A stretch of DNA of 64,000 nucleotides. Source: Schistocephalus solidus. Lineage: Eukaryota; Platyhelminthes; Cestoda; Diphyllobothriidea; Diphyllobothriidae. This document shows positions 1-64,000 of this stretch, piece by piece. Within the stretch, counting starts at the first letter, position 1; the number at the start of each line of letters is the position of its first letter. Both the position numbers and the translations under genes were made by a program. A model generated the notes under the pieces. The model saw only the letters and a program-made list of their open reading frames with translations, had not been told where the DNA came from and searched no databases. The DNA lies in assembly GCA_017591395.1 (NCBI GenBank), contig WEDG01000289.1:124001-188000 (forward strand), written 5' to 3'.

Positions 1-1254
1 ATAGGCACACTAACAGCACACCAACCAATCACAGCACGGAGTCTTAATATAGATAAACCAATGATCAGGGGCTTTTTCGTTTCTCGACATGTTGAGATTT
101 CAGTATATCCGGGCTATATCGACTGCTATTAGGGCATTGCCTCTGCAAATTTGGCCACATGACGGAATGGTCTGAAACGAACAACGTCTTTTGAACCTCT
201 GAGTCCACATTGTCAATTTGAAATTCCACAACTGCGCAAATCTAAGTCAACGTGTAAGTCTCTTTCATAATAACAATGTCTCATGATAAAAAACGAGACA
301 AACATAATCGTTCAGAAAAACTATGCAAAAGGGGGATGATGAAAAAAATATAATCAACATTATAGAAAGATATATGTTTAATTTAAGTACCAGAAAGGGC
401 ACCATCATTGGAAAATAATAAATTAAAATGAGCCCGAAATCATGTACAGTTAGGTTATGAATATTAGGTCAGCTTCTTGGCGATGACAAATGACAAAAAT
501 CAGTGTGATCAAAAAATATATACAAAAGGGTAGACAGTGAAAACATTTCTTGGGCCTTTTTATGGAAAAGGCATATGTTTACCGGGGTTAGTTGGTGTTA
601 AAGGAGAAAAACATACGCATCAGGTGGAGCAGACATGCTGATGAGAGCGTATGTGTGTTCAAAACGCTCCTCATCGTGTAAGAAATCATGTAACGACAGC
701 GGCTACTTTTCACCCCTGCAGGTGGGATCACAATGCGTATCGACTAGCTATAAGCGTAACCGTCAAAGATTACAGACAGGGAAAACCTTCGCAGGCATCA
801 TTCGCAAACTTACGGTCGAACAAGAAAAGGACCGATGAGATCATGAAGGTCATGGTAGAATTGCCAGAGAAGCGACCATAGTACTCTTGTGGCTGATTTC
901 TCAGACCATCAACAGAGCAACCTGAAAAGATCGTCAAAAGTCCTTTTAAGATCGACACCGGGGAGAAGAAGAGGGCCGCAGGCACCATCGCCTGAAGGCG
1001 CGGCAGATGTGATGGCTGACGAGCTTGTGGCCGTTTGCAAGTGTTCAAGAAAGAGGAGAACCGCGAAGACCAAGGAAACGATTACAGTATTCAATATTTC
1101 CAAAATGATGGTCAAATTTAAGAGGGGATGAAAACAGGCGGCGAAGATCGTCTTTAAAAAAAATAGGTGCAAGAGAAACAAAACTGCTCCACGAGGGCAT
1201 ATGAAGCAGCATGTTCGGTTGCTTCTGATTGTAGTACGGAAGGATAATGGGAGA
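1..1254. other. Region without a recognisable gene
   Basis: Short overlapping open frames exist between 635 and 1181 but none shows a domain, repeat or family signature I recognise. Base composition is AT-rich up to about 600 and then more mixed. The only structure noted is an imperfect inverted repeat at 640-675 (arms of 11 and 12 bases). Confidence 0.5.
640..675. repeat. Imperfect hairpin
   Basis: GATGAGAGCGT (640-650) faces ACGCTCCTCATC (664-675) across a 13-base loop. The arms match except for one unpaired base. There is no coding or element context that explains it. Confidence 0.4.
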
Positions 1255-2146
1255 TCTGGTTATTAACTAAGAAGAAATAAACATAATGTGTTCAGGCGTG
1301 CTAGTGGGCATGATAATAGATAATGAATCTGAGGCCTGTACAGCTCAGTATTCAGTTTTAATTCGGATGATAGCAATCGGCAAATGAAAGGAAAGTGCTT
1401 TAAAATGAGCACGCAATATTACCCAATTATTTTGCGCTCATTTTATGGAGGCATGGGTTAAGAAGATATCATAGTTCGTGGGGGAACGATGCATGGGAGA
1501 CGTAGTGTGGAGACGGACTTCTAAATTACCAATGGTATTTTCTTGGGAGCATGGAGAAATTTGCTCGGAAAAGAAGAGGAAAATAAAAGGTTAATTGAAT
1601 CAGGCTTAAGATAAATTTACAGTCTTCACTCAAATGTAGGCAGGTTATTTGATAACCTTATATCGATTTGCAGGTTATTCCAAAGAAAGCAATACCTGGA
1701 AGCAAAGAGCAGAGGGCGTCTAGATATTGAGGATAAAGGAGGAGGTAAAATCAGTTAAGAATTACGTAGGTTTACGGACGACTAACGGGGGTAAGAAATT
1801 GAATTCTGGGAATATTAAAACTTTTATTTAGGTGATAAAGGAGGCAGAAGCCAGCTTCTAGTCTCTGAACACATAGAAATATTAGGTTAGTTTGTTGGAA
1901 CCTTTTCGAGTAGAAGGTAGTTAAAAGTATCGGAAAAAAGAGTTTCCGAGTAAAATATCTTCAAACTTTTTCAATTTTAGAATGGTTAGACTCGGTTATT
2001 CAACCCAAAAATGGGCCGCAATGTTCAAGAATGGACAGGACAAAAACTTTATAAAGTCTAAATTTTATTTCAGGAAGATAGAAATTATAAAAAAGAAAGC
2101 CACAAATCCGGGCAGCCTTGGTCGTACTTCTATTCTAGTAGTCTTA

Positions 2147-3110
2147 ATCTGTCAGAGCACTGCGCCCTGATTTGTCTCTAAAGCACGCCAAACCACTGGG
2201 TTTATTCTCAGAAATTTTAAAACCCTCAATATTAGGACCAGCCTTTATAAAATGTATGTCAGACCTAGTCTGGAATACTGCTCGTTTCTATTTAGCCTTC
2301 TGCACGCAAGGGAACGGAGGAAAATAGAATCAGTCCAGCACTTCTTTACTAAAAGAGTTATTACTTCAGAGCACAGAAACCTGTCCTACCAACAACGCTG
2401 TGAGCTTACAAGCCTCGACCCGTTGTGGCTTCGTAGATTACAGAAGGGACTATTTTTACTGTTCAAGCTTTTAAACGGTTTTACCTTTAACCCCCTTACA
2501 TCCCTGAGGCAGCTCGACCACTGTCGGCGCACCAATCATAGAGATGTATTCTTATTTCTTCCTTTGGCACGTACCGTTAAATACCGTCAGTTTTTTTCGG
2601 TAAACGCTATAGCAATCTGGAATAAACTACCCAGAAGTATTAAAATTCAGCAAAACTATCCTTTGTTTACGAGAGCTGTCACTAGTTTTCTACATTCAGG
2701 ACACCTTCCGCGAATTTTGGGTGCTGATTCTCTGGAAGCTCTTTTCCGTTCTGATGGCGTCGGCGGACTCTGAATCCTATGCCGGACTTCATGCTGAAGG
2801 CAATATTGCTGGCTCTGCAGTCCGTAATCGGGTTATTCCTCAGTCTACAGCTAGCAGCCGCTCGCCGGCATACTTGCTGCTAGTACAGAAGACCAGATCC
2901 ACAACACCGAAAGGAGAAGTACTACACTGTGCACCTGTGTCAACACTTCCCTGTCCTAAACTTTAATCTGTTCAACAAGCTGCAGTTTTTCTCCTGAAAA
3001 TACTTTAAAGAACGATCAGGAGTTTTTTTCACTGTCAGCTGGACCCCCTACTGTATATATCCCTTTTGACATTGCCTGTAAACTGGCAATAAATAAATAA
3101 ATAAATGAGA
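2147..3110 (+). mobile_element. 5'-truncated CR1-like 3' fragment nested in an older copy
   Basis: This fragment carries the last part of an RT ORF (about 2177-2773), a 3' UTR of about 330 bases, and a terminal (AAAT)n run at about 3089-3107. The same tail follows a similar UTR at 10829-10872. The sequence on either side belongs to one minus-strand element, so the fragment inserted in the opposite orientation. 5' truncation and a simple-repeat 3' end are typical products of target-primed reverse transcription. Confidence 0.78.
2177..2773 (+). pseudogene. RT C-terminal domain of a CR1-like element (partial)
   Basis: The open frame reads from about 2177, without an initiating methionine of its own, to a stop at 2771-2773. 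It has the hallmarks of the region after the RT palm in CR1/jockey-type elements: a TTGFILRNF-like start, then YVRPSLEYCS, an IESVQHFFTKR block, a YQQRCELTSLDPL block, and a C-terminal NAIAIWNKLPRSI motif. Because the catalytic palm lies upstream of the truncation, this piece cannot encode an active polymerase. The frame itself is uninterrupted, suggesting a fairly recent insertion compared with its host element. Confidence 0.75.
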
Positions 3111-3911
3111 TGACAGTTATAAATTATTTGTGTAGCTTAAACATAAGTCCTTGATGATGGAACATTCAGTCATAGGGGTGCCTTGAAAAATAACTTTTTG
3201 TGGTAGTCTCTCCAGCTCAAAGCACATGTAACGACACTGAGAAGGTGAGAATTCCATGTGCCACGTTGAGGTCCACGTGGAAAGAGCAAGCAAGTCTGCA
3301 TGGATTTAGTCTAAACATCGATGGGTCAAAGATTTAGAGAAGGAATATACGCATTTAAGATCTTCTGCATAAATAAAAGACTAAGAGTGTTTAACTGTAG
3401 ATGAAATATCATTTAATTTAAAAAAGATGACCTAGCACGGTGCCCTGAATGACACCGCTTACAATAGGGGTCTCAACTGAAAATTACGACCCCACTAAGA
3501 CCTTTTGTTTCCGATTGGTTAGATATGAAGTTATGAAATCGGTAAGGGGACTTCAGTTTCTAACTTAACTATGAGTCTTCTATGAGGCACTTTATCAAAG
3601 GCCGTGCTAAAAGCAAAATAAATAGCGACCACAGAAAAACCATCATTATGAAGAGATTTTAATAGATTTCGAAAAGACATGTGACATGTTTCACAAGAGC
3701 GATTGAACAGGAAACCGCGTTGGGAAGCGCTAAGAATTTTTTCAATTCAATTCAATTTATTGAGGGAAATAGGCATGGGCCTTTGAGTACCCTATTTGTA
3801 ACGTAAAATTAAGTGCGGTATACAGAGAAACCGTGTGGGTTGCAAAGGTACAAAAGGCGGTCATAAAATTTGACAAGTGGTGCACGACTCTCGAGGGTTA
3901 AGATAAATGCC

Positions 3912-5669
3912 TCATCGCTCAGGCTCTTTGCGGAACATAAAACTGTCAAGGTTCCTTTTAAAGCTTTCCAGCGATGGTGACATCACAACGTCTTCAGGGA
4001 GGGCATTCCATGGTTTAACCACTCTGACAGAGAAGGAGAACTTGTGCACATCCAGTCTCGCCTGCTGGACACGCAGTTTCAATGGGTGACCTCGGAGATG
4101 GGTCGTGGTGGCAAATTCAAAGAAGTCCGAGAATTCCAGGCAACAATCCAATCCCTTCACAATGCGGAATGTCTGCAGGAGATCACCACGCATTTGCCTA
4201 TAACTCAAAGGGAACAGATTAAGATTCATTAGGCGGGTTGGATATGGCAAGGAGCTTTGACTTCTAACCATTTTGGTGGCTTTCCTCTGGACTCTTTCGA
4301 GGCAGTTCTGATCTTGAACTGTCCAGGGTTTCCAGGCGTGCATAGCATATTCCAAATGCGGCCTAATGAATGTTCCAAAGATCTTAGCAAAAAGATCTTC
4401 ATCGAAATCCAAAAAGGCTCGTCTGATGGCATGCAACACCGAAATTGCCCTCTTCGCCACTTTCGAGCAGTGAGACGATGGTTTTAAGGTGGTGGTCATC
4501 AGCACACCAAGGTCCTTTTCTGTTTCCACGTCTTTTAAGGCTTCACCGTTGAGAAAGTAACTTCTACTTTCGGCAGATCCAGACGGGTTGCCTAAGCGAA
4601 GTTTTGTACACTTATCGACGTTGAACCGCAAAAGCCAACGATTCGACCACTCCTCCAACCGAGTTAGGTTGATCTGCAGTTTATCTTCGTCAGCAGGGCT
4701 CTGGATTACATTCCAGATTTTAATGTCGTCGGCAAACATCGCTGCTTCACAGTCGAGATTCCTGACACAATCGTTTACGTATATTAAAAACAGTATTGGC
4801 CCTAGTACTGAGCCATGAGGAACCCCACTCTCGACCGCAGCAGAACTTGACCTCTCTTGGCCGATGCACACAACCTGGCGCCAACCCACGAGGAAGTTTT
4901 TTGATCCACTTGAGGAGGTTACCTCTGATTCCAATTCTTTCTAGCTTGTACAGCAGTCTCTCGTGCGGCACAGTATCGAAGGCCTTTTGAAAGTCAATGA
5001 AGGCAATGTGAACCGCGTGTCTATCTTCAAGTGCTTGGGTCCACCTCTGGAGCGAATACAGCAAATTCGTTGTGCATGATCTTCCTTTTTCTGAACCCGT
5101 GTTGACAGCTTGATAACAAATTATGAGTCTCTAGGAATTTCACCAATTCGCTCTTGATGATCCTTTTCCATAATCTTGCCAAGGATGCATGTTAGCTTAT
5201 GGCCTGTATTTTGTCACTGACGCCCGGCTATCGCTTTTGTACAAGGGAGTTATATGTGCCAGCTTCCAATCGAAAGGAAGTGTTCCGGAGTCAAAGGACT
5301 TTTAAAGAGCACTGACAAAGGTGCGGAAAGTTCATTGGCGAGTTCTTTCAGAAGCTTGGGCGGAAGCTCGTCTGGTCCTGGGGATTTCGACTCTTTTAGT
5401 TCTTTTAATTCCTTTTGGATCAGAAATTCTGAGAATAGTATGTGGCTAATGCTTGCAGTCGGCGGGTTATCCACTGAGGGACGAAGAAACCTTGCCTCAT
5501 TAGTGAAGACTGAGCGGTAGAACTGTGAAAAGTACTCGGCTTTTTTTCTATTTTCAGAAATTTCGACGCCCACGGCAGTCTTAATCAGCGGTATTTGATG
5601 TTTATTCCTTGTACATCTACGGAGGTAACTGTAGACTAACTTTGGATTCTGCGTTGCCTTTTGCAGCAA
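3912..5669 (-). pseudogene. Reverse transcriptase domain of copy A, frameshifted
   Basis: Pieces in different frames together cover a full RT: an SPGPDELPPKLLKEL block near 5390, IAFIDFQKAFDTVPHERLL near 4990, GVPHGSVLGPILFLIYVND near 4800, FADD at about 4726-4737, then KDLGVL and RPHLEYAMHAWKPW in the C-terminal thumb. The last frame of 340 codons ends at 3912 and is uninterrupted. Frameshifts near 5250 and 4940 separate it from the upstream blocks, so no single translation covers the enzyme. All palm residues needed for catalysis are still readable. Confidence 0.82.
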
Positions 5670-5799
5670 AGTCTTCTCAAATTCTCTTCGCGTTTGTAAG
5701 AATAAGGCTTCTCATTTTGTTTCTCTGCGCTTTATACTTATTAAAAATAGGCGACTTGATTAGACTCGCAATATTTTCTCCACAACTTGTGCTTCCTGT

Positions 5800-6761
5800 T
5801 TATTTCCCTTTTAAGTTGCTGTCTAGCCACCCAGGACGCTTGCTGTGATGGACACTCGTTAGCGGGCAGTGGTTGTCAATAAGTTGCAGAAGAACATTTC
5901 GGAAGGACTCCCAATCTTTGTTCACGGTGCTCGAAAACATTGAGGTCCAGTTGATGTGTGTTAAATCTGCTCGCATCTGATGAAAGTTTCCTCGCCAAAC
6001 GTTACGCCGTTTTTCCTCTATAGCAGGCGCAACGGAGAATAATGAGTAATCCCACATAAGCACCACATGATCACTACGACCGAGCGGAGGCATTGAAATA
6101 ATCTCGTCAATGCTGCCTGATGTTTTCGTGAAAACCAGGTCAAGACAGTTAGCCCTTTGTCCTTCACGTGTTCTGGTGGGGAAAGGGACATGTTGTTTGA
6201 GGAGTGCCTTCAAGGTCTTTTGCAGAAAAACATAATCAAAAGTCGATTTCGGGCATGATGATTGAACAGTGCTCCAGTTAATTCCTGGTGCGTTGAAGTC
6301 ACCCATAATCATGACATTAGGTTGACTGGAGAAATTTTCTAATTGTTCCAACAAGTGGGTGTCCGCGACTCGGTCTATCCTAGGTGGCCGATAGACAATG
6401 AGGACATCTAGACATGGAGAGCCAAGAGCCTTGATGTTCAACCATATGGCTTCAGTGCTGCACGCAAACTTGCTCGTCTTGTCAGACACTATTAGCACGT
6501 CTTTCACATACACAATTATTCCACCACCCTGTCGGTTTTTCTGTCCCTCCGATATATTTGGTACCCAGAAAATGTTATTTCGCTATCTAGAATACTGCCC
6601 GACAGCCAGGTTTCGGTTACTGCTATCACATCGGGAGATACTTCGGCAAGGCAAATTTTTAACTCATCAAGTTTTGATAAAGGCTTTGCGCATTTGTATA
6701 CAAGCACTTCAATTTTGCGCCGACCAAATTTCCTGTTGCGTTTGTCAATTTTATGGGCCAA
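5800..6761 (-). pseudogene. Apurinic-like endonuclease domain of copy A
   Basis: The frame carries the APE-type endonuclease signatures in order: a YTNAQSL-like start near 6690, VIAVTETWLSGS (the ET catalytic/metal block), GGGIIVYVKD, VLIVYRPP, MGDFNAPGINW (the GDFN block), and GRSDHVVL (the SDH block) close to the end. These are the domains that nick target DNA to prime reverse transcription. The frame is split by a frameshift near 6515. The C-terminal part runs into the linker ahead of the RT domain near 5800. Confidence 0.8.
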
Positions 6762-7350
6762 ACTGTGACTCCTCTAACGTCAAGGTCGTATGTGTTTTCC
6801 GTTTCTTGATGATTTTCGGTGACTCTGGTTTCTTTAGTGAGAACGCTGGGCGTTACGGAATCAGTTCTGACATCTCTTTGGGCAATGGGTTCCCTGATGG
6901 TTTTGGCGTTAGTGAGGTGGCTGCCGTTGTCCCTCAGAACAATCGGTTGGTTCAATGGAAAAATTCGTATTCTTTTGAACTACCTTCCCCTTGAAAAAAA
7001 GCCAGATTGTGTTCGCCAGCCTTCAGTCTTGATTGTAGTTCCAAGACAAGTTCCTGGCGTTTCAGCCTTTCCGCAGGGGAGTAGTCCGGTTGAAAAACCT
7101 CTTTATGCGAGTGACGGAGGTTAGTTTTTTTGGATAGGATCGCCTTGATTTGGTCTTTGCTCTCTAGCATTATTTTCAGCGGTCGCGGTCGCGGCGTTCC
7201 TAGGCTGTCTTCAGGCTTTTTGCCGATCCGGAATGCTTTAATAACTTTTACTTCCACGCCCGGTGGGAGCAACTGGTTTAGGAGGCCATTAAACGAAGCA
7301 AGGTCTTCGGTGACACGGTCTTCTGGTCGGACTGCAGTTGACTCGTGCAA
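6659..7350 (-). pseudogene. Second ORF1-like segment (RNA-binding-like) after the shared TAA
   Basis: Beginning four codons past the ORF1 stop and in the same frame, this segment reads PPGVEVKVIKAFRIGKK, then RPRPLKIMLESKDQIKAIL, then a DYSPAERLKRQELVLELQSR block. This pattern resembles the RRM-like and C-terminal domains found in ORF1 proteins of jockey/CR1-type elements, in which a short beta-strand-rich part is followed by a basic helix. A frameshift near 6955 breaks it from the following endonuclease. In copy B the same segment joins the endonuclease in one frame apart from a TAG, so it may be the N-terminus of ORF2 rather than the end of ORF1. Confidence 0.6.
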
Positions 7351-7362
7351 ACCCTGAATAAC

Positions 7363-8076
7363 TTAACACTGTTGTCGATCCTGGTACTTGGAATATTCGC
7401 TTCCTCCTGAGTTCTCCTTAGGGGCACGAGAACGGTTTACAGAGCTCTCGTTGGGATTTAGTCTACCTCTGACCATACTCTCATCTGAAGGCTTCAATGA
7501 ATCCATCAGAGTTGATTGTGATTTTGTCCTCCTGTTGTGGTGTTTCCCCATTGCAGCTTGCCACGCGTTTGTTTCTTCGGATTCAACTACGGGCTCTTTA
7601 TAACACCCAAGATAGCAGGATGAGATTTGTGGTTTGCTCTGGTCGTCGTCCGTAGGATTCAGAGACTGTGCTCCTGTTATCCGTTCGTTATGGGTAATCG
7701 CGTCCGAACATTGTGAGCTGTAATCAGTTGTAGTTTTTGATACTTTTCGTGCTTTAGTCACTGCCTTTTTAACTGGAATATTGCTAAGCGTATTTCGTCG
7801 AGTAATGTTATCTTGCAAGAGCTTCCTTAAGTCTGCAAGCTCATTTTCCAGTTTTTGAACTCTTAGTAAAATATAAGAACATCCAACGCAAGATTCGTCC
7901 TCGTAGCCAACGGATTTGGCTGCCATTACGCTTTTTGCGCGCTTTGCTGGTTTTTGGTTACAAGTATAAACTGATGAAGTGCCAGTCGTGGATGTCGAAG
8001 CCAGCTCAACAGGCTTTCCTTTAAAGGAAGTTCCGTGACGGGTTCTGTTGCTAGCAAACAATTGTTTTGAGTCCAT
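7363..8076 (-). CDS. ORF1 of jockey-like element (intact, 237 aa)
   Basis: This frame of 237 codons starts at the first ATG after the 5' UTR. It is basic and rich in Ser, Thr and Lys. It contains a CVGC motif at about residue 74, followed at once by a short leucine/acid-rich stretch (LENELADLRKLL) that looks like a coiled coil. There is a second basic segment toward the end. ORF1 proteins of non-LTR elements bind the element RNA and assemble into particles; here that role is inferred from position and from the coiled coil, not from a recognised domain. The frame ends at a TAA that is present at the same place in copy B, and an ORF1-like segment continues in the same frame after it. Confidence 0.75.
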   Translation of the reverse strand: MDSKQLFASNRTRHGTSFKGKPVELASTSTTGTSSVYTCNQKPAKRAKSVMAAKSVGYEDESCVGCSYILLRVQKLENELADLRKLLQDNITRRNTLSNIPVKKAVTKARKVSKTTTDYSSQCSDAITHNERITGAQSLNPTDDDQSKPQISSCYLGCYKEPVVESEETNAWQAAMGKHHNRRTKSQSTLMDSLKPSDESMVRGRLNPNESSVNRSRAPKENSGGSEYSKYQDRQQC

Positions 8077-8235
8077 AAATGTTAAAACACTGCGAAAAAG
8101 TATGTTCTCCTTTGAGCTTATAACGAAAATTTCCGACTGGCTTTGGAGTATGGCGAGTATTTAATGCAATATGAGCAAAAATGTTTATACTTGTTCAAAA
8201 ACGCTTTTGAAAAATACTATAAACGGTATGAAGGA

Positions 8236-10430
8236 GTTGATTGGTTACGCAAAAATCTGTAATTTATACGGCAATTGGTTTTTCAAAGAGCTGAGCAAGA
8301 GAAGGAGTTTTATGAACACAGTGATAATTGTGAACATCCGAGTGTAAGCGAGATTTAAAGACTAGAATATAAATAGAGGTTTTCCAGTAATCAGGATAGG
8401 ATAGGAAAAAACTGAGAACACTTTGCTCAGCAAAGGTGTAAATAACTTAGCTGTTTAATGAGGGAATTTGGGATGTTTTCGGTTCCAACTGAGTGTGATT
8501 GATTAAGTCGGTTTATTTGTTTCTGAATATTTGTAGGAAAGAAATCAATGATAGTGAGCAACTCGTGAGATGTCAGGGTAAACGAAGAGATGGGATTGGT
8601 TTCATGGGTAAAATGTTTGGCAAAGCAGGAATTTAACAATTCTGCTTTGTCCAAATCCTCTGTTATGAAATTATTATTGCAATCGAGTAAGGGCAGAATG
8701 CCCTTTGAGGTTAAGCGGAAGAACGGACGCTGAACACTTGAGCAACAGATTTGGAAGTATTATCATCGTTAATGGTTGTAGACTCCCTACGCCTATCTCT
8801 CTCGATCCTCATTTTTGAAGTTTATTCAAATATTTGTGCGATCCTTAAGTGAACCGATAACGAACTTATGGATGGATTCTAAGGCTGCGTTCGTAATTTT
8901 TGAACCGATTTTGTAGAAAGTGTGGCACCGTGGAAGATGCAGCATTTGATATAAAGGTATTTTGTGGAATTAAATTGAGGAGGCCTTCTGTTAGGCTTTG
9001 CAATGTATCGTGGGAAAAACTTGGAAGATAAATGGAAAAAAAGCTTGGCCAACCCAGATCGCTTGTATAATTATTTAATATCTCTTTGTTAACATGAACA
9101 AAGTTGAAATAGGTAAGTCACTTAAGTCACTTTATTGAGGGAATTACTCTTTCGCCCTTGAGCTCCCTCTTAAACTTCAAAAATGATAAACGAATAAAGG
9201 TTTACAGCAATAAATCTGACAAAGGAAAACATAAGGTCATCAATATGTGAGGGCCAGGCATAAGCTGCAACTACTGACACAAGCTTCATTATATGTACAA
9301 TAGTTTCTCAGCAAATGAGTAACCAGTTTGCATTTAAATGTGTCAACAGTTTGTGGAAGGACCACCTCATCAGGGAGTCCGTTCCATGCACCAATGACCC
9401 TCTGCGATAAGGCTTTCCGATGGACGTCCATGTGGACCAATTTCCTCTGCGGTTTAAAGGGATGACCCCGCAGATGTTCCGTCTCAGCCAATTCGAAGAA
9501 GTCAGCAAATTCTAGGGCACACTCACGGCCTCTGATAATCCGATAGGTTTGGATGAGATCACCGCGTAGTTGCCTGTTATTGAGAGGAAACAAATCAAGT
9601 TCAACAAGTCTAGTTTCGTAAGGCAGATGACTAAGATTCTTGACCATCTTCGTAGCCCTCGCCTGTACTCGTTTGAGCTGTAGATAATCCTTCTTAAACC
9701 ACGCACGCCACGCCTGGATGGCATATTCCAAGTGATACCAAACAAATGCTCCGTAGGTTTTTTGAAATAGTTCCTTATCAATCTGTACACATCCACGTCT
9801 GAGCGCAATTTTATTTCTGGCTTTTTAGAGGAGGAGACTGGAAAACAAAAAAATGCATTAATGCGTGATCGCTCGTAAAAAGGATTTGATGGAAATTCAT
9901 AAGCAAAGGGTGGATGCAATTATTAAAAAGTAAATCTAAAATACCATCTTTTCTAGTCACTAAGCTGACTAGTTGAGACATGTTTGAAAAGTAACTCGTG
10001 TTCAACAAGTTCTCAAACTTTGGCCGAGAAGTATTTGCCAGCCAGTCGATTTCTACGATTATTTTGACCTCAAGCGGAGCTTCTGTAGTTTTCTCAAAGA
10101 ATTCACAGAGCTGACTTTCATTGCCGGAATAACAAGGAGGATTATAGACACAGCCAATGATGGTTTTTTTTCTCGCGAAAGAGGATGACTGAAACGAAAC
10201 AAGTATTTCAGGTAAACGAAGAAAGGTTAAGATCATAAGGGGAATGTACAAGATACGATTTAACGTAAAGAAGACAATCACCGCCAAGTTTATCAACGTG
10301 GTCTTGTCGATATAAACTAAAATTATCTAAAGCGAGCGTCAATTCTGAAATTAGAGCATGAGCCAAAGATTCTGTGATGCACATAGTATCTGGGTCAAAC
10401 TCAAAAAGCGACAGTTCTGAGCTCAGTCAT
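8236..10430 (-). mobile_element. CR1-like endonuclease-RT relic, interrupted
   Basis: Minus-strand reading gives an APE-type endonuclease from about 10430 to 9813. Its motifs include ITESLAHALISEL at the ET block, GCVYNPP, and FTSDHALMHF near the end. The element continues below 9128 as the endonuclease-RT linker and an RT N-terminus: LDKAELLNSCFAKHFT near 8640, then SHSVGTENIPNSLIKQL. The GDFN block has decayed to VEIDW. The interval 9128-9812 belongs to another element inserted within it. The 5' end is close to the head-to-head CR1-like tail at 10431, and the low end meets copy A at 8235. Confidence 0.65.
9128..9812 (-). mobile_element. Jockey-like 3' fragment nested in the CR1-like endonuclease
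   Basis: An open frame of 163 codons (9731-9240) encodes the RT C-terminal domain: HLEYAIQAWRAW starts near 9735, then LKRVQARATKMV, LFPLNNRQLRGDLIQTYRI, FFELAETEHLRGHPF and GAWNGLPDEVV. It is related to but clearly distinct from copies A and B. The 3' UTR reaches about 9128, where a TTTATTGAGGGAA stretch matches the near-end of the jockey-like family. It is 5'-truncated and splits the surrounding endonuclease between two blocks, so it is younger than that relic. Confidence 0.72.
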
Positions 10431-10872
10431 CTGTCACGACTGACCTCGCGTTGAGTAAACTATACTGAGCGTAGTTTTGACGTTTCATTATCTCATTCTG
10501 AAATGCTCCTGATTATTAGCCTACTCTACCTCTTTACCTTATTTTAATAAGCATTTTCTTTCTCCTACCATCTTTTTGAAAATGGAGGCCTATTGAACTC
10601 TGCCTCAATTTTCTAGGTAGGAGTTTTTTCACTGCCTATTTTCTAGTTCACAATTTATTTCAAAACATCGCTAATTATTGCCCTAACAGGACACGTTCTG
10701 CCTTCATTATTATGTATGTGTACATTTTATTTGCACATATTATCATAATTTTATTTCGTTACTAATGTTTGTTTTAACAGTGCCTTCCCAGCGTTAACCA
10801 AATATAAATTCTTAATATCTCCTTCGACCTTGCCTGTAAACTGACAATAAATAAATGAATAAATAAATAAAT
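10431..10872 (+). mobile_element. CR1-like 3' UTR fragment with AAAT tail
   Basis: This stretch aligns with the reverse complement of 16997-17340, another copy of the same 3' UTR. It ends in CTGACAATAAATAAATGAAT and further AAAT units, the same terminal pattern as at 3106. No coding sequence remains. A short RT N-terminal fragment follows at 10925. Confidence 0.7.
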
Positions 10873-10924
10873 TCCTTGTCTAAAAGACTACCAGGGAAAC
10901 AAGTAAACCGATAACTCAGATAAG

Positions 10925-11131
10925 ACTTACTTCTTATCCAATTCATTTATGTCCTTGTATATAGAGGAACCGCCTTTTTACGATGAAGAATACCGCAGTA
11001 TTGCGACACCTACAGATAAAATAAGCATGGTGACGTTCCAAACAGACACAATAAAGAAAACGCTGAAACAGATACAGCCCACTAAATCACCTGGCCCGGA
11101 TGACATATCAACACCCTTGAAGACCCTATAA
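10925..11131 (+). pseudogene. RT N-terminal fragment
   Basis: The frame reads to PTKSPGPDDISTPLKTL, the SPGPD block that lies ahead of the RT palm in jockey/CR1-type elements. A stop follows at once (11129-11131). Downstream to 11448 there are only unclassified short frames. Confidence 0.6.
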
Positions 11132-11448
11132 GCACCACCAATTATTTGTCTCCAACTTGGACAATTTGATCTTCGTTACCACTTCACTAGGACTGTTCCG
11201 GACAATACTGTTTCAACTGCATGTACTTACTTGCTTCCTGCTCATCTGGAATTCTTTCTTGTGCCGAAATTCGTCATACAACGGCATCAAATCGGAATTT
11301 GTTTATCATCTTATTCAAGTTGACTGCGCAGGCTCTGCACCAATAAAATCTGACAACCACTCAGGGAACCAAACGTGTACAACCTCGTGAAGATCTGAAG
11401 TTATCCAGGACCTTCGACATCTCCGAATGGCTGAGTCGCTCCTGAATA
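11132..11448. other. Unclassified interval
   Basis: This lies between the RT fragment and copy B. I see no motif, repeat or sequence shared with the rest of the window. Confidence 0.4.
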
Positions 11449-11607
11449 TCCTTCATACCGTTTATAGTATTTTTCAAAAGCGTTTTTGAACAAGTATAAA
11501 CATTTTTGCTCATATTGCATTAAATACTCGCCATACTCCAAAGCCAGTCGGAAATTTTCGTTATACGCTCAAAGGAGAACATACTTTTTCGCAGTGTTTT
11601 AACATTT

Positions 11608-12321
11608 ATGGACTCAAAACAATTTTTTGCTAGCAACAGAACCAGTCACGGAACTTCCTTTAAAGAAAAGCCTGTTGAGCTGGCTTCGACATCCACGACT
11701 GGCACTCAATCAGTTTATACTTACAACCACAAACCAGCAAAGCACACAAAAAGCGTAACGGCAGCCAAATCCGTTGGCTACGAGGACGAATCTTGCGTTG
11801 GATGTTCTTATATTTTACTAATAGTTCAAAAACTGGAAAATGAGCTTGCAGACTTAAGGAAGCTCTTGCAAGATAACATTACTCGACGAAATACGCTTAG
11901 CAATATTCCAGTTAAAAAGGCAGTGACTTAAGCACCAAAAGAATCAAAAAATACAACTGATTACAGCTCACAATGTTCGGACGCGATTACCCAAAACGAC
12001 CGGATAACGGGAACACAGTCTCTGAATCCTACGGACGATGACCAGAGCAAACCACAAATCTCATCCTGCTATCTTGGGTGTTCTAAAGAGCCCGTAGTTG
12101 AACCCAAAGAAACAAACGCGTGGCAAGCTGCAATGGGGAAACACCACAACAGGAGGACAAAATCACAATCAACTCTGATGGATTCATTGAAGCCTTCAGA
12201 TGAGAGTATGGTCAGAGGTAGACTAAATCCCAACGAGAGCTCTGTAAACCGTTCTCGTGCCCCTAAGGAGAACTTAGAAGGAAGCGAAAATTCCAAGCAC
12301 CAGGATCGGCAACAGTGTTAA
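11608..12321 (+). pseudogene. ORF1 of copy B with one nonsense codon
   Basis: It is collinear with the intact ORF1 at 7363-8076 over its whole length. A premature TAA at 11929-11931 interrupts it after 107 codons, and the same frame continues to the TAA at 12319-12321. The CVGC motif and the LENELADLRKLL coiled-coil stretch are conserved. Otherwise only scattered substitutions separate the copies. Confidence 0.78.
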
Positions 12322-12333
12322 GTTATTCAGGGT

Positions 12334-12975
12334 TTGCACGAGTCAACGTCAGTCCAACCAGAAGACCGTGTCGCCGAAGACCTTGCTTCGTTTAATGGCC
12401 TCCTAAACCAGTTGCTCCCACCGGGCGTGGAAGTAAAAGTTATTAAAGCATTCCGGATCAGCAAAAAGTCTGAAGACAGCCTAGGAACGCCGCGACCGCG
12501 ACCTCTTAAAATAATGCTAAAGAGCAAAGACCAAATCAAGGCGATCCTATCCAAAAAAACTAACCTCCGTCACTCGCATAAAGAGGTTTTTTCAACCGGA
12601 CTACTCCCCTGCGGAAAGGCTGAAACGCCAGGAACTTGTCTTGGAACTACAATCAAGACTGAAGGCTGGCGAACACAATCTGGCTATTTTCAAGGGGAAG
12701 GTCGTTCAAAAGAATACGAATTTTCCATTGAACCAACCGATTGTTCTGAGGACAACGGCAGCCACCTCACTAACGCCAAAACCATCAGGGAACCAATTGC
12801 CCAAAGAGATGTCAGAACTGATTCCGTAACACCCAGCGTTCTCACTAAAGAAACCAGAGTCACCGAAACTCATCAAGAAACGGAAAAGACATATGACCTT
12901 GACGTTAGAGGAGTCACAGTTTGGCCCATAAAATTGACGAACGCAACAGGAAATTTGGTCGGCGCGAAATTGTAG
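12334..12975 (+). pseudogene. ORF1-like second segment of copy B
   Basis: It starts four codons after the shared TAA, in the same frame. The first half matches copy A (PPGVEVKVIKAFRISKK, RPRPLKIMLKSKDQIKAIL). A single-base slip near 12590 shifts the frame, and a second change near 12700 restores it, so the middle is read out of frame. It ends at a TAG (12973-12975) where copy A has a lysine codon, immediately before the endonuclease. Confidence 0.65.
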
Positions 12976-12978
12976 TGC

Positions 12979-13924
12979 TTGTATACAAATGCACAAAGCC
13001 TTTTATCAAAACTTTATGAATTAAAAATTTGCCTTGCCGAAGTATCTCCGGATGTGATAGCAGTAACCGAAACCTGGCTGTCGGGCAGTATTCGAGATAG
13101 CGAAATAACATTTTCTGGGTACCAAATATATCGGAGGGACAGAGAAAACCGACAGGGTGGTGGAATAATTGTGTATGTGAAAGACGTGCTAATAGTGTCT
13201 GACAAGACGAGCAAGTTTGCGTGCAGCACTGAAGCCATATGGTTGAACATCAAGGCTCTTGGCTCTCCATGTCTAGATGTCCTCATTGTCTATCGGCCAC
13301 CTAGGATAGACCGAGTCGCGGACACCCACTTGTTGGAACAATTAGAAAATTTCTCCAGTCAACCTAATGTCATGATTATGGGTGACTTCAACGCACCAGG
13401 AATTAACTGGAGCACTGTTCAATCATCATGCCCAAAATCGACTTTGATTATGTTTTTCTGCAAAAGACCTTGAAGGCACTCCTCAAACAACATGTCCCTT
13501 TCCCCACCAGAACACGTGAAGGACAAAGGGCTAACTGTCTTGACCTGGTTTTCACGAAAACATCAGGCAGCATTGACGAGATTATTTCAATGCCTCCGCT
13601 CGGTCGTAGTGATCATGTGGTGCTTATGTGGGACTACTCATTATTCTCCGTTGCGCCTGCTATAGAGGAAAAACGGCGTAACGTTTGGCGAGAAAACTTT
13701 CATCAGATGCGAGCAGATTTAACAGACATCAACTGAACCTCAATGTTTTCGAGCACCGTGAACAAAGATTTGGAGTCCTTCCGAAATGTTCTTCTGCACC
13801 TTATGGACAACCACTGCCCGCTAACGAGTGCCCATCACAGCAAGCGTCCTGGGTGGCTAGACAGCAACTTAAAAAGGGAAATAAACAGGAAGCACAAGTT
13901 GTGGAGAAAATATTGCGAGTCTAA
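12979..13924 (+). pseudogene. Endonuclease domain of copy B
   Basis: The first frame (to 13473) runs from YTNAQSL through VIAVTETWLSGS, GGGIIVYVKD, VLIVYRPP and MGDFNAPGINW. A frameshift near 13440 moves the remainder, including GRSDHVVLMW, into another frame that ends with a stop at about 13735. The catalytic residues match those of copy A. It would need two repairs to be read through, so it is non-functional as it stands. Confidence 0.78.
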
Positions 13925-13929
13925 TCAAG

Positions 13930-15738
13930 TCGCCTATTTTAATAAGTATAAAACACAGAGAAACAAAATGAGAAGCCTTATTCTTACAACGCGAAGAGAA
14001 TTTGAGAAGACTTTGCTGCAAAAGGCAACGCAGAATCCAAAGTTAGTCTACAGTTACCTCCGTAGATGTACAAGGAATAAACATCAAATACTGCCGTGGG
14101 CGTCGAAATTTCTGAAAATAGAAAAAAAGCCGAGTACTTTTCACAGTTCTACCGCTCAGTCTTCACTAATGAGGCAAGGTTTCTTCGTCCCTCAGTGGAT
14201 AACCCGCCGACTGCAAGCATTAGCCACATACTATTCTCAGAATTTCTGATCCAAAAGGAATTAAAAGAACTAAAAGAGTCGAAATCCCCAGGACCAGACG
14301 AGCTTCCACCCAAGCTTCTGAAAGAACTCGCCAATGAACTTTCCGCACCTCTGTCAGTGCTCTTTCAAAAGTCCTTTGACTCCGGAACACTTCCTTTCAA
14401 TTGGAAGCTGGCACATATAACTCCCTTGTACAAAAGCGGTAGCCGGGCGTCAGTGACAAACTACAGGCCCACAAGCTTGACATGCATCCTTGGCAAGATT
14501 ATGGAAAGGATCATCAAGAGAGAATTGGTGAAATTCCTAGAGACTCATAATTTGTGATCAAGCTGTCAACATGGGTTCAGAAAAGGAAGATCATGCACAA
14601 CGAATTTGCTGTATTCGCTCCAGAGGTGGATCCAAGCACTTGAAGATAAACACGCGGTTCAAATTGCCTTCATTGACTTTCAAAAGGCCTTCGATACTGT
14701 GCCGCACGAGAGACTGCTGTACAAGCTAGAAAGAATTGGAATCAGAGGTAACCTCCTCAAATGGATTGAAAACTTCCTCATGGGTCGGCGCCAAGAGAGG
14801 TCAATTCTGCTGCGGTCGAGAGTGGGGTTCCTCATGGCTCAGTACTAGGGCCAATACTGTTTTTAATTTACGTAAACGATTGTGTCAGGAATCTCGACTG
14901 TGAAGCAGCAATGTTTGCCGATGACATTAAAATCTGGAATGTAATCAAGAGCCCTGCTGACGAAGATAAACTGCGGATCAACCTAACTCGGTTGGAGGAG
15001 TGGTTGAATCATTGGCTTTTGCTGTTTAACGTCGATAAGTGTACAATACTTCGCTAAGGCAACCCATCTGGATCTGCCGAAAGTAGAAGTTACTTTCGCA
15101 GCGGTGAAGCCTTAAAAGACGTGGAAACCCAAAAGGACCTTGGTGTGCTGACGACCATCACCCTAAAACCATCGTCTCACTGCTTGAAAGTGGCGAAGAG
15201 CGCAATTTCGGTGTTGCATGCCATCAGACGAGCCTTTTTGGATTTCGATGAAGATCTTTTCGCGAAGACTTTTGGAACATTCATTAGGCCGCATTTGGAA
15301 TATGCTATGCACGCCTGGAAACCCTGGACAGTTCAAGATCAGAACTGCCTCGAAAGAGTCCAGAGGAAAGCCACCAAAATGGTTAGAAGTCAAAGCTCCT
15401 TGCCATATCCAACCCGCCTAATGAATCTTAATCTGTTCCCTTTGAGTTATAGGCAAATGCGTGGTGATCTCCTGCAGACATTCCGCATTGTGAAGGGATT
15501 GGATTGTTGCCTGGAATTCTCGGATTTCTTTGAATTTGCCACCACGACCCATCTCCGAGGTCACCCATTGAAACTGCGTGTCCAGCAGGCGAGACTGGAT
15601 GTGCGCAAGTTCTCCTTCTCTGTCAGAGTGGTTAAACCATGGAATGCCCTCCCTGAAGACGTTGTGATGTCACCATCGCTGGAAAGCTTTAAAAGGAACC
15701 TTGACAGTTTTATGTTCCGCAACGAGCCTGAGCGATGA
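13930..15738 (+). pseudogene. Reverse transcriptase of copy B
   Basis: Blocks in several frames cover the RT: KSPGPDELPPKLLKEL near 14290, WKLAHITPLYKSG near 14405, IAFIDFQKAFDTVPHERLL near 14670, and FADD at 14914-14925. The C-terminal domain follows in one frame (15121-15738), with KDLGVL, RPHLEYAMHAWKPW and a terminal WNALPEDVVMSP block. Stops occur near 14555, 14848 and 15057. The palm motif is intact but the enzyme cannot be made from one frame. Confidence 0.8.
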
Positions 15739-15918
15739 GGTATTTATCTTAACCCTCGAGAGTCTTGCACCACTTGTCATATTTATGACCACCTTTTGTA
15801 CATTTGCAATTCACACGGTTTCTTTGTATACCGCACTTAATTTTACGTTACAAATAGGGTACTCAAAGGCTCCTTCCTATTTCCCTCAATAAATTGAATC
15901 GAATTGAATTGAATTGAA

Positions 15919-16804
15919 CACAATTTCTGTACGAACTCACCGACCAGCTGGCCTCTCCGCTCTCCAAGATCTTTGAAAGTTCGATGGAGGCGGGGGCTCT
16001 GCCTACCGAGTGGAAGCTAGTCAACATAACCTCCATCTATAAAGGAGGAGAGTGGACATCACCAAATAGTTTAAAGCCAGTCAGCCTTAAAATATATGTT
16101 GCAAAATGATATAGATGATCGAAACCGAACTGATGAGGTATATTAAAGAGAATAACTTGCTAAGTTCACATCAACATGGATTTAGTTGTGGTCAATCCTG
16201 CCTCAAAAACCTGCTCAAATCCATGGAAAGCTGGAAGAAATAATTCGAAATTGGTTTGTCAGTCGATGCGGTCTACAAAGCTTTTGTTAGGGGACCACAA
16301 AGAAAACTGATATCGAAGCTGCGTCAAATGGGTGTGACTGGCAACCAACTCAACTGCCTGGCCGAATTTCTCACAGGCAGGCGCCAACGTGTTTGTATTG
16401 GAGACACCAAGTCACACTGGGGAACCGTTTACAGTGGACTTCCACAGGGGAGCATGCCCGGTATGATTCTGTTTCTGATAAACGTGAACGACTGCCTTGA
16501 TTGTCTGACATGCGAAAAGGTCATGTTTGCTGGATCAGAAGTTATAGAATTCGATTGAACAACCGGAGGATGAGCGAAACTTACAAAATAACTTAGATCG
16601 CTTGCAAACATGGTGTGATGCGTGGCTGCTGAACCTTAATTTCAACAAATGCCAAATCATCTGACTATAGTCTAGTTACATATGGGTGATGAGGTTTGAA
16701 TATCAGTACTTCATCAGCGGTCACCAACTCGATGAGGTAAGTGTTCTAAAGGTGTTAGGTATGTGGATAACACCCAAACTCAAATAATCGTAATATGCTA
16801 CAGG
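15919..16804 (+). mobile_element. Second jockey-like RT relic
   Basis: Directly after copy B, a diverged RT reads: LASPLSKIFESSMEAGALP, then GFSCGQSCLKNLL, a VDAVYKAFVRGP block in place of the usual FxDFxKAFDxVxH, VYSGLPQGSMPGMILFLINVND, and VMFAGSEV where the FADD should be. The aspartates of the catalytic motif are lost (FAGS). The C-terminal blocks after 16560 are in other frames. It is an old, dead copy, possibly the insertion target of copy B. Confidence 0.65.
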
Positions 16805-16996
16805 TCGCTATCCTACCGAGTGTGAGGGATCTTTAGTGAGCTCCAGGGCACAGCGGAACATACATGTCCCTTAAGCAGATCGGTGAGCCGCACATTATCA
16901 TCATAATCCCGATCGCAACTGATAAAACAACGAGAGGGTGGCTCAATGGTTGATTGTTCGACTCCAGTACCAAAGGTCACGCTTTCGAATTCCAGA
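16805..16996 (+). repeat. Hammerhead-bearing short repeat: end of one unit and tRNA-like head of the next
   Basis: AGTGAGCTCC near 16835 is followed about 100 bases later by a tRNA-like head. It has a pol III A-box match TGGCTCAATGG (16939-16949) and a B-box-like CTTTCGAATTC (16982-16992). The order and spacing match the dimer at 42575-43000, where the same AGTGAGCTCC block precedes the same A box. A CR1-like element (16997-18371) then interrupts it, and the repeat resumes at 18372. Confidence 0.62.
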
Positions 16997-18371
16997 TTTT
17001 ATTTATTTAGAATTTTTATTTGTTTATCACTGGCAAGACACTGTCTAAGCAAACATTAGGAACGAAATAAAGTTATGACAATGTTTGCAGATAAAATGTA
17101 CAAATACATAACTTGTCCTGCTATGTCAAGTGTTAGCGATGTTTTAAAATTAATGGTGAACTAGAAAAAAATAGACAGTGAAAAAACTCGTACCATAAAA
17201 ATGGAGACAGAGTTCAATAAGCCTTCATTTTTGAATAGAAGGTAGGAGAAAAAACGGCTTAGGAAAAAATGGTCAGGTGGTAGAGTAGGTTAATACGGTA
17301 GTAGCATTTCAGAATGAGATAATGAAACGTCGAGGTGATTCATTCTTGATCACAAAACAAAATCTCACGAAAATGCGTCAATGAACTTAAGTCCTCAGCA
17401 TCTTAGGATCCAGAATTGAATTCTGATGATGGTTAGTATCCAAGAAACGGTAGCATTTTAGACTGTGGACCACGGAATGTGTACGTCCGAATGACGTCAT
17501 CGTTTGGATGACTGGTTATATAAGGAGACATCATAGTTCATGGGCGACTCGAGGAAGCGAAAATATAGTTTTAAGAGGGTCACTTAAATTCCCGATGGTC
17601 CTTTCTCCGAGTCATGGGGAAAGCTACTGGAAAAAGATGAGGAAAATAAAAGTATAATAGAATCAGTGTTAAGATAAATGTACAGTCTTCGCTTGAATGC
17701 AGATGGACTAGTTAACGATTGAATTTCAATTGGCAAGTTATTCCAAAGAAAACTATACCTAGAAGCAAAGAAGAGAGAGCGTTTACACGTGGAGGATGCA
17801 GGGGGAGGTATAATTAGTGCAGAATTTCTTAGGTTATAAGGAAGACTAACGAGGGTAATGACAGAAAGCTTGGGGAGAGTTGAACTATTATTTAGTCGGA
17901 AAAGGAGACAAAAGCCTGCTTCAAGTCTCCTGACCCAAAGAAATTTTAGCTTCGTTAGCTGGCATCTTGTTGAGTAGGAAGTAGTTTAAAGAGTCGGAAA
18001 TAGGAGTTTTTTGTGAAATGTATTTGGAAATTTTCAATTTTTGAACGGCTAGATTCGTTCATTAAACCGAAGAAAGGACAGCAAAATTCAAGAATGGGAA
18101 GTACAAACATACGATAAAGTCTTAATTTAATTTCAGGAAGGTAGAAATTATAAGAAATAAAGCCGCAAATCTGAGCAGCTTTGGCCGTAATTCTATCGGC
18201 ATGAGGCGAAAGATCTAATTTATTGGTGTAGCTTAAGCCCAAGTCCTTGATGGAGGAACATTCAATCATAGGGCAACGTTCAAAAATAAGAAGTTGCGGC
18301 AGCCTTACAGGCCCAAAACTAATGTAGCGACACTTAGTATGTGAGAACTCCATATTTCGGGATTTCCACAT
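16997..18371 (-). mobile_element. 5'-truncated CR1-like element inserted in the short repeat
   Basis: Read on the minus strand it ends at about 16997 in an AAATAAA-rich tail. Its 3' UTR aligns with 10431-10872, and it carries the RT C-terminal domain upstream. Coding sequence runs right up to 18371, where the host repeat resumes, so it is truncated at the 5' end. It aligns along much of its length with the older relic at 1255-3737. Confidence 0.75.
17955..18371 (-). pseudogene. RT C-terminal domain of the CR1-like insertion
   Basis: The 138-codon frame shows the standard post-palm blocks: KCRYISFGP, KDLGLSYTNKLDLSPHADRI, KAAQICGFISYN, YRMFVLPILEFCCPFF and a KIENFQIHFTK block. It begins within coding sequence because of the 5' truncation. 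The remaining C-terminal residues (IWNNLP-like block near 17730) lie in another frame. Confidence 0.75.
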
Positions 18372-18550
18372 TCGGGATTGGGTATGACTGGCTGATGACG
18401 GCTAATAAGCCAGAAATGGTCATTACTGTCTCCCTTGTCTTTGTCGACTCCACCTTATCTACAATATATATCACCCGCACTCCCCTCGTCCACCACGGGC
18501 TTGGTCTACTGGCAAGGCTGAAACACCACCCTCCTCAACAAGCAGCATGA
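18372..18550 (+). repeat. Hammerhead-bearing short repeat, continuation after CR1-like insertion
   Basis: The repeat resumes with TTCGGGATTGGGTATG and the hammerhead-like core at 18386-18430, then a CTCCCTTGTCTTTGTCGAC block that also occurs in the copies at 42.6 kb and in the palindrome arms. The 3' portion is less well conserved. Confidence 0.62.
18386..18430 (+). ncRNA. Hammerhead-ribozyme-like motif, copy 1
   Basis: The order is stem I strand GACTGG (18386-18391), core CTGATGA (18392-18398), stem II GGC/GCC with loop TAATAA, core GAAA (18413-18416), a very short stem III (AT facing AT around GGTC), the presumed cleavage triplet ATT ending at 18424, then ACTGTC as the other stem I strand. 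Stem I has two mismatches and the base pair next to the core in stem II is C against A, so activity is doubtful in this copy. The layout is that of a type I hammerhead with minimal stem III, as known from schistosome Sm-alpha repeats and Penelope-like elements. Confidence 0.6.
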
Positions 18551-18723
18551 TGACTGATGATCTCCACCCCCAACCCGACCCATTCTCCATGCAAATTCAA
18601 AAGCCTTAGTAATACTGTATTAACCTTAATGTTACCAACTATAAATACGTTGAGGAGCGGTAAAACACGTACCTCCAATGATGAAATCTTTTTTGGGGTT
18701 GAAACGTCAGGTAAATATAACCA

Positions 18724-18950
18724 TGGTTTCCGTTATCGCCTCTTCTTCTCATATATATGGCAAGCGTATGGACTAAGTGTGCCGTTCTTGAGCGCATATT
18801 TTCGCGTCCTGTCCTAGCTGGTATTCAGGATTATGATTGACGGTATGAAGGTAGAATAAGCCCGAAATAGACAGTATAAATCCACCCGCATTTGCGGTCG
18901 TCTCTCCTGTCTGCAATTAGAACTTGGCCATTCCGATCTCCCTTGTCATT

Positions 18951-19023
<73 letters not shown>

Positions 19024-19267
19024 ATAAAAGTGGAACCGACAAAGACAAGGGATATCGGAATGGCCAAGTTCTAATTGCAGACAGGAGAGATGACCGCAAA
19101 TGCGGGTTGATTTATACTGTCTATTTCGGGCTTATTCTACCTTCGTACCGTCAATTAAAATCCTGAATACCAGCTGGGACAGGACGCGAAAATATGCGCT
19201 TAAGTACGGCACACTTAGTCCATACGCTGGCCATATATATGAGAAGAAGAGGCGATAACGGAAACCA
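18724..19267. repeat. Palindrome with 224-bp arms around a TA microsatellite
   Basis: The arms at 18724-18947 and 19044-19267 are reverse complements with about 10 mismatches by eye. They are separated by 96 bases that are mostly TA dinucleotides. The inner part of each arm carries a GGCCATTCCGAT/CCCTTGTC block also found just after the hammerhead motif of the short repeat. The arms therefore look like two copies of a related repeat joined tail to tail through their TA-rich ends. A long hairpin could form in RNA or as a cruciform. Confidence 0.85.
18950..19021. repeat. (TA)n microsatellite
   Basis: There is an almost uninterrupted TA dinucleotide run of about 70 bases at the centre of the palindrome. 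Open frames through it (repeats of Ile-Tyr) are not genes. Confidence 0.95.
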
Positions 19268-19652
19268 CCGGTGTTCATTCTTCCAAATGTAGACTTAGTG
19301 TTCCTGTGTTTAGTTTGAACGGAGGATACCCGCAGGGCGTGAAGAGCAATTTTTCTACTGGTGGGAGCCTAGGGGCCATATATGTTGACGTGTCAGTCCA
19401 GACTATCCCAACATATGGGCATATGAGCCGGTAACCACCACCTCACCTTATATTGGTGCTACATAACTTGAGCTTAGGCGTTCCATAAACAGAATTCGTG
19501 TATCAGACGTATTTTTTGTGCTTAGGAACCTACTTGGCGCGTTTTATTTGGTCAATGACCGAAGGTATACCTGTAGTATTATTCAATACCTTCTTTGCCT
19601 TGAGTTATTTTTTTTGACATTACATTGATGTTGTTTTAAACAATTGCGGATT
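19268..19652. other. WDR20: Upstream region of WDR20
   Basis: These are the 385 bases between the palindrome and the first WDR20 ATG. The region is AT-rich, especially after 19540, with no clear TATA box or CpG-rich segment. An in-frame TGA at 19626-19628 precedes the chosen start, which supports the ATG at 19653. Confidence 0.5.
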
Positions 19653-19868
19653 ATGTCTTTTCATTACACACATAAGGATTTTTTGGATCAATTTAAGGCA
19701 ACTGAAGGAACTTATAAGCTTAAGTCAGTTCTCAATCATAAAGGTCTCTTTAATGCCTCCAATATCGGCAGACAACCTTCTATTAAGCTTTCGTTCTGTG
19801 ACAGTCGAAGCGTTTGTTGCATAAATTCGGGCCGCGATATTTACATTTATCCTGTCTCTGAATACCAG
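19653..19868 (+). CDS. WDR20: WDR20 exon 1 (residues 1-72)
   Basis: It starts at the first ATG after an in-frame TGA and ends before GTGAGA. It encodes the N-terminal strand of the propeller, with [10 protein letters not shown] and a [17 protein letters not shown] end that parallels the GRELYFY region of the human protein. Phase 0 at the donor. The next intron is 112 nt. Confidence 0.9.
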
Positions 19869-22800
19869 GTGAGATGTATTAATAGGCCTATTCATTAATA
19901 TATGAATATATTAATATAATTTTGAGTAATTTTTTAAATGATGTGTGTTTGTGCATACATACAAGCATTCTGCCTTGTAGGTATACGAATCTTATGCTAC
20001 TCCTAGCAAACGAAGCTTTAAAACAAGTCTACCAGTTAGCCACGACTTCAGCGTATCTTCTCTCCTATTGATTGGATTGAGTGGTGGGGAGATTCACATA
20101 CTTGACCCGTTCCAGAAGGAAACTGGCAAGGTTTTCAATGAAGAGGTATTTTATGTTTTTTTAAGTGTCCTCTTAGAAACAAATCGAGAGGTCTGCGGTT
20201 ACCTGCATTCGATGGGTTCCATACTCTACAAACCACTTTTTGGTTGCACATGCGAGTGGGCATATGTACATTTATAACGAGCAGTTACCTTGTTGTGTAA
20301 ACCTACCGACGTACCAGCAGTTCAAGAAAGGTTCTGGGTTTGTGATCTACACCTGCAAAACGAAGTCAACATGCAACCCAATGTACAACTGGTCTCTCAC
20401 GGACTTCGGATTCACTTCCTCACCAGAATCCTCAAAACTTTCCAACCCCCACCCTCCTCAAAATAAGATGCCAGACGATTTCGATGTGTCCTCCGCTCTT
20501 CTTTCTCCCATTAATCAATTCGCCTTCTCAACTTGCGGCAAGTACCTGGCTGTCGTTACTGAAGATGGCTATATGCGCGTCTTCGACTATCACCGCATGG
20601 ATATATACGTGAGGAGCTTGTCTTCTTTACAGGATTCCTTAAGCCGAGCACGTACGGGATAAATGCAGTGCGGAAAATAAATAAGAAAATACAAAAATCC
20701 TACAAGTCAAACTCGTCATCTCTGTACGTATATCATCTAGAAAAATACGTAATTAATCATCGTGCGGATTAAGCTAATATTTTTATAGTTGCTGCGAGCT
20801 CTCATACAAGCTAAACTGATTGCCTGTATACTCCCGGCTTTCAGTCATGCACTCGACGAAGGTCGTTTGCTACGCGAAATCTTAGTGCAACGATACCCAC
20901 CTTTGGGGACTGACGTAGTCCGCAAGTGACATGTTTATGATATGGTGGTTGCCCCAATTTCTTAACCCGATTACTTTAATTAACCTCGTTTTATCGTTGA
21001 TTATACTTTCGATTTTCAATTTAGCCCTCACATCCTTCTCTGTGTTAAGACCGGTTTGAAGTAGTAAAAAATTTGACGCAGAGGCTGGTTTTATTTAAGG
21101 CAATGAGCGAGAGAAGGATTTGGTGACTTGTTAGTGGACAAGGAAGCAACCCAGCACGTGGTGAAAATATAGGTGAAAGATGTCGCTGTTGGCAGGAGAA
21201 TGCTTATTTACGAATAATTGGCCTTCGCCTCACCCAACCATTGCGCGTACAGTGACCATCATTCCATCCGAAAACGGGTAAGGTCCTCCGCCGTACAGTC
21301 ATTTTGCAGGATGGCTGGTTTTGGGGGTTGTTTCCTTTAATATGAAGATTTAAAGTTCAAATTCTCGTACACACCAGTTAAGGGATTCCAGGATTGTACC
21401 GAATGTTTTATGTCTTAGTTAGGGAGGTGAGGACGTTTTTAATGTCTCTTTAAGGATAATTAATCCGCTTAAACGGAGTATCGCCACGCTATCCGCAATT
21501 GCCCATTCTTCCAAACCGGGAAACTTTTCGTTTCCCATATAGCCTTGATGAAGACAATTTTCCTATTGGCCATCTGTGGACGCACCATATAAACTCTAGT
21601 CACGTTAATAGTTATGTTCTGTCTCCGGAGCTGGCTCTACCCTGGCTAAAGATTCTGGTAACTGCGAGCGATATACTTGCGAATATCGGCAGCGGCGCTG
21701 CTTATGGTTATAACGATGGGAACGGTGACGATGCTTCTCTTGGCTACTACTGCAGCTCTCCTCTATCGTGGATTGGTGTATGGGAAGTTTTAGTGGGTTT
21801 GAATCGTCCTGCTGCTTGTTTTTTTTGCTTCCGCTCAGTGTTTTACATCTGTCAGAATCCTTAAATACTACTATCGTAATCTGCATGTATTCGGGTCTTT
21901 TGTTTTTAGGGCTATATGCGATCCTATTTCGGAGGCTTAACATGCGTTGACTGGTCTCCAGATGGGAAGTTTGTCGTTGTCGGTGGCCAGGATGATTTGA
22001 TTACCATTTGGTCTTTCACTTCTCAAGCTGTCATCTGCAGGGGCCAAGGACACAAATCATGGATTAACGTGGTCCGTTTCGACCCATTCGTATACCCGAC
22101 GAAAATGCAGCAAGATTATTGCCAAAAACAGGCCACTGGCGAGCAGTCGTGCCTGAATTCAAAAGCACTTGCAAATGGCTGTTTGAACACGATCGATGCC
22201 ACACAAACTACCGGTAACGCGGCTTTTCGCGCATATAGGTGGGTCGTATTATGAAATTATATACTAATCCACGAACCTGTCGTACTTTTACATTTCCGTC
22301 CACTTTAATCTACATTTCCATTTTTGGGCTTACTGGCCACAATTTTAGCAAGGTCACTACGCATTTCACATCGATTAGCTTTTCCTTGACTGAAACTTGA
22401 GTTGACTATGTCATTGACTACCGAAACATTGGAAAGCACGACTTCCGTCGACGTAGAAAAATTTGCGTTCTCGCCTTACTATTTCTTACTTCTTTTAAAA
22501 GGAGTGCTTTTGGATACTAGCATATGACAAGATATGATACACATCATTATAAAACACGAGGTCAACCGCGTTTGCTCCAGCTAGCTCATGATTATTATCA
22601 TCTATAATTTTTTATGCACTTCCCTATTGTTTTGATACTTAACGCTCGTGGGTGCCCCTGTTCGATACTTTTATGTTCGATTTCAGTTCCTGGGTATTTT
22701 ATATTTAAGCATGTCGTAGTTAATAGTTTATGAACTTAAGGGACTCAACGTTCATTCTCCATATCAAATTGCTTATGTGGCACAAATGTGCTTATATTTT

Positions 22801-25800
22801 AACTACTTTTTCTCTGCAGAATGCGTGCGCCTTTGTTATTCTGAGAGTTGCCAAATTACTGTTCCATAAAGCCGGACCGAGATCTTAATTCACACGTATT
22901 TAAAAAAAGTATGACATGCATCTATCATGCTCGTGAAACAATACCCTGCAATCAGCGCTATTTGAAAGCATTAGGACGAAACTTTACTTTTCCAGTGGAG
23001 TGAAATAACAATCTAAATCTAAGTGAAGGCCTTTTTTTTCCCCAATATTGCATTGCTTTTCATCATACACTTGGGGAACGTCACGATCTTACAAATCCAT
23101 TGTATATCGGAAGGGGATTTTGGCAGCTAGGCTGGCGTTTGAACCTTACATGCGCTAGTTGATCATTGACTTTTCCCTTGCAATCAATGCTCACTTCCCC
23201 GGTTGCGAGAGGGTCGATCACACCGTGCCTACTAGAGTAGTCGAATGGGCCGCTAAAGTAGAAGATGAAGTGGTGTTGACCTTAATTGCCAAAAATTTGT
23301 GTCGCGAAGCCTGACTTCAGATATTCAACAGACATCCACGTTGTACCGCTAAGGACCACGCATTGTCAGATACATGGATCAAAGAAAGTTACCATATCCT
23401 CGCATGAAGAGGACTTTCCTGGCTGAATAATCTGACTTGCCTACCTTACGTCTGCACCAATAAAACGAGGTTTTTGAACGCATCGGCCTCTGCAGATACC
23501 TTAAAGCAGACTAATAGCATTTACAAACGATTTTTTCACAAGGTTTTTTGGGCATTTCGCGTATAGATGGGCTCCCGACAGTCGCCCGGGTTGTTTTTTA
23601 GAGGTTGTCGTTATGACCAGTATATCAATTCGACCATCGTAAACGACGATTTCCACGTACTCTTGAGTCGGCTGCACCGGTGATACCGCGTGAATTAGTG
23701 ATAGACTTGCGGAGCATTTACTGCCGCTTTCTTTCACCCACTCGGACACTGTAGCAAGGCAGATTCAGGGTGGCTGGAGGCAGGATCGGGTGCAGTAACT
23801 GGCAAGGCTAGATAGCCCGTCTACGCATACCACAAATGTCTGGTCCTCGCATAATAGAGCAAGTTTTCAAAGAACAACTGTTTGTTTCGGATCCTATATA
23901 AGTGGAGATGCTGTAGAAGCTGTATTAAGAAGACACGATTGCAGCCTGACTCCCCGTCCTGCGAAAACCAAGTTATCCTGTCATTTGGCAGCCTTCCAGG
24001 CTACGCCTTTTAGCGTACCTTAATAATTGAAAAGTTCTTCAGGTTGTTTATATGTGCTGCTTGCCATGGGACCGGGGTCCTAAGAGTTGACCCCCTTCTT
24101 CAATCTCCCAGGCGGCAGTCCACTGTCCAAGCCGGTCAGTCATGTAGTGCGGGCATTAGACTCAAGTGGCTGACAGCTAAACACCCTTGTACGCGTACAA
24201 CGTACACTCTGGGCCCCGACATAACACCATTGTTTCACGCAAAGGGGATTAAAAGTCCGGATGTCACGTGTGTTCATGTGTTATAGAGAGCGCATAGAGG
24301 AGGGGTGGGAGGTCAGTGAACGCGCTTTCTACTGACGTTAGAGGTCCTATTCCGTGCAAGCCGTGTTGAACGGGAGGTAATGCGGGTTAGTGTGGAATTT
24401 TTGCTAATGGGGTTTAGTCTGTGGTGGTTTACCATAATTTTGCATGGAGTCGGTGGCCGAGTAGGCTCCTGCGGTAAATTAGTGTGCGTGGGCAGTTGAG
24501 CCGGGTGCGGTGGGCGTATATTTTGGTTCCAGGCCAACATGTGATGTGAAGGTGCGATCGCAATGAGGACAGGTTGGGGCCGAGTCCGCTTCGCTAGTGT
24601 TGGGAACGGTACTGGTGGTGGCGGTAGTTGCTGTCGGCTCTTCGGGAGTACTCTCATCGGTGGTGGGAGGGGTGGTATTGGTCTTCGGGGGGTTTGTGAC
24701 GGTAATGATGGTGGTGGGTGTTGTGCAAAATCCTGGCCCAGCGTAGACTAACTAGGTGGTGTATGATGGCTGTTGTAGTACGAAGGCCCAGGCTGTATGA
24801 GCTGAGATCCGTACTGCTGCCCTTATCCTATTTTTGTTGTTAAAATCCTGGCCAAGTGTAAGCTGTGACCAGGTGGTGTATGATGGGGTTTAGTCGCACT
24901 GACTCAGAAGATGTCTGACGAGGCCAACCCGTGCGTGAAGTGTTCGTGGACAGCGCGTACATGTTGAAAGAGTTTGGGTGTTGGCTTTGCGGGTCGGAGG
25001 CGTTGGAGCCTTCTTAGCATCTCTTTTGGCTTTGACAGTGGCTATCCTGTTGGTTTCTAGGTTTGCTGCTCCAGTCTTCGTTGCTTTTCTCCAGTCCGGT
25101 CGATCGTGGGCGAAGTCTTCCCAGGTGGCCAGATGGATTTATAGATCTTTAGGCCACAATGTACTTGTGGCGTCGCTGTTGTTCTTGTCGGCGAGCACCC
25201 GTAGCGACATCGCAGAAGAACGGTCGCTTGGGTAATCACTTGTCGCCGCTCTAGCGCAGTCGTAGTTGTCTCAGCGTGGCATGAATTTTACCTTCCGGAA
25301 TCTCCGTGGTGGTTATTTTGTTTTGCCACTTTAGCTTCAATATTCTTCATGTGCAGATGAGGTGGAACTGATTGAGTTTTCTGACCTGGTCTTAGACGGT
25401 TCATGTCCGTGCTCCCTGTTGTGGTGTCAGGACCACCACCCTTTGTATGTTGAATTCAGTGTTGGATTGTAGTTCATGGCGATTACAGACTGCGCTGTAT
25501 AGCCAACCGAAGACCTAGCTGGCTTTGGAGATCTGAAGGGCCACTTCGTCGTCGATCTTTGTGTTTTTAAGATGATACCGCCTAGATAAGCAAACGTGCC
25601 CGCCGGTGCTAGTCGAGTTTTATTCATGTTGATACTGGATTTAATGTGCTTGTCCGCTGGTACTGGTTGGTGCTTGACCAGTGTCGATTCTTATTTCGAA
25701 GTTGGTGCAGTCTGAAGAGAATTCCACGTATCTTTGCGTAACTGCTTCTGTTGGGGCATTAGGTGCACATTCGTCCACGAATAAGAGTTAATGGGCAGTA

Positions 25801-28800
25801 GTTATTGATGTCCGCGGGGATGTTTGCATATGTCGGATTTTGAGGAGCTGGCTGTGGGTCCTGTAGGTGGTGTTGATCCCACAGATATTATCGTGGTAGG
25901 AGTCCATCAGCATGATCACTGCGAACTTGTCTGAAACAGTCCTATTGTCAGCGACGCGCGTCATCATCCTTTCGTGAAGCTGACTCACCATATGAGTGAA
26001 GACATCCGGACCTCCGAAAATCTGCATGATTATCCAGAGTTCATCGCACCTTGTCGTGTTGACCACCCTTCGGCTGTGATGGCGTCGCATCCCGGTGCCA
26101 TCCTGTTGGAGAGCTGGTTCACATTTCTGACAGTTTTTCGGAGGGAAGTTGGGAGGTCCACGTCAGTACTTATTTCCAGTTGAGGAAGTCTGCTAATGGT
26201 GGCATCGCAGGTCTTAGATTGCTCATTAAAAACGCGTTTAACGTGTTCGACCCAGCGTTTTAGAATTTGCAATTTTTCCTTAAGAAGAGTTGATCTGTCG
26301 AACCTGAACAGTGACGCATTTGCTTTGGCTGTGGGACCGTGTATTACCGTGATGAAGGCGAAAAAGTTCATTAAAATCCTTGCTGTCTACGTATCCGTAT
26401 GTTTCGTCGGCCTTCCTACTCATTCACACATTATGCATTACCCACAGCCGCCGCGGCGACAAATGATTAAGGTTCCTGTCGGTCCGGTGTAGTCGGGGCT
26501 TCTCTCGAGTAGGTTGCTAAGTTGTGCGTCGTAAAACCAGTCCTTCCGTTGACGATGGGCGTGTGCAGAACTTTCGTGGCGGTGGAGTGAATTGCGTTCC
26601 GCAGTTGATACCAATGTCCCCACAGGGATGTCGTCCAGAGCCTGCCATTCTTCCAAGTGGTGGGAACGTCGGTTACTGAAATCAAAGTGTTGTACAAACA
26701 ACTTCAATATAATCGCATTGACTTATTTGTACCTTATCTTGCGGTGTCCCGTGTGGTTGGATTTGGAGCCTCATCTTGGACATGACGAGGCTGTATACAT
26801 TCCAGCTGTCGGCATTACAGATAGCCTTTGTCACCAGAATGTCTCCTACGGACAAAAAAACTGATGCAAAAGCGCTGCAAGTGGGGATGTATCTACGTCG
26901 CCTTTTCCAGCTTCAAGAGGTGATAGAATATGCTGCTGCGTGGGCGGCAGTGTTTTACATAAGTTAGCAGAAGAGGGAGGCCGTTATCGTTGCAGTTACT
27001 GTTTCATTGGGGACCCAGTATTCCCTCCCAGCCAGCACGGTCTGTTCCGATGCGGGAGTTTAAATCACCAGGGACACCCACCTTGTCCGCCTTGGACACA
27101 GTCTCAAGAAAGGCATGCAGATCTTCCTAGAACTGTTTCTCCACCTCGTCAGAACTGGCCATTGCGCGGAAGGCGTAGGTGCTGATGCTAGCGGCGAATT
27201 TTGATCCCCAAAGTGGCAGGAGCAAGTTCATATGTTGATCGTTTATTTCCTGCGGCAGACAGTTCAGACGTCCCACAATGTAATCCTAGATGACAAAGGC
27301 AATGCGAGCGTCGTGTCCAGGTGTGGCCGGCATCCCCCTCCAGATGACCCTGTTCAGATAAAATCGAAAGCGGCTGGGGGCAGCTGTGCCCACCTTATGG
27401 CACGCCATTTCTTGAACAACTTGCGCTGGCCTCCCTTCAGGCCAATCGTCCCGCGCATTGTGTAAAAGAGGATAAGCATTATAGGCGGTCTGGGTTAGTT
27501 GAGTCACGTTCCCTTTTCATACCCATCCATAAGGGAGCATCATGGCTATATCCCACCAATTTCCGGTTGGTCCGTCTGTCATGCATTTGCTGTAAGCTGA
27601 TGGAAAACATACTTAAAAATCAGTTATATCGCTAAATACCTTTCGCTGTCAAACCAGCTGCGGTCAACATCGTTTCTATTAAAAAGGTCCTGTTTTACAA
27701 ACCTTACCCCGCTCGAACAGTAGTCAAAGGCCATGGATGTAGGGCATCCAGTGGATGTTGTTTACTCTTAACTTCAGCAAAGCGTTTGATTGGGCATCAC
27801 ATAAGCGCCTCGTGCGAAAGTTGTCAGAGGAAATCTCATGAACTGAATCCAAGATCTTTTAAACGATCGTACTTCTCAGAATGGGTGCCTGTTCAAAATG
27901 CAGTCCCACAAGGCGAATTTATTGAGCCACTCCTATTCATCATCGATGTGAATAACAGAATGAGCGGTGAAATCGGATATAGCGCTCTTTGCAGGTGATC
28001 TTAAACTGTAGAAGGTGATAAAAATGAGACTTGGCTATTACAAGAGGAGAGAGAGTGTCTGTATGCATAGAGCGAGAACTGGTGCATGAAATTCAACGTT
28101 AACAGGTCTGGGTTAGTGCGCATAATATCAGCAAGATGTAGAAAAAATGCAATCTCACCACAGTATCTGTTGGAAAATCATTTTCTTGAAACCTTAAATG
28201 TGCAAAAGAACGACTGAAACGTAACAGCGCAGTGTTCCAAAGTCGCAGCGCGGTCAATGTCAACCATGAGCGCGATACGAAGAATGTTTGTTAACTTGAA
28301 TGTGGATATCTTCGGCAATATAGCATGTGTGCGGCTGCACCTGGAATATGCGGTACAGGCTTGGCGGCCGTGGCTTCGGAAAGATAGATATTTTTAAAGG
28401 TGTACAACGAGTTGCTAAAAAGGCTATTCATGAACTCAATAATGTTACGTACGAGCGGCGCCTGACCGCTTTGAATCTATATCCCGTCCACTATAGACAG
28501 GATAAAGGTGACCTTATAGTAGCGTTCAGTTGCTAAGGGGAAAAGGATATAGATGTCGATCGCGCAGGTCTTTTTGAAATGGCACCAAAAGCGAATCTTG
28601 GAAGGCACGGTTTTCAGCTTAAAAAGGAATTGTGCATACCAATGAATGCTCCTCCTTTTTCTCGTGGAGAGTCATTCGTCAGTGGGGTCATTTACCGGGG
28701 TATGTTTTGCATTTCCCTCTGTGTTTGTGCAAGAGACGTCTGGACAATCACCTGTTGAAGGTTAACCCAAACTCCCATATAATAGGTTACCAAGATAACT

Positions 28801-31800
28801 ATAAGCATACTACTTCCTTTATTTCAATACACCTTTCTGTTTACATGAAATTAAACTCAAGTGAAATTTCAAAGTATGGATGCAGAGAACGTGTACTTTG
28901 CCGTTCTTTTGCAAATGCCACACCTTTTTAAAATTTATGTTTTCTTATTAGTTTTATGTATTCTGCAAAGTAAAACGACCTATAAAAAATTTTAAAACTT
29001 AATTACTTTTTATCCATAACTGTACCGCTTCTGTCAGTTATTTCACATAGATCGGTTTTCACGCGCCCAGTCCTAGGTGCTCCTACACTAAAGAGCAGTT
29101 AGGTTCTCTTCTGCTTGTCCGTGCCTTGTGACCCTCTGCTAGACAGCAACGTTGACTTTCCGTTCTCGATCGACCTGTCTTCCGCCCCATCACCACTACC
29201 ATTATCCTTTCCATTGTTGTTCGCGTTTTGCTTAGAAATCTGTTCAATTGTATTGACTTCAACATAGTGTTCTATCACTCTCCCTACCCCTTAGGCTGGG
29301 GTCTGTTGGCCAGGACACACTTCTGTGTCTTTGGGAGCTGACTGAGGACATCATTCGGCAGGGCATCCGGTTCTCCGCCACCACCGCCGCTGCACGCGAT
29401 ATTCCCTCCTCTCTGAATAACTGTCTTGTTTTAAACGATTTCGGTCCTGGTTGCAGAACCCTGCCGTCATCTTCGACTGGCCTGTGCGAGGAATCCATCC
29501 AGTTTGGTGGGAAAAAAAGTCCGCTTGTATTACCATCGGCCTCGCTGGTATCCAGTACTATGCCACGCAGCAAGAGAAAGCCTTTTAATTTCCTTCTCTC
29601 CTACAGACCTACCTCAAAACCCGCGGGTCATTTCCTGCCCGTGGTCACTACTGTCCCCACTGCGGTCGAGAACCTGGTGGAGTCTGGCAAGTCCTCCACA
29701 CTCACTGACAGTGGAGTGTCTTTCTCTGGTAACACTTGTCTCACCAGTGACCTCCGTAGTGGAGCTCTGCACAATCACGTTCAGCTATCTTACATATCTA
29801 CTCGAGAGTAAGTTGCTCTCTGTCCGTGGTTCAGTCTTCTTACAGAAGCTCAAGAAGCGCTTGCTTATATTTGTTCGGCTACCTTTCTACGTATCTTTGA
29901 AAATAGCCACATAATCCGTTTTTTGCCATCTTCCAGGAAGTAGAACCGATGGATGATTTTTTTTGTTTGAACGCACCAAAATGTTTATGGTAGCCTGATT
30001 TTAATTTTTTTACATTTTTGTCAAAAGTCTGATGTTGTTATCTACTGATTTCCGTGAATACTTGCCGCTACAACCGTCCACAATCGGGGTGTGCCTGATC
30101 AGCACGAAGGCCTACGTTATTGTGGCTGCGCACCCTTAGCGCATGACACATGTATAGGGTTGTGGTGGCAAGCCTAAGCGAGTAAAGATTACTTATATGG
30201 TCCCCTAAACATGATGTGGGAATAGGAGCATTCTGCCTAAGTGATAATGGTGACCTTACGCATAATTCCAGGAAGGTTAAATATCCCTGTGTCCTAACGT
30301 TAACAATAGCCTTATCATTAATCTAAACCATATCCTTAATCGTTACCTTGCCCTAAACCCTAAATCTACAGTTAATACTAATGTGAACCTAGCTGCTGTC
30401 TACCCGGCGCGTCCACAGGTGTCGGATAGTGTAACGGCCTTCAGTGAAGGTTAGTTGTGAAATAAGCAGAGGACGGTATTCCCACAGAAATATGTGAGGT
30501 CTGTGTCAACACTGGCGTCCTGGCTCCATAAGGGGATTGAGCAAGTGTGGAAAGACGAAGTAGTTCCTAATGACTGGGGTTCGGGCGTCCTCTTGTCTGT
30601 CTTCAAGAAGGGAGATAAGACAAATTGTGAGAACTACCGTGGCATAAGCCTCATCGACGTTGCTGTGAAGTTCTTCACTATTGTCCTCAAACGATTTCAG
30701 TCTGTACGTGACTCTAGAACGAGACCCAACCAAGCCGGATCCCGAGCTTGACGTGGATGCGTGGACCAAATATTCACGCTGAGCACATTCTGGAATTCTG
30801 CCATGGCTACGAGCAGCCGATGGCCACCTGCTTTATAGACTTCGTCGCTCCGTCCGTCGTGAGTCCCTGGGATTAATAATGGAACTAGATGGTGTGCTGG
30901 CCAAAATCATTGCCAAAAATCAAGGCCTACTATCGCTCCAACACTACGCCAGTCCTCATAAAAATCTCTCCCAAGCCTTCGATATCCGATCTGGTGTTCA
31001 ACAAGGTTGCATTCTGTCGCCTATTTTGTTCAACTATGCCATTGCCTGGATTCTCGGGAAGACCCTGCACGGATCTGACGGTGTGGAATTTGCACCCGGA
31101 CGAGCCTTTTTCCTCTACGAACGTGTGCGGAACACCTCTTGCTGACCAACACCTTCCGACGCGGGCGAAGGCCACGTAGATGTAGCCTCGGTCGCGACGC
31201 TGGCAGCTGCTGGACTATGTTCTCGTCCGGAGACGAAATTGACAGGACGTGCTGCAACAACTCAATGCAACAACAATCCCTCGACATCAAGTTCTGCCAC
31301 ACCTGCCTCAGACCTAACACCGACGACCACTCCAACCACTAATGATCACGTCGTTGATACCCCGCCGCCCACTATCACCGATACCATCATTCACCCCCTG
31401 CGCCGATCCCGGCGACGAACACCACTTGCCCCATTCCCATCACCTCAGTAGCCATCTCCGACTACCTGCTACCTCAACCACTACTGCCCCCAGTATCAGC
31501 GAAGGGTACTCGGTTCTAACCTGTTCTCATTGCGATCGCACATTCGCCTCACACCTCGGTCTTGTCGGTCACTTGCGAATCCATGACACAGAGACTGGCG
31601 AATTAGTGCCTGGAGCACCAACACAGAGCAGAGACCGCCTCCTCCGATGTCCTCACTACCACTGCGCATTCACTCACCGCATGGGCCTGATCGGTCACAT
31701 AAGCCGAATTCACCGCGATGTCGACACGTCTAACAAATCTGACGCACCCATTAACATTTCCCATAATTCTCCCATGATTGCGACTACCACTACCAGCAGC

Positions 31801-34800
31801 AGAGCCACCCAAGACCCTGCATCTCCCGACCTATCTTGTCCTCATTGTCACCGCACATGCACATCACGCATCTGCCCGGTCGGTCACTTGCGAATCCATC
31901 GCACAGAAACTGGCAAACTAGTTCTATGAACACCAACGTACACCCGCCGCACCCGACTCAACTGTCCGCACTGCCCACGCACATTCACACACCGCATGAG
32001 GCTATTAGGTCACATGCGTCTCCATGTAAACCTGCCGGCTATATCGCCAGCTCTACCACAACACTACATCTCTCCTCATCAGCCTCTTCACCTCATATGC
32101 TCACACAACACAAAAAACATGCTTTCAGTCTGCATAAATGTATGAGAGGCAAGTATGTTCCTCAGCTCCTTCTCCATGTGGTTCTTCTGCTGCATGTGTG
32201 ATCTGAGCTTGAGAATATCACGAGGCGATAAGCGCCGTGGGTTGGAAGTTTGTCAACTGAAAATTACATTCAGACCTCGCATTCAGTCCAATGTGTGTTA
32301 GGTGGGGTGGCTCACTGGTTGTCCGAGAGTCAGGCTGCGAGGACTCCTTCTTAACGTAACCTCTGGCTACCTCACATATGTGAAATGTTAGCCTTTGAGC
32401 CCCCCCGTTGTGCGAAATCCTGGTGCTTTTGTTTTCGGGGCCAGGTCGTGTACGTAGTACACGTAGACGAGGTCACCAGCAGCTGCGACCACTTCCGCAT
32501 CAGACCTCTGACCGGTTCGGGCAGTGGTCTGATTTTGGGGTGGGAGAGAGTGAGTTCGACGGCTCAGCGCATTTTCCCCGCTATAAACAATCTGACGCGC
32601 TTTAACCTATTACGTTGCGTTAAAAGCCGTGGCTTGGAAGGTTGCCAAGTGATGGAATAACTCGGACCGCGTGGCCAGCCCAGGGTGTGTTTTGTGTGGA
32701 GTGGTTGACTGGCGGACTGAGAGTCAGACTGCAATGGCTCCTTACTGTGGCCTTTATGGTAATCCCACTCCGTGGGATCCGAGCCAGGTGTGGTGGCACG
32801 TCCAGGGGCGTCTTCGGCCGTGCCAGCCACCTGTGCCCTCTCCCGCCTCCGGTCTTCTCGACTTTGTCATTACACTGGGCTCGGGTGAGGAAGTAGTAAA
32901 GAGTGCGGTAGCTGCAGCGCAAGGCTACTATCACTTAAATCTAATCCATGCGCAAGTCACCGTCACTGCACCACCATGGTGTGGAGCATGTGGTGGACAT
33001 CGCCAGACTACGACGGTCGAACTGTCGTGTCGTCGGTGCAGCTGAAGAGTACTTTGATAGATATTAAACTTTAAGGATCGGGCGCCTGATTTGGCGTCCC
33101 GTTCATCCATGACACCACATGTTGGTCAACATAACTTGAAGCTAGCAGGACGATATCGTACGCGTAATTAAAGTAAATCTCCCGGCGCTTGTGTTCAAAT
33201 TGGACCTATTTTAAATCGCGCACGTCCTCCGGAAAGTTTTTTGAACGATTTAAGTCAGCAAGATTTGTGACGGAATGCGACCTTGCCGAACTCTAGATCG
33301 AACGGCTGGGAGGGTTTTTTTGTGAACCAGAAGTCGCGTAGTAATAATAGGCCTTGGTTATGAAGTTGGTTTTTGATGGTGTATAATTATTGTTTGCCAC
33401 ATGGATTCACGAACGGAATAGAACGTTGCAACGAAGTCAACAAAGCAGATAGCCGTTACTTGCCCGTAGCCAGGTTCAAATTTTTTGTACGTTTATGGGC
33501 GGTGCAATGGATGTTGTAAGTATGAAGAGAAGCAGTGGGCTATGGTGAATGCTTATCTGTGCTACCACCTAACACGCACTCTACATTCCCCCCTCCACCA
33601 CCTCCCTTCAAAAGTGCACATGCAGTCATCACCGGTGATACGGATACGGATCAGTCACTAAGTATAACTTGCACCTGTACGCACGAAATTTCTTCTTGTC
33701 TTGTGCTCTTAAACTCAATCAACGCTATTATGCATCCATTCATGACGAGCTACACTCACACCATGCACTATTTAGCATGAACTAGCGTATTCCCACCGTA
33801 CGTGTGTCCCTAGTTTGCGTGTATTGGCATACATGTGATCATACACCCGTCGACTAGACGCCGCTCAGCGACAACCAAATACCTAAAGGAGTCAGCAAAC
33901 TAGCACGTTTTTCGTACGTACAATCGGACATACGTCAGTACCATGATATTACTTGCTATCGGGGTAGTATGTTTGGTGGTGACCGTATGTAGTCCTCGTG
34001 TGTGTTAGTAATAACGACAGTGAACCAGCGCCTGGAGCCCCAATCCACCCGTCACATGCGCATAACCTGCTTACTATGCCCCAGTACATTCAAACACCGT
34101 ATGTTATTTTCAGCAACATGCGCATCCACGACAGCGGAAATCACCGCAATGTCCACTTGCAAAAACGACCTCGCACCTCCAGCACCTCCCTCACGATCAG
34201 CTCCGCCACCACTAACGTTTCCACCAGCTGCTAACCTGTTGTGCCAATATGGTCACCGAATTTACGCCGTGCATCAGTCTTTTCGGTCACTTGCGTACCC
34301 ATCATACTGAGAATGGCGAACCAGTGCTGAGAGTATCAATGTACACTAGTCTCAACTGCCCACACTGCCCGCTCATATTCAGTTAATGTATGAACCTACT
34401 CGGTTGCGTTCGTCTCCACGAAAACCTGCGGTGGAATAACACCACCCATACCACAACCACATATTTTCCCAATAGCACCTTAACCACACATGAACACGTC
34501 CAACACACCACAGGCACGAAATAGGTGCTCCTGACTGAAGTGACAAATATGTTCTCCATTTGGTTCCTCTGCTGTTTATTTGATTCGAGCAGTTCACTCC
34601 CTTTGCGTGAAATCGTGTGTGTGTGTGGCGGCTACGTGCAAAAAAATCGCCATTTTATTGAGCATGTTCAATCGACAATTCCATGGAACGTGTTTGCTAT
34701 TTCCGGGGGGTTTACTGTCTAAAAGGAAGAAAGATCGGGCACCTAAATATTCGTTATAGTTTTCGGAGTTCTCGGTCCTCTGTAGGAGTCAGCTTATACC

Positions 34801-37800
34801 AGCCACGTGCTCTATTGGTTAGTGACGAGGCCGGGTCATTAGACAGTGACAGCTCAACACTGGACTGGCAAGAGGCGAGTGATCAGCCGTCCAGAACTGC
34901 CATGTTGAGGTGGGGCCTATATAATAGCAGGGTTGGCCCCCTAAACGGGCCACGTGTTAGATGCGTTGGACCAACACGGGGGCCACATCAGGGCATGGTA
35001 TGCGTTATTCGGTATGCGCTCCGCTAGCAAATGCCGAACATGGGAAGTGTGGTGGCACGCCTAGGGGGGCCAGGACTTAGGGGACTCGGCCGCGCCAGCC
35101 ACCTGCGTCCTCTCCCGCCTCCAGTTTTCTTGACTCTGTCTTGACACTGGGCTCAGGTGGGGAGGAAGAAAGAGTGCGGTAGCTGCAGCGCAAGGCTACT
35201 ATCACTTAAAACTAATTCGCGCGCATGTCACTATCCCTGCACCACCCTTCCATGGAGCATACGGTGGACATCGTCGGACTACGACGGTCGAACTGTCGTG
35301 TGCGTGGGAGGGGTAGTTCGTGTGGGTAGTGCGCGCAGACGGGCTGTTCTTAGGTCTGTCAACCACCTTTCCCAATCTCAGAATCAGTTGGTTAACTGGT
35401 TCGGACAATAGACTGGCGCAAGGGGAAGTGCAGAGACGGTAAAGCCAACCTTCAGCGCTGTTCCTTGCTATAAGCAATCTGACGCACTCAAAGTTATGAC
35501 ACTCTTCAGTGGGATCCGAGCCACTGTGGTGAAAAGTTTAGGTGTGACTTCACACCTGTGCCCTCTCCCGCCTCCAGTCTTTTTGACTTGGTTATGACAG
35601 CAGACCCAGTTGTGGAGGGGAGAGTGCAGTAGATGCCACGCTAGCCCCCTATCACTATAAAATAAATAACGCACAAATCCTTGTCCCTGCTCCCTGAGGC
35701 ACATAGTTGTCATAATTGGACTGAACTATCGTGTTAGTATGCTTATGGAGTGACTGACTGTTGGCCTGAGCGGTAGCCTCAGTTACTCTATAATGTGGTT
35801 AATATGTCGCTCACTCATGTGAGCTCTCAACTGCCTTCTTGTGAAATCATGGTATGTGTTCGGGGACAAAGTCGTGTGTGATACGCGTGAACGGGCCACT
35901 GCGTCTGAACCCGACGCCGGTCTTCCTGATTCTTTCAACAGGACATAAGTGGACGGTGTAGAAGGGAGTGCACTAAATGCTACGCAACTGCTGTAAACTA
36001 ATTCACATACATGTCGCCATAATGCGCCCACCACATCTTAGGATACACGGTAACCATCGTCGTTCGTGACTTTTGAATTTTCATGTCGATTTCCAAAAAG
36101 TATCTGCCAGAATCCAACATCGATGCCTCCTGGGCAGACTGGAAATCTTTGTAATAATTTACCCTGATTCCGGAATTCGTCTGAACGATAGCTGTTTACT
36201 TTCAGCCTAAAATAGTGCACGGCTCTCCATTTCCGCACGAACTAAAATCCAGCCAGAAACGAAGCTATGTTTCCTAAAGGGCGTTGCACCGTCTTTGCAT
36301 TTACGCAGATAGTCCTAGGTGTTTGGGTAGAGTGCTATGCAGGATCATCCTTTCTACGCACAAGTTTTCTGAAAAAATGATACGGGCGTACCGCACTCAA
36401 CCATGGGCATTCATCGTACCTATTTATCATATGGCACTAGTGCAACAACTTACAAACTTTAGGTTTTTCCCTTTGTCTCACACACCAAATGGTTTTATTG
36501 CGGTTTCTAAGTTAATCCATGATCTTGACGAGAACTGCAATCGGTGGTGTGTTCTAGTAGCACCTGTGACGTCTCCGTGGTGGACGCTCAGCCAAAGTGT
36601 ATGCTCTCCACTAAGGATTGTTCACCCTAAGCGTATGTGAGCAATGAATTGGTCTTAAGCAAAAAAGTGGTAAGGGTAAATTGCTGGCAGTTCTCGGAAA
36701 GTACTGGATGACCACGCGTCTTGTTTTTCCGAGACATGCTGACAATTTGTCCGCAAATAGTGCATCAGCCAGTCACTATTGCGCTAACAGTGTTACTGAA
36801 ATCATGTAAATAATAGATTCATAATATCCGTTTATAAAGGGTTATAAGCTTAGTGGATTGAAATATGCGAACGCATGCTTTTGCAAGACGTCATCTCCTA
36901 GCCTCAAAATATATTATACCCATAGACCATTTAGTTGACCTGGCACAGATCACTGTGGCCGGTGTTTTGGAGCCTGCATTTATTGTGCATTACGGTTTGC
37001 GTTAGCGGGTTGAACCAAGAGAATACGTGCCCTGTATGTTCTCTCCTAGCTCGTCCTACCTTAGCTTTATAGCCTTTTTGAAGGACAAGCTGTCTTACGT
37101 GCGCTTTCTTATGATTTGAAAAGAGTAACGACATCTTTACTCTTGACGATTCACCTGTTGCTCTCTTATTGACTTCATCCGTTTTTGCAGCCTCCTGGGA
37201 ACACCAAACTGTCCCACCCTCTCCGATGTTCCTATGTTGGAACCCTTTGCAAAGTTCGGCATCACCCGGGACCTGGTGACGGACATGGTGTTTCGGGAAG
37301 ACAGTGTCAACCTGGCCCTACAGCAGGGTGTTGTTTTGACCTTCAGCCGACCGGTATGCTTCATTCTCGTTTGCAATTATAGTTAAAACCGAAGTAAAAA
37401 ACGACGATTTTCTCTACGTTAATGGCTAAATCGACTGATCTTGGTACAAGAAGGAAATGTGTTCGTTTCTGGTTGCGTGGGGGGCACGTATGACTACTAG
37501 TCAAGCTTCCTCTTAAGTGTCCACGGATGGGGACATTACGACGTCCAAGCTCAAGTAAACCTAGCTGAAGCTAGTGGTAGTAACCAGTTCAAAGAAGTCG
37601 TCGAATTTGAGGCAATAATCTTGACCCCGCAACATGCAAAACGCTTGTATTAGGTCGCCGTATAGTTTTCTGTAGTCCAAAGTAAACAGGTCAAGATTGG
37701 ACAGTCGGATTTCGTAAGTCAGGTGTCCTTGGCCTCGAACAAGCTTGGTTTCAAGTCATTTGAATTTTTCAAGGGTGCTGCGGTCATTGATAGTCTACGG

Positions 37801-38694
37801 TCCCCAGGCTTGAATAGAAATTCTAATTGTGTTCGCACGAACATCCGGAAGACCTTACCAAAGCACACTTTATTGAACTTTGCAAAAGCGCGCTTGACAT
37901 TGCAAATTTGGCTTTTTCAGGCAGTGGAACGGTGGCTTCAGTGAGGGCGTGAGCTACCGGTCTCCTCTGACCTCTTTTAAATATTTTCACGCTCACTGGG
38001 GATATAATGACAGACCTTAGGTCCACGCTGGCAGTATTTAAAAGCTTAAATGGAATACATATGATAAGCTTGTTTCAGCGGACTCACGGGACTAAAAAGA
38101 AAGGAGGCGATGTGGGCCTGTTCTTAGTTTCACATCAGTGCTGTGTCTTGTGTCGACTATGCACCACGCCATCGTACCGTTTTTTTGCCTGTTCCTGTTA
38201 TTCAGCATCCAAGTTCGTAACGATGTTTGCTCTACTATGTTGGTATTTCCTGTTGTCTCTAGATGGACTCTCAAGTTTCCGAAGCCTGCTCTTACGATCA
38301 TGGTGGGAGCAACGGCTACGAGGTTGGTGATGGGACACCTGCGGCACAGACCTATCCAGACTACAGTCCAACCTTACCTTTCCATTCTTCCTCCTTACCC
38401 TGTCAGCAGACAGACAAAAGCTCCTGTTGTTCTGCAGGCTCAGATCATGCAATCCCCTTGCAGCTTCTGTCCAACGGTAGTCCTGCAGCGGTGGGGCCCT
38501 CCGCGAACCGACCGTACTTGCCCTCGATGTTACATCAAGCCTGGCCAGCTATAGCACCCATTTCCTCTTCGGGTTCCCCTGCTTCCTTTCTTCCAACTTC
38601 ACAACGGGGTGCCGTTAGCGGTTATAGTTTGACCAGCAAGCTGACCGCCTTTCATGAGAGTATTGGCTGTGATTCGCCCAACCGTGACTCCTAG
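19653..38694 (+). CDS. WDR20: WD repeat-containing protein 20 (seven-exon gene)
   Basis: Seven exons join to 2250 nt (749 codons plus stop): 19653-19868, 19981-20145, 20177-20608, 21910-22238, 29295-29807, 37191-37353, 38263-38694. Every intron is GT-AG and phases agree (0, 0, 0, 2, 2, 0). The product follows animal WDR20 from end to end: an EGTYKL N-terminus, [82 protein letters not shown] and a late LGTPNCP...VPMLEPF block. WDR20 forms a beta-propeller that binds and stimulates the USP12- and USP46-UAF1 deubiquitinases. Human WDR20 has about 570 residues; the extra length here lies in exon 5 and in a Ser/Pro/Gln-rich exon 7. Large introns carry decayed retroelements, mostly in introns 4 to 6. 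Confidence 0.92.
19981..20145 (+). CDS. WDR20: WDR20 exon 2 (residues 73-127)
   Basis: The acceptor is TTGTAG at 19975-19980 and the donor GTATTT follows 20145. It encodes [20 protein letters not shown] and ETGKVFNEE, the strand that in human WDR20 reads GFSAGQVQLIDP. Phase 0 on both sides. Confidence 0.9.
20146..20176 (+). other. WDR20: WDR20 intron 2, 31 nt
   Basis: The 31-base interval begins GTATTT and ends CTCTTAG. Removing it restores the conserved reading [13 protein letters not shown]; leaving it in shifts the frame by one. It is T-rich throughout, with no room for a separate branch site and long pyrimidine tract. Confidence 0.85.
20177..20608 (+). CDS. WDR20: WDR20 exon 3 (residues 128-271)
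   Basis: It carries WD-type strands AVTCIRWVP...[14 protein letters not shown] and [19 protein letters not shown], with a [17 protein letters not shown] segment between them that matches the human HTCKSKSTRNPLLKW stretch. The donor is GTGAGG after 20608, phase 0. An overlapping open frame through 20662 is readthrough into the intron. Confidence 0.92.
20609..21909 (+). other. WDR20: WDR20 intron 3
   Basis: 1301 nt, GT-AG. It contains short open frames (for example 21499-21864) without recognisable domains and no repeat shared with the rest of the window. Confidence 0.75.
21910..22238 (+). CDS. WDR20: WDR20 exon 4 (residues 272-380 and part of 381)
   Basis: The acceptor TTTTTAG is at 21903-21909. 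It encodes [29 protein letters not shown] and [14 protein letters not shown], the most conserved part of the propeller, then a less conserved insertion. The donor GTGGGT splits an arginine codon (phase 2). Confidence 0.93.
23760..24290 (-). repeat. R1 repeat copy (minus), decayed
   Basis: It carries diverged forms of the R1 blocks, such as GCAGCCTGACTCCCCGTCC near 23941 and GCAGCCTTCCAGGCTACGCC near 23990. A further block near 24240 (TTTCACGCAAAGGGGATT) corresponds to one at 49957 in another R1 copy. It sits at the 3' end of the retroelement relic that follows. Confidence 0.6.
24291..27510 (-). mobile_element. Zinc-finger-tailed endonuclease-RT element relic in intron 4
   Basis: On the minus strand the order is endonuclease (27510-26980, with [13 protein letters not shown] GDFN block near 27060), linker (26707-26438), RT (about 26430-25700), RT C-terminal tail (25690-25000, with a FAYLGG block near 25590), and zinc-finger/proline-rich remnants (24960-24300). 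It is heavily frameshifted; no block is longer than about 115 codons. The module order is the same as in the copies between 43 and 63 kb. Confidence 0.65.
27511..28790 (+). mobile_element. Jockey-like RT relic in intron 4
   Basis: It reads [15 protein letters not shown] near 27770, then [22 protein letters not shown] near 27900 (the region before the palm aspartates), and [19 protein letters not shown] near 28340. The active site is lost (SALCR in place of FADD). The 3' part continues to about 28790 in broken frames. Confidence 0.65.
29295..29807 (+). CDS. WDR20: WDR20 exon 5 (residues 381-551 and part of 552)
   Basis: The acceptor CCCTTAG ends at 29294; its first base completes the arginine codon split by intron 4. 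It encodes [19 protein letters not shown], equivalent to FGSVGQDTQLCLWDLTEDI in human WDR20, then about 140 residues rich in Ser, Thr, Leu and Pro. In human this corresponds to a flexible, poorly conserved stretch. The donor GTAAGT at 29808 is a perfect consensus (phase 2). Confidence 0.92.
30484..31142 (+). mobile_element. RTE-like reverse transcriptase relic
   Basis: It reads [26 protein letters not shown] sequence near 30545 (observed [14 protein letters not shown]), then [14 protein letters not shown] near 30630, RPNQAGSRA near 30725, and [17 protein letters not shown] near 30990 with DGVEFAPGR after it. These blocks follow the RTE-type RT order. The palm YADD block is absent because the element is cut off at 31142. 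Frameshifts lie near 30750 and 30880. Confidence 0.65.
31143..32060 (+). pseudogene. Zinc-finger ORF of the zinc-finger-tailed element, joined to an endonuclease fragment
   Basis: 31143-31250 matches the endonuclease segment around 57130-57220 of another copy ([18 protein letters not shown] reading), and the RT that should follow is missing. An open frame at 31342-31929 then encodes a Thr/Pro-rich linker and C2H2 fingers: [21 protein letters not shown] (first), CPHYHCAF...GHISRIH (second Cys lost), [21 protein letters not shown]. After a stop, a fourth ([21 protein letters not shown]) is in the same frame. Linkers contain RTETGE. The finger repeats are like those at 44736-45509. Confidence 0.75.
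32200..33048 (+). repeat. R1 repeat copy (plus)
   Basis: This lies directly 3' of the zinc-finger ORF. Blocks shared with the other copies include GAGAGTCAGACTGCAATGG near 32720, GTGGGATCCGAGCCAGGTG near 32772, GCGGTAGCTGCAGCGCAAGG near 32905 and CTACGACGGTCGAACTGTCG near 33008. The order matches 45630-46432. Confidence 0.75.
33200..33525 (-). mobile_element. RTE-like RT relic (minus)
   Basis: Minus-strand reading gives [20 protein letters not shown] near 33440 (the FIDFAAAFDSV block of RTE-type RT). A diverged stretch near 33290 fits the SQPFGIRSGVRQGC region. Stops and shifts are frequent. Confidence 0.5.
33526..34014. other. Unclassified interval in intron 5
   Basis: Short open frames (for example 33535-33780) show no motif. 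Confidence 0.4.
34015..34900 (+). pseudogene. Zinc-finger region relic with 3' flank
   Basis: 34015-34440 matches the finger-coding DNA of the element family in pieces (AGCGCCTGGAGC, CTGCTTACTATGCCCC, CTCAACTGCCCACACTGCCC) but in shifting frames, so no finger is intact. 34530-34610 matches the flank after the finger ORF at 32160-32210. A TATA-like CTATATAATAGC at 34917 is just beyond. Confidence 0.55.
34960..36070 (+). repeat. Tandem partial R1 copies
   Basis: Three partial copies follow one another: about 35035-35310 (ending in CTACGACGGTCGAACTGTCG), 35330-35745 (with GTGGGATCCGAGCCACTGTG near 35510) and 35750-36070 (most decayed). 34960-35040 is another block, GGGGGCCACATCAGGG through AAATGCCGAACAT, that recurs reversed at about 63820-63880. 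Confidence 0.6.
36071..37190. other. End of WDR20 intron 5, nothing recognised
   Basis: Open frames such as 36284-36640 have no domain or homology that I recognise. The intron ends in a T-rich stretch and GTTTTTGCAG at 37181-37190. Confidence 0.45.
37191..37353 (+). CDS. WDR20: WDR20 exon 6 (part of residue 552, and 553-606)
   Basis: Its first base completes the codon begun in exon 5, giving aspartate. It encodes [19 protein letters not shown], equivalent to LGTPLCPRMEDVPLLEP in human WDR20, then a [20 protein letters not shown] strand and TFSRP, which parallels the CTWGRP end. The donor is GTATGC after 37353, phase 0. Confidence 0.92.
37500..37990 (-). mobile_element. Jockey-like RT relic in WDR20 intron 6
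   Basis: Minus-strand reading gives NFDEDLF near 37885, RPHLEFCVQAWGP near 37800, [19 protein letters not shown] near 37690, and [11 protein letters not shown] near 37590. It is the RT C-terminal domain of a jockey-like element, with at least one internal stop. It lies entirely inside the 909-nt intron 6. Confidence 0.65.
38263..38694 (+). CDS. WDR20: WDR20 exon 7, terminal (residues 607-749)
   Basis: The acceptor TCTCTAG ends at 38262 and phase 0 continues from exon 6. The 143 residues are rich in Ser, Pro, Gly, Gln and Ala with no WD motif. They replace the short tail that follows the propeller in vertebrate WDR20. The frame ends at TAG 38692-38694. An ATTAAA at 39162-39167 is a possible polyadenylation signal. 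The exon is inferred from splice sites and an open frame, not from homology, so it is less secure than the others. Confidence 0.68.
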   Translation: MDSQVSEACSYDHGGSNGYEVGDGTPAAQTYPDYSPTLPFHSSSLPCQQTDKSSCCSAGSDHAIPLQLLSNGSPAAVGPSANRPYLPSMLHQAWPAIAPISSSGSPASFLPTSQRGAVSGYSLTSKLTAFHESIGCDSPNRDS

Positions 38695-41600
38695 GACTCG
38701 GCTGAATTTGACCGTGATTCCTCCGCCCCTTCATGCTTTCATTCCACTCGGAATATGGGCAAACTGGGAACTGGAGCCTTTGTTCTTCTGCCCTATTTTT
38801 GTGCTCTTTCGTAGTCATAAGCCTACATATTGTCTTTCAGGTGAGTAGCACTCACTCACAGATTCCGCAGCCGCGGTCACTTCATCACTCCTGGTGTATC
38901 CACTCTATCTCGTTCCCCGTCTTGTGCACACTGTAAATAACTAAATTCCTGTTTTTGCACATTTCCGATGCGTTTGCGCGCCATTTGTATCTTCGTTGCT
39001 CCCTCCACTAACCCTTACCAGTATATCTACCTTGAAACTGCGTCTTCTTTTCGTTTGGTGTCAGAGAGGGAGCTCGTTTGCAGCCATAGGAGTTGATGGG
39101 CGGCTAGTCGTGTTGCTCCTGAACACTGCTCGGGACTCCTGTATGCCTAATTATTCACCAAATTAAAATTTTCGACGGTCATTGCCAAAGAAAAGGGTAA
39201 ACTGAGGTGTCAATTGACTGCTTGTTTGCTATTATAAGTCAGCTATACTGGAGGCCAGGAAGTTGGAATCTGTGCCCTTTACCCATCGACTCGCGTCCAG
39301 TCGGAGTCACCTGGGGATGCTGTTCACCGGTCTCTCCTGGTCACAGGAGGGAACTGGGTTTTCCCATCTTGTCTTGGAACTCTTATCCTAAAATCAAAGC
39401 AGTAAACGATTTCCAAGAGTTAGCACTGAAGAACTGGGATGGAGGCATGAATCGTCGACTATTTATAAACCAAAAATGTGTTCGCTAATTGCGTGTGTAA
39501 CTTGTAATTTTATTCGTCGATCACTGATCGGTCGATCTTGTTTCAGTACATACGTCTACACGAGCAGTTGTGCCGTTGCTTTTCCCTACGCTAGGTCGGT
39601 CGGTCGCGTAAACTATAATCTTTCAAAGAAAATTCTTCTGTATCTAGTGACAGCCAATAATTTCCTTCGGTGGTGCCGTAGTCTGGATTTATTTTATTGC
39701 AATTCTGAGATCGTCTCGTTTTCAGTGCATTAGCTCTCCCGGGTATTAGCAGGCGGCTTGATAAAGCCTTTCTTCCTTTCAGCTTATGAGAGTTGCCAGT
39801 AGTGCTATTTTGTTGTCACCGCCCTTCTACATGTCCTCTTGGGAACTATTCATTTCGGAGGTTATAGTACTAACATTCACTAATTATTAACATTCCAAAG
39901 GACGCCACTTGCATACTTCTGCCAAGATATCTTCTGGTTCTGTTTTTCTGTGGCTTTTCTCTGAATAAACCACAAATTATTCGACTGTGTGGGGCAGTTA
40001 CTTTAACGGCCGGTCCACTGTGCTGTATAGGAGAGTAACTAAACCATAAAGCGTTTCGAACGCCGAATATGTTCATTATTTAATTGAACTGTGTATCGTG
40101 GCTCCATGGGACCTTCACTTTTGGTGTGAAAACAAGTGCCTAACTGCACATGGACCTATTTTCGACTGAGTGGTTCGTGGGTTAAATGAGATGGCGGTGC
40201 CCTGTGTGTTTTTGGGGCGAGATAAGTTGTGTTATTCGTACGGAAACCATTGTGCTGAATGGAATACCCGATTGAATTTGCTCAGGCACGTTATTAATAA
40301 TGTCTTGAATTTAGCATATTCGACGAGTATCTTGGCTATCGCAAACTACAAAAAGCATAGCGAATAACAAATGACACGATCCACTCTGATAAAAGATTGG
40401 AAGGCAAATCACCAAATAATGTTCATAGGAAAACCATGTAAATAATCGAAAAACCGAAAAAAACCTAAAATTGACGATAGGAAGTTATAAAAATGGTCAT
40501 AAGCGTCAGGGCCACGTGTCGGCAACAGCAGAAGATAAGCCCACACTCAGCTCTAATCGTCTTGACCTTATTTTACATGGTGGACGTGAGATGATTGAAG
40601 TGAAATGTATGATAAGGTTCTACTCTTTTTTTCGCAGATGTGCTCGCAACTCAGCGCAGTGCTTTGTTCTAAACTGTGGTGGTCTTTGTTGCTTACGACG
40701 GTCAAATTTTCACGTAGTCTGTGTACTCTTAACTTTGGATATTTCGAGTACTCGCAGTCATCCCCGGTGTATGCGGGTTTTGGCTTATATCTTGGCATCC
40801 AGATTTCATTTTTCAGTATGACCGCTTCCTTCAATAATGGATTCAATCTAATTTCGGTCATAGAGACAATAAGATCCGTCTACTTTTGGCAACGTACGCT
40901 TCAGAAATTTCCACTCTTTGATCAAAATCGTCACTTTATTCGTAAATGTTAAAGATAATCCTCCATTATTGGTTGCCTTACTTGGTTCGTGGTCAGTTCC
41001 TCTTGATGGTAAATTACAGATATTTTATTGTTTATGTGGTTTGGAAGCAACTAATTGCTTTTATTAATCCGCACCTTAGTCTCTTGTCTCCTTGACATCC
41101 CACCGTAGTTATAGGAGGGCGTTGGGAGCAGGCAGTATTTAATCTTTGTGTTAAAGTTTTGCGACGTTCACTAATGTGGGTCGTCCTTTAAAATGGGGAA
41201 TTAAATTTGTGGTATGGCGTTCTATCGTTGTGACATAGTTATTTATTTTTAATAACCTGAACTGTTTGCCAATGTCGATTATGTGAACTGCGATGCCCAC
41301 ACAGTCAATAAATGTTCCTTGTGGGTAGCATTTCAAACGCCCACCCTGGAGTTCGCATGAACTGCTTTACCGCAATAACCGCGTCTGAGCCTGATAACTG
41401 TAGGTTTCTTTTTCACATCTCGTTTCATTTTTTTACCAGTGCGCCTTCCTCTCCTCACACCACGGCTTTCGTTTGGGTTCACTATGGTCGCATTGGGTGC
41501 GAAGGATAGCTACGGATCGAATGCGTTTCTAATGGAGTAACCGAGTATTAAAAAATGTGACTCCCTCACACGTTTATCGTTTAATAACCTATTCAGTAAG

Positions 41601-42574
41601 TGCTGGCAGTGTGGGGATTGGTAGTACCATAAAGGCACGTCATCTGGCTCATCATTAAATCTTTCACTTAAAATCCGTAGAGGTCTTTTATTTGATATCT
41701 TTTTGAAATGCCTGAACCTTCGAATTTTTGTTTGTGGAAAATTCATATGCCCAACTTAAAATATCTAACCGTTACTGTGGCCGATCGTGACCTGCGACAA
41801 CGCATATGCACTTGTTTAACTCGTAAATGACTTATAGGAGGTTACTGCATCCTCTATCACCTACTAGTAACATGCCTTTCACTTGCAATTGTTCCGATGA
41901 ATCTGTTCTTGCTTTCGGTTGCCGGTAAATTCAAAATTGGGAAAGTGAAATTTTAGATCTACATGATAAATTTCTTCTCGGTACTTGACATGAAGTCTCA
42001 TGAAAAATATTGAAGTGTTTTTTGAAGTGGTCCAATCGCAACCGACAACTTAGGCCTTGCTTATTTCTCTGCCAATGTTATTCCCCCATGGATTGGGGGT
42101 TAAAATTCAGATAAAATTTCTCCATTTATAAATTATTGTCGCCGGCAGCACGTTTTGATTTCATTGTCTCCTTTGAAAGTACCCGGTTGACATTTTAACA
42201 GTTCCCCTGATTAATTTTTTCTTGCACAAAAAGAAACTATGCATATCCAATTGCTTTGCCTATCCTTTGAACCAGATGGGCAGATGATCAGGCCAGAGTG
42301 ACAGGGCATTTTCCTTCTCGCTGAAAAGTGCACGTATGAGTTGTGTTCTTAGTCAAAAAGAAATATGGGAGGATTTTCTAAAGCCTTGATATTTCATTTC
42401 TGATTACCTAACGTTTGCAGCAGGACATCGAACTAATGACCGTTTTTGTCACCCAAAACGCAGGTGATACCTTGATCATACTTGTGTAACAACGACAATA
42501 AGCTCTGAGGGGTTGGTAAGACGATTACTAACCTCTTACGTTTGTGCAATCCAGTAATGGCAAATGAAGACCTT
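38695..42574. other. 3.9 kb downstream of WDR20 without recognised gene
   Basis: AT-rich sequence with short open frames (for example 39207-39488, 40605-40952, 41510-41746) that show no domain. The first few hundred bases may be WDR20 3' UTR. I found no sequence shared with the element families of the window. Confidence 0.5.
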
Positions 42575-42605
42575 GGGAGGGGGGGCAGCACCTGGGGTTG
42601 GGTAT

Positions 42606-42650
42606 GGCTGGCTGACGACGGCTAATAAGCCGGAAACGGCCATCCCAGTC
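42606..42650 (+). ncRNA. Hammerhead-ribozyme-like motif, copy 2 (best core)
   Basis: Stem I GGCTGG (42606-42611) faces CCAGTC (42645-42650), with one G-T pair. The core is CTGACGA (42612-42618); position 7 of the hammerhead core tolerates any base, so C here is acceptable. Stem II CGGC/GCCG is perfectly paired around TAATAA (42619-42632). GAAA is at 42633-42636. Stem III is minimal (one A-T pair certain), and the presumed cleavage triplet is ATC (42642-42644). All invariant core bases are present. The tiny stem III might require dimers, as known for minimal hammerheads. Confidence 0.68.
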
Positions 42651-42826
42651 TCCCTAGTCTTTATCAGCAAAATTCGTCTGCCTATTCTACTACTAGATGC
42701 TGTGCAGCTGCTGGCGGGGTTAGAGAGTGAGCTCCAAAGCGGAATGGGACGAGTGAGTTCCGTTAACGATCACTGAGCGTTCACGAACGAATGTCAATAT
42801 TCCCGGTCTAAACCGGCAAGAAAATG

Positions 42827-42900
42827 AGCCCGTGGCTCAATGGTTAGAGCATTGGGCTTATGATCAACAGGCTGAAAGTTCGAGCCTCAGGTGGAGCACC
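42827..42900 (+). promoter_or_regulatory. tRNA-like pol III promoter head of the short repeat
   Basis: The A-box match is TGGCTCAATGG (42833-42843) and the B-box-like sequence AGTTCGAGCCT (42877-42887), 33 bases apart as in tRNA genes. A D-arm-like GCTC/GAGC stem is visible. No complementary acceptor strand exists at the 3' side, so this is a tRNA-derived SINE-type promoter and not a tRNA gene. Confidence 0.62.
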
Positions 42901-42916
42901 GCCTGTGTTTTGGTAT

Positions 42917-42961
42917 GACTGGTTGATGACGACCATTGAGCCAGAAATGGCCATTCAATTC
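42917..42961 (+). ncRNA. Hammerhead-ribozyme-like motif, copy 3 (decayed)
   Basis: GACTGG at 42917-42922, then TTGATGA where CTGATGA is expected (first core C lost), GAAA at 42944-42947, and stem III ATGGCCAT. Stem II and stem I are degraded. Loss of the invariant C makes cleavage unlikely; it is evidence for the family, not an active site. Confidence 0.5.
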
Positions 42962-43000
42962 ACCCTTGTTCTTGCCGGCGTTGTTCAAATGCCTGGTATC

Positions 43001-43374
43001 TTTCCTTTGAATGTTTTGGCAAATAATTTTGTTCGGCTAGGACGTCATATAAACGAATCCGTGACCTCACGCACATGATAACAACTGAATTTAAGGAAAA
43101 TAATTAGCATAATGTGCCTTTAAGTCATACGACCATGTACTTGAATGAATGGATGCCGTCAAATTAAAATAAGTCAGTTGAATTTTACAGTAGTTTTGAT
43201 ATTAGTAGACTACCAAATTATAAAAAAACGAAATACAAGCAGAAACCTTTCATATTTGATTACATGAACCACCCAAGTGCCCTAGAAACCATGGCCTTCG
43301 AGAGCTCCCTTGAAGGACGAACATAGTTATATAGCATCATTTGGCATAAACTTTACGGGCAAATATCTACCGTG
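43001..43374. other. Unclassified interval
   Basis: AT-rich interval between the short repeat and the truncated retroelement, without a recognised feature. Confidence 0.4.
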
Positions 43375-44730
43375 GCGTTCACCGATCTATGCAGTCCCAC
43401 CGGAAGTCTACAAGCACGGTGGGCCCCGGCTGATGGCAGAACTCACAACACTCTTCCAGGAGATGTGGCGCCAAGGACAAGTTCCTCAGAATTTCAAAGA
43501 CGCGACCATCATCCATCTCTTCAAACGAAGGGTAACCAGCAACTCTGTGATAATCACAGAGGCATCTCGTTGCTCAACATCGCCAAGAAGATCTTTGCCC
43601 GTATCATTCTTAATCGTTTGAACGGTCACCTAAAGCAGGGCCTGCTCCCGGAAAGCCAATTTGGCTTCCGCCGACACTGCGGAACAACCGACAGGACCTT
43701 TGCCGTCACCAGCTTCAAGTGCCAGGAGATGGAAACTCACCTATACACTACCTTCGTGGATCAGACGAAAGCCTTTGACACGGTGAAATACGACGGACTG
43801 TGGAAAGTCATGGAAATTCGGCTGTCCTGAGCGGTTCACGCGCATGGTGCGTCAGCTTCATGAGGGAATGACGGCGCGCGTCACTGCCAACGGGACGGTA
43901 TCCGAAGCATTCGCAGTGACCAATGGAGTGAAGCAGGGCTGCGCATTGGCTCCCACTCTGTTCAGTCTCATGTTCTCGACTATGCTGATGTATGCCTACC
44001 GTGATGAAGAGTCTGTCACCCGTCAGCTGTCACCCAGCGTGGAATACAATGCTCCCTGAATCAATTTCAACGGTACTCAACTCACAAATGTGGAAACCTT
44101 CGCTTATCTAGGAAGCACGCTGTCACGCAACAGGAGAATCGATGATGAGGTTGCCCAACGGATCTCCAAAACCGGTCACGCCTATGGCCGGCTGCAGGTC
44201 TTCGTGTGGAATCGCCACGGTATTCACCTGAACACCAATTTGAAGATGTACAAGGCCGTCGTCTTGACGACACTCCTTTACGGAGCGAAGACCTGGACCG
44301 TCTACTCGAACCAAACCAGGAAGCTGAATCACTTCCATCTCAGCTGCCTCCGCAGAATACTGAAGCTGAGATGGCAAGACAGGATCCCGGACACGGAAGT
44401 CCTGGAGCGGACCGGAATCCTCAACATCCACGCCATGCTGAGGCAAGCGCAACTGCGATGGAGCGGCCACCTGGTAAGAATGGACGATGAGTGACTACCC
44501 AAACGACTTTTCTACGGCGATGTCGCTACGGGTTCTCGCCGACAGGGAGGTCAAAAACGACGCTACACGGACACTGAAGAAATCGCTGAAGCAATTGCAA
44601 ATCAACCCAGCGACCTTGGAGGACCTCGCCAGGATAAACCGGCATGGAAAAGATCCGTGAAGACTGGTTTAGCAATCTATGAGGCCAACCGGATCGCCGC
44701 CGCCAAGGCCAAAATAGCGGCACGGAAGTA
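43375..44730 (+). pseudogene. RT and RT C-terminal tail of the zinc-finger-tailed element
   Basis: The RT part contains NHRGISLLNIAKKIFARII near 43555, GLLPESQFGFRRHCGTTDR near 43645, FVDQTKAFDTV near 43760 and TNGVKQGCALAPTLFSLMF near 43925. The FADD block is deleted. The C-terminal part contains FAYLGSTLS near 44100, [11 protein letters not shown] near 44275, [19 protein letters not shown] near 44340 and [11 protein letters not shown] near 44465, then a Lys/Arg-rich tail ending in EANRIAAAKAKIAARK near 44725. Stops lie at 44059 and 44494 and a frameshift near 43825. Confidence 0.8.
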
Positions 44731-44735
44731 ACCAA

Positions 44736-45570
44736 TTGCCCCGGACCAACACCGTCGATGCCCAGGCCCTTCCAACATGCTCGCGCTGTCAGCGCATCTT
44801 CCGCGCGCGAATCGGCCTGGTTGAACATCTTCAGATGCAATGCATCAACAAATCCGACAATTCGAACTGCTACGTCAAATTCTGCCAACCTTACTTCAGA
44901 GTCTCCACCCTCACTCCTGGCATAAATTCCATTACTCCCACCATCATAGAGACCACCTCCCAATACTCATTGCCTGTTACTTCCAGTACCGCAACCACCA
45001 CCGCAATTAGTTATGGGGACTCTCTCCTAAACTGTCATCAACGCGACCGCACATTCACCTCACGCATCGGCCTGGCCGGTCACTTGCGAATCCATCGTAC
45101 AGAGACTAGTGAACCAGCGCCTGGAGAACCAACAAACAGCAGAGATCGCCGCCTCCACTGCCCTCACTGTCCTCGCGCATTCACTCATCGCATGGGCCTA
45201 TTCGGTCACATGCACATCCAGGATAGTGTTATTCATCTCAATGCCGACAACACCGATACATCATGCACACCCTCCGCTCCTGCCATTCTTACCGCCACTG
45301 CCATCCCCACTACCATGAATGACATCCGCCCAGCCACTACCGATTTCTCCTGCCCACACTGCGCCCGCAACTTTGACTCACACATCGGCCTGGTCGGTCA
45401 CCTGCGAATCCATCGCACGGAGGCTGTGAACCAGTGCCTGGGGCTCCGACATACAGTCGCCGCGCCCGCCTCCACTATTCTCACTGCTCCCGCAAATTTA
45501 CACACCTAATGGGCCTATTAGGACACATTCGCCTCCGCGACATACTGCGGTAAAACAGCGTATGCTAAAC
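44736..45570 (+). pseudogene. C2H2 zinc-finger array following the RT tail
   Basis: The frame 44736-45509 encodes five finger-like units: CSRCQRIFRARIGLVEHLQ with a distal Cys (near residue 12), then a unit with the second Cys lost (CHQRDRTFTSRIGLAGHLRIH), [21 protein letters not shown] (last His lost), [21 protein letters not shown], and a fifth after a frameshift. Fingers 2 to 5 are joined by RTETGE-type linkers. C2H2 fingers bind nucleic acid; here they may bind the element's own RNA or the target DNA (inference). The array follows the RT tail closely, so it is a C-terminal extension of the polyprotein and not a host transcription factor. Confidence 0.78.
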
Positions 45571-45599
45571 CACATCAGCGCACACCATCTACACTAATA

Positions 45600-46435
45600 C
45601 ATAGACAACACCCTCACAAACAAATTCACGGAGTCCTAGAAACCGTGGCTTTGAAGGCTGCCAATCTGACGCGTACACCAGACCACGCCGTCAGCCTAGT
45701 GTATGTGCTCTGTGTGTCGAGTATCTGACCAGCGGACTGGGAGTCAGACGACGATGGCACCTCCATATCCCCTGCTTTAGTGAATCCTGATGTGTGCGTT
45801 ATGGGGGCCTGGTCGTGCTGTGGCGCGCGAAGACGGGTATGCCGACCCGTCAGCCAATGCACCCACTCCCACATCAGACACCTTACTGGCTTGGATGGTG
45901 GTCTGATAGTTGGGGTGGGGGAGAGAGTGAGGTCAACAATTCAGCGCATTTTCCTCACTATAAACAATCTGACGCTCTTGAAACTATCATGGTGCGCTAA
46001 AAGCCGTGGCTTGGAAGGTTGCCAACTGACGGGATAACGCGGACCGCGTGGTCAGCCCAATGTGTGTTTTGTGTGGAGTGGCTGACTGGCGGACTGAGAG
46101 TCAGGCTGCAATGGCTCCTTCTTACTGTGGCCTTTATGGCACGCCCACTCCGTGGGATCCGAGTCAGGTGTGGTGGTACACCCAGGGGCGGCTCCGGCCG
46201 CACCAGCCACCTGCGCACTCTCCCATCGCCGGTCTTCTTGACTCTGTCTTGAAACCGGGCTCAGGTGGGGGAGGAGAAAAGAGTGCGGTAGCTGCAGCGC
46301 AAGGCTACTATCACTTAAAAATAATTCACGCGCAAGTCACCGTCCCTGCACCACCTGGTGTGGAGCATACGGTGGACCTCGTCAAAATCGACAGTCGAAC
46401 TGTCGATGTATGTATTGATGGAGGCAGTGTGCGCT
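45600..46435 (+). repeat. R1 repeat copy (plus)
   Basis: Follows the zinc-finger ORF. It is the fullest plus-strand copy, from CCGTGGCTTTGAAGGCTGCC near 45644 through GTGGGATCCGAGTCAGGTG near 46152 to GACAGTCGAACTGTCG near 46389. The same blocks, reversed, occur at 49370-50160 and 58430-59150. Confidence 0.75.
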
Positions 46436-46492
46436 GATGTGGTTTAACCTACGATGGTCTACCAGAAGTTAATTGTGGAGCCAAATGTGACC

Positions 46493-46870
46493 TTATAGGC
46501 CCGTGTGGTGTGTAAATGAGCGGGAGCAGTGCAGGTGGGTGCGGCGACTGTATGTCGGGGTCCCAGGCACTGGTTCACCAGCCTCCGTGCGATGGATTCG
46601 CAGGTGACCGATCAGGCTGATGCGTGAGTTGAAGTTTTGGGCGCAGTATGGGCAGGAGAAATCGAGAGGGCTGGGAGGGTTGTCATTCGTGTTAGCGGGG
46701 GTGGCAGTGGTGGTGAGATTTGCAGTAGCGGCGGGTGTGCATGGTGTTGTCGACTTTGCGATGAATTCCGCTGTCATGGATGCGCATGTGACCGCACAGG
46801 CCCATGCGGTGAGGGAATGCGCAAGGATAGTAGATGTGCTGATCACGCTGTGATGTGGCGCTCCAGGCAC
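46493..46870 (-). pseudogene. Zinc-finger region of the RT-deleted copy
   Basis: The minus frame of 125 codons reads a Thr/Pro-rich linker, then CPYCAQNFNSRISLIGHLRIH (a complete C2H2 finger) and RTEAGEPVPGTPTYSRR leading into a broken finger (HCSRSFTHHTGL). It resembles the fourth and fifth fingers at 45350-45540. Confidence 0.7.
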
Positions 46871-47304
46871 AGTTTCACCAGTTTCTGTGCGATGGATTCC
46901 GGAAGGAATCCTTATTCCAGGTGGCCGTTAAGGCAATTGAAGGGAATTCGGGTGAAGATGTTACTGACAATGTTGAGCAGCGAGATTCCTGGATGCTGAT
47001 CGCAGCGTTGGCGGTTCCCCATCTTTTGGTAGAGGTGCACGATTATGGCGTCCTTAAAATATCTTGGAAGCTCTCCTTGGCACCACCTCGCCTGGAAGAG
47101 CTCTAAGAGCTTGTTCATCAGTTGGGAGCCGCCATGCTTGTAAATCGCAGCAGGGATCGCGTCTGATATACATATGCTTTCGCACTGGAGAGTTGCTGGA
47201 TGGCCCTGATGGTTTCTTGGAGAGAGAGCAGGAGATTGAGGTCGGCGCTGGTTTCCACCTCAGGAAGTCGGTCGATGGTGGCGTCCAGGATGATGCAGGG
47301 CCGG

Positions 47305-48540
47305 TTAAGGATGCTTCGGAAGTGCTCCGCCCAGCGCTTCAGGATTTGCAGTGAGCAGGGTAGTCAATTCAGCACGTAGAAGAGGGGCGGCGCCTTTAAC
47401 TGGATGTCCATAGACTGTCTTGGTGGTGGCGAAGAAGTTCTTCCATTCGTTGTGGTCTGCATACCTTTGGATCTCTTCGGCCTTCTGCGACATCCAGACA
47501 TCTTGCATCTCCCGCAGCCTTTGCTGTACAAGGCGGCAACTTCGGTAGAGGCCGTCTTGTTTGCAGCGATAGCGCGGTCGGTGTAGGCATTGTGCAACCA
47601 GTTCTTCTCGGCGAGCAGATTGTTGATGTCTGCGTCGTTGTCATCGAACCAGTCCTGCTGTTGTCGACGTTCACGGCCGAGGACATCCAAGATGGTGGAT
47701 TGGATAGTTTCCTACATTTGCCACCAGCGGTTCTCCACGGAGGCATCCTCGTCAACGACTGGAAGGTCGACTAGCCTGTTGGCCAGTTCGTTACTGAAAT
47801 GGAGATGGTGAGCAGGCACATTCCACAGAACGGTTTTAAACTTACCTGATGGTCACTTATCCTGGGTTCTCCTGCGTGGTTGCAGACGAAGTCTCATCTT
47901 GGAGATGACGAGCTGATGATCTGTTCATTCATTGGCACCGGGGATTGCCTGTCACCAACATGTCCTGTTGGTTTCGTCTCTGGACGAGGACATAATCCAG
48001 CGGGTGCCGGTGTCTTGACCGGTGGTGCACCTAGATCGCATTCTGCTGCATCGGTGATCTGCGCAAATTCCTAGGAATAGGAGACCATTGTAATTGAAGC
48101 CGGCAGGACCATAGGGGCCCAGCTCTCCTCTCCACGTGGCATGGTCTGTCCCGACGCGGACGTTAAAGTCACCAAGGAAAATTAAATCATCCACCTTCGG
48201 CAGAGACACCAGAAGGGCATGTATATCCTCATAGTATTTGTTCTTCATCCCATCGGAGTTCGTCAGTGGCAGTGTGTAGGCACTGATGATGATGGCGAAC
48301 TTGTCTCCCCGGAGAGACAGGCAGAGACTGATCAGGCGATTATTGATGCCCTGCGGCCCACAGTGTAGACGTCCCACGATTTCGTTCCGGATGGCAAAGG
48401 CGACACCAGCGTCGCGTCGCTCTGCCTTTGGCCGGTCGCTCCAGAAAAAAGTGTAGCCGGCATCCACATACTCCAGCTTACCCTCCTCGGAGAATCGGGT
48501 CTCGCTTAGAGCAGCAATGTGACCTTTTATCGAGCCGGTT
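47305..48540 (-). pseudogene. Endonuclease and linker of the RT-deleted copy
   Basis: The frame 48467-47952 carries [31 protein letters not shown] and [16 protein letters not shown], the APE-type endonuclease with its GDFN block. The SDH-type block near the end is frameshifted. The linker (47690-47364) has [20 protein letters not shown], a family-specific stretch found again near 56790. Confidence 0.75.
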
Positions 48541-48559
48541 CCCGAGCAACTAGCGCCGT

Positions 48560-49320
48560 CTTCCGTTCCAGTCCAGACTCATCCGGGCAACCCGGGGGGT
48601 ACCCCGGATGGTACGATGGATGAAAGGAATGGGAGAGGAGGATTGGAGGAGGAGTTTTTCAACCGCATATAATTGAAGTCTGCTAGCCATGCTCTGCTGT
48701 AGTTGTCGTGAATTCAGCATATTTTAGGGTTCCCATTCTAGCTCCATACCTGCGAGGGGGGTAAGCAGTGCTGTCCCAAAATAGGGTTGTTGCGTCATCC
48801 CAGGTGGCTACAGAACTCCACTATGGGTCACAATTTGTGTTATTGGGAGAACAAGTGATTCGCCTGGGCCGCCTACGCAATTGCATGTTGCCCTCATCGT
48901 ATAAGTTTTTCGACAGTGGGGGGAGGGAAGGTTGAGGGGAGTGTGAGGATGGGGCTGGGAAGAGGAGAGAGGCGGTAGAGCAGGGAGGAGGGCGGTCGGG
49001 GTTGGCAGGGAGGAATGGAGAAGGGGAAAGGGCAGGCAGGAGTAGAAAGGAAGAGAAGGGCAGGGGGAAGGAAGCAGACGTACCGGAGACCCTCACTTGG
49101 TACAGCCCGCCAGTCGTGGCAGTTGCCCGGGGTGTGGCCGCTTGGCAGTGCCCAGATTCGAGGGGCCACAGGTGAGCGTTGGATACCAGTTAGAGAAGGC
49201 CACAGGTGAGCGTTGGATACCAGTTAGAGAAGGCCACAGGAGCATTCACCATGGGCAAGTGACAAATTCTGCGACCTAATGCTACCTGTGTGATGGCACC
49301 GCTAACATATACCACCTACA
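48560..49320 (-). repeat. 5' leader module of the zinc-finger-tailed family (copy 1)
   Basis: A non-coding module upstream of the endonuclease, shared with 57780-58430 and 62890-63530. Shared blocks include GAGGCAAGCAGTGCTGTCCC-type sequence and a GCCCGGGGTGTG block near 49126. It differs from the other copies by a purine-rich stretch at about 48915-49080 and by a 34-base tandem duplication at 49164-49231. Confidence 0.65.
49164..49231. repeat. 34-bp tandem duplication
   Basis: Two identical 34-base units beginning GGCCACAGGTGAGCG lie head to tail (49164-49197 and 49198-49231), followed by the first bases of a third. Confidence 0.9.
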
Positions 49321-49369
49321 CCCCCTCCCCACACAAACAACAGTTTGACCGTCGTTGTCTGACGATGTC

Positions 49370-50160
49370 AACCAAATGCTCCACATTATGGTTGTTCAGA
49401 GATGGTGACTTGCGCGTGGACAAGTTTTAAGTGATAGAAGCCTTGTGCTGCAGCTACCACACGCTCGCCTCTTCCCCCACATGAACCAAGTGTCATGACA
49501 AAGTCTAGAAGACCGGAGGTGGGAGAGGGCGCAGGTGGCTGGCGCGGCCGATGACGCCCCTGAGTGTGTCACCACGCCTGGATCAGATCCCACGGAGAGG
49601 GACTACCATAAAGGCCACAGTAAGAAGAAGCCTCTGCATCCTGACTCTCAATTCGCCAGTCAGCCATTACGCACAAAAAACACTGGGCTGACCACACGGT
49701 CCGAGTTATTTCGTCAGTTGGCAACCTTCCAAGCCACGGCTTTGAGCGCATCGTGATATTTTCAAGCACATCAGATTGTTTATAGGGAGGAAAATGTGGT
49801 GAGCCGTCACCCTCACTATCTCCATCACCCCCACAATCAGACGACCGTCCGAGCCCGTCTGTTGGCTGATACGGAATTTGGCGCATCTGCTAGTGATCTC
49901 GTCTACTCGTACCGAATAAATGACGTGGCCCCCCAAACACAAGCACCAGGATTTCACGCAAAAAGGGGTTGAACAGCTCGCATCTCATGTGTGTGAGAGT
50001 GCCGCAGGTCACCTTAAGAAGGCGCCATCGCAGCCTGACTCTCAGACCACCAGTCAGCCACTCTACAGAAAACTCATTGAACTGAATGCGAGGTCTGAGG
50101 TCAGTTGACAACCTTCCAACCAAACGCGCTTATCGCTCCATGATATACTCAAGTTCAGAT
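49370..50160 (-). repeat. R1 repeat copy (minus)
   Basis: It lies between the leader module at 48560-49320 and the zinc-finger region at 50300-51035, so on the minus strand the order is fingers, R1, leader. Blocks: GGCAACCTTCCAAGCCACGG near 49720, CAGCCATTACGCAC near 49660, and TTTCACGCAAAAAGGGG near 49957. Confidence 0.72.
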
Positions 50161-50299
50161 CACACATGCAGCAGAGGAGCCACATGGAGATGGAGCCGAG
50201 GATCATACTTGCCTCTCATACAGTTATGCAGACTGAGAACATGTTTTTGGTGGTGTTGCGTGTGATCATGGGAGGTGCATGGGCTGATGAGGAGAGATG

Positions 50300-51035
50300 C
50301 AGCCGTCGGTGTTCTACCGCAGGTTTTCATGGAGACTCATGCGACCTAGTAGGTCCATGCGGTGTGTGAATGTGCGTGGGCAGTGCGGACAGATGAGTTG
50401 AGTGCGGTGGGTGTATGTTGGAGTTAATAGAACTGGTTCTCCAGTCTCTCTGCGATGGATTCGAAAGTGACCGACAAGGCAAATGCGTGATGTGCATGGC
50501 GGTGACAATAAGGACAAACTATATATGGAGGTGGTGAGTCTGCACGGGATCTGCTGCTGGTACTGGTAGTCGAGCTCATGGGAGGAAGATGGGAAGTGTT
50601 GATAGGTGCGCAAGATGTGTTGGCGTTGTACTGGATTCAGCTTTCGTGGATGCGCATGTGACCGATCAGGCCCATGTGGTGGGCGAATGTGTGGGGGGCA
50701 GTGAGGGCATAGGAGGCGGCGGTCTCTGCTGTGTGATGGTGCTGCAGGCACTAGTTCGCCAGTCTCTGTGCGATGTATTTGCAAATGACCGACCAAGCTG
50801 ATGTGCGAGTTGAATGTGCGATCGCAATGAGGACAGGTTATTACCGAGTACCCATCGCTAATACTGGGGTCGGTGGTGGTGGTTTTGGAGGTAGTAGGTG
50901 GCAGGTAATCGGAGGTGGCGGGGGTGGGACTAGTAGTGCTCGTCATCGTGATGGCTGCAGGTGTATGTGAAGGGAGGATGGTGTCGGTTATCGTGTGCGG
51001 TGGGGCATTGACAGAGTTATCCTCAGTAATTGGTA
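50300..51035 (-). pseudogene. Zinc-finger region, 3' part, split by LTR insertion
   Basis: The minus-strand frame (51090-50314) reads a Thr/Pro-rich linker, [21 protein letters not shown], then [12 protein letters not shown], a broken second finger, CTSRICLVGHFRIH, and [21 protein letters not shown] (last unit with one His lost). The upstream half of the same region continues at 54175-54790 beyond the LTR element. Confidence 0.75.
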
Positions 51036-51264
51036 CAGTGTACGTGACACGCATGGTCCGGACATGACACACCTGCGCGCGACAAGGCAACTTTCAAGGT
51101 CATGTATGCACGGCCAGCTCACCATTGTTCTGACTGACCGCCCTTCAGCCTACGACATTCCCGCTTTGCCATATACCCTGCTGAGTCCCCTTTGACTCCC
51201 CACTTGTGTTGGTTACCGTCCTCAGTACACGTCTTGTTCACAAACAGCCTTCTGTGTTGGATAC
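51036..51264 (+). repeat. 5' LTR
   Basis: The shared part with the 3' LTR starts CAGTGTACGTGAC and ends GTTGGATAC. The canonical TG start may be at 51039. The two LTRs differ at many positions, indicating age. Confidence 0.85.
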
Positions 51265-51292
51265 ATCACACTGGCGACGCAGCTCAACGAAC

Positions 51293-51765
51293 ATGTCTTC
51301 ATTTTTGCCTACGACGTTACCTTTCTGACCGAAAAACGCTCTCAAACCCACAAATGACTCATGGTTACAATGGAGAAAGACATTTGAGGATTATTTTAAA
51401 CTGATTCCGATGTTGTCACCCACGTGTAACCTAGACGTTAACTCTAAATTAAAACTCCTACGAACTCATCTAGAAGAGTTGGCACAACGTTACTTTGACG
51501 CCCTTAAGTTGCAAGAGGTTACCAATTTTCACACAGCATTCACAAAGTTCAAAGTAGCGTGGGGTGGAAAAGACAACATCTTTCTGAGCCGCTATTAGTT
51601 TTGTCAGATGCGCCAGGAATCCAATCAATGCATTGGCAATTTTATTACAAATCTGACACTCGCATCCAGGAATGCAGATATGAAGACATCAAGGCAGGCA
51701 AATTCGAGCACTCAATGCTCGTTCGGCAGTTGATCGTTGGTACTAATTGCACTTCCTTGAAGGTA
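51293..51765 (+). pseudogene. Gag of the gypsy-type element (broken)
   Basis: The frame from ATG 51293 contains SWLQWRKTFEDYFKLIP, ELAQRYFDALKLQEV and NFHTAFTKFKVAWGG, with a TGA near 51326 and a stop at 51596-51598. A following frame (from 51559) continues with a CRYEDIKAGKFE...VRQLIVG block typical of the gag C-terminal half. The sequence then jumps directly to RT at about 51761. Confidence 0.68.
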
Positions 51766-52420
51766 GATAAAACTGGTCTCCACCAACTTGAACGTAAGCT
51801 CAAAACCTTAAAGACGGCTCCTCGCCCCGACAATATTAGTCAGTTGCGTTTATTCCTTGGGTTGTTTACCCACTTTAGTCGATTTATGAATCAAGCGGCT
51901 ACAATTCTGAAGCCCCTTTATTGATTACTTGGAAAGAACCGTTGCCGGAACTGGTCGGGAGTCGAACAAAATTCTTTTGAACGACCAAAGGCGGTCCTTA
52001 CCCCCTCTTCTCTCCTGATTCATCACGACTCCAAAAAGTCTATCATACTCAGATGCGATGCATCTCCGTAAGGCTTGGGTTCGGTTCTCATGCACCGAAT
52101 GGCTTCTGGGGCCGAGATGCCGATCGCCTTTGCATCAAGAACCATGTCCCTGGCACAAACCAACTATTCGCAGCTAGATAAAGAGGCCTAACCAATAATG
52201 TTTGGCCTACAACGCTTCCATTTGTATGTTTTTGACCGATCCTTCGAAATTCACACTGACAAACAAACCTCTCATAGGTTTGCTGGGTGAAAAACGAGGG
52301 ATACAACACATGTCCACGCCGAGAATTCAACGACGGGCACTCAATTCTTCCAATTACACATATGCAATGAAGTATGTTGTGGGTAGTGCAAACGAAGTGG
52401 CTGACGCCTTGAGTAGGCTA
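51761..52420 (+). pseudogene. RT end and RNase H of the gypsy-type element
   Basis: TAPRPDNISQLRLFLGLF and FMNQAATILKPLY form the connection after RT. RNase H follows in another frame, with ILRCDAS near 52055 and PIAFASRTMSLAQTNYSQLD near 52130. The RT palm with its catalytic aspartates is missing because of the upstream deletion. Confidence 0.78.
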
Positions 52421-52689
52421 ATCATTGTCGACGATGGCGTTAACGGATCACCTGCTATTGTGAGGGTGAATCTTGTGCAGAACTTCGTTAATGCACGTGT
52501 AACCTGTCAACGAATCAGACAGTGGACCTCCAGAGATCCTCTCTTAAGCCGGGTAAAAAGAACCTTGCGATCGGGCTTGCCATCGTCTGCCTCCTCAGAA
52601 CTTCAGCCATTATATAGCCATCAGAATTAATTGAGTCTACAAGATGGATGCGTACTATGGGACAGTCGTGTAGTGGGGCCACCACAGAG

Positions 52690-53425
52690 CTGACAAACCA
52701 TCCTCAAAGACCTGCATAATGCTCATGCCGGTACCATTTGAATGAAAGCCCTCGCCCGCAGTTATATTTGGTGGCCCAAAATTGACGAAGACATCGAAAG
52801 CATGGTAAAAGTGTGCCACGTGTGTCAAATAACACAGCAGACCTTACCGAAGGTGACTCTGAAACCTTGGGCCTGGCCACACTCGCCCTGGAAGAGGTAC
52901 ACATCGAATATTTTGGCCCAATCCACGGCCATATGGTCTTAGTGGTGGTTTACGCCCACACTAAATGTATTGAAGCTATTCCGACCGGAAACTCTTGTTC
53001 TTCAGTTCACACAATCAACAAGCAACGATCCGTTTTTGCTACTTTCGGATACTTGAAATGGTCGTTTCAGACTATGGCCCGGTCTTTACTAGTGCAGAAT
53101 TTAAAGAATTTATGGACAACAATGAAAGTAGGCATACAAACACTGCGTCGTACCATGCAGCTTCAAATGGCCTTGCAGAGCGCATGGGTCAGACGATAAA
53201 ATACGGGGTAACCAAACTGACGCAAGCGGACTTAAGCACGAAGTTGTCACGCTTTTTGTTCTGCTATCACATAACCCCAAACAGCTCAACTGGGTTTTCG
53301 CCTGCAGAATTGATGTTCAAGCGGCAGTTGCGCACACGGCTCGATCTGCTTAATCCTTCAATGTGTGATAAAATCACTGAACAGCAGACGAAGATGAAAG
53401 CGCGATGTGATGCACACACATGACC
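52690..53425 (+). pseudogene. Integrase of the gypsy-type element (broken)
   Basis: An N-terminal HHCC region (HNAHAG, then KVCHVCQ near 52815) precedes the core. The first catalytic position reads HIEYFGP, with Glu in place of the usual Asp. The second, VVSDYGPVFTSAEF, is intact near 53065, and the third, SNGLAERMGQTIK, is intact near 53170. A frameshift near 53000 separates the first from the others. After SPAELMFKRQLRTRLD near 53310 the frame ends at 53423. Confidence 0.82.
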
Positions 53426-53946
53426 TCGAATCTTCTTGCGTAAAAAAAGTGTCTACACGAGACTGGAACATGAAGCGAACTGCTATCCAGCGACAGTTCA
53501 CAGAAGTGACAGACAGATCGTAGAATTGGCGTTAGAAGATGGGAGAATTGTGCGTTGACATCTGGACCAAGTGTGAAGGCGAAGTGACACAGGAAGTGAA
53601 GAATTCGGGAAGTTCAAACTACCCGAAACACTTGATGTTGATTCTGACGTCCCAAGGACGGAATATATACGGCCTACACTTACTACAATGCCGCCAAGCC
53701 GAAGTGTCTATTTTCCAACATCCTTCTACCCCGTCCGGCAGGAACGTAGAGGCAGAGGAACCAGTAGCTCCACAAAACGGCGCAGAGCTCGAAATACCGC
53801 CTTGAGCAGATCGATCCGAATCCACAATACCCTCCAATGATTTCAGGACGAAACCTCTTAGAACATTTTTAACTAAACCTCATTCATATTTCTGTATCTT
53901 TCCCCTCCTCTCTGCTCGATGTTGTCCACTTTAGGGTGGAGAGATG

Positions 53947-54174
53947 CAGTGTACGTGACGCGCATGGTCCGAAAATAACACCCCGCGCGCGACAAGGCAA
54001 CTTTCAATGTCATGTACGCACGGCCAGACCACCTTTCTTCTGACTGGTCACCCCTCAGCCTATGACAATCCCGCTTTGCCATATAACCTGCCGTGTCCCC
54101 TAAGACTCCCCACTTGTGTTGGTTCTCGTCCTCAGTACACGTCTTGTTCCCAAACAGCCTTCTGTGTTGGATAC
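53947..54174 (+). repeat. 3' LTR
   Basis: It matches the 5' LTR from CAGTGTACGTGAC to GTTGGATAC. Immediately after it the zinc-finger region resumes (AAGTTGGGATGTTCG). Confidence 0.85.
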
Positions 54175-54790
54175 TTTTAAGTTGGGATGTTCGTCGTTGT
54201 GGGGCCTGGGGCAGGTGTGGCAGAGGTTGATATTGTGTGATTTTTATTGCATTGAGTGTGAGGATGTCCTACCAGGCCGATTCGTGCGCGGAAGGTGTGT
54301 TGACCACGGGGCCAAGATGGTAGTGCTAGGGACTTAGCACTAGTTTGCTAGTCGCTGTGCGAGGGATTCGCAAGTGACCGACCAAGCTGATGTGTAAGGT
54401 GAATGTGCGATCGCAATGAGCACAGGTTAGTACCGAGTACCCATCGCTAATACTGGGGTCGGTGGTGGTGGTGGTGGTTTTGGAGGTAGCACGTGGCATG
54501 TAGTCGGAGGTTGCTAATGAGGTGGTGGTAGTGGGGCAAGTGGTGTTGGTTGCTGGGATCGACGCGCGAGGTGGAGGATGGAGAATGGTTTCGGTCATCG
54601 TGGGCGGCGGGGCGTCGATGAAGTTGTTTTCAGTTGTTGGGGTGGTCGTTGTCACGGTGGGGTCTGAGGCAGATGTGGCAGAGATTGATGCTGCGGGATT
54701 TTGTTGCACTGAGGTTGAAGATGTCCGACCAGACCGATTCGCGCGCGTGAGCACGTTGGCAGCTGTTGGGCATTGTCAGTGTTGATCGGG
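54175..54790 (-). pseudogene. Zinc-finger region, 5' part, beyond the LTR element
   Basis: 54175-54345 corresponds to the part of the finger linker next to the insertion, and 54326-54754 (minus) is another open frame with a Thr/Pro linker, DPSISDGYSVLTCAHCDRTF and SLVGHLRI. The sequence around 54560-54720 aligns with both flanks of the LTR insertion, so two finger-linker segments are present here in tandem. Confidence 0.65.
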
Positions 54791-55565
54791 GGTGCTTGTT
54801 AATTGCGAGCCACCCTTTTGGCCTAAACAGCGACTATCCGGTTGACCTCATAGATTTCTGCACCAGTCTTCACGGATACTCTCCATGCTGGTCTATCCTA
54901 GGCGAGGTCCTCCCAGGTCGCCGGGTTGATTTGCAGTTGCTTCAGAGATTTCTTCAAAGTGTCCTTGTAGCATCATTTTTGACCTCCCAGTCGTTGTGTA
55001 TCTGTAGCGAAATCTCCGTAGAAAAGTCGTTTAGGTAGTAACTCGTTGTCCATTCTCACCAGGTGACGCTCCATAGCAGTTGCACTTGCCTCAGCATGGC
55101 GTGGATGCTGAGGGTTTCGGTCTGCTCAGGACTTCTGTGTCCGGTGTCCTGTCTTGCCATCTAAGCTTCAGTATTATGCGGGAGCAGCTGAGATGGAAGT
55201 GATTCAGCTTCCTGGCTTGGTTCGCGTAGACGGTTCAGGTTTCCCCTCCGCAAAGGAGTGTCGTCAAGACGACAAACTTGTACATCTTTAACTTGGTAAT
55301 TCCACACGGAGGCTTAGAGCCGGCCAAAGGCCTGGCGAGCTTTGGCGATCCGTTGAGCAACCTCGTCGTAGATTCTCATTTTGCGTGCTAGCGCGCTTCC
55401 CAGATAAGTAAAGTTTTCCACATTTTTGAGTTGAGTGCCATTGAATTTGACTCAGTGAGCATTTTGTTCTGCGCAGGGCGGCGGTTGGTGCATAACCACC
55501 ATTTTTTCTGAACTGATAGTTAATTCAAAATTGGCGCAACCTGCGGCGAAGAGGTCCATGCTCCT

Positions 55566-56679
55566 TTAAATGTCCTCCTCCGTCACGGTGTTAAGAACGC
55601 AGTCGTCCGCGAAGAGCGAGTGATGGACTGTAACCGTAGACACGTGCATTGGGGCCTGCATACGCCAACTGTTGAGAAGGCGAACGTCAGTTCTGTAGGC
55701 GATGCGGATCCCAGGGTGCTCATCACGGCAGGTGTCCATCAGCATAGCAGAGAACATGAGACTGAACAGGGTGGGGGCCAATACACAGCCCTGCTTCACT
55801 GCGTTGGTCACTGCGAATGCTTCGGATACCGTCCCATTGTCAGTGACGCGCGCCATCATCCCGTTATGAAGCTGACGCACCATGTGCGTGAACCGCTCAG
55901 GACAGCCGAATTTCTGCATGACTTTCCACATTCCGTCGCGATTCACCGTGTCGAAGGCTTTAATCAGATCCACGAATGTAGTGTATAGGTGAGTTTCCAT
56001 CTCCTGGCACTTGAAGCTGGTGACGGCAAAGGTCCTGTCGGTTGTTCCGCAGTGTCGGCGGAAGCCAAATTGGCTTTCCGGGAGCAGGCCCTGCTCTAGG
56101 TGACCGTTCAGACGAATGAGAAGGATACAGGCGAAGATCTTCTTGGCGATGATTAGCAACGAGTCGTCTCTGTGGTTATCACAGAGTTGCCGGTTCCCCA
56201 TCCGCTCATGGAGATGGATGATGTTCGCGTCTTTGAAATCTTTCGGAACTTGTCCTTGGTGCCACTTCTACTGGAATATTTTTGAGTTCTGACATCAGCC
56301 GGGGCCCGCTGTGCTTGCAGACTTCCGGCGGGATTGCGCCGGATCCCGGTGCTTTACCGCTAGAAATATGTTTCACGGCCCGGATGGTTTCTGGTAGGGA
56401 AGCGCAGATATCCAGGTCATTGTTCGTGTCCACTTGAGGGAGCCGGTCAATGGCAGCATTGGAGATGGGTAATGAGCAATTAAGGACACTTCTGAAGTGC
56501 TCGGGCAAGCGCTTCAGAAGTTGCGATATCTCTGTCAGCAGTGTTGTGCTGTCGGAGCTGAGCAGTGGTGCGGTCCCCTTGATACACGGGCCGAACGTGG
56601 CCTTGATGGCTTTGAAAAATGTTTTCATTTCATTGTGGTCCGCATCTTCCACAGCCGTTGCTGTACAAGGCTGAGGCAT
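55566..56679 (-). pseudogene. Reverse transcriptase of the main unit
   Basis: The upstream frame (56679-56206) has KHISSGKAPGSGAIPPEVCKH. The main frame (56201-55566) is one block of 211 codons with NHRDDSLLIIAKKIFACILL, GLLPESQFGFRRHCGTTDR, FVDLIKAFDTVNRDGMWKVM, TNAVKQGCVLAPTLFSLMF and FADD at 55602-55613. All palm aspartates are present. Family: APE-RT elements of RTE-like type by motif style; clade assignment is uncertain. Confidence 0.82.
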
Positions 56680-56735
56680 CTACCGAAGGCCGTTTTGGTG
56701 GAGTCAGTCCGAAGGTCCATGTAGGCTTTGTGTAG

Positions 56736-57774
56736 TCAATTCTTCTCCGCATGTAAGTTGTTGATGTCTGCATCATTGTCGTCAAACCAGTCCTGGTGTT
56801 GACGGCGTGCGCGTCCGAGAACTTCGAGGGTGGTGGACTGGATGAAATTTCGCAGTTGACACCATCGTGTTTCCACGGGGCCGTTATTATCTGGAGCATG
56901 CATGTTCTCAAGGTTCTCGGTTATTTGGTTGCTGAAATCAAAACAGTGAGCAGGCAAATTTAACAAAAGAGTATTTAACTTAGCTGGCGGCCGCTTACCT
57001 TGGGGCCTTCGTCGGGGTTGCAGTCGGAGCCTCATCAGGGAGATGACGAGGCGGTGATCTGTCCAACCATCGGCAGCGCGGATCACCTTGGTTACCAGAA
57101 CGTCCTGTCGATCTCGCCTCCGGACGAGAACATAGTCCAGCAGATTCCAGCGCCGCGACTGAGCGTGCATCCACGTGGCCTTCTTCCACATCGGAAGGCG
57201 GAAGAAGGTGTTGGTCAGTAGGAGACGGTGTTCTGCACACGTTTGCAGAAAAAGAAGGCCGTTATAGTTACAGCTACCGAGACCGTGGGGATCCAGCATT
57301 CCCTGCCAGGCAGCGTGATCCGTCCGGACGCGGGCGTTGAAGTCACCAAGGACAATTAACTTGTCCACCTTCGGCACAGTCACCAGCAGGGCATGCAGGT
57401 CCTCGTAGAATTTGTCCTTCGCCGCATCAGAGCTCGTCATTGGGGAAGAGTAGTCGCGAAAGGGTCTCCCGAAGAGGTAGGCGGAGGCTCATCAGGCGAT
57501 CATTGATACCCTGCGGCAGACAGGGCAGACATCCCACGATGTTTTTCCGGATGGCAATGGCAACACCAGCGTTGCGTTGCTTTGCCTTTGGCCATTCGCT
57601 CCAGAAGAAGGTGTAGCCGGAACCCACATCCTCTAGCTGACCCTGCTCAGAGAATCGGGTCTTGCTGAGAGCAGCAATGTCCACTTTGTAGCGTGCCAGT
57701 TCCCAAGTGACAAGTGCCGTCCTCCGTTCCAGCCGGTTGCTCCTAGGATTGTCTAAAGAGAACGAACATTCCAA
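56736..57774 (-). pseudogene. APE-type endonuclease of the main unit
   Basis: The frame 57774-57427 begins CSFSLDNPRSNRLERRTALV and includes VDIAALSKTRFSEQGQL (the ET block reads KT), YTFFWSEWPKAKQRNAGVAI. The frame 57440-56736 has [40 protein letters not shown] and [11 protein letters not shown], the terminal SDH-type block. The catalytic Glu of the ET block appears replaced by Lys here, so activity is doubtful even aside from the frameshift. Confidence 0.8.
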
Positions 57775-57779
57775 GCTGC

Positions 57780-58430
57780 TAATGTGAGTGGACTCACCCG
57801 AGCATCCTGGAGGGTATGGCGAGTGGGATGGGGACGGGGGTTATTGTTGTTTGTTTGAGTTGAACGACCACGTATTTTGTGATCTGCTAGCTGCGGCCGG
57901 CTGCAGAAGACGTGATAACCAGCATTTGCTTAGGGCACCTTTTCTAGCCCCTTCCTCCACGTGGAGGCAAGCAGTGCTGTCCCTAAAAGGGCTGCTCGGA
58001 CATCCCAGACGGCTGCCGAACTCAACTATGGGTCATGGTTATGTTTTAGTGGGAGAACGACCCGAGTTAGCCAGGGCCGCCTATGGAGTTGTTGTCGCCC
58101 CCACCGTAGGACTTTTTGAGAGGGGGGAAGTGGGAATTTCGGGAGTCAGACATACCGGTTGTGGAGGCACACACAACACCGGAGACCCTCAACTGGTTTA
58201 GACCGCCGGTCGTGAAGGTTGCCCGGGGTGTGATCGTTGGGAAGAACCCAACTTCGAAGAGCCACAGGTGAGAGTTGGGTACCAGTTAGAGGCACCAACA
58301 GGAGCATGCACCACCTGTGCAAGACAAATGGAGTGACCAAATGCTATTTGTGTGGTGCTACCCCTAACTAGAACCCCTACACAAACACACACGCAGTTTG
58401 ACCGTCAATTACGACGAGGTTCACCGTTCG
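57780..58430 (-). repeat. 5' leader module (copy 2)
   Basis: It is collinear with 62890-63530 and, apart from insertions, with 48560-49320. It contains short conserved blocks (GGCAAGCAGTGCTGTCCCTAAA near 57966 is one) but no ORF. On its far side it meets R1 (58430-59150) with CAGTTTGACCGTCAATTACGA at the junction. Confidence 0.68.
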
Positions 58431-59150
58431 CTCCACGGAAGATTGGTGCGGGGACGGTGACTTGCGCGGGATTTAGTTTAATGTGACTTGCGCGTGACAG
58501 TAGGCTAGCACTGCAGCTACCACACACTCTCCTCCTCCCCCTCCTGAGGCCGTTGTCATGACAGAGTTTATAAGACCGGATATGGTAGAGGGCTCCGGTG
58601 GCTGGCACGGCCTGAGCCACTCCTTGGCGTAAAACCACACCTGGCTCGGATCCCACGGATTGGGAGTGCCATAAGGGCCACAGTAAGAAGGAGCCATCGC
58701 AGCCTGACTCTCAGTCCGCCAGTCAGCCACTCCACACAAAACACACATTGGGCTGACCACGCGGTCCGATTTATCCCGTCAGTTTGCAACCTTCCAAGCC
58801 ACGGCTTTTAGCGCACCGTGATAAATTCAAGCGCGTCAGATTGTTTATAGTGTGGGAAATGCGCTGAGCTTTTACCTCACTCTCGCCCGCACCCACACAA
58901 TCAGACCACAATCCGAGCCGGTCATTTGTATGATTTGAGAGTGTGCGCAATGGCTGACAGATCGGCGAACCCGCTTCGCGCTCCACAGCACGAGCTGGCC
59001 TCCATAACGCACACCTCAGGATTCACTAAATCAAGTGATATGAAGGAGCCATTGCCATCTGAATCCCAGTCCACTGGTCAGAAACTCGACGCACACAGAG
59101 CACATACACTGGGCCGACGGCGTGGTCTGGTGTAAGCGTCAGATTGACAG
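58430..59150 (-). repeat. R1 repeat copy (minus)
   Basis: Lies between the leader at 57780-58430 and the zinc-finger region at 59150-60406. Blocks: GGCTCGGATCCCACGGATTG near 58643, CAGCCTGACTCTCAGTCCGCC near 58700, and GCAACCTTCCAAGCCACGGC near 58786. Confidence 0.75.
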
Positions 59151-60720
59151 GCTTCGAATCCATGATTTCAAGGTTGTGGAAGCGCATGTGGACTAATAGG
59201 CCTATGCGATGAGTAAATGCACGAGAACAGTGAGGGCAGTGGAGGCGGCGATCTCTGATTTGTTGTGTTCCAGGCACTGGTTAACCAGTCTATGTACGAT
59301 GGATCCGCAAGTGACTGACCACGCCAATGTTTGAGGTGAATGTGTGGTCACATCAAGGGAGTCCCCATCGCTGGTGGTGGTGGTGGTGGTGGTGAAGGTA
59401 ACAGATGATGAGTATTGGGATGATGTGTCCTAATAGGCCCATGTGATGTGTAATGGTGCGGGAGCAGTGAGGGCCTTGGATTCGGGCGCGTCGACTGTAG
59501 GTCGGAGCCCCGGACACTGGTTCACCAGCCTCCGTGCGATGGATTCGCAGGTGACCGACACGGCGGATGCCTGAGTTGAAGTTGCGGGCGCAGTGTGGGC
59601 AAAAGAAATCGGGATAGGCTGGGGGGACGTCATTCGTCGTAGTGGGGGTGGCAGTGGCGGTAAGAATGGCAGGGGCGGAGGGTGTGCATGGGATATAGGC
59701 GTTGTCAGAATTGCGGCGAATAACGCTGTCATGGATGCGCATGTGACTGAATAGGCCCATGCGATGAGTAAATGCGCGAGGGCAGTGGAGGCGGCGATCT
59801 CTGTTGTATGTTGGTGCTCCAGGCACCGGTTCACCAGTCTCTGTACGATGGATTCGCAAGTTACCAACCAGGCCGATGCGTGAGGTGAATGTGCGTTCGC
59901 AATAAGGACAGCTTAGGATAGAGTCCCCATCTCTGATGGTGTTGGTGGCGGCGACGGTTTTGGGCGAAACAGGTGAGGAGTATTGGGATTTGATCTTTAT
60001 GATGGTGGAAGTAATGAAAATGATGCCAGGGATGAGTGGGGAGTCCGAAGGAGGGTTGGCAGAATTTGACGTAGAAGTTGGAATTGGCGGATTGTTGGTG
60101 CATTGCGTCCGAAGATGTGCGACCAGGCCGATTCGCGGACGGAAGGTCCGTTGACAGCGTGGGCGTATGAGAATGGCCTGGGCATTTACGGTGTTTGTTC
60201 GGGGCGATGGTGAATTTCATGCCGCTCTTTAGGTCTTGGCGGCGGCGATCATGTTGGCTTCGTAGATTGCTGCCCCTGTCTTCACTGTCCTTCTTCAAGC
60301 CGGTCTTTTCCGGGCGATGTCCTCCCAGGTCACCGGGTTGATCTGCAGTTGCTTCAGGGAAGTCTTCAGACTGCCCTTGTAGCGTCGTACTTGACCTCCT
60401 TGTCAACGAGAACCCATGGCGACATCTCCATAGAAGAGTCCTTTGGGTAGTCGTTCCTCGTCCACCCTCACAAGTTGGCCGCTCCTTCGCAGTTGCAGTT
60501 GTTTCAGCTGAGCATAAATGCTGAGAAGGCCTTTTCGTTCAAACACTTCTGTGTCCGGTATCCTGTCTTGTTATTTCAGCTTGAGTATTCTGCAAAGGCA
60601 GCTGAGGTGGAAGTGGTTGAACGTCCGCGCCTGCTTTTCTTAGATCGTCCACGTCTCCGCTCCATCCAGCAGCGTCAGCAATATGACAGCTTTGTGTAGC
60701 TGCATCGTCCGACAATTCTG
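59026..60720 (-). pseudogene. RT tail and zinc-finger region of the next unit
   Basis: Minus-strand reading: RT C-terminal tail at 60720-60240 (CLCRILKLK and LSIYAQLKQLQLRRSGQL blocks, frameshifted), then fingers down to 59150: a first unit RCQRTFRPRIGLVAHLRTQC with one Cys lost, CPYCERTFTSRIGLVG, a unit with two bases lost ([20 protein letters not shown]), CPHCARNFNSGIRRVGHLRIH, and CPHCSRAFTHRIGLLVHMRFH at about 59220. It runs straight into R1. Frames are broken several times. Confidence 0.7.
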
Positions 60721-61822
60721 CTTCTTGCCCCATTCCCTCACGAATCTGTTGCTCACAGATAGCCCCTGTGTTGGTGCATCTTATCAACATGTCCTTCATG
60801 GAGTCAAAGATTCCTGACGTTTGGCGTACAGTAAGGATTACTCCTGTCCCTAAACAAATCCCCAAATATTGGCCCTAAATCTTTTCGCCCAATTGCCTGC
60901 TCTTCCGCTTTAATGAAGCTTTCTGAACGAGTTGCCTTAGGTGCAATTACAGCATTATCCTCCTCTTTCTGCGATCCACTACAATTTTCATACAAGGCCA
61001 GGCCCCGTACCCTAGATGCTCTTCTGGTCCATTCTGCTCTAAGAAAATTATATAAAGGATGCCGTGTGTACGCATGCACATTTCTTGAATACTCCTCTAC
61101 CTTGAATACTATCCCACGCCATATTCTCCTGAACAAAACATCCTCCTGTGGTTCTTCCGGTTTGGCGGTTTCTTGGTTCGAAGACTATTTTACTTCCCGC
61201 AATCAATTTGTACAATCCGGCAGGCGGAAATCAGCGGTCCTTCCTAACAACTGTGGAGTTCTTCAGGGCACCATTTTATCCCCTCACCTCTTCTTCCTCC
61301 AAACTGATGATTTGAGATTGCCAAATGACTGTCTGTATATAAAATATGCCGATGAGGTGGTTGTTGGCCACCTTCTTAAATATCGGACGTATCTCCAGTC
61401 TTTGGATGATGGTCTGGACCATATCTCAGCATGGTCGTCAGACAAGGGTCTTCTTCCGAACGATTAAAAAGCTGTTCAGTGTTTTTCAATTGTGGCCCTC
61501 TTCTAGTCCTGAAACGCTGGATGTCCTCCCAAATGAGGTATACTTCTTCCGATACCTTGGCATCATGCTGACATCCACTGCTTCATTCTCCCTTCATGTT
61601 GATACTCTGTTTACAAACATTCGTAAAATTCTATATTATATTCTCCGTTTTCTTTCCAACCACACACCCCAATCCCTAATCTGGCTTGTATTCTCCTCCT
61701 CATTCTCAATTGTTCTACTGTTATTTTTCCAGCGTTGCTTAAAAATGCTTTGCTACTTTAAAAACGCATCCTCTGAATGCTCTCTTCTGCTGCCGGTGTT
61801 TCTTATATTTGTTAGCGAATGA
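60721..61822 (+). mobile_element. Unrelated RT relic (plus), CR1/L2-like
   Basis: It reads GVLQGTILSPHLFF near 61255 and YIKYADEVVVGHL near 61340, preceded by DPLQFSYKARPRTLDALL near 60975 and a STLNTIPRHILL block near 61095. The catalytic YADD is YADE. The C-terminal part continues in another frame (FFRYLGIMLT near 61550). It is inserted between the RT tail of one zinc-finger-tailed unit and an R1 copy. Confidence 0.65.
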
Positions 61823-62325
61823 CCGTTCGACCGTCGATTTCGTATGCTCCACACCAGGTGGTGCAGTTACGATGACTTGCGCGTGAATTAGTTTTAATGG
61901 ATAGTAGCCTTCCGCTGCAGCTACCGCACTCTCTCCTCCTCCCCCACCTGAGCCCGGTATCAAGACAGAGTCAAGAAGACCGGAGATGGGAGAGGGTGCA
62001 GGTGGCTGGTGCGGCCGGAGCCGCCCCTGGGTGTACCACCACACCTGGCTCGGATCCAACGGAGTGGGCTTGCCATAAAGGCCACATTAAGAAGAAGCCA
62101 TTGCAGCCTGACTCTCAGTCCGCCAGTCGGTCACTCCACACAAAACACACATTGGGCTGACCACGCGGTCCGAGTTATCCCGTCAGTTGGCAACCTTCAA
62201 AGCCATGGCTTTTAGCGCACCGTGATAGTTTCAAGCGCGTCAGATTGCTTATAGTGAGGAAAATGCGCTGAGCTCTTGACCTCACTCACTCCCCCACCCC
62301 CACAATCAGACCACCATCCGATTTT
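61823..62325 (-). repeat. R1 repeat copy (minus), partial
   Basis: From GACCGTTCGACCGTCGATTTC at 61822 through GGCTCGGATCCAACGGAGTG near 62048 to GGCAACCTTCAAAGCCATGG near 62189. It lacks the part beyond about 62325. Confidence 0.72.
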
Positions 62326-62600
62326 AGTGAATACAGAAATAGAAGGACACTTCACAACGGTTAAACAATTCGCTAATCGAATTCTTGACGATGTTGTCCA
62401 TCCCCTCCACTCTGAAATACTTAACACAAAGTCTTACCATCCCATGCGCTGAGGCTTCCAATATATATTTTGCAGATATGCTACCGTTTCTAGCATGCTA
62501 ACTTACGTGTAAACAGACAGAAATCCGGAAACTGAGATATGAATTGTCTCTCTGTTAGTTGTCTAGTTTGAACTTTGATTCGGTTACTTTATCTTATGGT
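62326..62600. other. Unclassified interval
   Basis: An AT-rich break between R1 and an endonuclease fragment, without a recognised motif. Confidence 0.4.
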
Positions 62601-62890
62601 CTCAGTGAATGGAACCACTGTTTTCGCTGAAGATTTCGAGGCTCATCAGGCGATCATTGATACCCTGCGGCATCCAAGGCTGACGTTCCACGATGTCGTT
62701 CCGGATGGCAAGGGCGACACCAGCATCGCGTGGCTCTGCCTTTGGCCGGCCGCTCCAGAAGGTGTAGCCGGCACCCACTTCCTCCAGCTGACTCTGCTCA
62801 GAGAATCAGATCTCGCTGAGAGCAACAATGTTTACCGTGTAGCGCGCCAGGGTCCGAGCACCTAGCGCCATCCTCCGTTCGCCCGGTTGT
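62601..62890 (-). pseudogene. Endonuclease N-terminal fragment of a truncated unit
   Basis: Its minus-strand DNA matches 57480-57700 (GGCGATCATTGATACCCTGC near 62649, CAGCATCGCGTGGCTCTGCC near 62731). It carries the YTFWSGRPKAEPRDAGVAL-like stretch in decayed form and ends near 62638. The rest of the endonuclease, the RT and fingers are gone. Confidence 0.6.
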
Positions 62891-63530
62891 TTCTAGATTT
62901 TTCTAAAACTGATAGACCAATCCAGGTTTGATAGTGTGAGCAGCGTGAGTGAGGGGGATGGTGGAATTTGTTGTTTGTTTGAATTTAACGACGGTTTATT
63001 TTTCGATCTGCGAGCCGCGGCTGGTTGCAGAAGACGTGATACCCAGTATTTGTTTAGGGCACCTTTTCTAGCCTCTTCATCCGCGAGGAGGCAAGCAATG
63101 CTGTCCCTAAATAGGGCCACTCGGACATCCCGGATGGATGAAGACCTCCAGTATGGGTCACGGTTTTTTTAGAAGGAAAGCGACCCTAGATAGCCCTGAC
63201 CGCCTACGGGGTTGCTATAGTGATCGCCGTTGGACTTTTTAAGATAGAGTGGAGATGTTATGAAGTTAGGGGAGTCAGAAATACCAGGTCTGAGGGCACA
63301 CACAGCACCGGAAAACCCTCACCTTCTTTAGCCCGCCGGCCATGACAGCCGCCCGGGGTGTTGTCACTGGGAAGTACCCAGCTTCGAGGAGCCCCAGGTG
63401 ATAGTTGGGTACCAGCTACAGCCGGCCACTTGAGCATTCGTCACCTTTGGAGCGACCGATTCATATCTATCTGATGCTACCCCTAACGAGTACCCCTGCA
63501 CCCCATACAAATACACACACGTCAGTTCGA
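62891..63530 (-). repeat. 5' leader module (copy 3)
   Basis: Collinear with 57780-58430 (GAGGCAAGCAATGCTGTCCC near 63089; GCCCGGGGTGTTGTCACTGG near 63352). On its far side it meets R1 through GTCAGTTCGACCGTCGTAG at 63522. Confidence 0.68.
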
Positions 63531-63695
63531 CCGTCGTAGTCCAACGATATCCATTGAATGCCCACAGAGGGGTGGTGCCGGGACGGTGACTTGCGCGGGG
63601 ATTAGTATTAAGTGATCGTAGATCTGCACTGCGTCTACCGCACTCTCTCTTCCCTTACCCGCCTGTGTCCGGTCTCAAGATCTAGTCAAGAAAAC
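63531..63695 (-). repeat. R1 repeat fragment (minus)
   Basis: From the leader junction to about 63695 (GGGACGGTGACTTGCGCGG near 63583; CTCAAGATCTAGTCAAG near 63676), after which similarity to R1 is lost. Confidence 0.6.
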
Positions 63696-63895
63696 GGGAT
63701 GCATGCTCGGTTGCATGTGAATCATATCCCACCATAGTCATAAATAGAAACAATGGTAGGTGCGGCATGAGCCTGAACCTACGCGTGCCCATTTTGGGCA
63801 CGCGCACCCCAAGTGTTCGGCATTTGTTTTGGGACAGAGTCCCAGAATAAGAACGCCTGCCCACCCTGATTTGGCCCCCGTATTAGTTACTCGCA
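63696..63895. repeat. Block shared with 34960-35040, containing a perfect short hairpin
   Basis: Its reverse complement contains the GGGGGCCA...ATCAGGG and AAATGCCGAACA stretches seen at 34970-35040. It includes a perfect inverted repeat of 10 bases (63782-63791 and 63795-63804) around TTT. Confidence 0.5.
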
Positions 63896-64000
63896 TCTAA
63901 CTCTCTACTCGGTTAGGAGACACACACAAGCGTCAGTTCGACTGTCGAAGTCCGACGATATTCACCATGTGCTCCACAGAAGGGTGTCGCAGGGACGGTG
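63896..64000 (-). repeat. R1/leader junction fragment running off the window
   Basis: AGCGTCAGTTCGACTGTCG at 63930 and CAGGGACGGTG at the last bases repeat the junction of leader and R1 seen at 63522-63590. Confidence 0.55.

What the first reader, a model, noticed from the sequence alone, without database searches (positions are those of the whole stretch)
42606..42961. Tandem tRNA-like repeat carrying hammerhead-ribozyme cores, unit 311 bp
Two same-strand motifs with the hammerhead order (stem I, CTGANGA, stem II, GAAA, minimal stem III, NUH, stem I) are 311 bp apart, with pol III A and B boxes between them. The first (42606-42650) has every invariant core base, a perfect CGGC/GCCG stem II and a paired stem I. 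This matches the plan of schistosome Sm-alpha repeats and of tandem hammerhead-bearing retroposons, but in what looks like a tapeworm. RNA from such an array could self-cleave into 0.3-kb monomers.
Basis: partly seen in the sequence, partly recalled or inferred. Interest (0 to 1): 0.85.

Follow-up and report, generated by a model that had tools for sequence, protein, structure and literature searches.

The report
Tapeworm mobile repeat with hammerhead motifs
A tapeworm genome carries worn-out copies of a short tRNA-headed jumping repeat whose units hold a hammerhead-ribozyme-like motif, much like repeats long known from blood flukes; it is probably a new family of a known kind, and self-cutting has not been shown.

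Summary
Copy 1 (42606-42650) has a full hammerhead core, a perfect stem II and a paired stem I. It is the only hit of a strict descriptor in the window, with none in 200 shuffles. Rfam's type I hammerhead model aligns exactly there, but at 13.6 bits against a threshold of 34. Copy 2, 311 bp downstream, is broken (C3 to U, stems I and II disrupted). Only the hammerhead segment repeats, not the whole unit. A third copy lies at 18379-18438.

Read as protein, the segment occurs in 12 predicted proteins, all named as tapeworm: Schistocephalus, Spirometra, Sparganum and (weakly) Dibothriocephalus. In one Schistocephalus protein a tRNA-like head sits between two hammerhead segments 303 nt apart, against 311 here. 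So this is a tRNA-headed SINE or retrozyme-like family.

Against present activity: no double-sided stem change, a competing hairpin that pairs better, and predicted folds that are not the hammerhead for any of 3 copies, as monomer or dimer. Cleavage in intact copies, perhaps as dimers, is inferred.

The parts
42599..42658 (+). Hammerhead-like segment, copy 1 (core region 42606-42650; CTGACGA 42612-42618, stem II 42619-42622/42629-42632, GAAA 42633-42636, AUC 42642-42644; predicted cut 42644|42645)
   Evidence: RF00163 aligns 42606-42650 at 13.6 bits, gathering score 34
42659..42824 (+). Unit body between hammerhead copy 1 and the tRNA-like head
   Evidence: Its translated frame resembles D. 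latus P0017 (shuffles as good: 1 of 1000) and S. solidus P0016 (2 of 1000), but not the other 8 of 10 proteins tested; DNA resembles 16791-16961 (E 3.4e-6, query 143-316)
42826..42897 (+). tRNA-like head (ends approximate) with pol III A box (42833-42843) and B box (42878-42886)
   Evidence: RF00005 18.3 bits at 42833-42889, below gathering score 29; boxes; ARAGORN (bacterial setting) reports no tRNA in the window
42908..42911 (+). TTTT run between the B box and hammerhead copy 2, a possible pol III stop
   Evidence: run found by script; role inferred
42910..42969 (+). Hammerhead-like segment, copy 2, broken (TTGATGA at 42923-42929; AUU 42953-42955)
   Evidence: 45 of 60 bases identical to copy 1; 10 of 15 hammerhead pairs; no RF00163 match at E up to 10
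18379..18438 (+). Hammerhead-like segment, copy 3, with a related 3' tail to about 18471
   Evidence: nhmmer E 2.6e-12; 51 of 60 bases identical to copy 1; 12 of 15 pairs; no RF00163 match at E up to 10
16791..16996 (+). Diverged body and tRNA-like head, probably of the same element as copy 3; about 1.37 kb of other sequence lies between
   Evidence: E 3.4e-6, 16791-16961; 49-nt shared stretch, 0 of 500 shuffles; translated tRNA frame matches the S. solidus type at 16931-16996, E 2.7e-4; no tRNA covariance match

Best explanation
The locus is an old, decayed insertion of a non-autonomous, tRNA-headed retroposon (SINE, retrozyme-like) of diphyllobothriidean tapeworms. Shown: the unit order is hammerhead segment, body, tRNA-like head, hammerhead segment, with a period of 303-311 nt, and it recurs in at least one other species. 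Inferred: RNA polymerase III starts at the tRNA-like head. In a transcript spanning two hammerhead segments, each cuts after its AUH triplet and frees a unit-length RNA (here 42645-42955, 311 nt). Two units may have to pair through the self-complementary stem III, because the 2-bp stem is weak alone. The monomer or its circle is then copied by a reverse transcriptase from another element. The copies in this window have probably lost the activity.
For: Strict hammerhead descriptor: 1 hit in the window, 0 in 200 shuffles. RF00163 picks exactly the same register. Homologues in 12 predicted proteins, all named as tapeworm. In 18 copies (15 database, 3 window; one chance match in P0017 dropped), codons fit A6-N-G8, A9 and G12-A13-A/G14 in 18 of 18, A15.1 in 17 and the AUH triplet in 16. 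Unit geometry: hammerhead to tRNA 204 nt in S. solidus P0008, 204 in D. latus P0017 (there only the A-box side, RARGSMV, is seen) and 210 here; tRNA to next hammerhead 99 nt in P0008 and 101 here. Stem III plus loop is an exact 8-nt palindrome in copy 2, pairs with itself using G.U in copy 3, and at 6 of 8 positions in copy 1 (sequences).
Against: No Rfam match at threshold for any of 3 copies. No double-sided stem change; the inner stem II pair forms in 1 of 3 copies. A GCCR-GAAA-YGGC hairpin that excludes the hammerhead pairs in 12 of 12 cells with one double change, though 145 of 500 shuffles do as well. The lowest-energy fold is not the hammerhead in any copy (copy 1 -25.0 against -12.3 kcal/mol), and in the three real copies the gap is wider still for homodimers (copy 1 -53.4 against -38.7). 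Core columns are not significantly more conserved (10 of 11 against 32 of 49, p 0.09). The survey by protein similarity favours copies that keep the frame; one search also required K before PE in database rows, and 5 of the 18 rows begin at the protein's start M. TTTT may stop pol III before copy 2.
Confidence: 0.5

Rival explanations
1. An ordinary tRNA-derived SINE whose conserved central domain merely resembles a hammerhead. It never cleaves, or ceased to long ago; the conserved fold is the GAAA-capped hairpin or no fold at all. The double copy came from template switching.
For: The rival hairpin pairs in 12 of 12 cells against 36 of 45 for the hammerhead; predicted folds favour other structures, as monomers and dimers; no Rfam-level match.
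Against: The full set of core bases plus two stems is not met in 200 shuffles; the RF00163 register is exact; the majority of the three window copies forms 14 of 15 hammerhead pairs; AUH is kept in 16 of 18 copies. The hairpin's double change lies at sites where CpG decay could give the same pattern without selection (own inference).
Confidence: 0.33
2. The hammerhead segment was captured from the pseudo-LTR of a Penelope-like element, whose minimal hammerheads occur in tandem and may work as dimers, and Penelope enzymes mobilise the SINE. This can be true together with the best explanation.
For: Penelope elements make up about 10% of the Sparganum proliferum and Spirometra erinaceieuropaei assemblies (PMC8166898, passages). 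Animal Penelope elements carry minimal type I hammerheads in tandem (PMC7761336, passages), and that of one Anolis element cleaved only with its protein (PMC11167929, passages).
Against: No Penelope element was recognised beside these copies, but only 10 ORFs were scanned. The related segments found are in SINE-like contexts. The segment keeps an internal loop in stem I, where minimal Penelope hammerheads are said to lack the usual tertiary interactions (PMC6155905, section read).
Confidence: 0.25
3. Chance resemblance of two unrelated stretches to the hammerhead consensus.
For: The bare core pattern is common: 11 matches against 5.97 expected. The descriptor was written after seeing copy 1.
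Against: Three related copies in the window and relatives in other tapeworms with the same unit geometry make it a real family, whatever its activity.
Confidence: 0.03

Closest known systems
SM-alpha / Sj-alpha SINE-like retroposons of schistosomes
   Same: tRNA-related SINE-like repeats with a hammerhead; about 2,300 tRNA-Gln-like copies in S. mansoni were traced to SM-alpha-like SINEs (PMC2770079, passages); activity of SM-alpha is reported, and 3 of 5 tested related candidates cleaved (PMC8490949, section read).
   Different: The host is a tapeworm, stem II begins with C10.1 rather than the usual G (usual base recalled), stem III is 1-2 bp, and no copy reaches the RF00163 threshold, whereas 16 S. 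haematobium elements were reported as similar to RF00163 (PMC5993326, passages). Sequence homology was not tested: no schistosome DNA was held.
Animal non-LTR retrozymes (Cervera and de la Pena 2020, PMC7229834)
   Same: Small repeats with type I hammerheads and RNA of about 170-400 nt; platyhelminths are named among hosts (passages). One axolotl motif has a one-pair stem III with a palindromic tetraloop and acts as a dimer, close to the stem III here. Palindromic stem III sequences that could pair between two hammerheads are also noted for Aedes and newts (PMC3088659, passages).
   Different: A tRNA-like head is not among the retrozyme features in the passages I read; circular RNA, abundance and cleavage are untested here.
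Minimal hammerheads of Penelope-like elements (Cervera and de la Pena 2014; Lunse et al. 2017; neither paper held, known from citing passages)
   Same: Very short stem III, tandem occurrence, proposed dimeric cleavage.
   Different: Described from Penelope pseudo-LTRs; here the setting is a tRNA-headed SINE with an internal loop kept in stem I.
Helenus TRIMs with tRNA-like LTRs (PMC10886601, passages)
   Same: Short non-autonomous elements with a tRNA-like sequence.
   Different: Helenus has LTRs, a primer-binding site and a polypurine tract; in that paper 'hammerhead' occurs once, in the reference list. I did not look for such sites here.

Membership tests
Type I hammerhead ribozyme (RF00163) | Invariant core CUGANGA...GAAA...UH | tested here: met
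   Met by 2 of 3 window copies (1 and 3); copy 2 has U at C3
Type I hammerhead ribozyme (RF00163) | Three helices around the core, stem I open | tested here: inconclusive
   Pairs formed: copy 1 14 of 15, copy 3 12, copy 2 10; stem III only 1-2 bp
Type I hammerhead ribozyme (RF00163) | Covariance-model score at or above the gathering threshold | tested here: not met
   Copy 1 13.6 bits against 34; copies 2 and 3 no match
Type I hammerhead ribozyme (RF00163) | Compensatory changes in stems I and II | tested here: not met
   0 of 15 pairs with a double change, but only 3 sequences
Type I hammerhead ribozyme (RF00163) | Self-cleavage after NUH | not testable with these tools
   Needs an in vitro assay
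tRNA-derived SINE (SM-alpha-like) | tRNA-like head with pol III A and B boxes | tested here: met
   Boxes at 42833 and 42878; RF00005 18.3 bits, below its cut-off of 29, and no ARAGORN tRNA, so tRNA-like only; 5 of 12 database proteins carry a translated tRNA-like head upstream
tRNA-derived SINE (SM-alpha-like) | Dispersed multicopy family with target-site duplications | tested here: inconclusive
   Dispersed copies in the window and in 4 named species; one 8-bp candidate duplication, TGGCAAAT at 42558 and 43017, of a length chance often gives (about 0.3 expected, own estimate); none of 8 bp or more at the second locus
SM-alpha family proper | Sequence homology to schistosome SM-alpha | not tested
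   No schistosome DNA was available in the collections
Animal non-LTR retrozyme | Unit of about 170-400 nt delimited by hammerheads on both sides | tested here: met
   311 nt here (one of the two segments broken), 303 nt in S. solidus P0008
Animal non-LTR retrozyme | Linear and circular unit-length RNA | not testable with these tools
   No RNA reads available

The most novel reading that the evidence does not exclude
Diphyllobothriidean tapeworms carry a pol III-driven retrozyme family: a tRNA-headed SINE that spreads through hammerhead-cut, probably circular, unit-length RNA. In S. solidus protein P0010 three hammerhead frames are joined 66 nt apart, and the second join falls directly after the AUH codon, where cleavage would end the RNA, as if cleaved ends had been rejoined and written back into DNA.
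Probability: 0.2. Interest if true: 0.65.

Novelty: new member of a known kind. Interest (0 to 1): 0.42.

Why it matters
If active, it would extend hammerhead-bearing SINEs from blood flukes to tapeworms and link two classes usually described apart: tRNA-headed SINEs and retrozymes that spread as circular RNA. The stem III design (2 bp and a self-complementary loop) would make it a test case for dimer-dependent cleavage in a worm that can be worked with, S. solidus. If inactive, it documents how a ribozyme domain decays inside a SINE.

Tried and rejected
Bare core counting: a loose pattern is no better than chance, so it was dropped as evidence. A second unit body upstream of copy 1 or downstream of copy 2 was sought and not found. 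Target-site duplications: one 8-mer at the first locus, none at the second. DNA relatives in viral contigs and genome contigs: 0 matches; these collections are viral, bacterial and archaeal, so this says little. The window's own genome was never reached: the genome search was unanswered. More copies in the window: profile and covariance searches gave clear hits only for the same three, from which the models were built; the next best were E 0.06 and E 0.6.

Papers on hammerheads in tapeworms: one search gave 0 papers. One search gave 3, seen as a listing; I looked further only at passages of PMC10886601. One search gave 98, of which 15 were listed, and none of those 15 holds 'hammerhead'. The listings (20 of 382; 12 of 256) showed no tapeworm SINE ribozyme. 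'Ribozyme' occurs 0 times in the main texts of three tapeworm genome or retrotransposon papers (PMC12471100, PMC8166898, PMC4265353). So I found no description of this family in that library, which lacks most subscription papers.

Considered and rejected: a protein-coding role for the frame. The same frame appears inside predicted proteins of S. solidus with different further sequence, 5 of the 12 with tRNA-like translations upstream, which fits SINE sequence swept into gene models.

Full report
What is there. Two related stretches lie 311 bp apart on the + strand: CTGACGA at 42612 and TTGATGA at 42923. The first has a complete hammerhead core, a perfect 4-bp stem II with a six-base loop, and a 6-bp stem I with one G.U. 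Outside stem I there are three further G-C pairs across a UAU/U internal loop (pairs counted). A tRNA-like stretch with good A and B boxes lies between the two; Rfam's tRNA model gives it 18.3 bits, below its cut-off of 29, and ARAGORN in its bacterial setting reports no tRNA. A third copy, not in the finding, lies at 18379-18438. About 1.37 kb before it is a diverged copy of the body and the tRNA-like head, at 16791-16996, without a tRNA covariance match. The sequence between looks reverse-transcriptase-like only to my eye, with no Pfam match for the two ORFs tried. Profile and covariance searches find no further clear copy in the window.

Chance. A loose core pattern gives 11 matches against a shuffled mean of 5.97, with 18 of 100 shuffles at 11 or more, so the core alone proves nothing. 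A strict descriptor with both stems, the A-U pair and NUH gives 1 hit (copy 1) and none in 200 dinucleotide shuffles. It was written after seeing copy 1 and so flatters it. Rfam's RF00163 aligns to exactly 42606-42650 when given 73 bases, at 13.6 bits with a gathering score of 34 and E 0.71; it is not listed when 1 kb is given. It finds nothing in copy 3 or copy 2. The whole window has no Rfam match at gathering level.

What else carries it. The only named match of a WD40 ORF in the window is from Dibothriocephalus latus, 83% identical over 58%, a diphyllobothriidean tapeworm (the order of the other species named here is recalled). No flatworm DNA was in reach, so I used the open reading frame that happens to run through the hammerhead segment. 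A search with the three window frames found 2 Schistocephalus solidus proteins. A second, seeded with those and the window frames, found 12 proteins at E up to 10: 9 from S. solidus (two of them the seeds), 1 from Spirometra erinaceieuropaei, 1 from Sparganum proliferum (E 1.5e-4) and 1 from D. latus (E 0.11, weak). Five of the 12 carry a MVERxTQxPKxAGSNP stretch upstream, which I read as a translated tRNA-like head; in the four of them measured it starts 84 nt before the A6-N7-G8 codon. S. solidus P0008 holds two hammerhead segments 303 nt apart with such a head between. Spacing from segment to tRNA is 204 nt in P0008, 204 in D. latus P0017 (where only the A-box side, RARGSMV, is seen) and 210 here; from tRNA to the next segment it is 99 in P0008 and 101 here. 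The body frame after the segment resembles P0017 and P0016 (1 and 2 of 1000 shuffles as good) but not the other 8 of 10 proteins tested. So the unit plan is a family trait, not an accident of this locus.

Is it a working ribozyme. For: reading codons as bases, of 18 copies (15 database and 3 window; one chance match in P0017 left out), 18 fit A6-N-G8, 18 fit A9, 18 have GAA or GAG, 17 have A15.1, and 16 have the AUH triplet. This set was found by protein similarity, database rows needed K before PE, and 5 rows begin at the protein's start M, so it leans toward conserved frames. Against: in the three DNA copies 36 of 45 hammerhead pair cells form (80%), with no double-sided change. The inner stem II pair forms only in copy 1, and that copy loses the second stem III pair. 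A hairpin GCCR-GAAA-YGGC, which uses the same bases and excludes the hammerhead, forms in 12 of 12 cells with one double change, though 145 of 500 shuffles do as well; that pattern could also come from CpG decay. Core columns are invariant in 10 of 11 cases against 32 of 49 elsewhere, p 0.09.

Folding. Dimers do not rescue the real copies: the gap between the hammerhead and the best fold is 12.7 kcal/mol for copy 1 alone and 14.7 as a homodimer, 12.9 and 19.0 for copy 3, 25.7 and 40.2 for copy 2. Only for the majority of the three copies does it narrow, from 6.9 to 4.6 (monomer -11.3 against -18.2; dimer -43.3 against -47.9). So dimer-dependent action, as described for amphibian retrozymes (PMC7229834, passages), is a possibility for intact copies and not something these copies show. 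Copy 2 has lost C3 and parts of stems I and II, and a TTTT run at 42908-42911 could end pol III transcripts before it.

Most likely mechanism. Pol III starts at the tRNA-like head. Transcripts that span two units are cut after AUH (42644|42645 and 42955|42956 in this locus), which frees a 311-nt RNA. A ligase may circularise it, and another element's reverse transcriptase copies it. The anatomy is shown; every step of this pathway is inferred from the anatomy and from known retrozymes and SM-alpha. For this locus I expect no efficient cleavage today.

Relation to what is known. It works, if at all, like SM-alpha of schistosomes (PMC2770079 and PMC8490949) and like animal retrozymes, for which platyhelminths are already named as hosts (PMC7229834). 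I do not file it as an Rfam hammerhead, since the threshold test failed. I file it as a new tapeworm family of the known kind 'SINE-like retroposon with a hammerhead-like domain'. Penelope elements, about 10% of the Sparganum and Spirometra assemblies (PMC8166898), are a possible source of the segment or of the enzyme.

Limits. The window's genome could not be searched: 13 tries of the genome search did not complete (listed under tried and rejected). With three DNA copies, covariation cannot be judged fairly.

Noticed in passing
window 18724-19267: A near-perfect palindrome, two arms of 272 nt, 92% complementary, around a TA run. Near its centre one arm carries a 40-nt match to the 3' end of hammerhead copy 3 and its tail (0 of 1000 shuffles as good; the matches with copies 1 and 2 are weaker, 1 and 10 of 1000). 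Rfam miRNA models hit it below their cut-offs.
   Followed up: partly
S. solidus protein P0010: Three hammerhead frames follow each other at 66-nt spacing. The second is joined to the next unit directly after the codon for AUH, the predicted cleavage point; the first has lysine (AAR) at that codon. Seen at protein level only.
   Followed up: partly
window 43327-43830: A reverse transcriptase fragment (PF00078, E 4.2e-11) about 360 bp downstream of hammerhead copy 2 on the same strand, a possible source of copying enzyme.
   Followed up: no
window 3912-8160 and 11524-15738: Two oppositely oriented sets of open frames with nearly the same translations, which look like two copies of one LINE (by eye); a reverse transcriptase domain was tested and found only in 3915-4940.
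   Followed up: no
window 44718-45509 (+), 46493-46927 (-), 50314-51093 (-), 59353-60216 (-): Open frames with repeated C2H2-zinc-finger-like spacing, apparently part of a repeated element (by eye only; no family search run).
   Followed up: no
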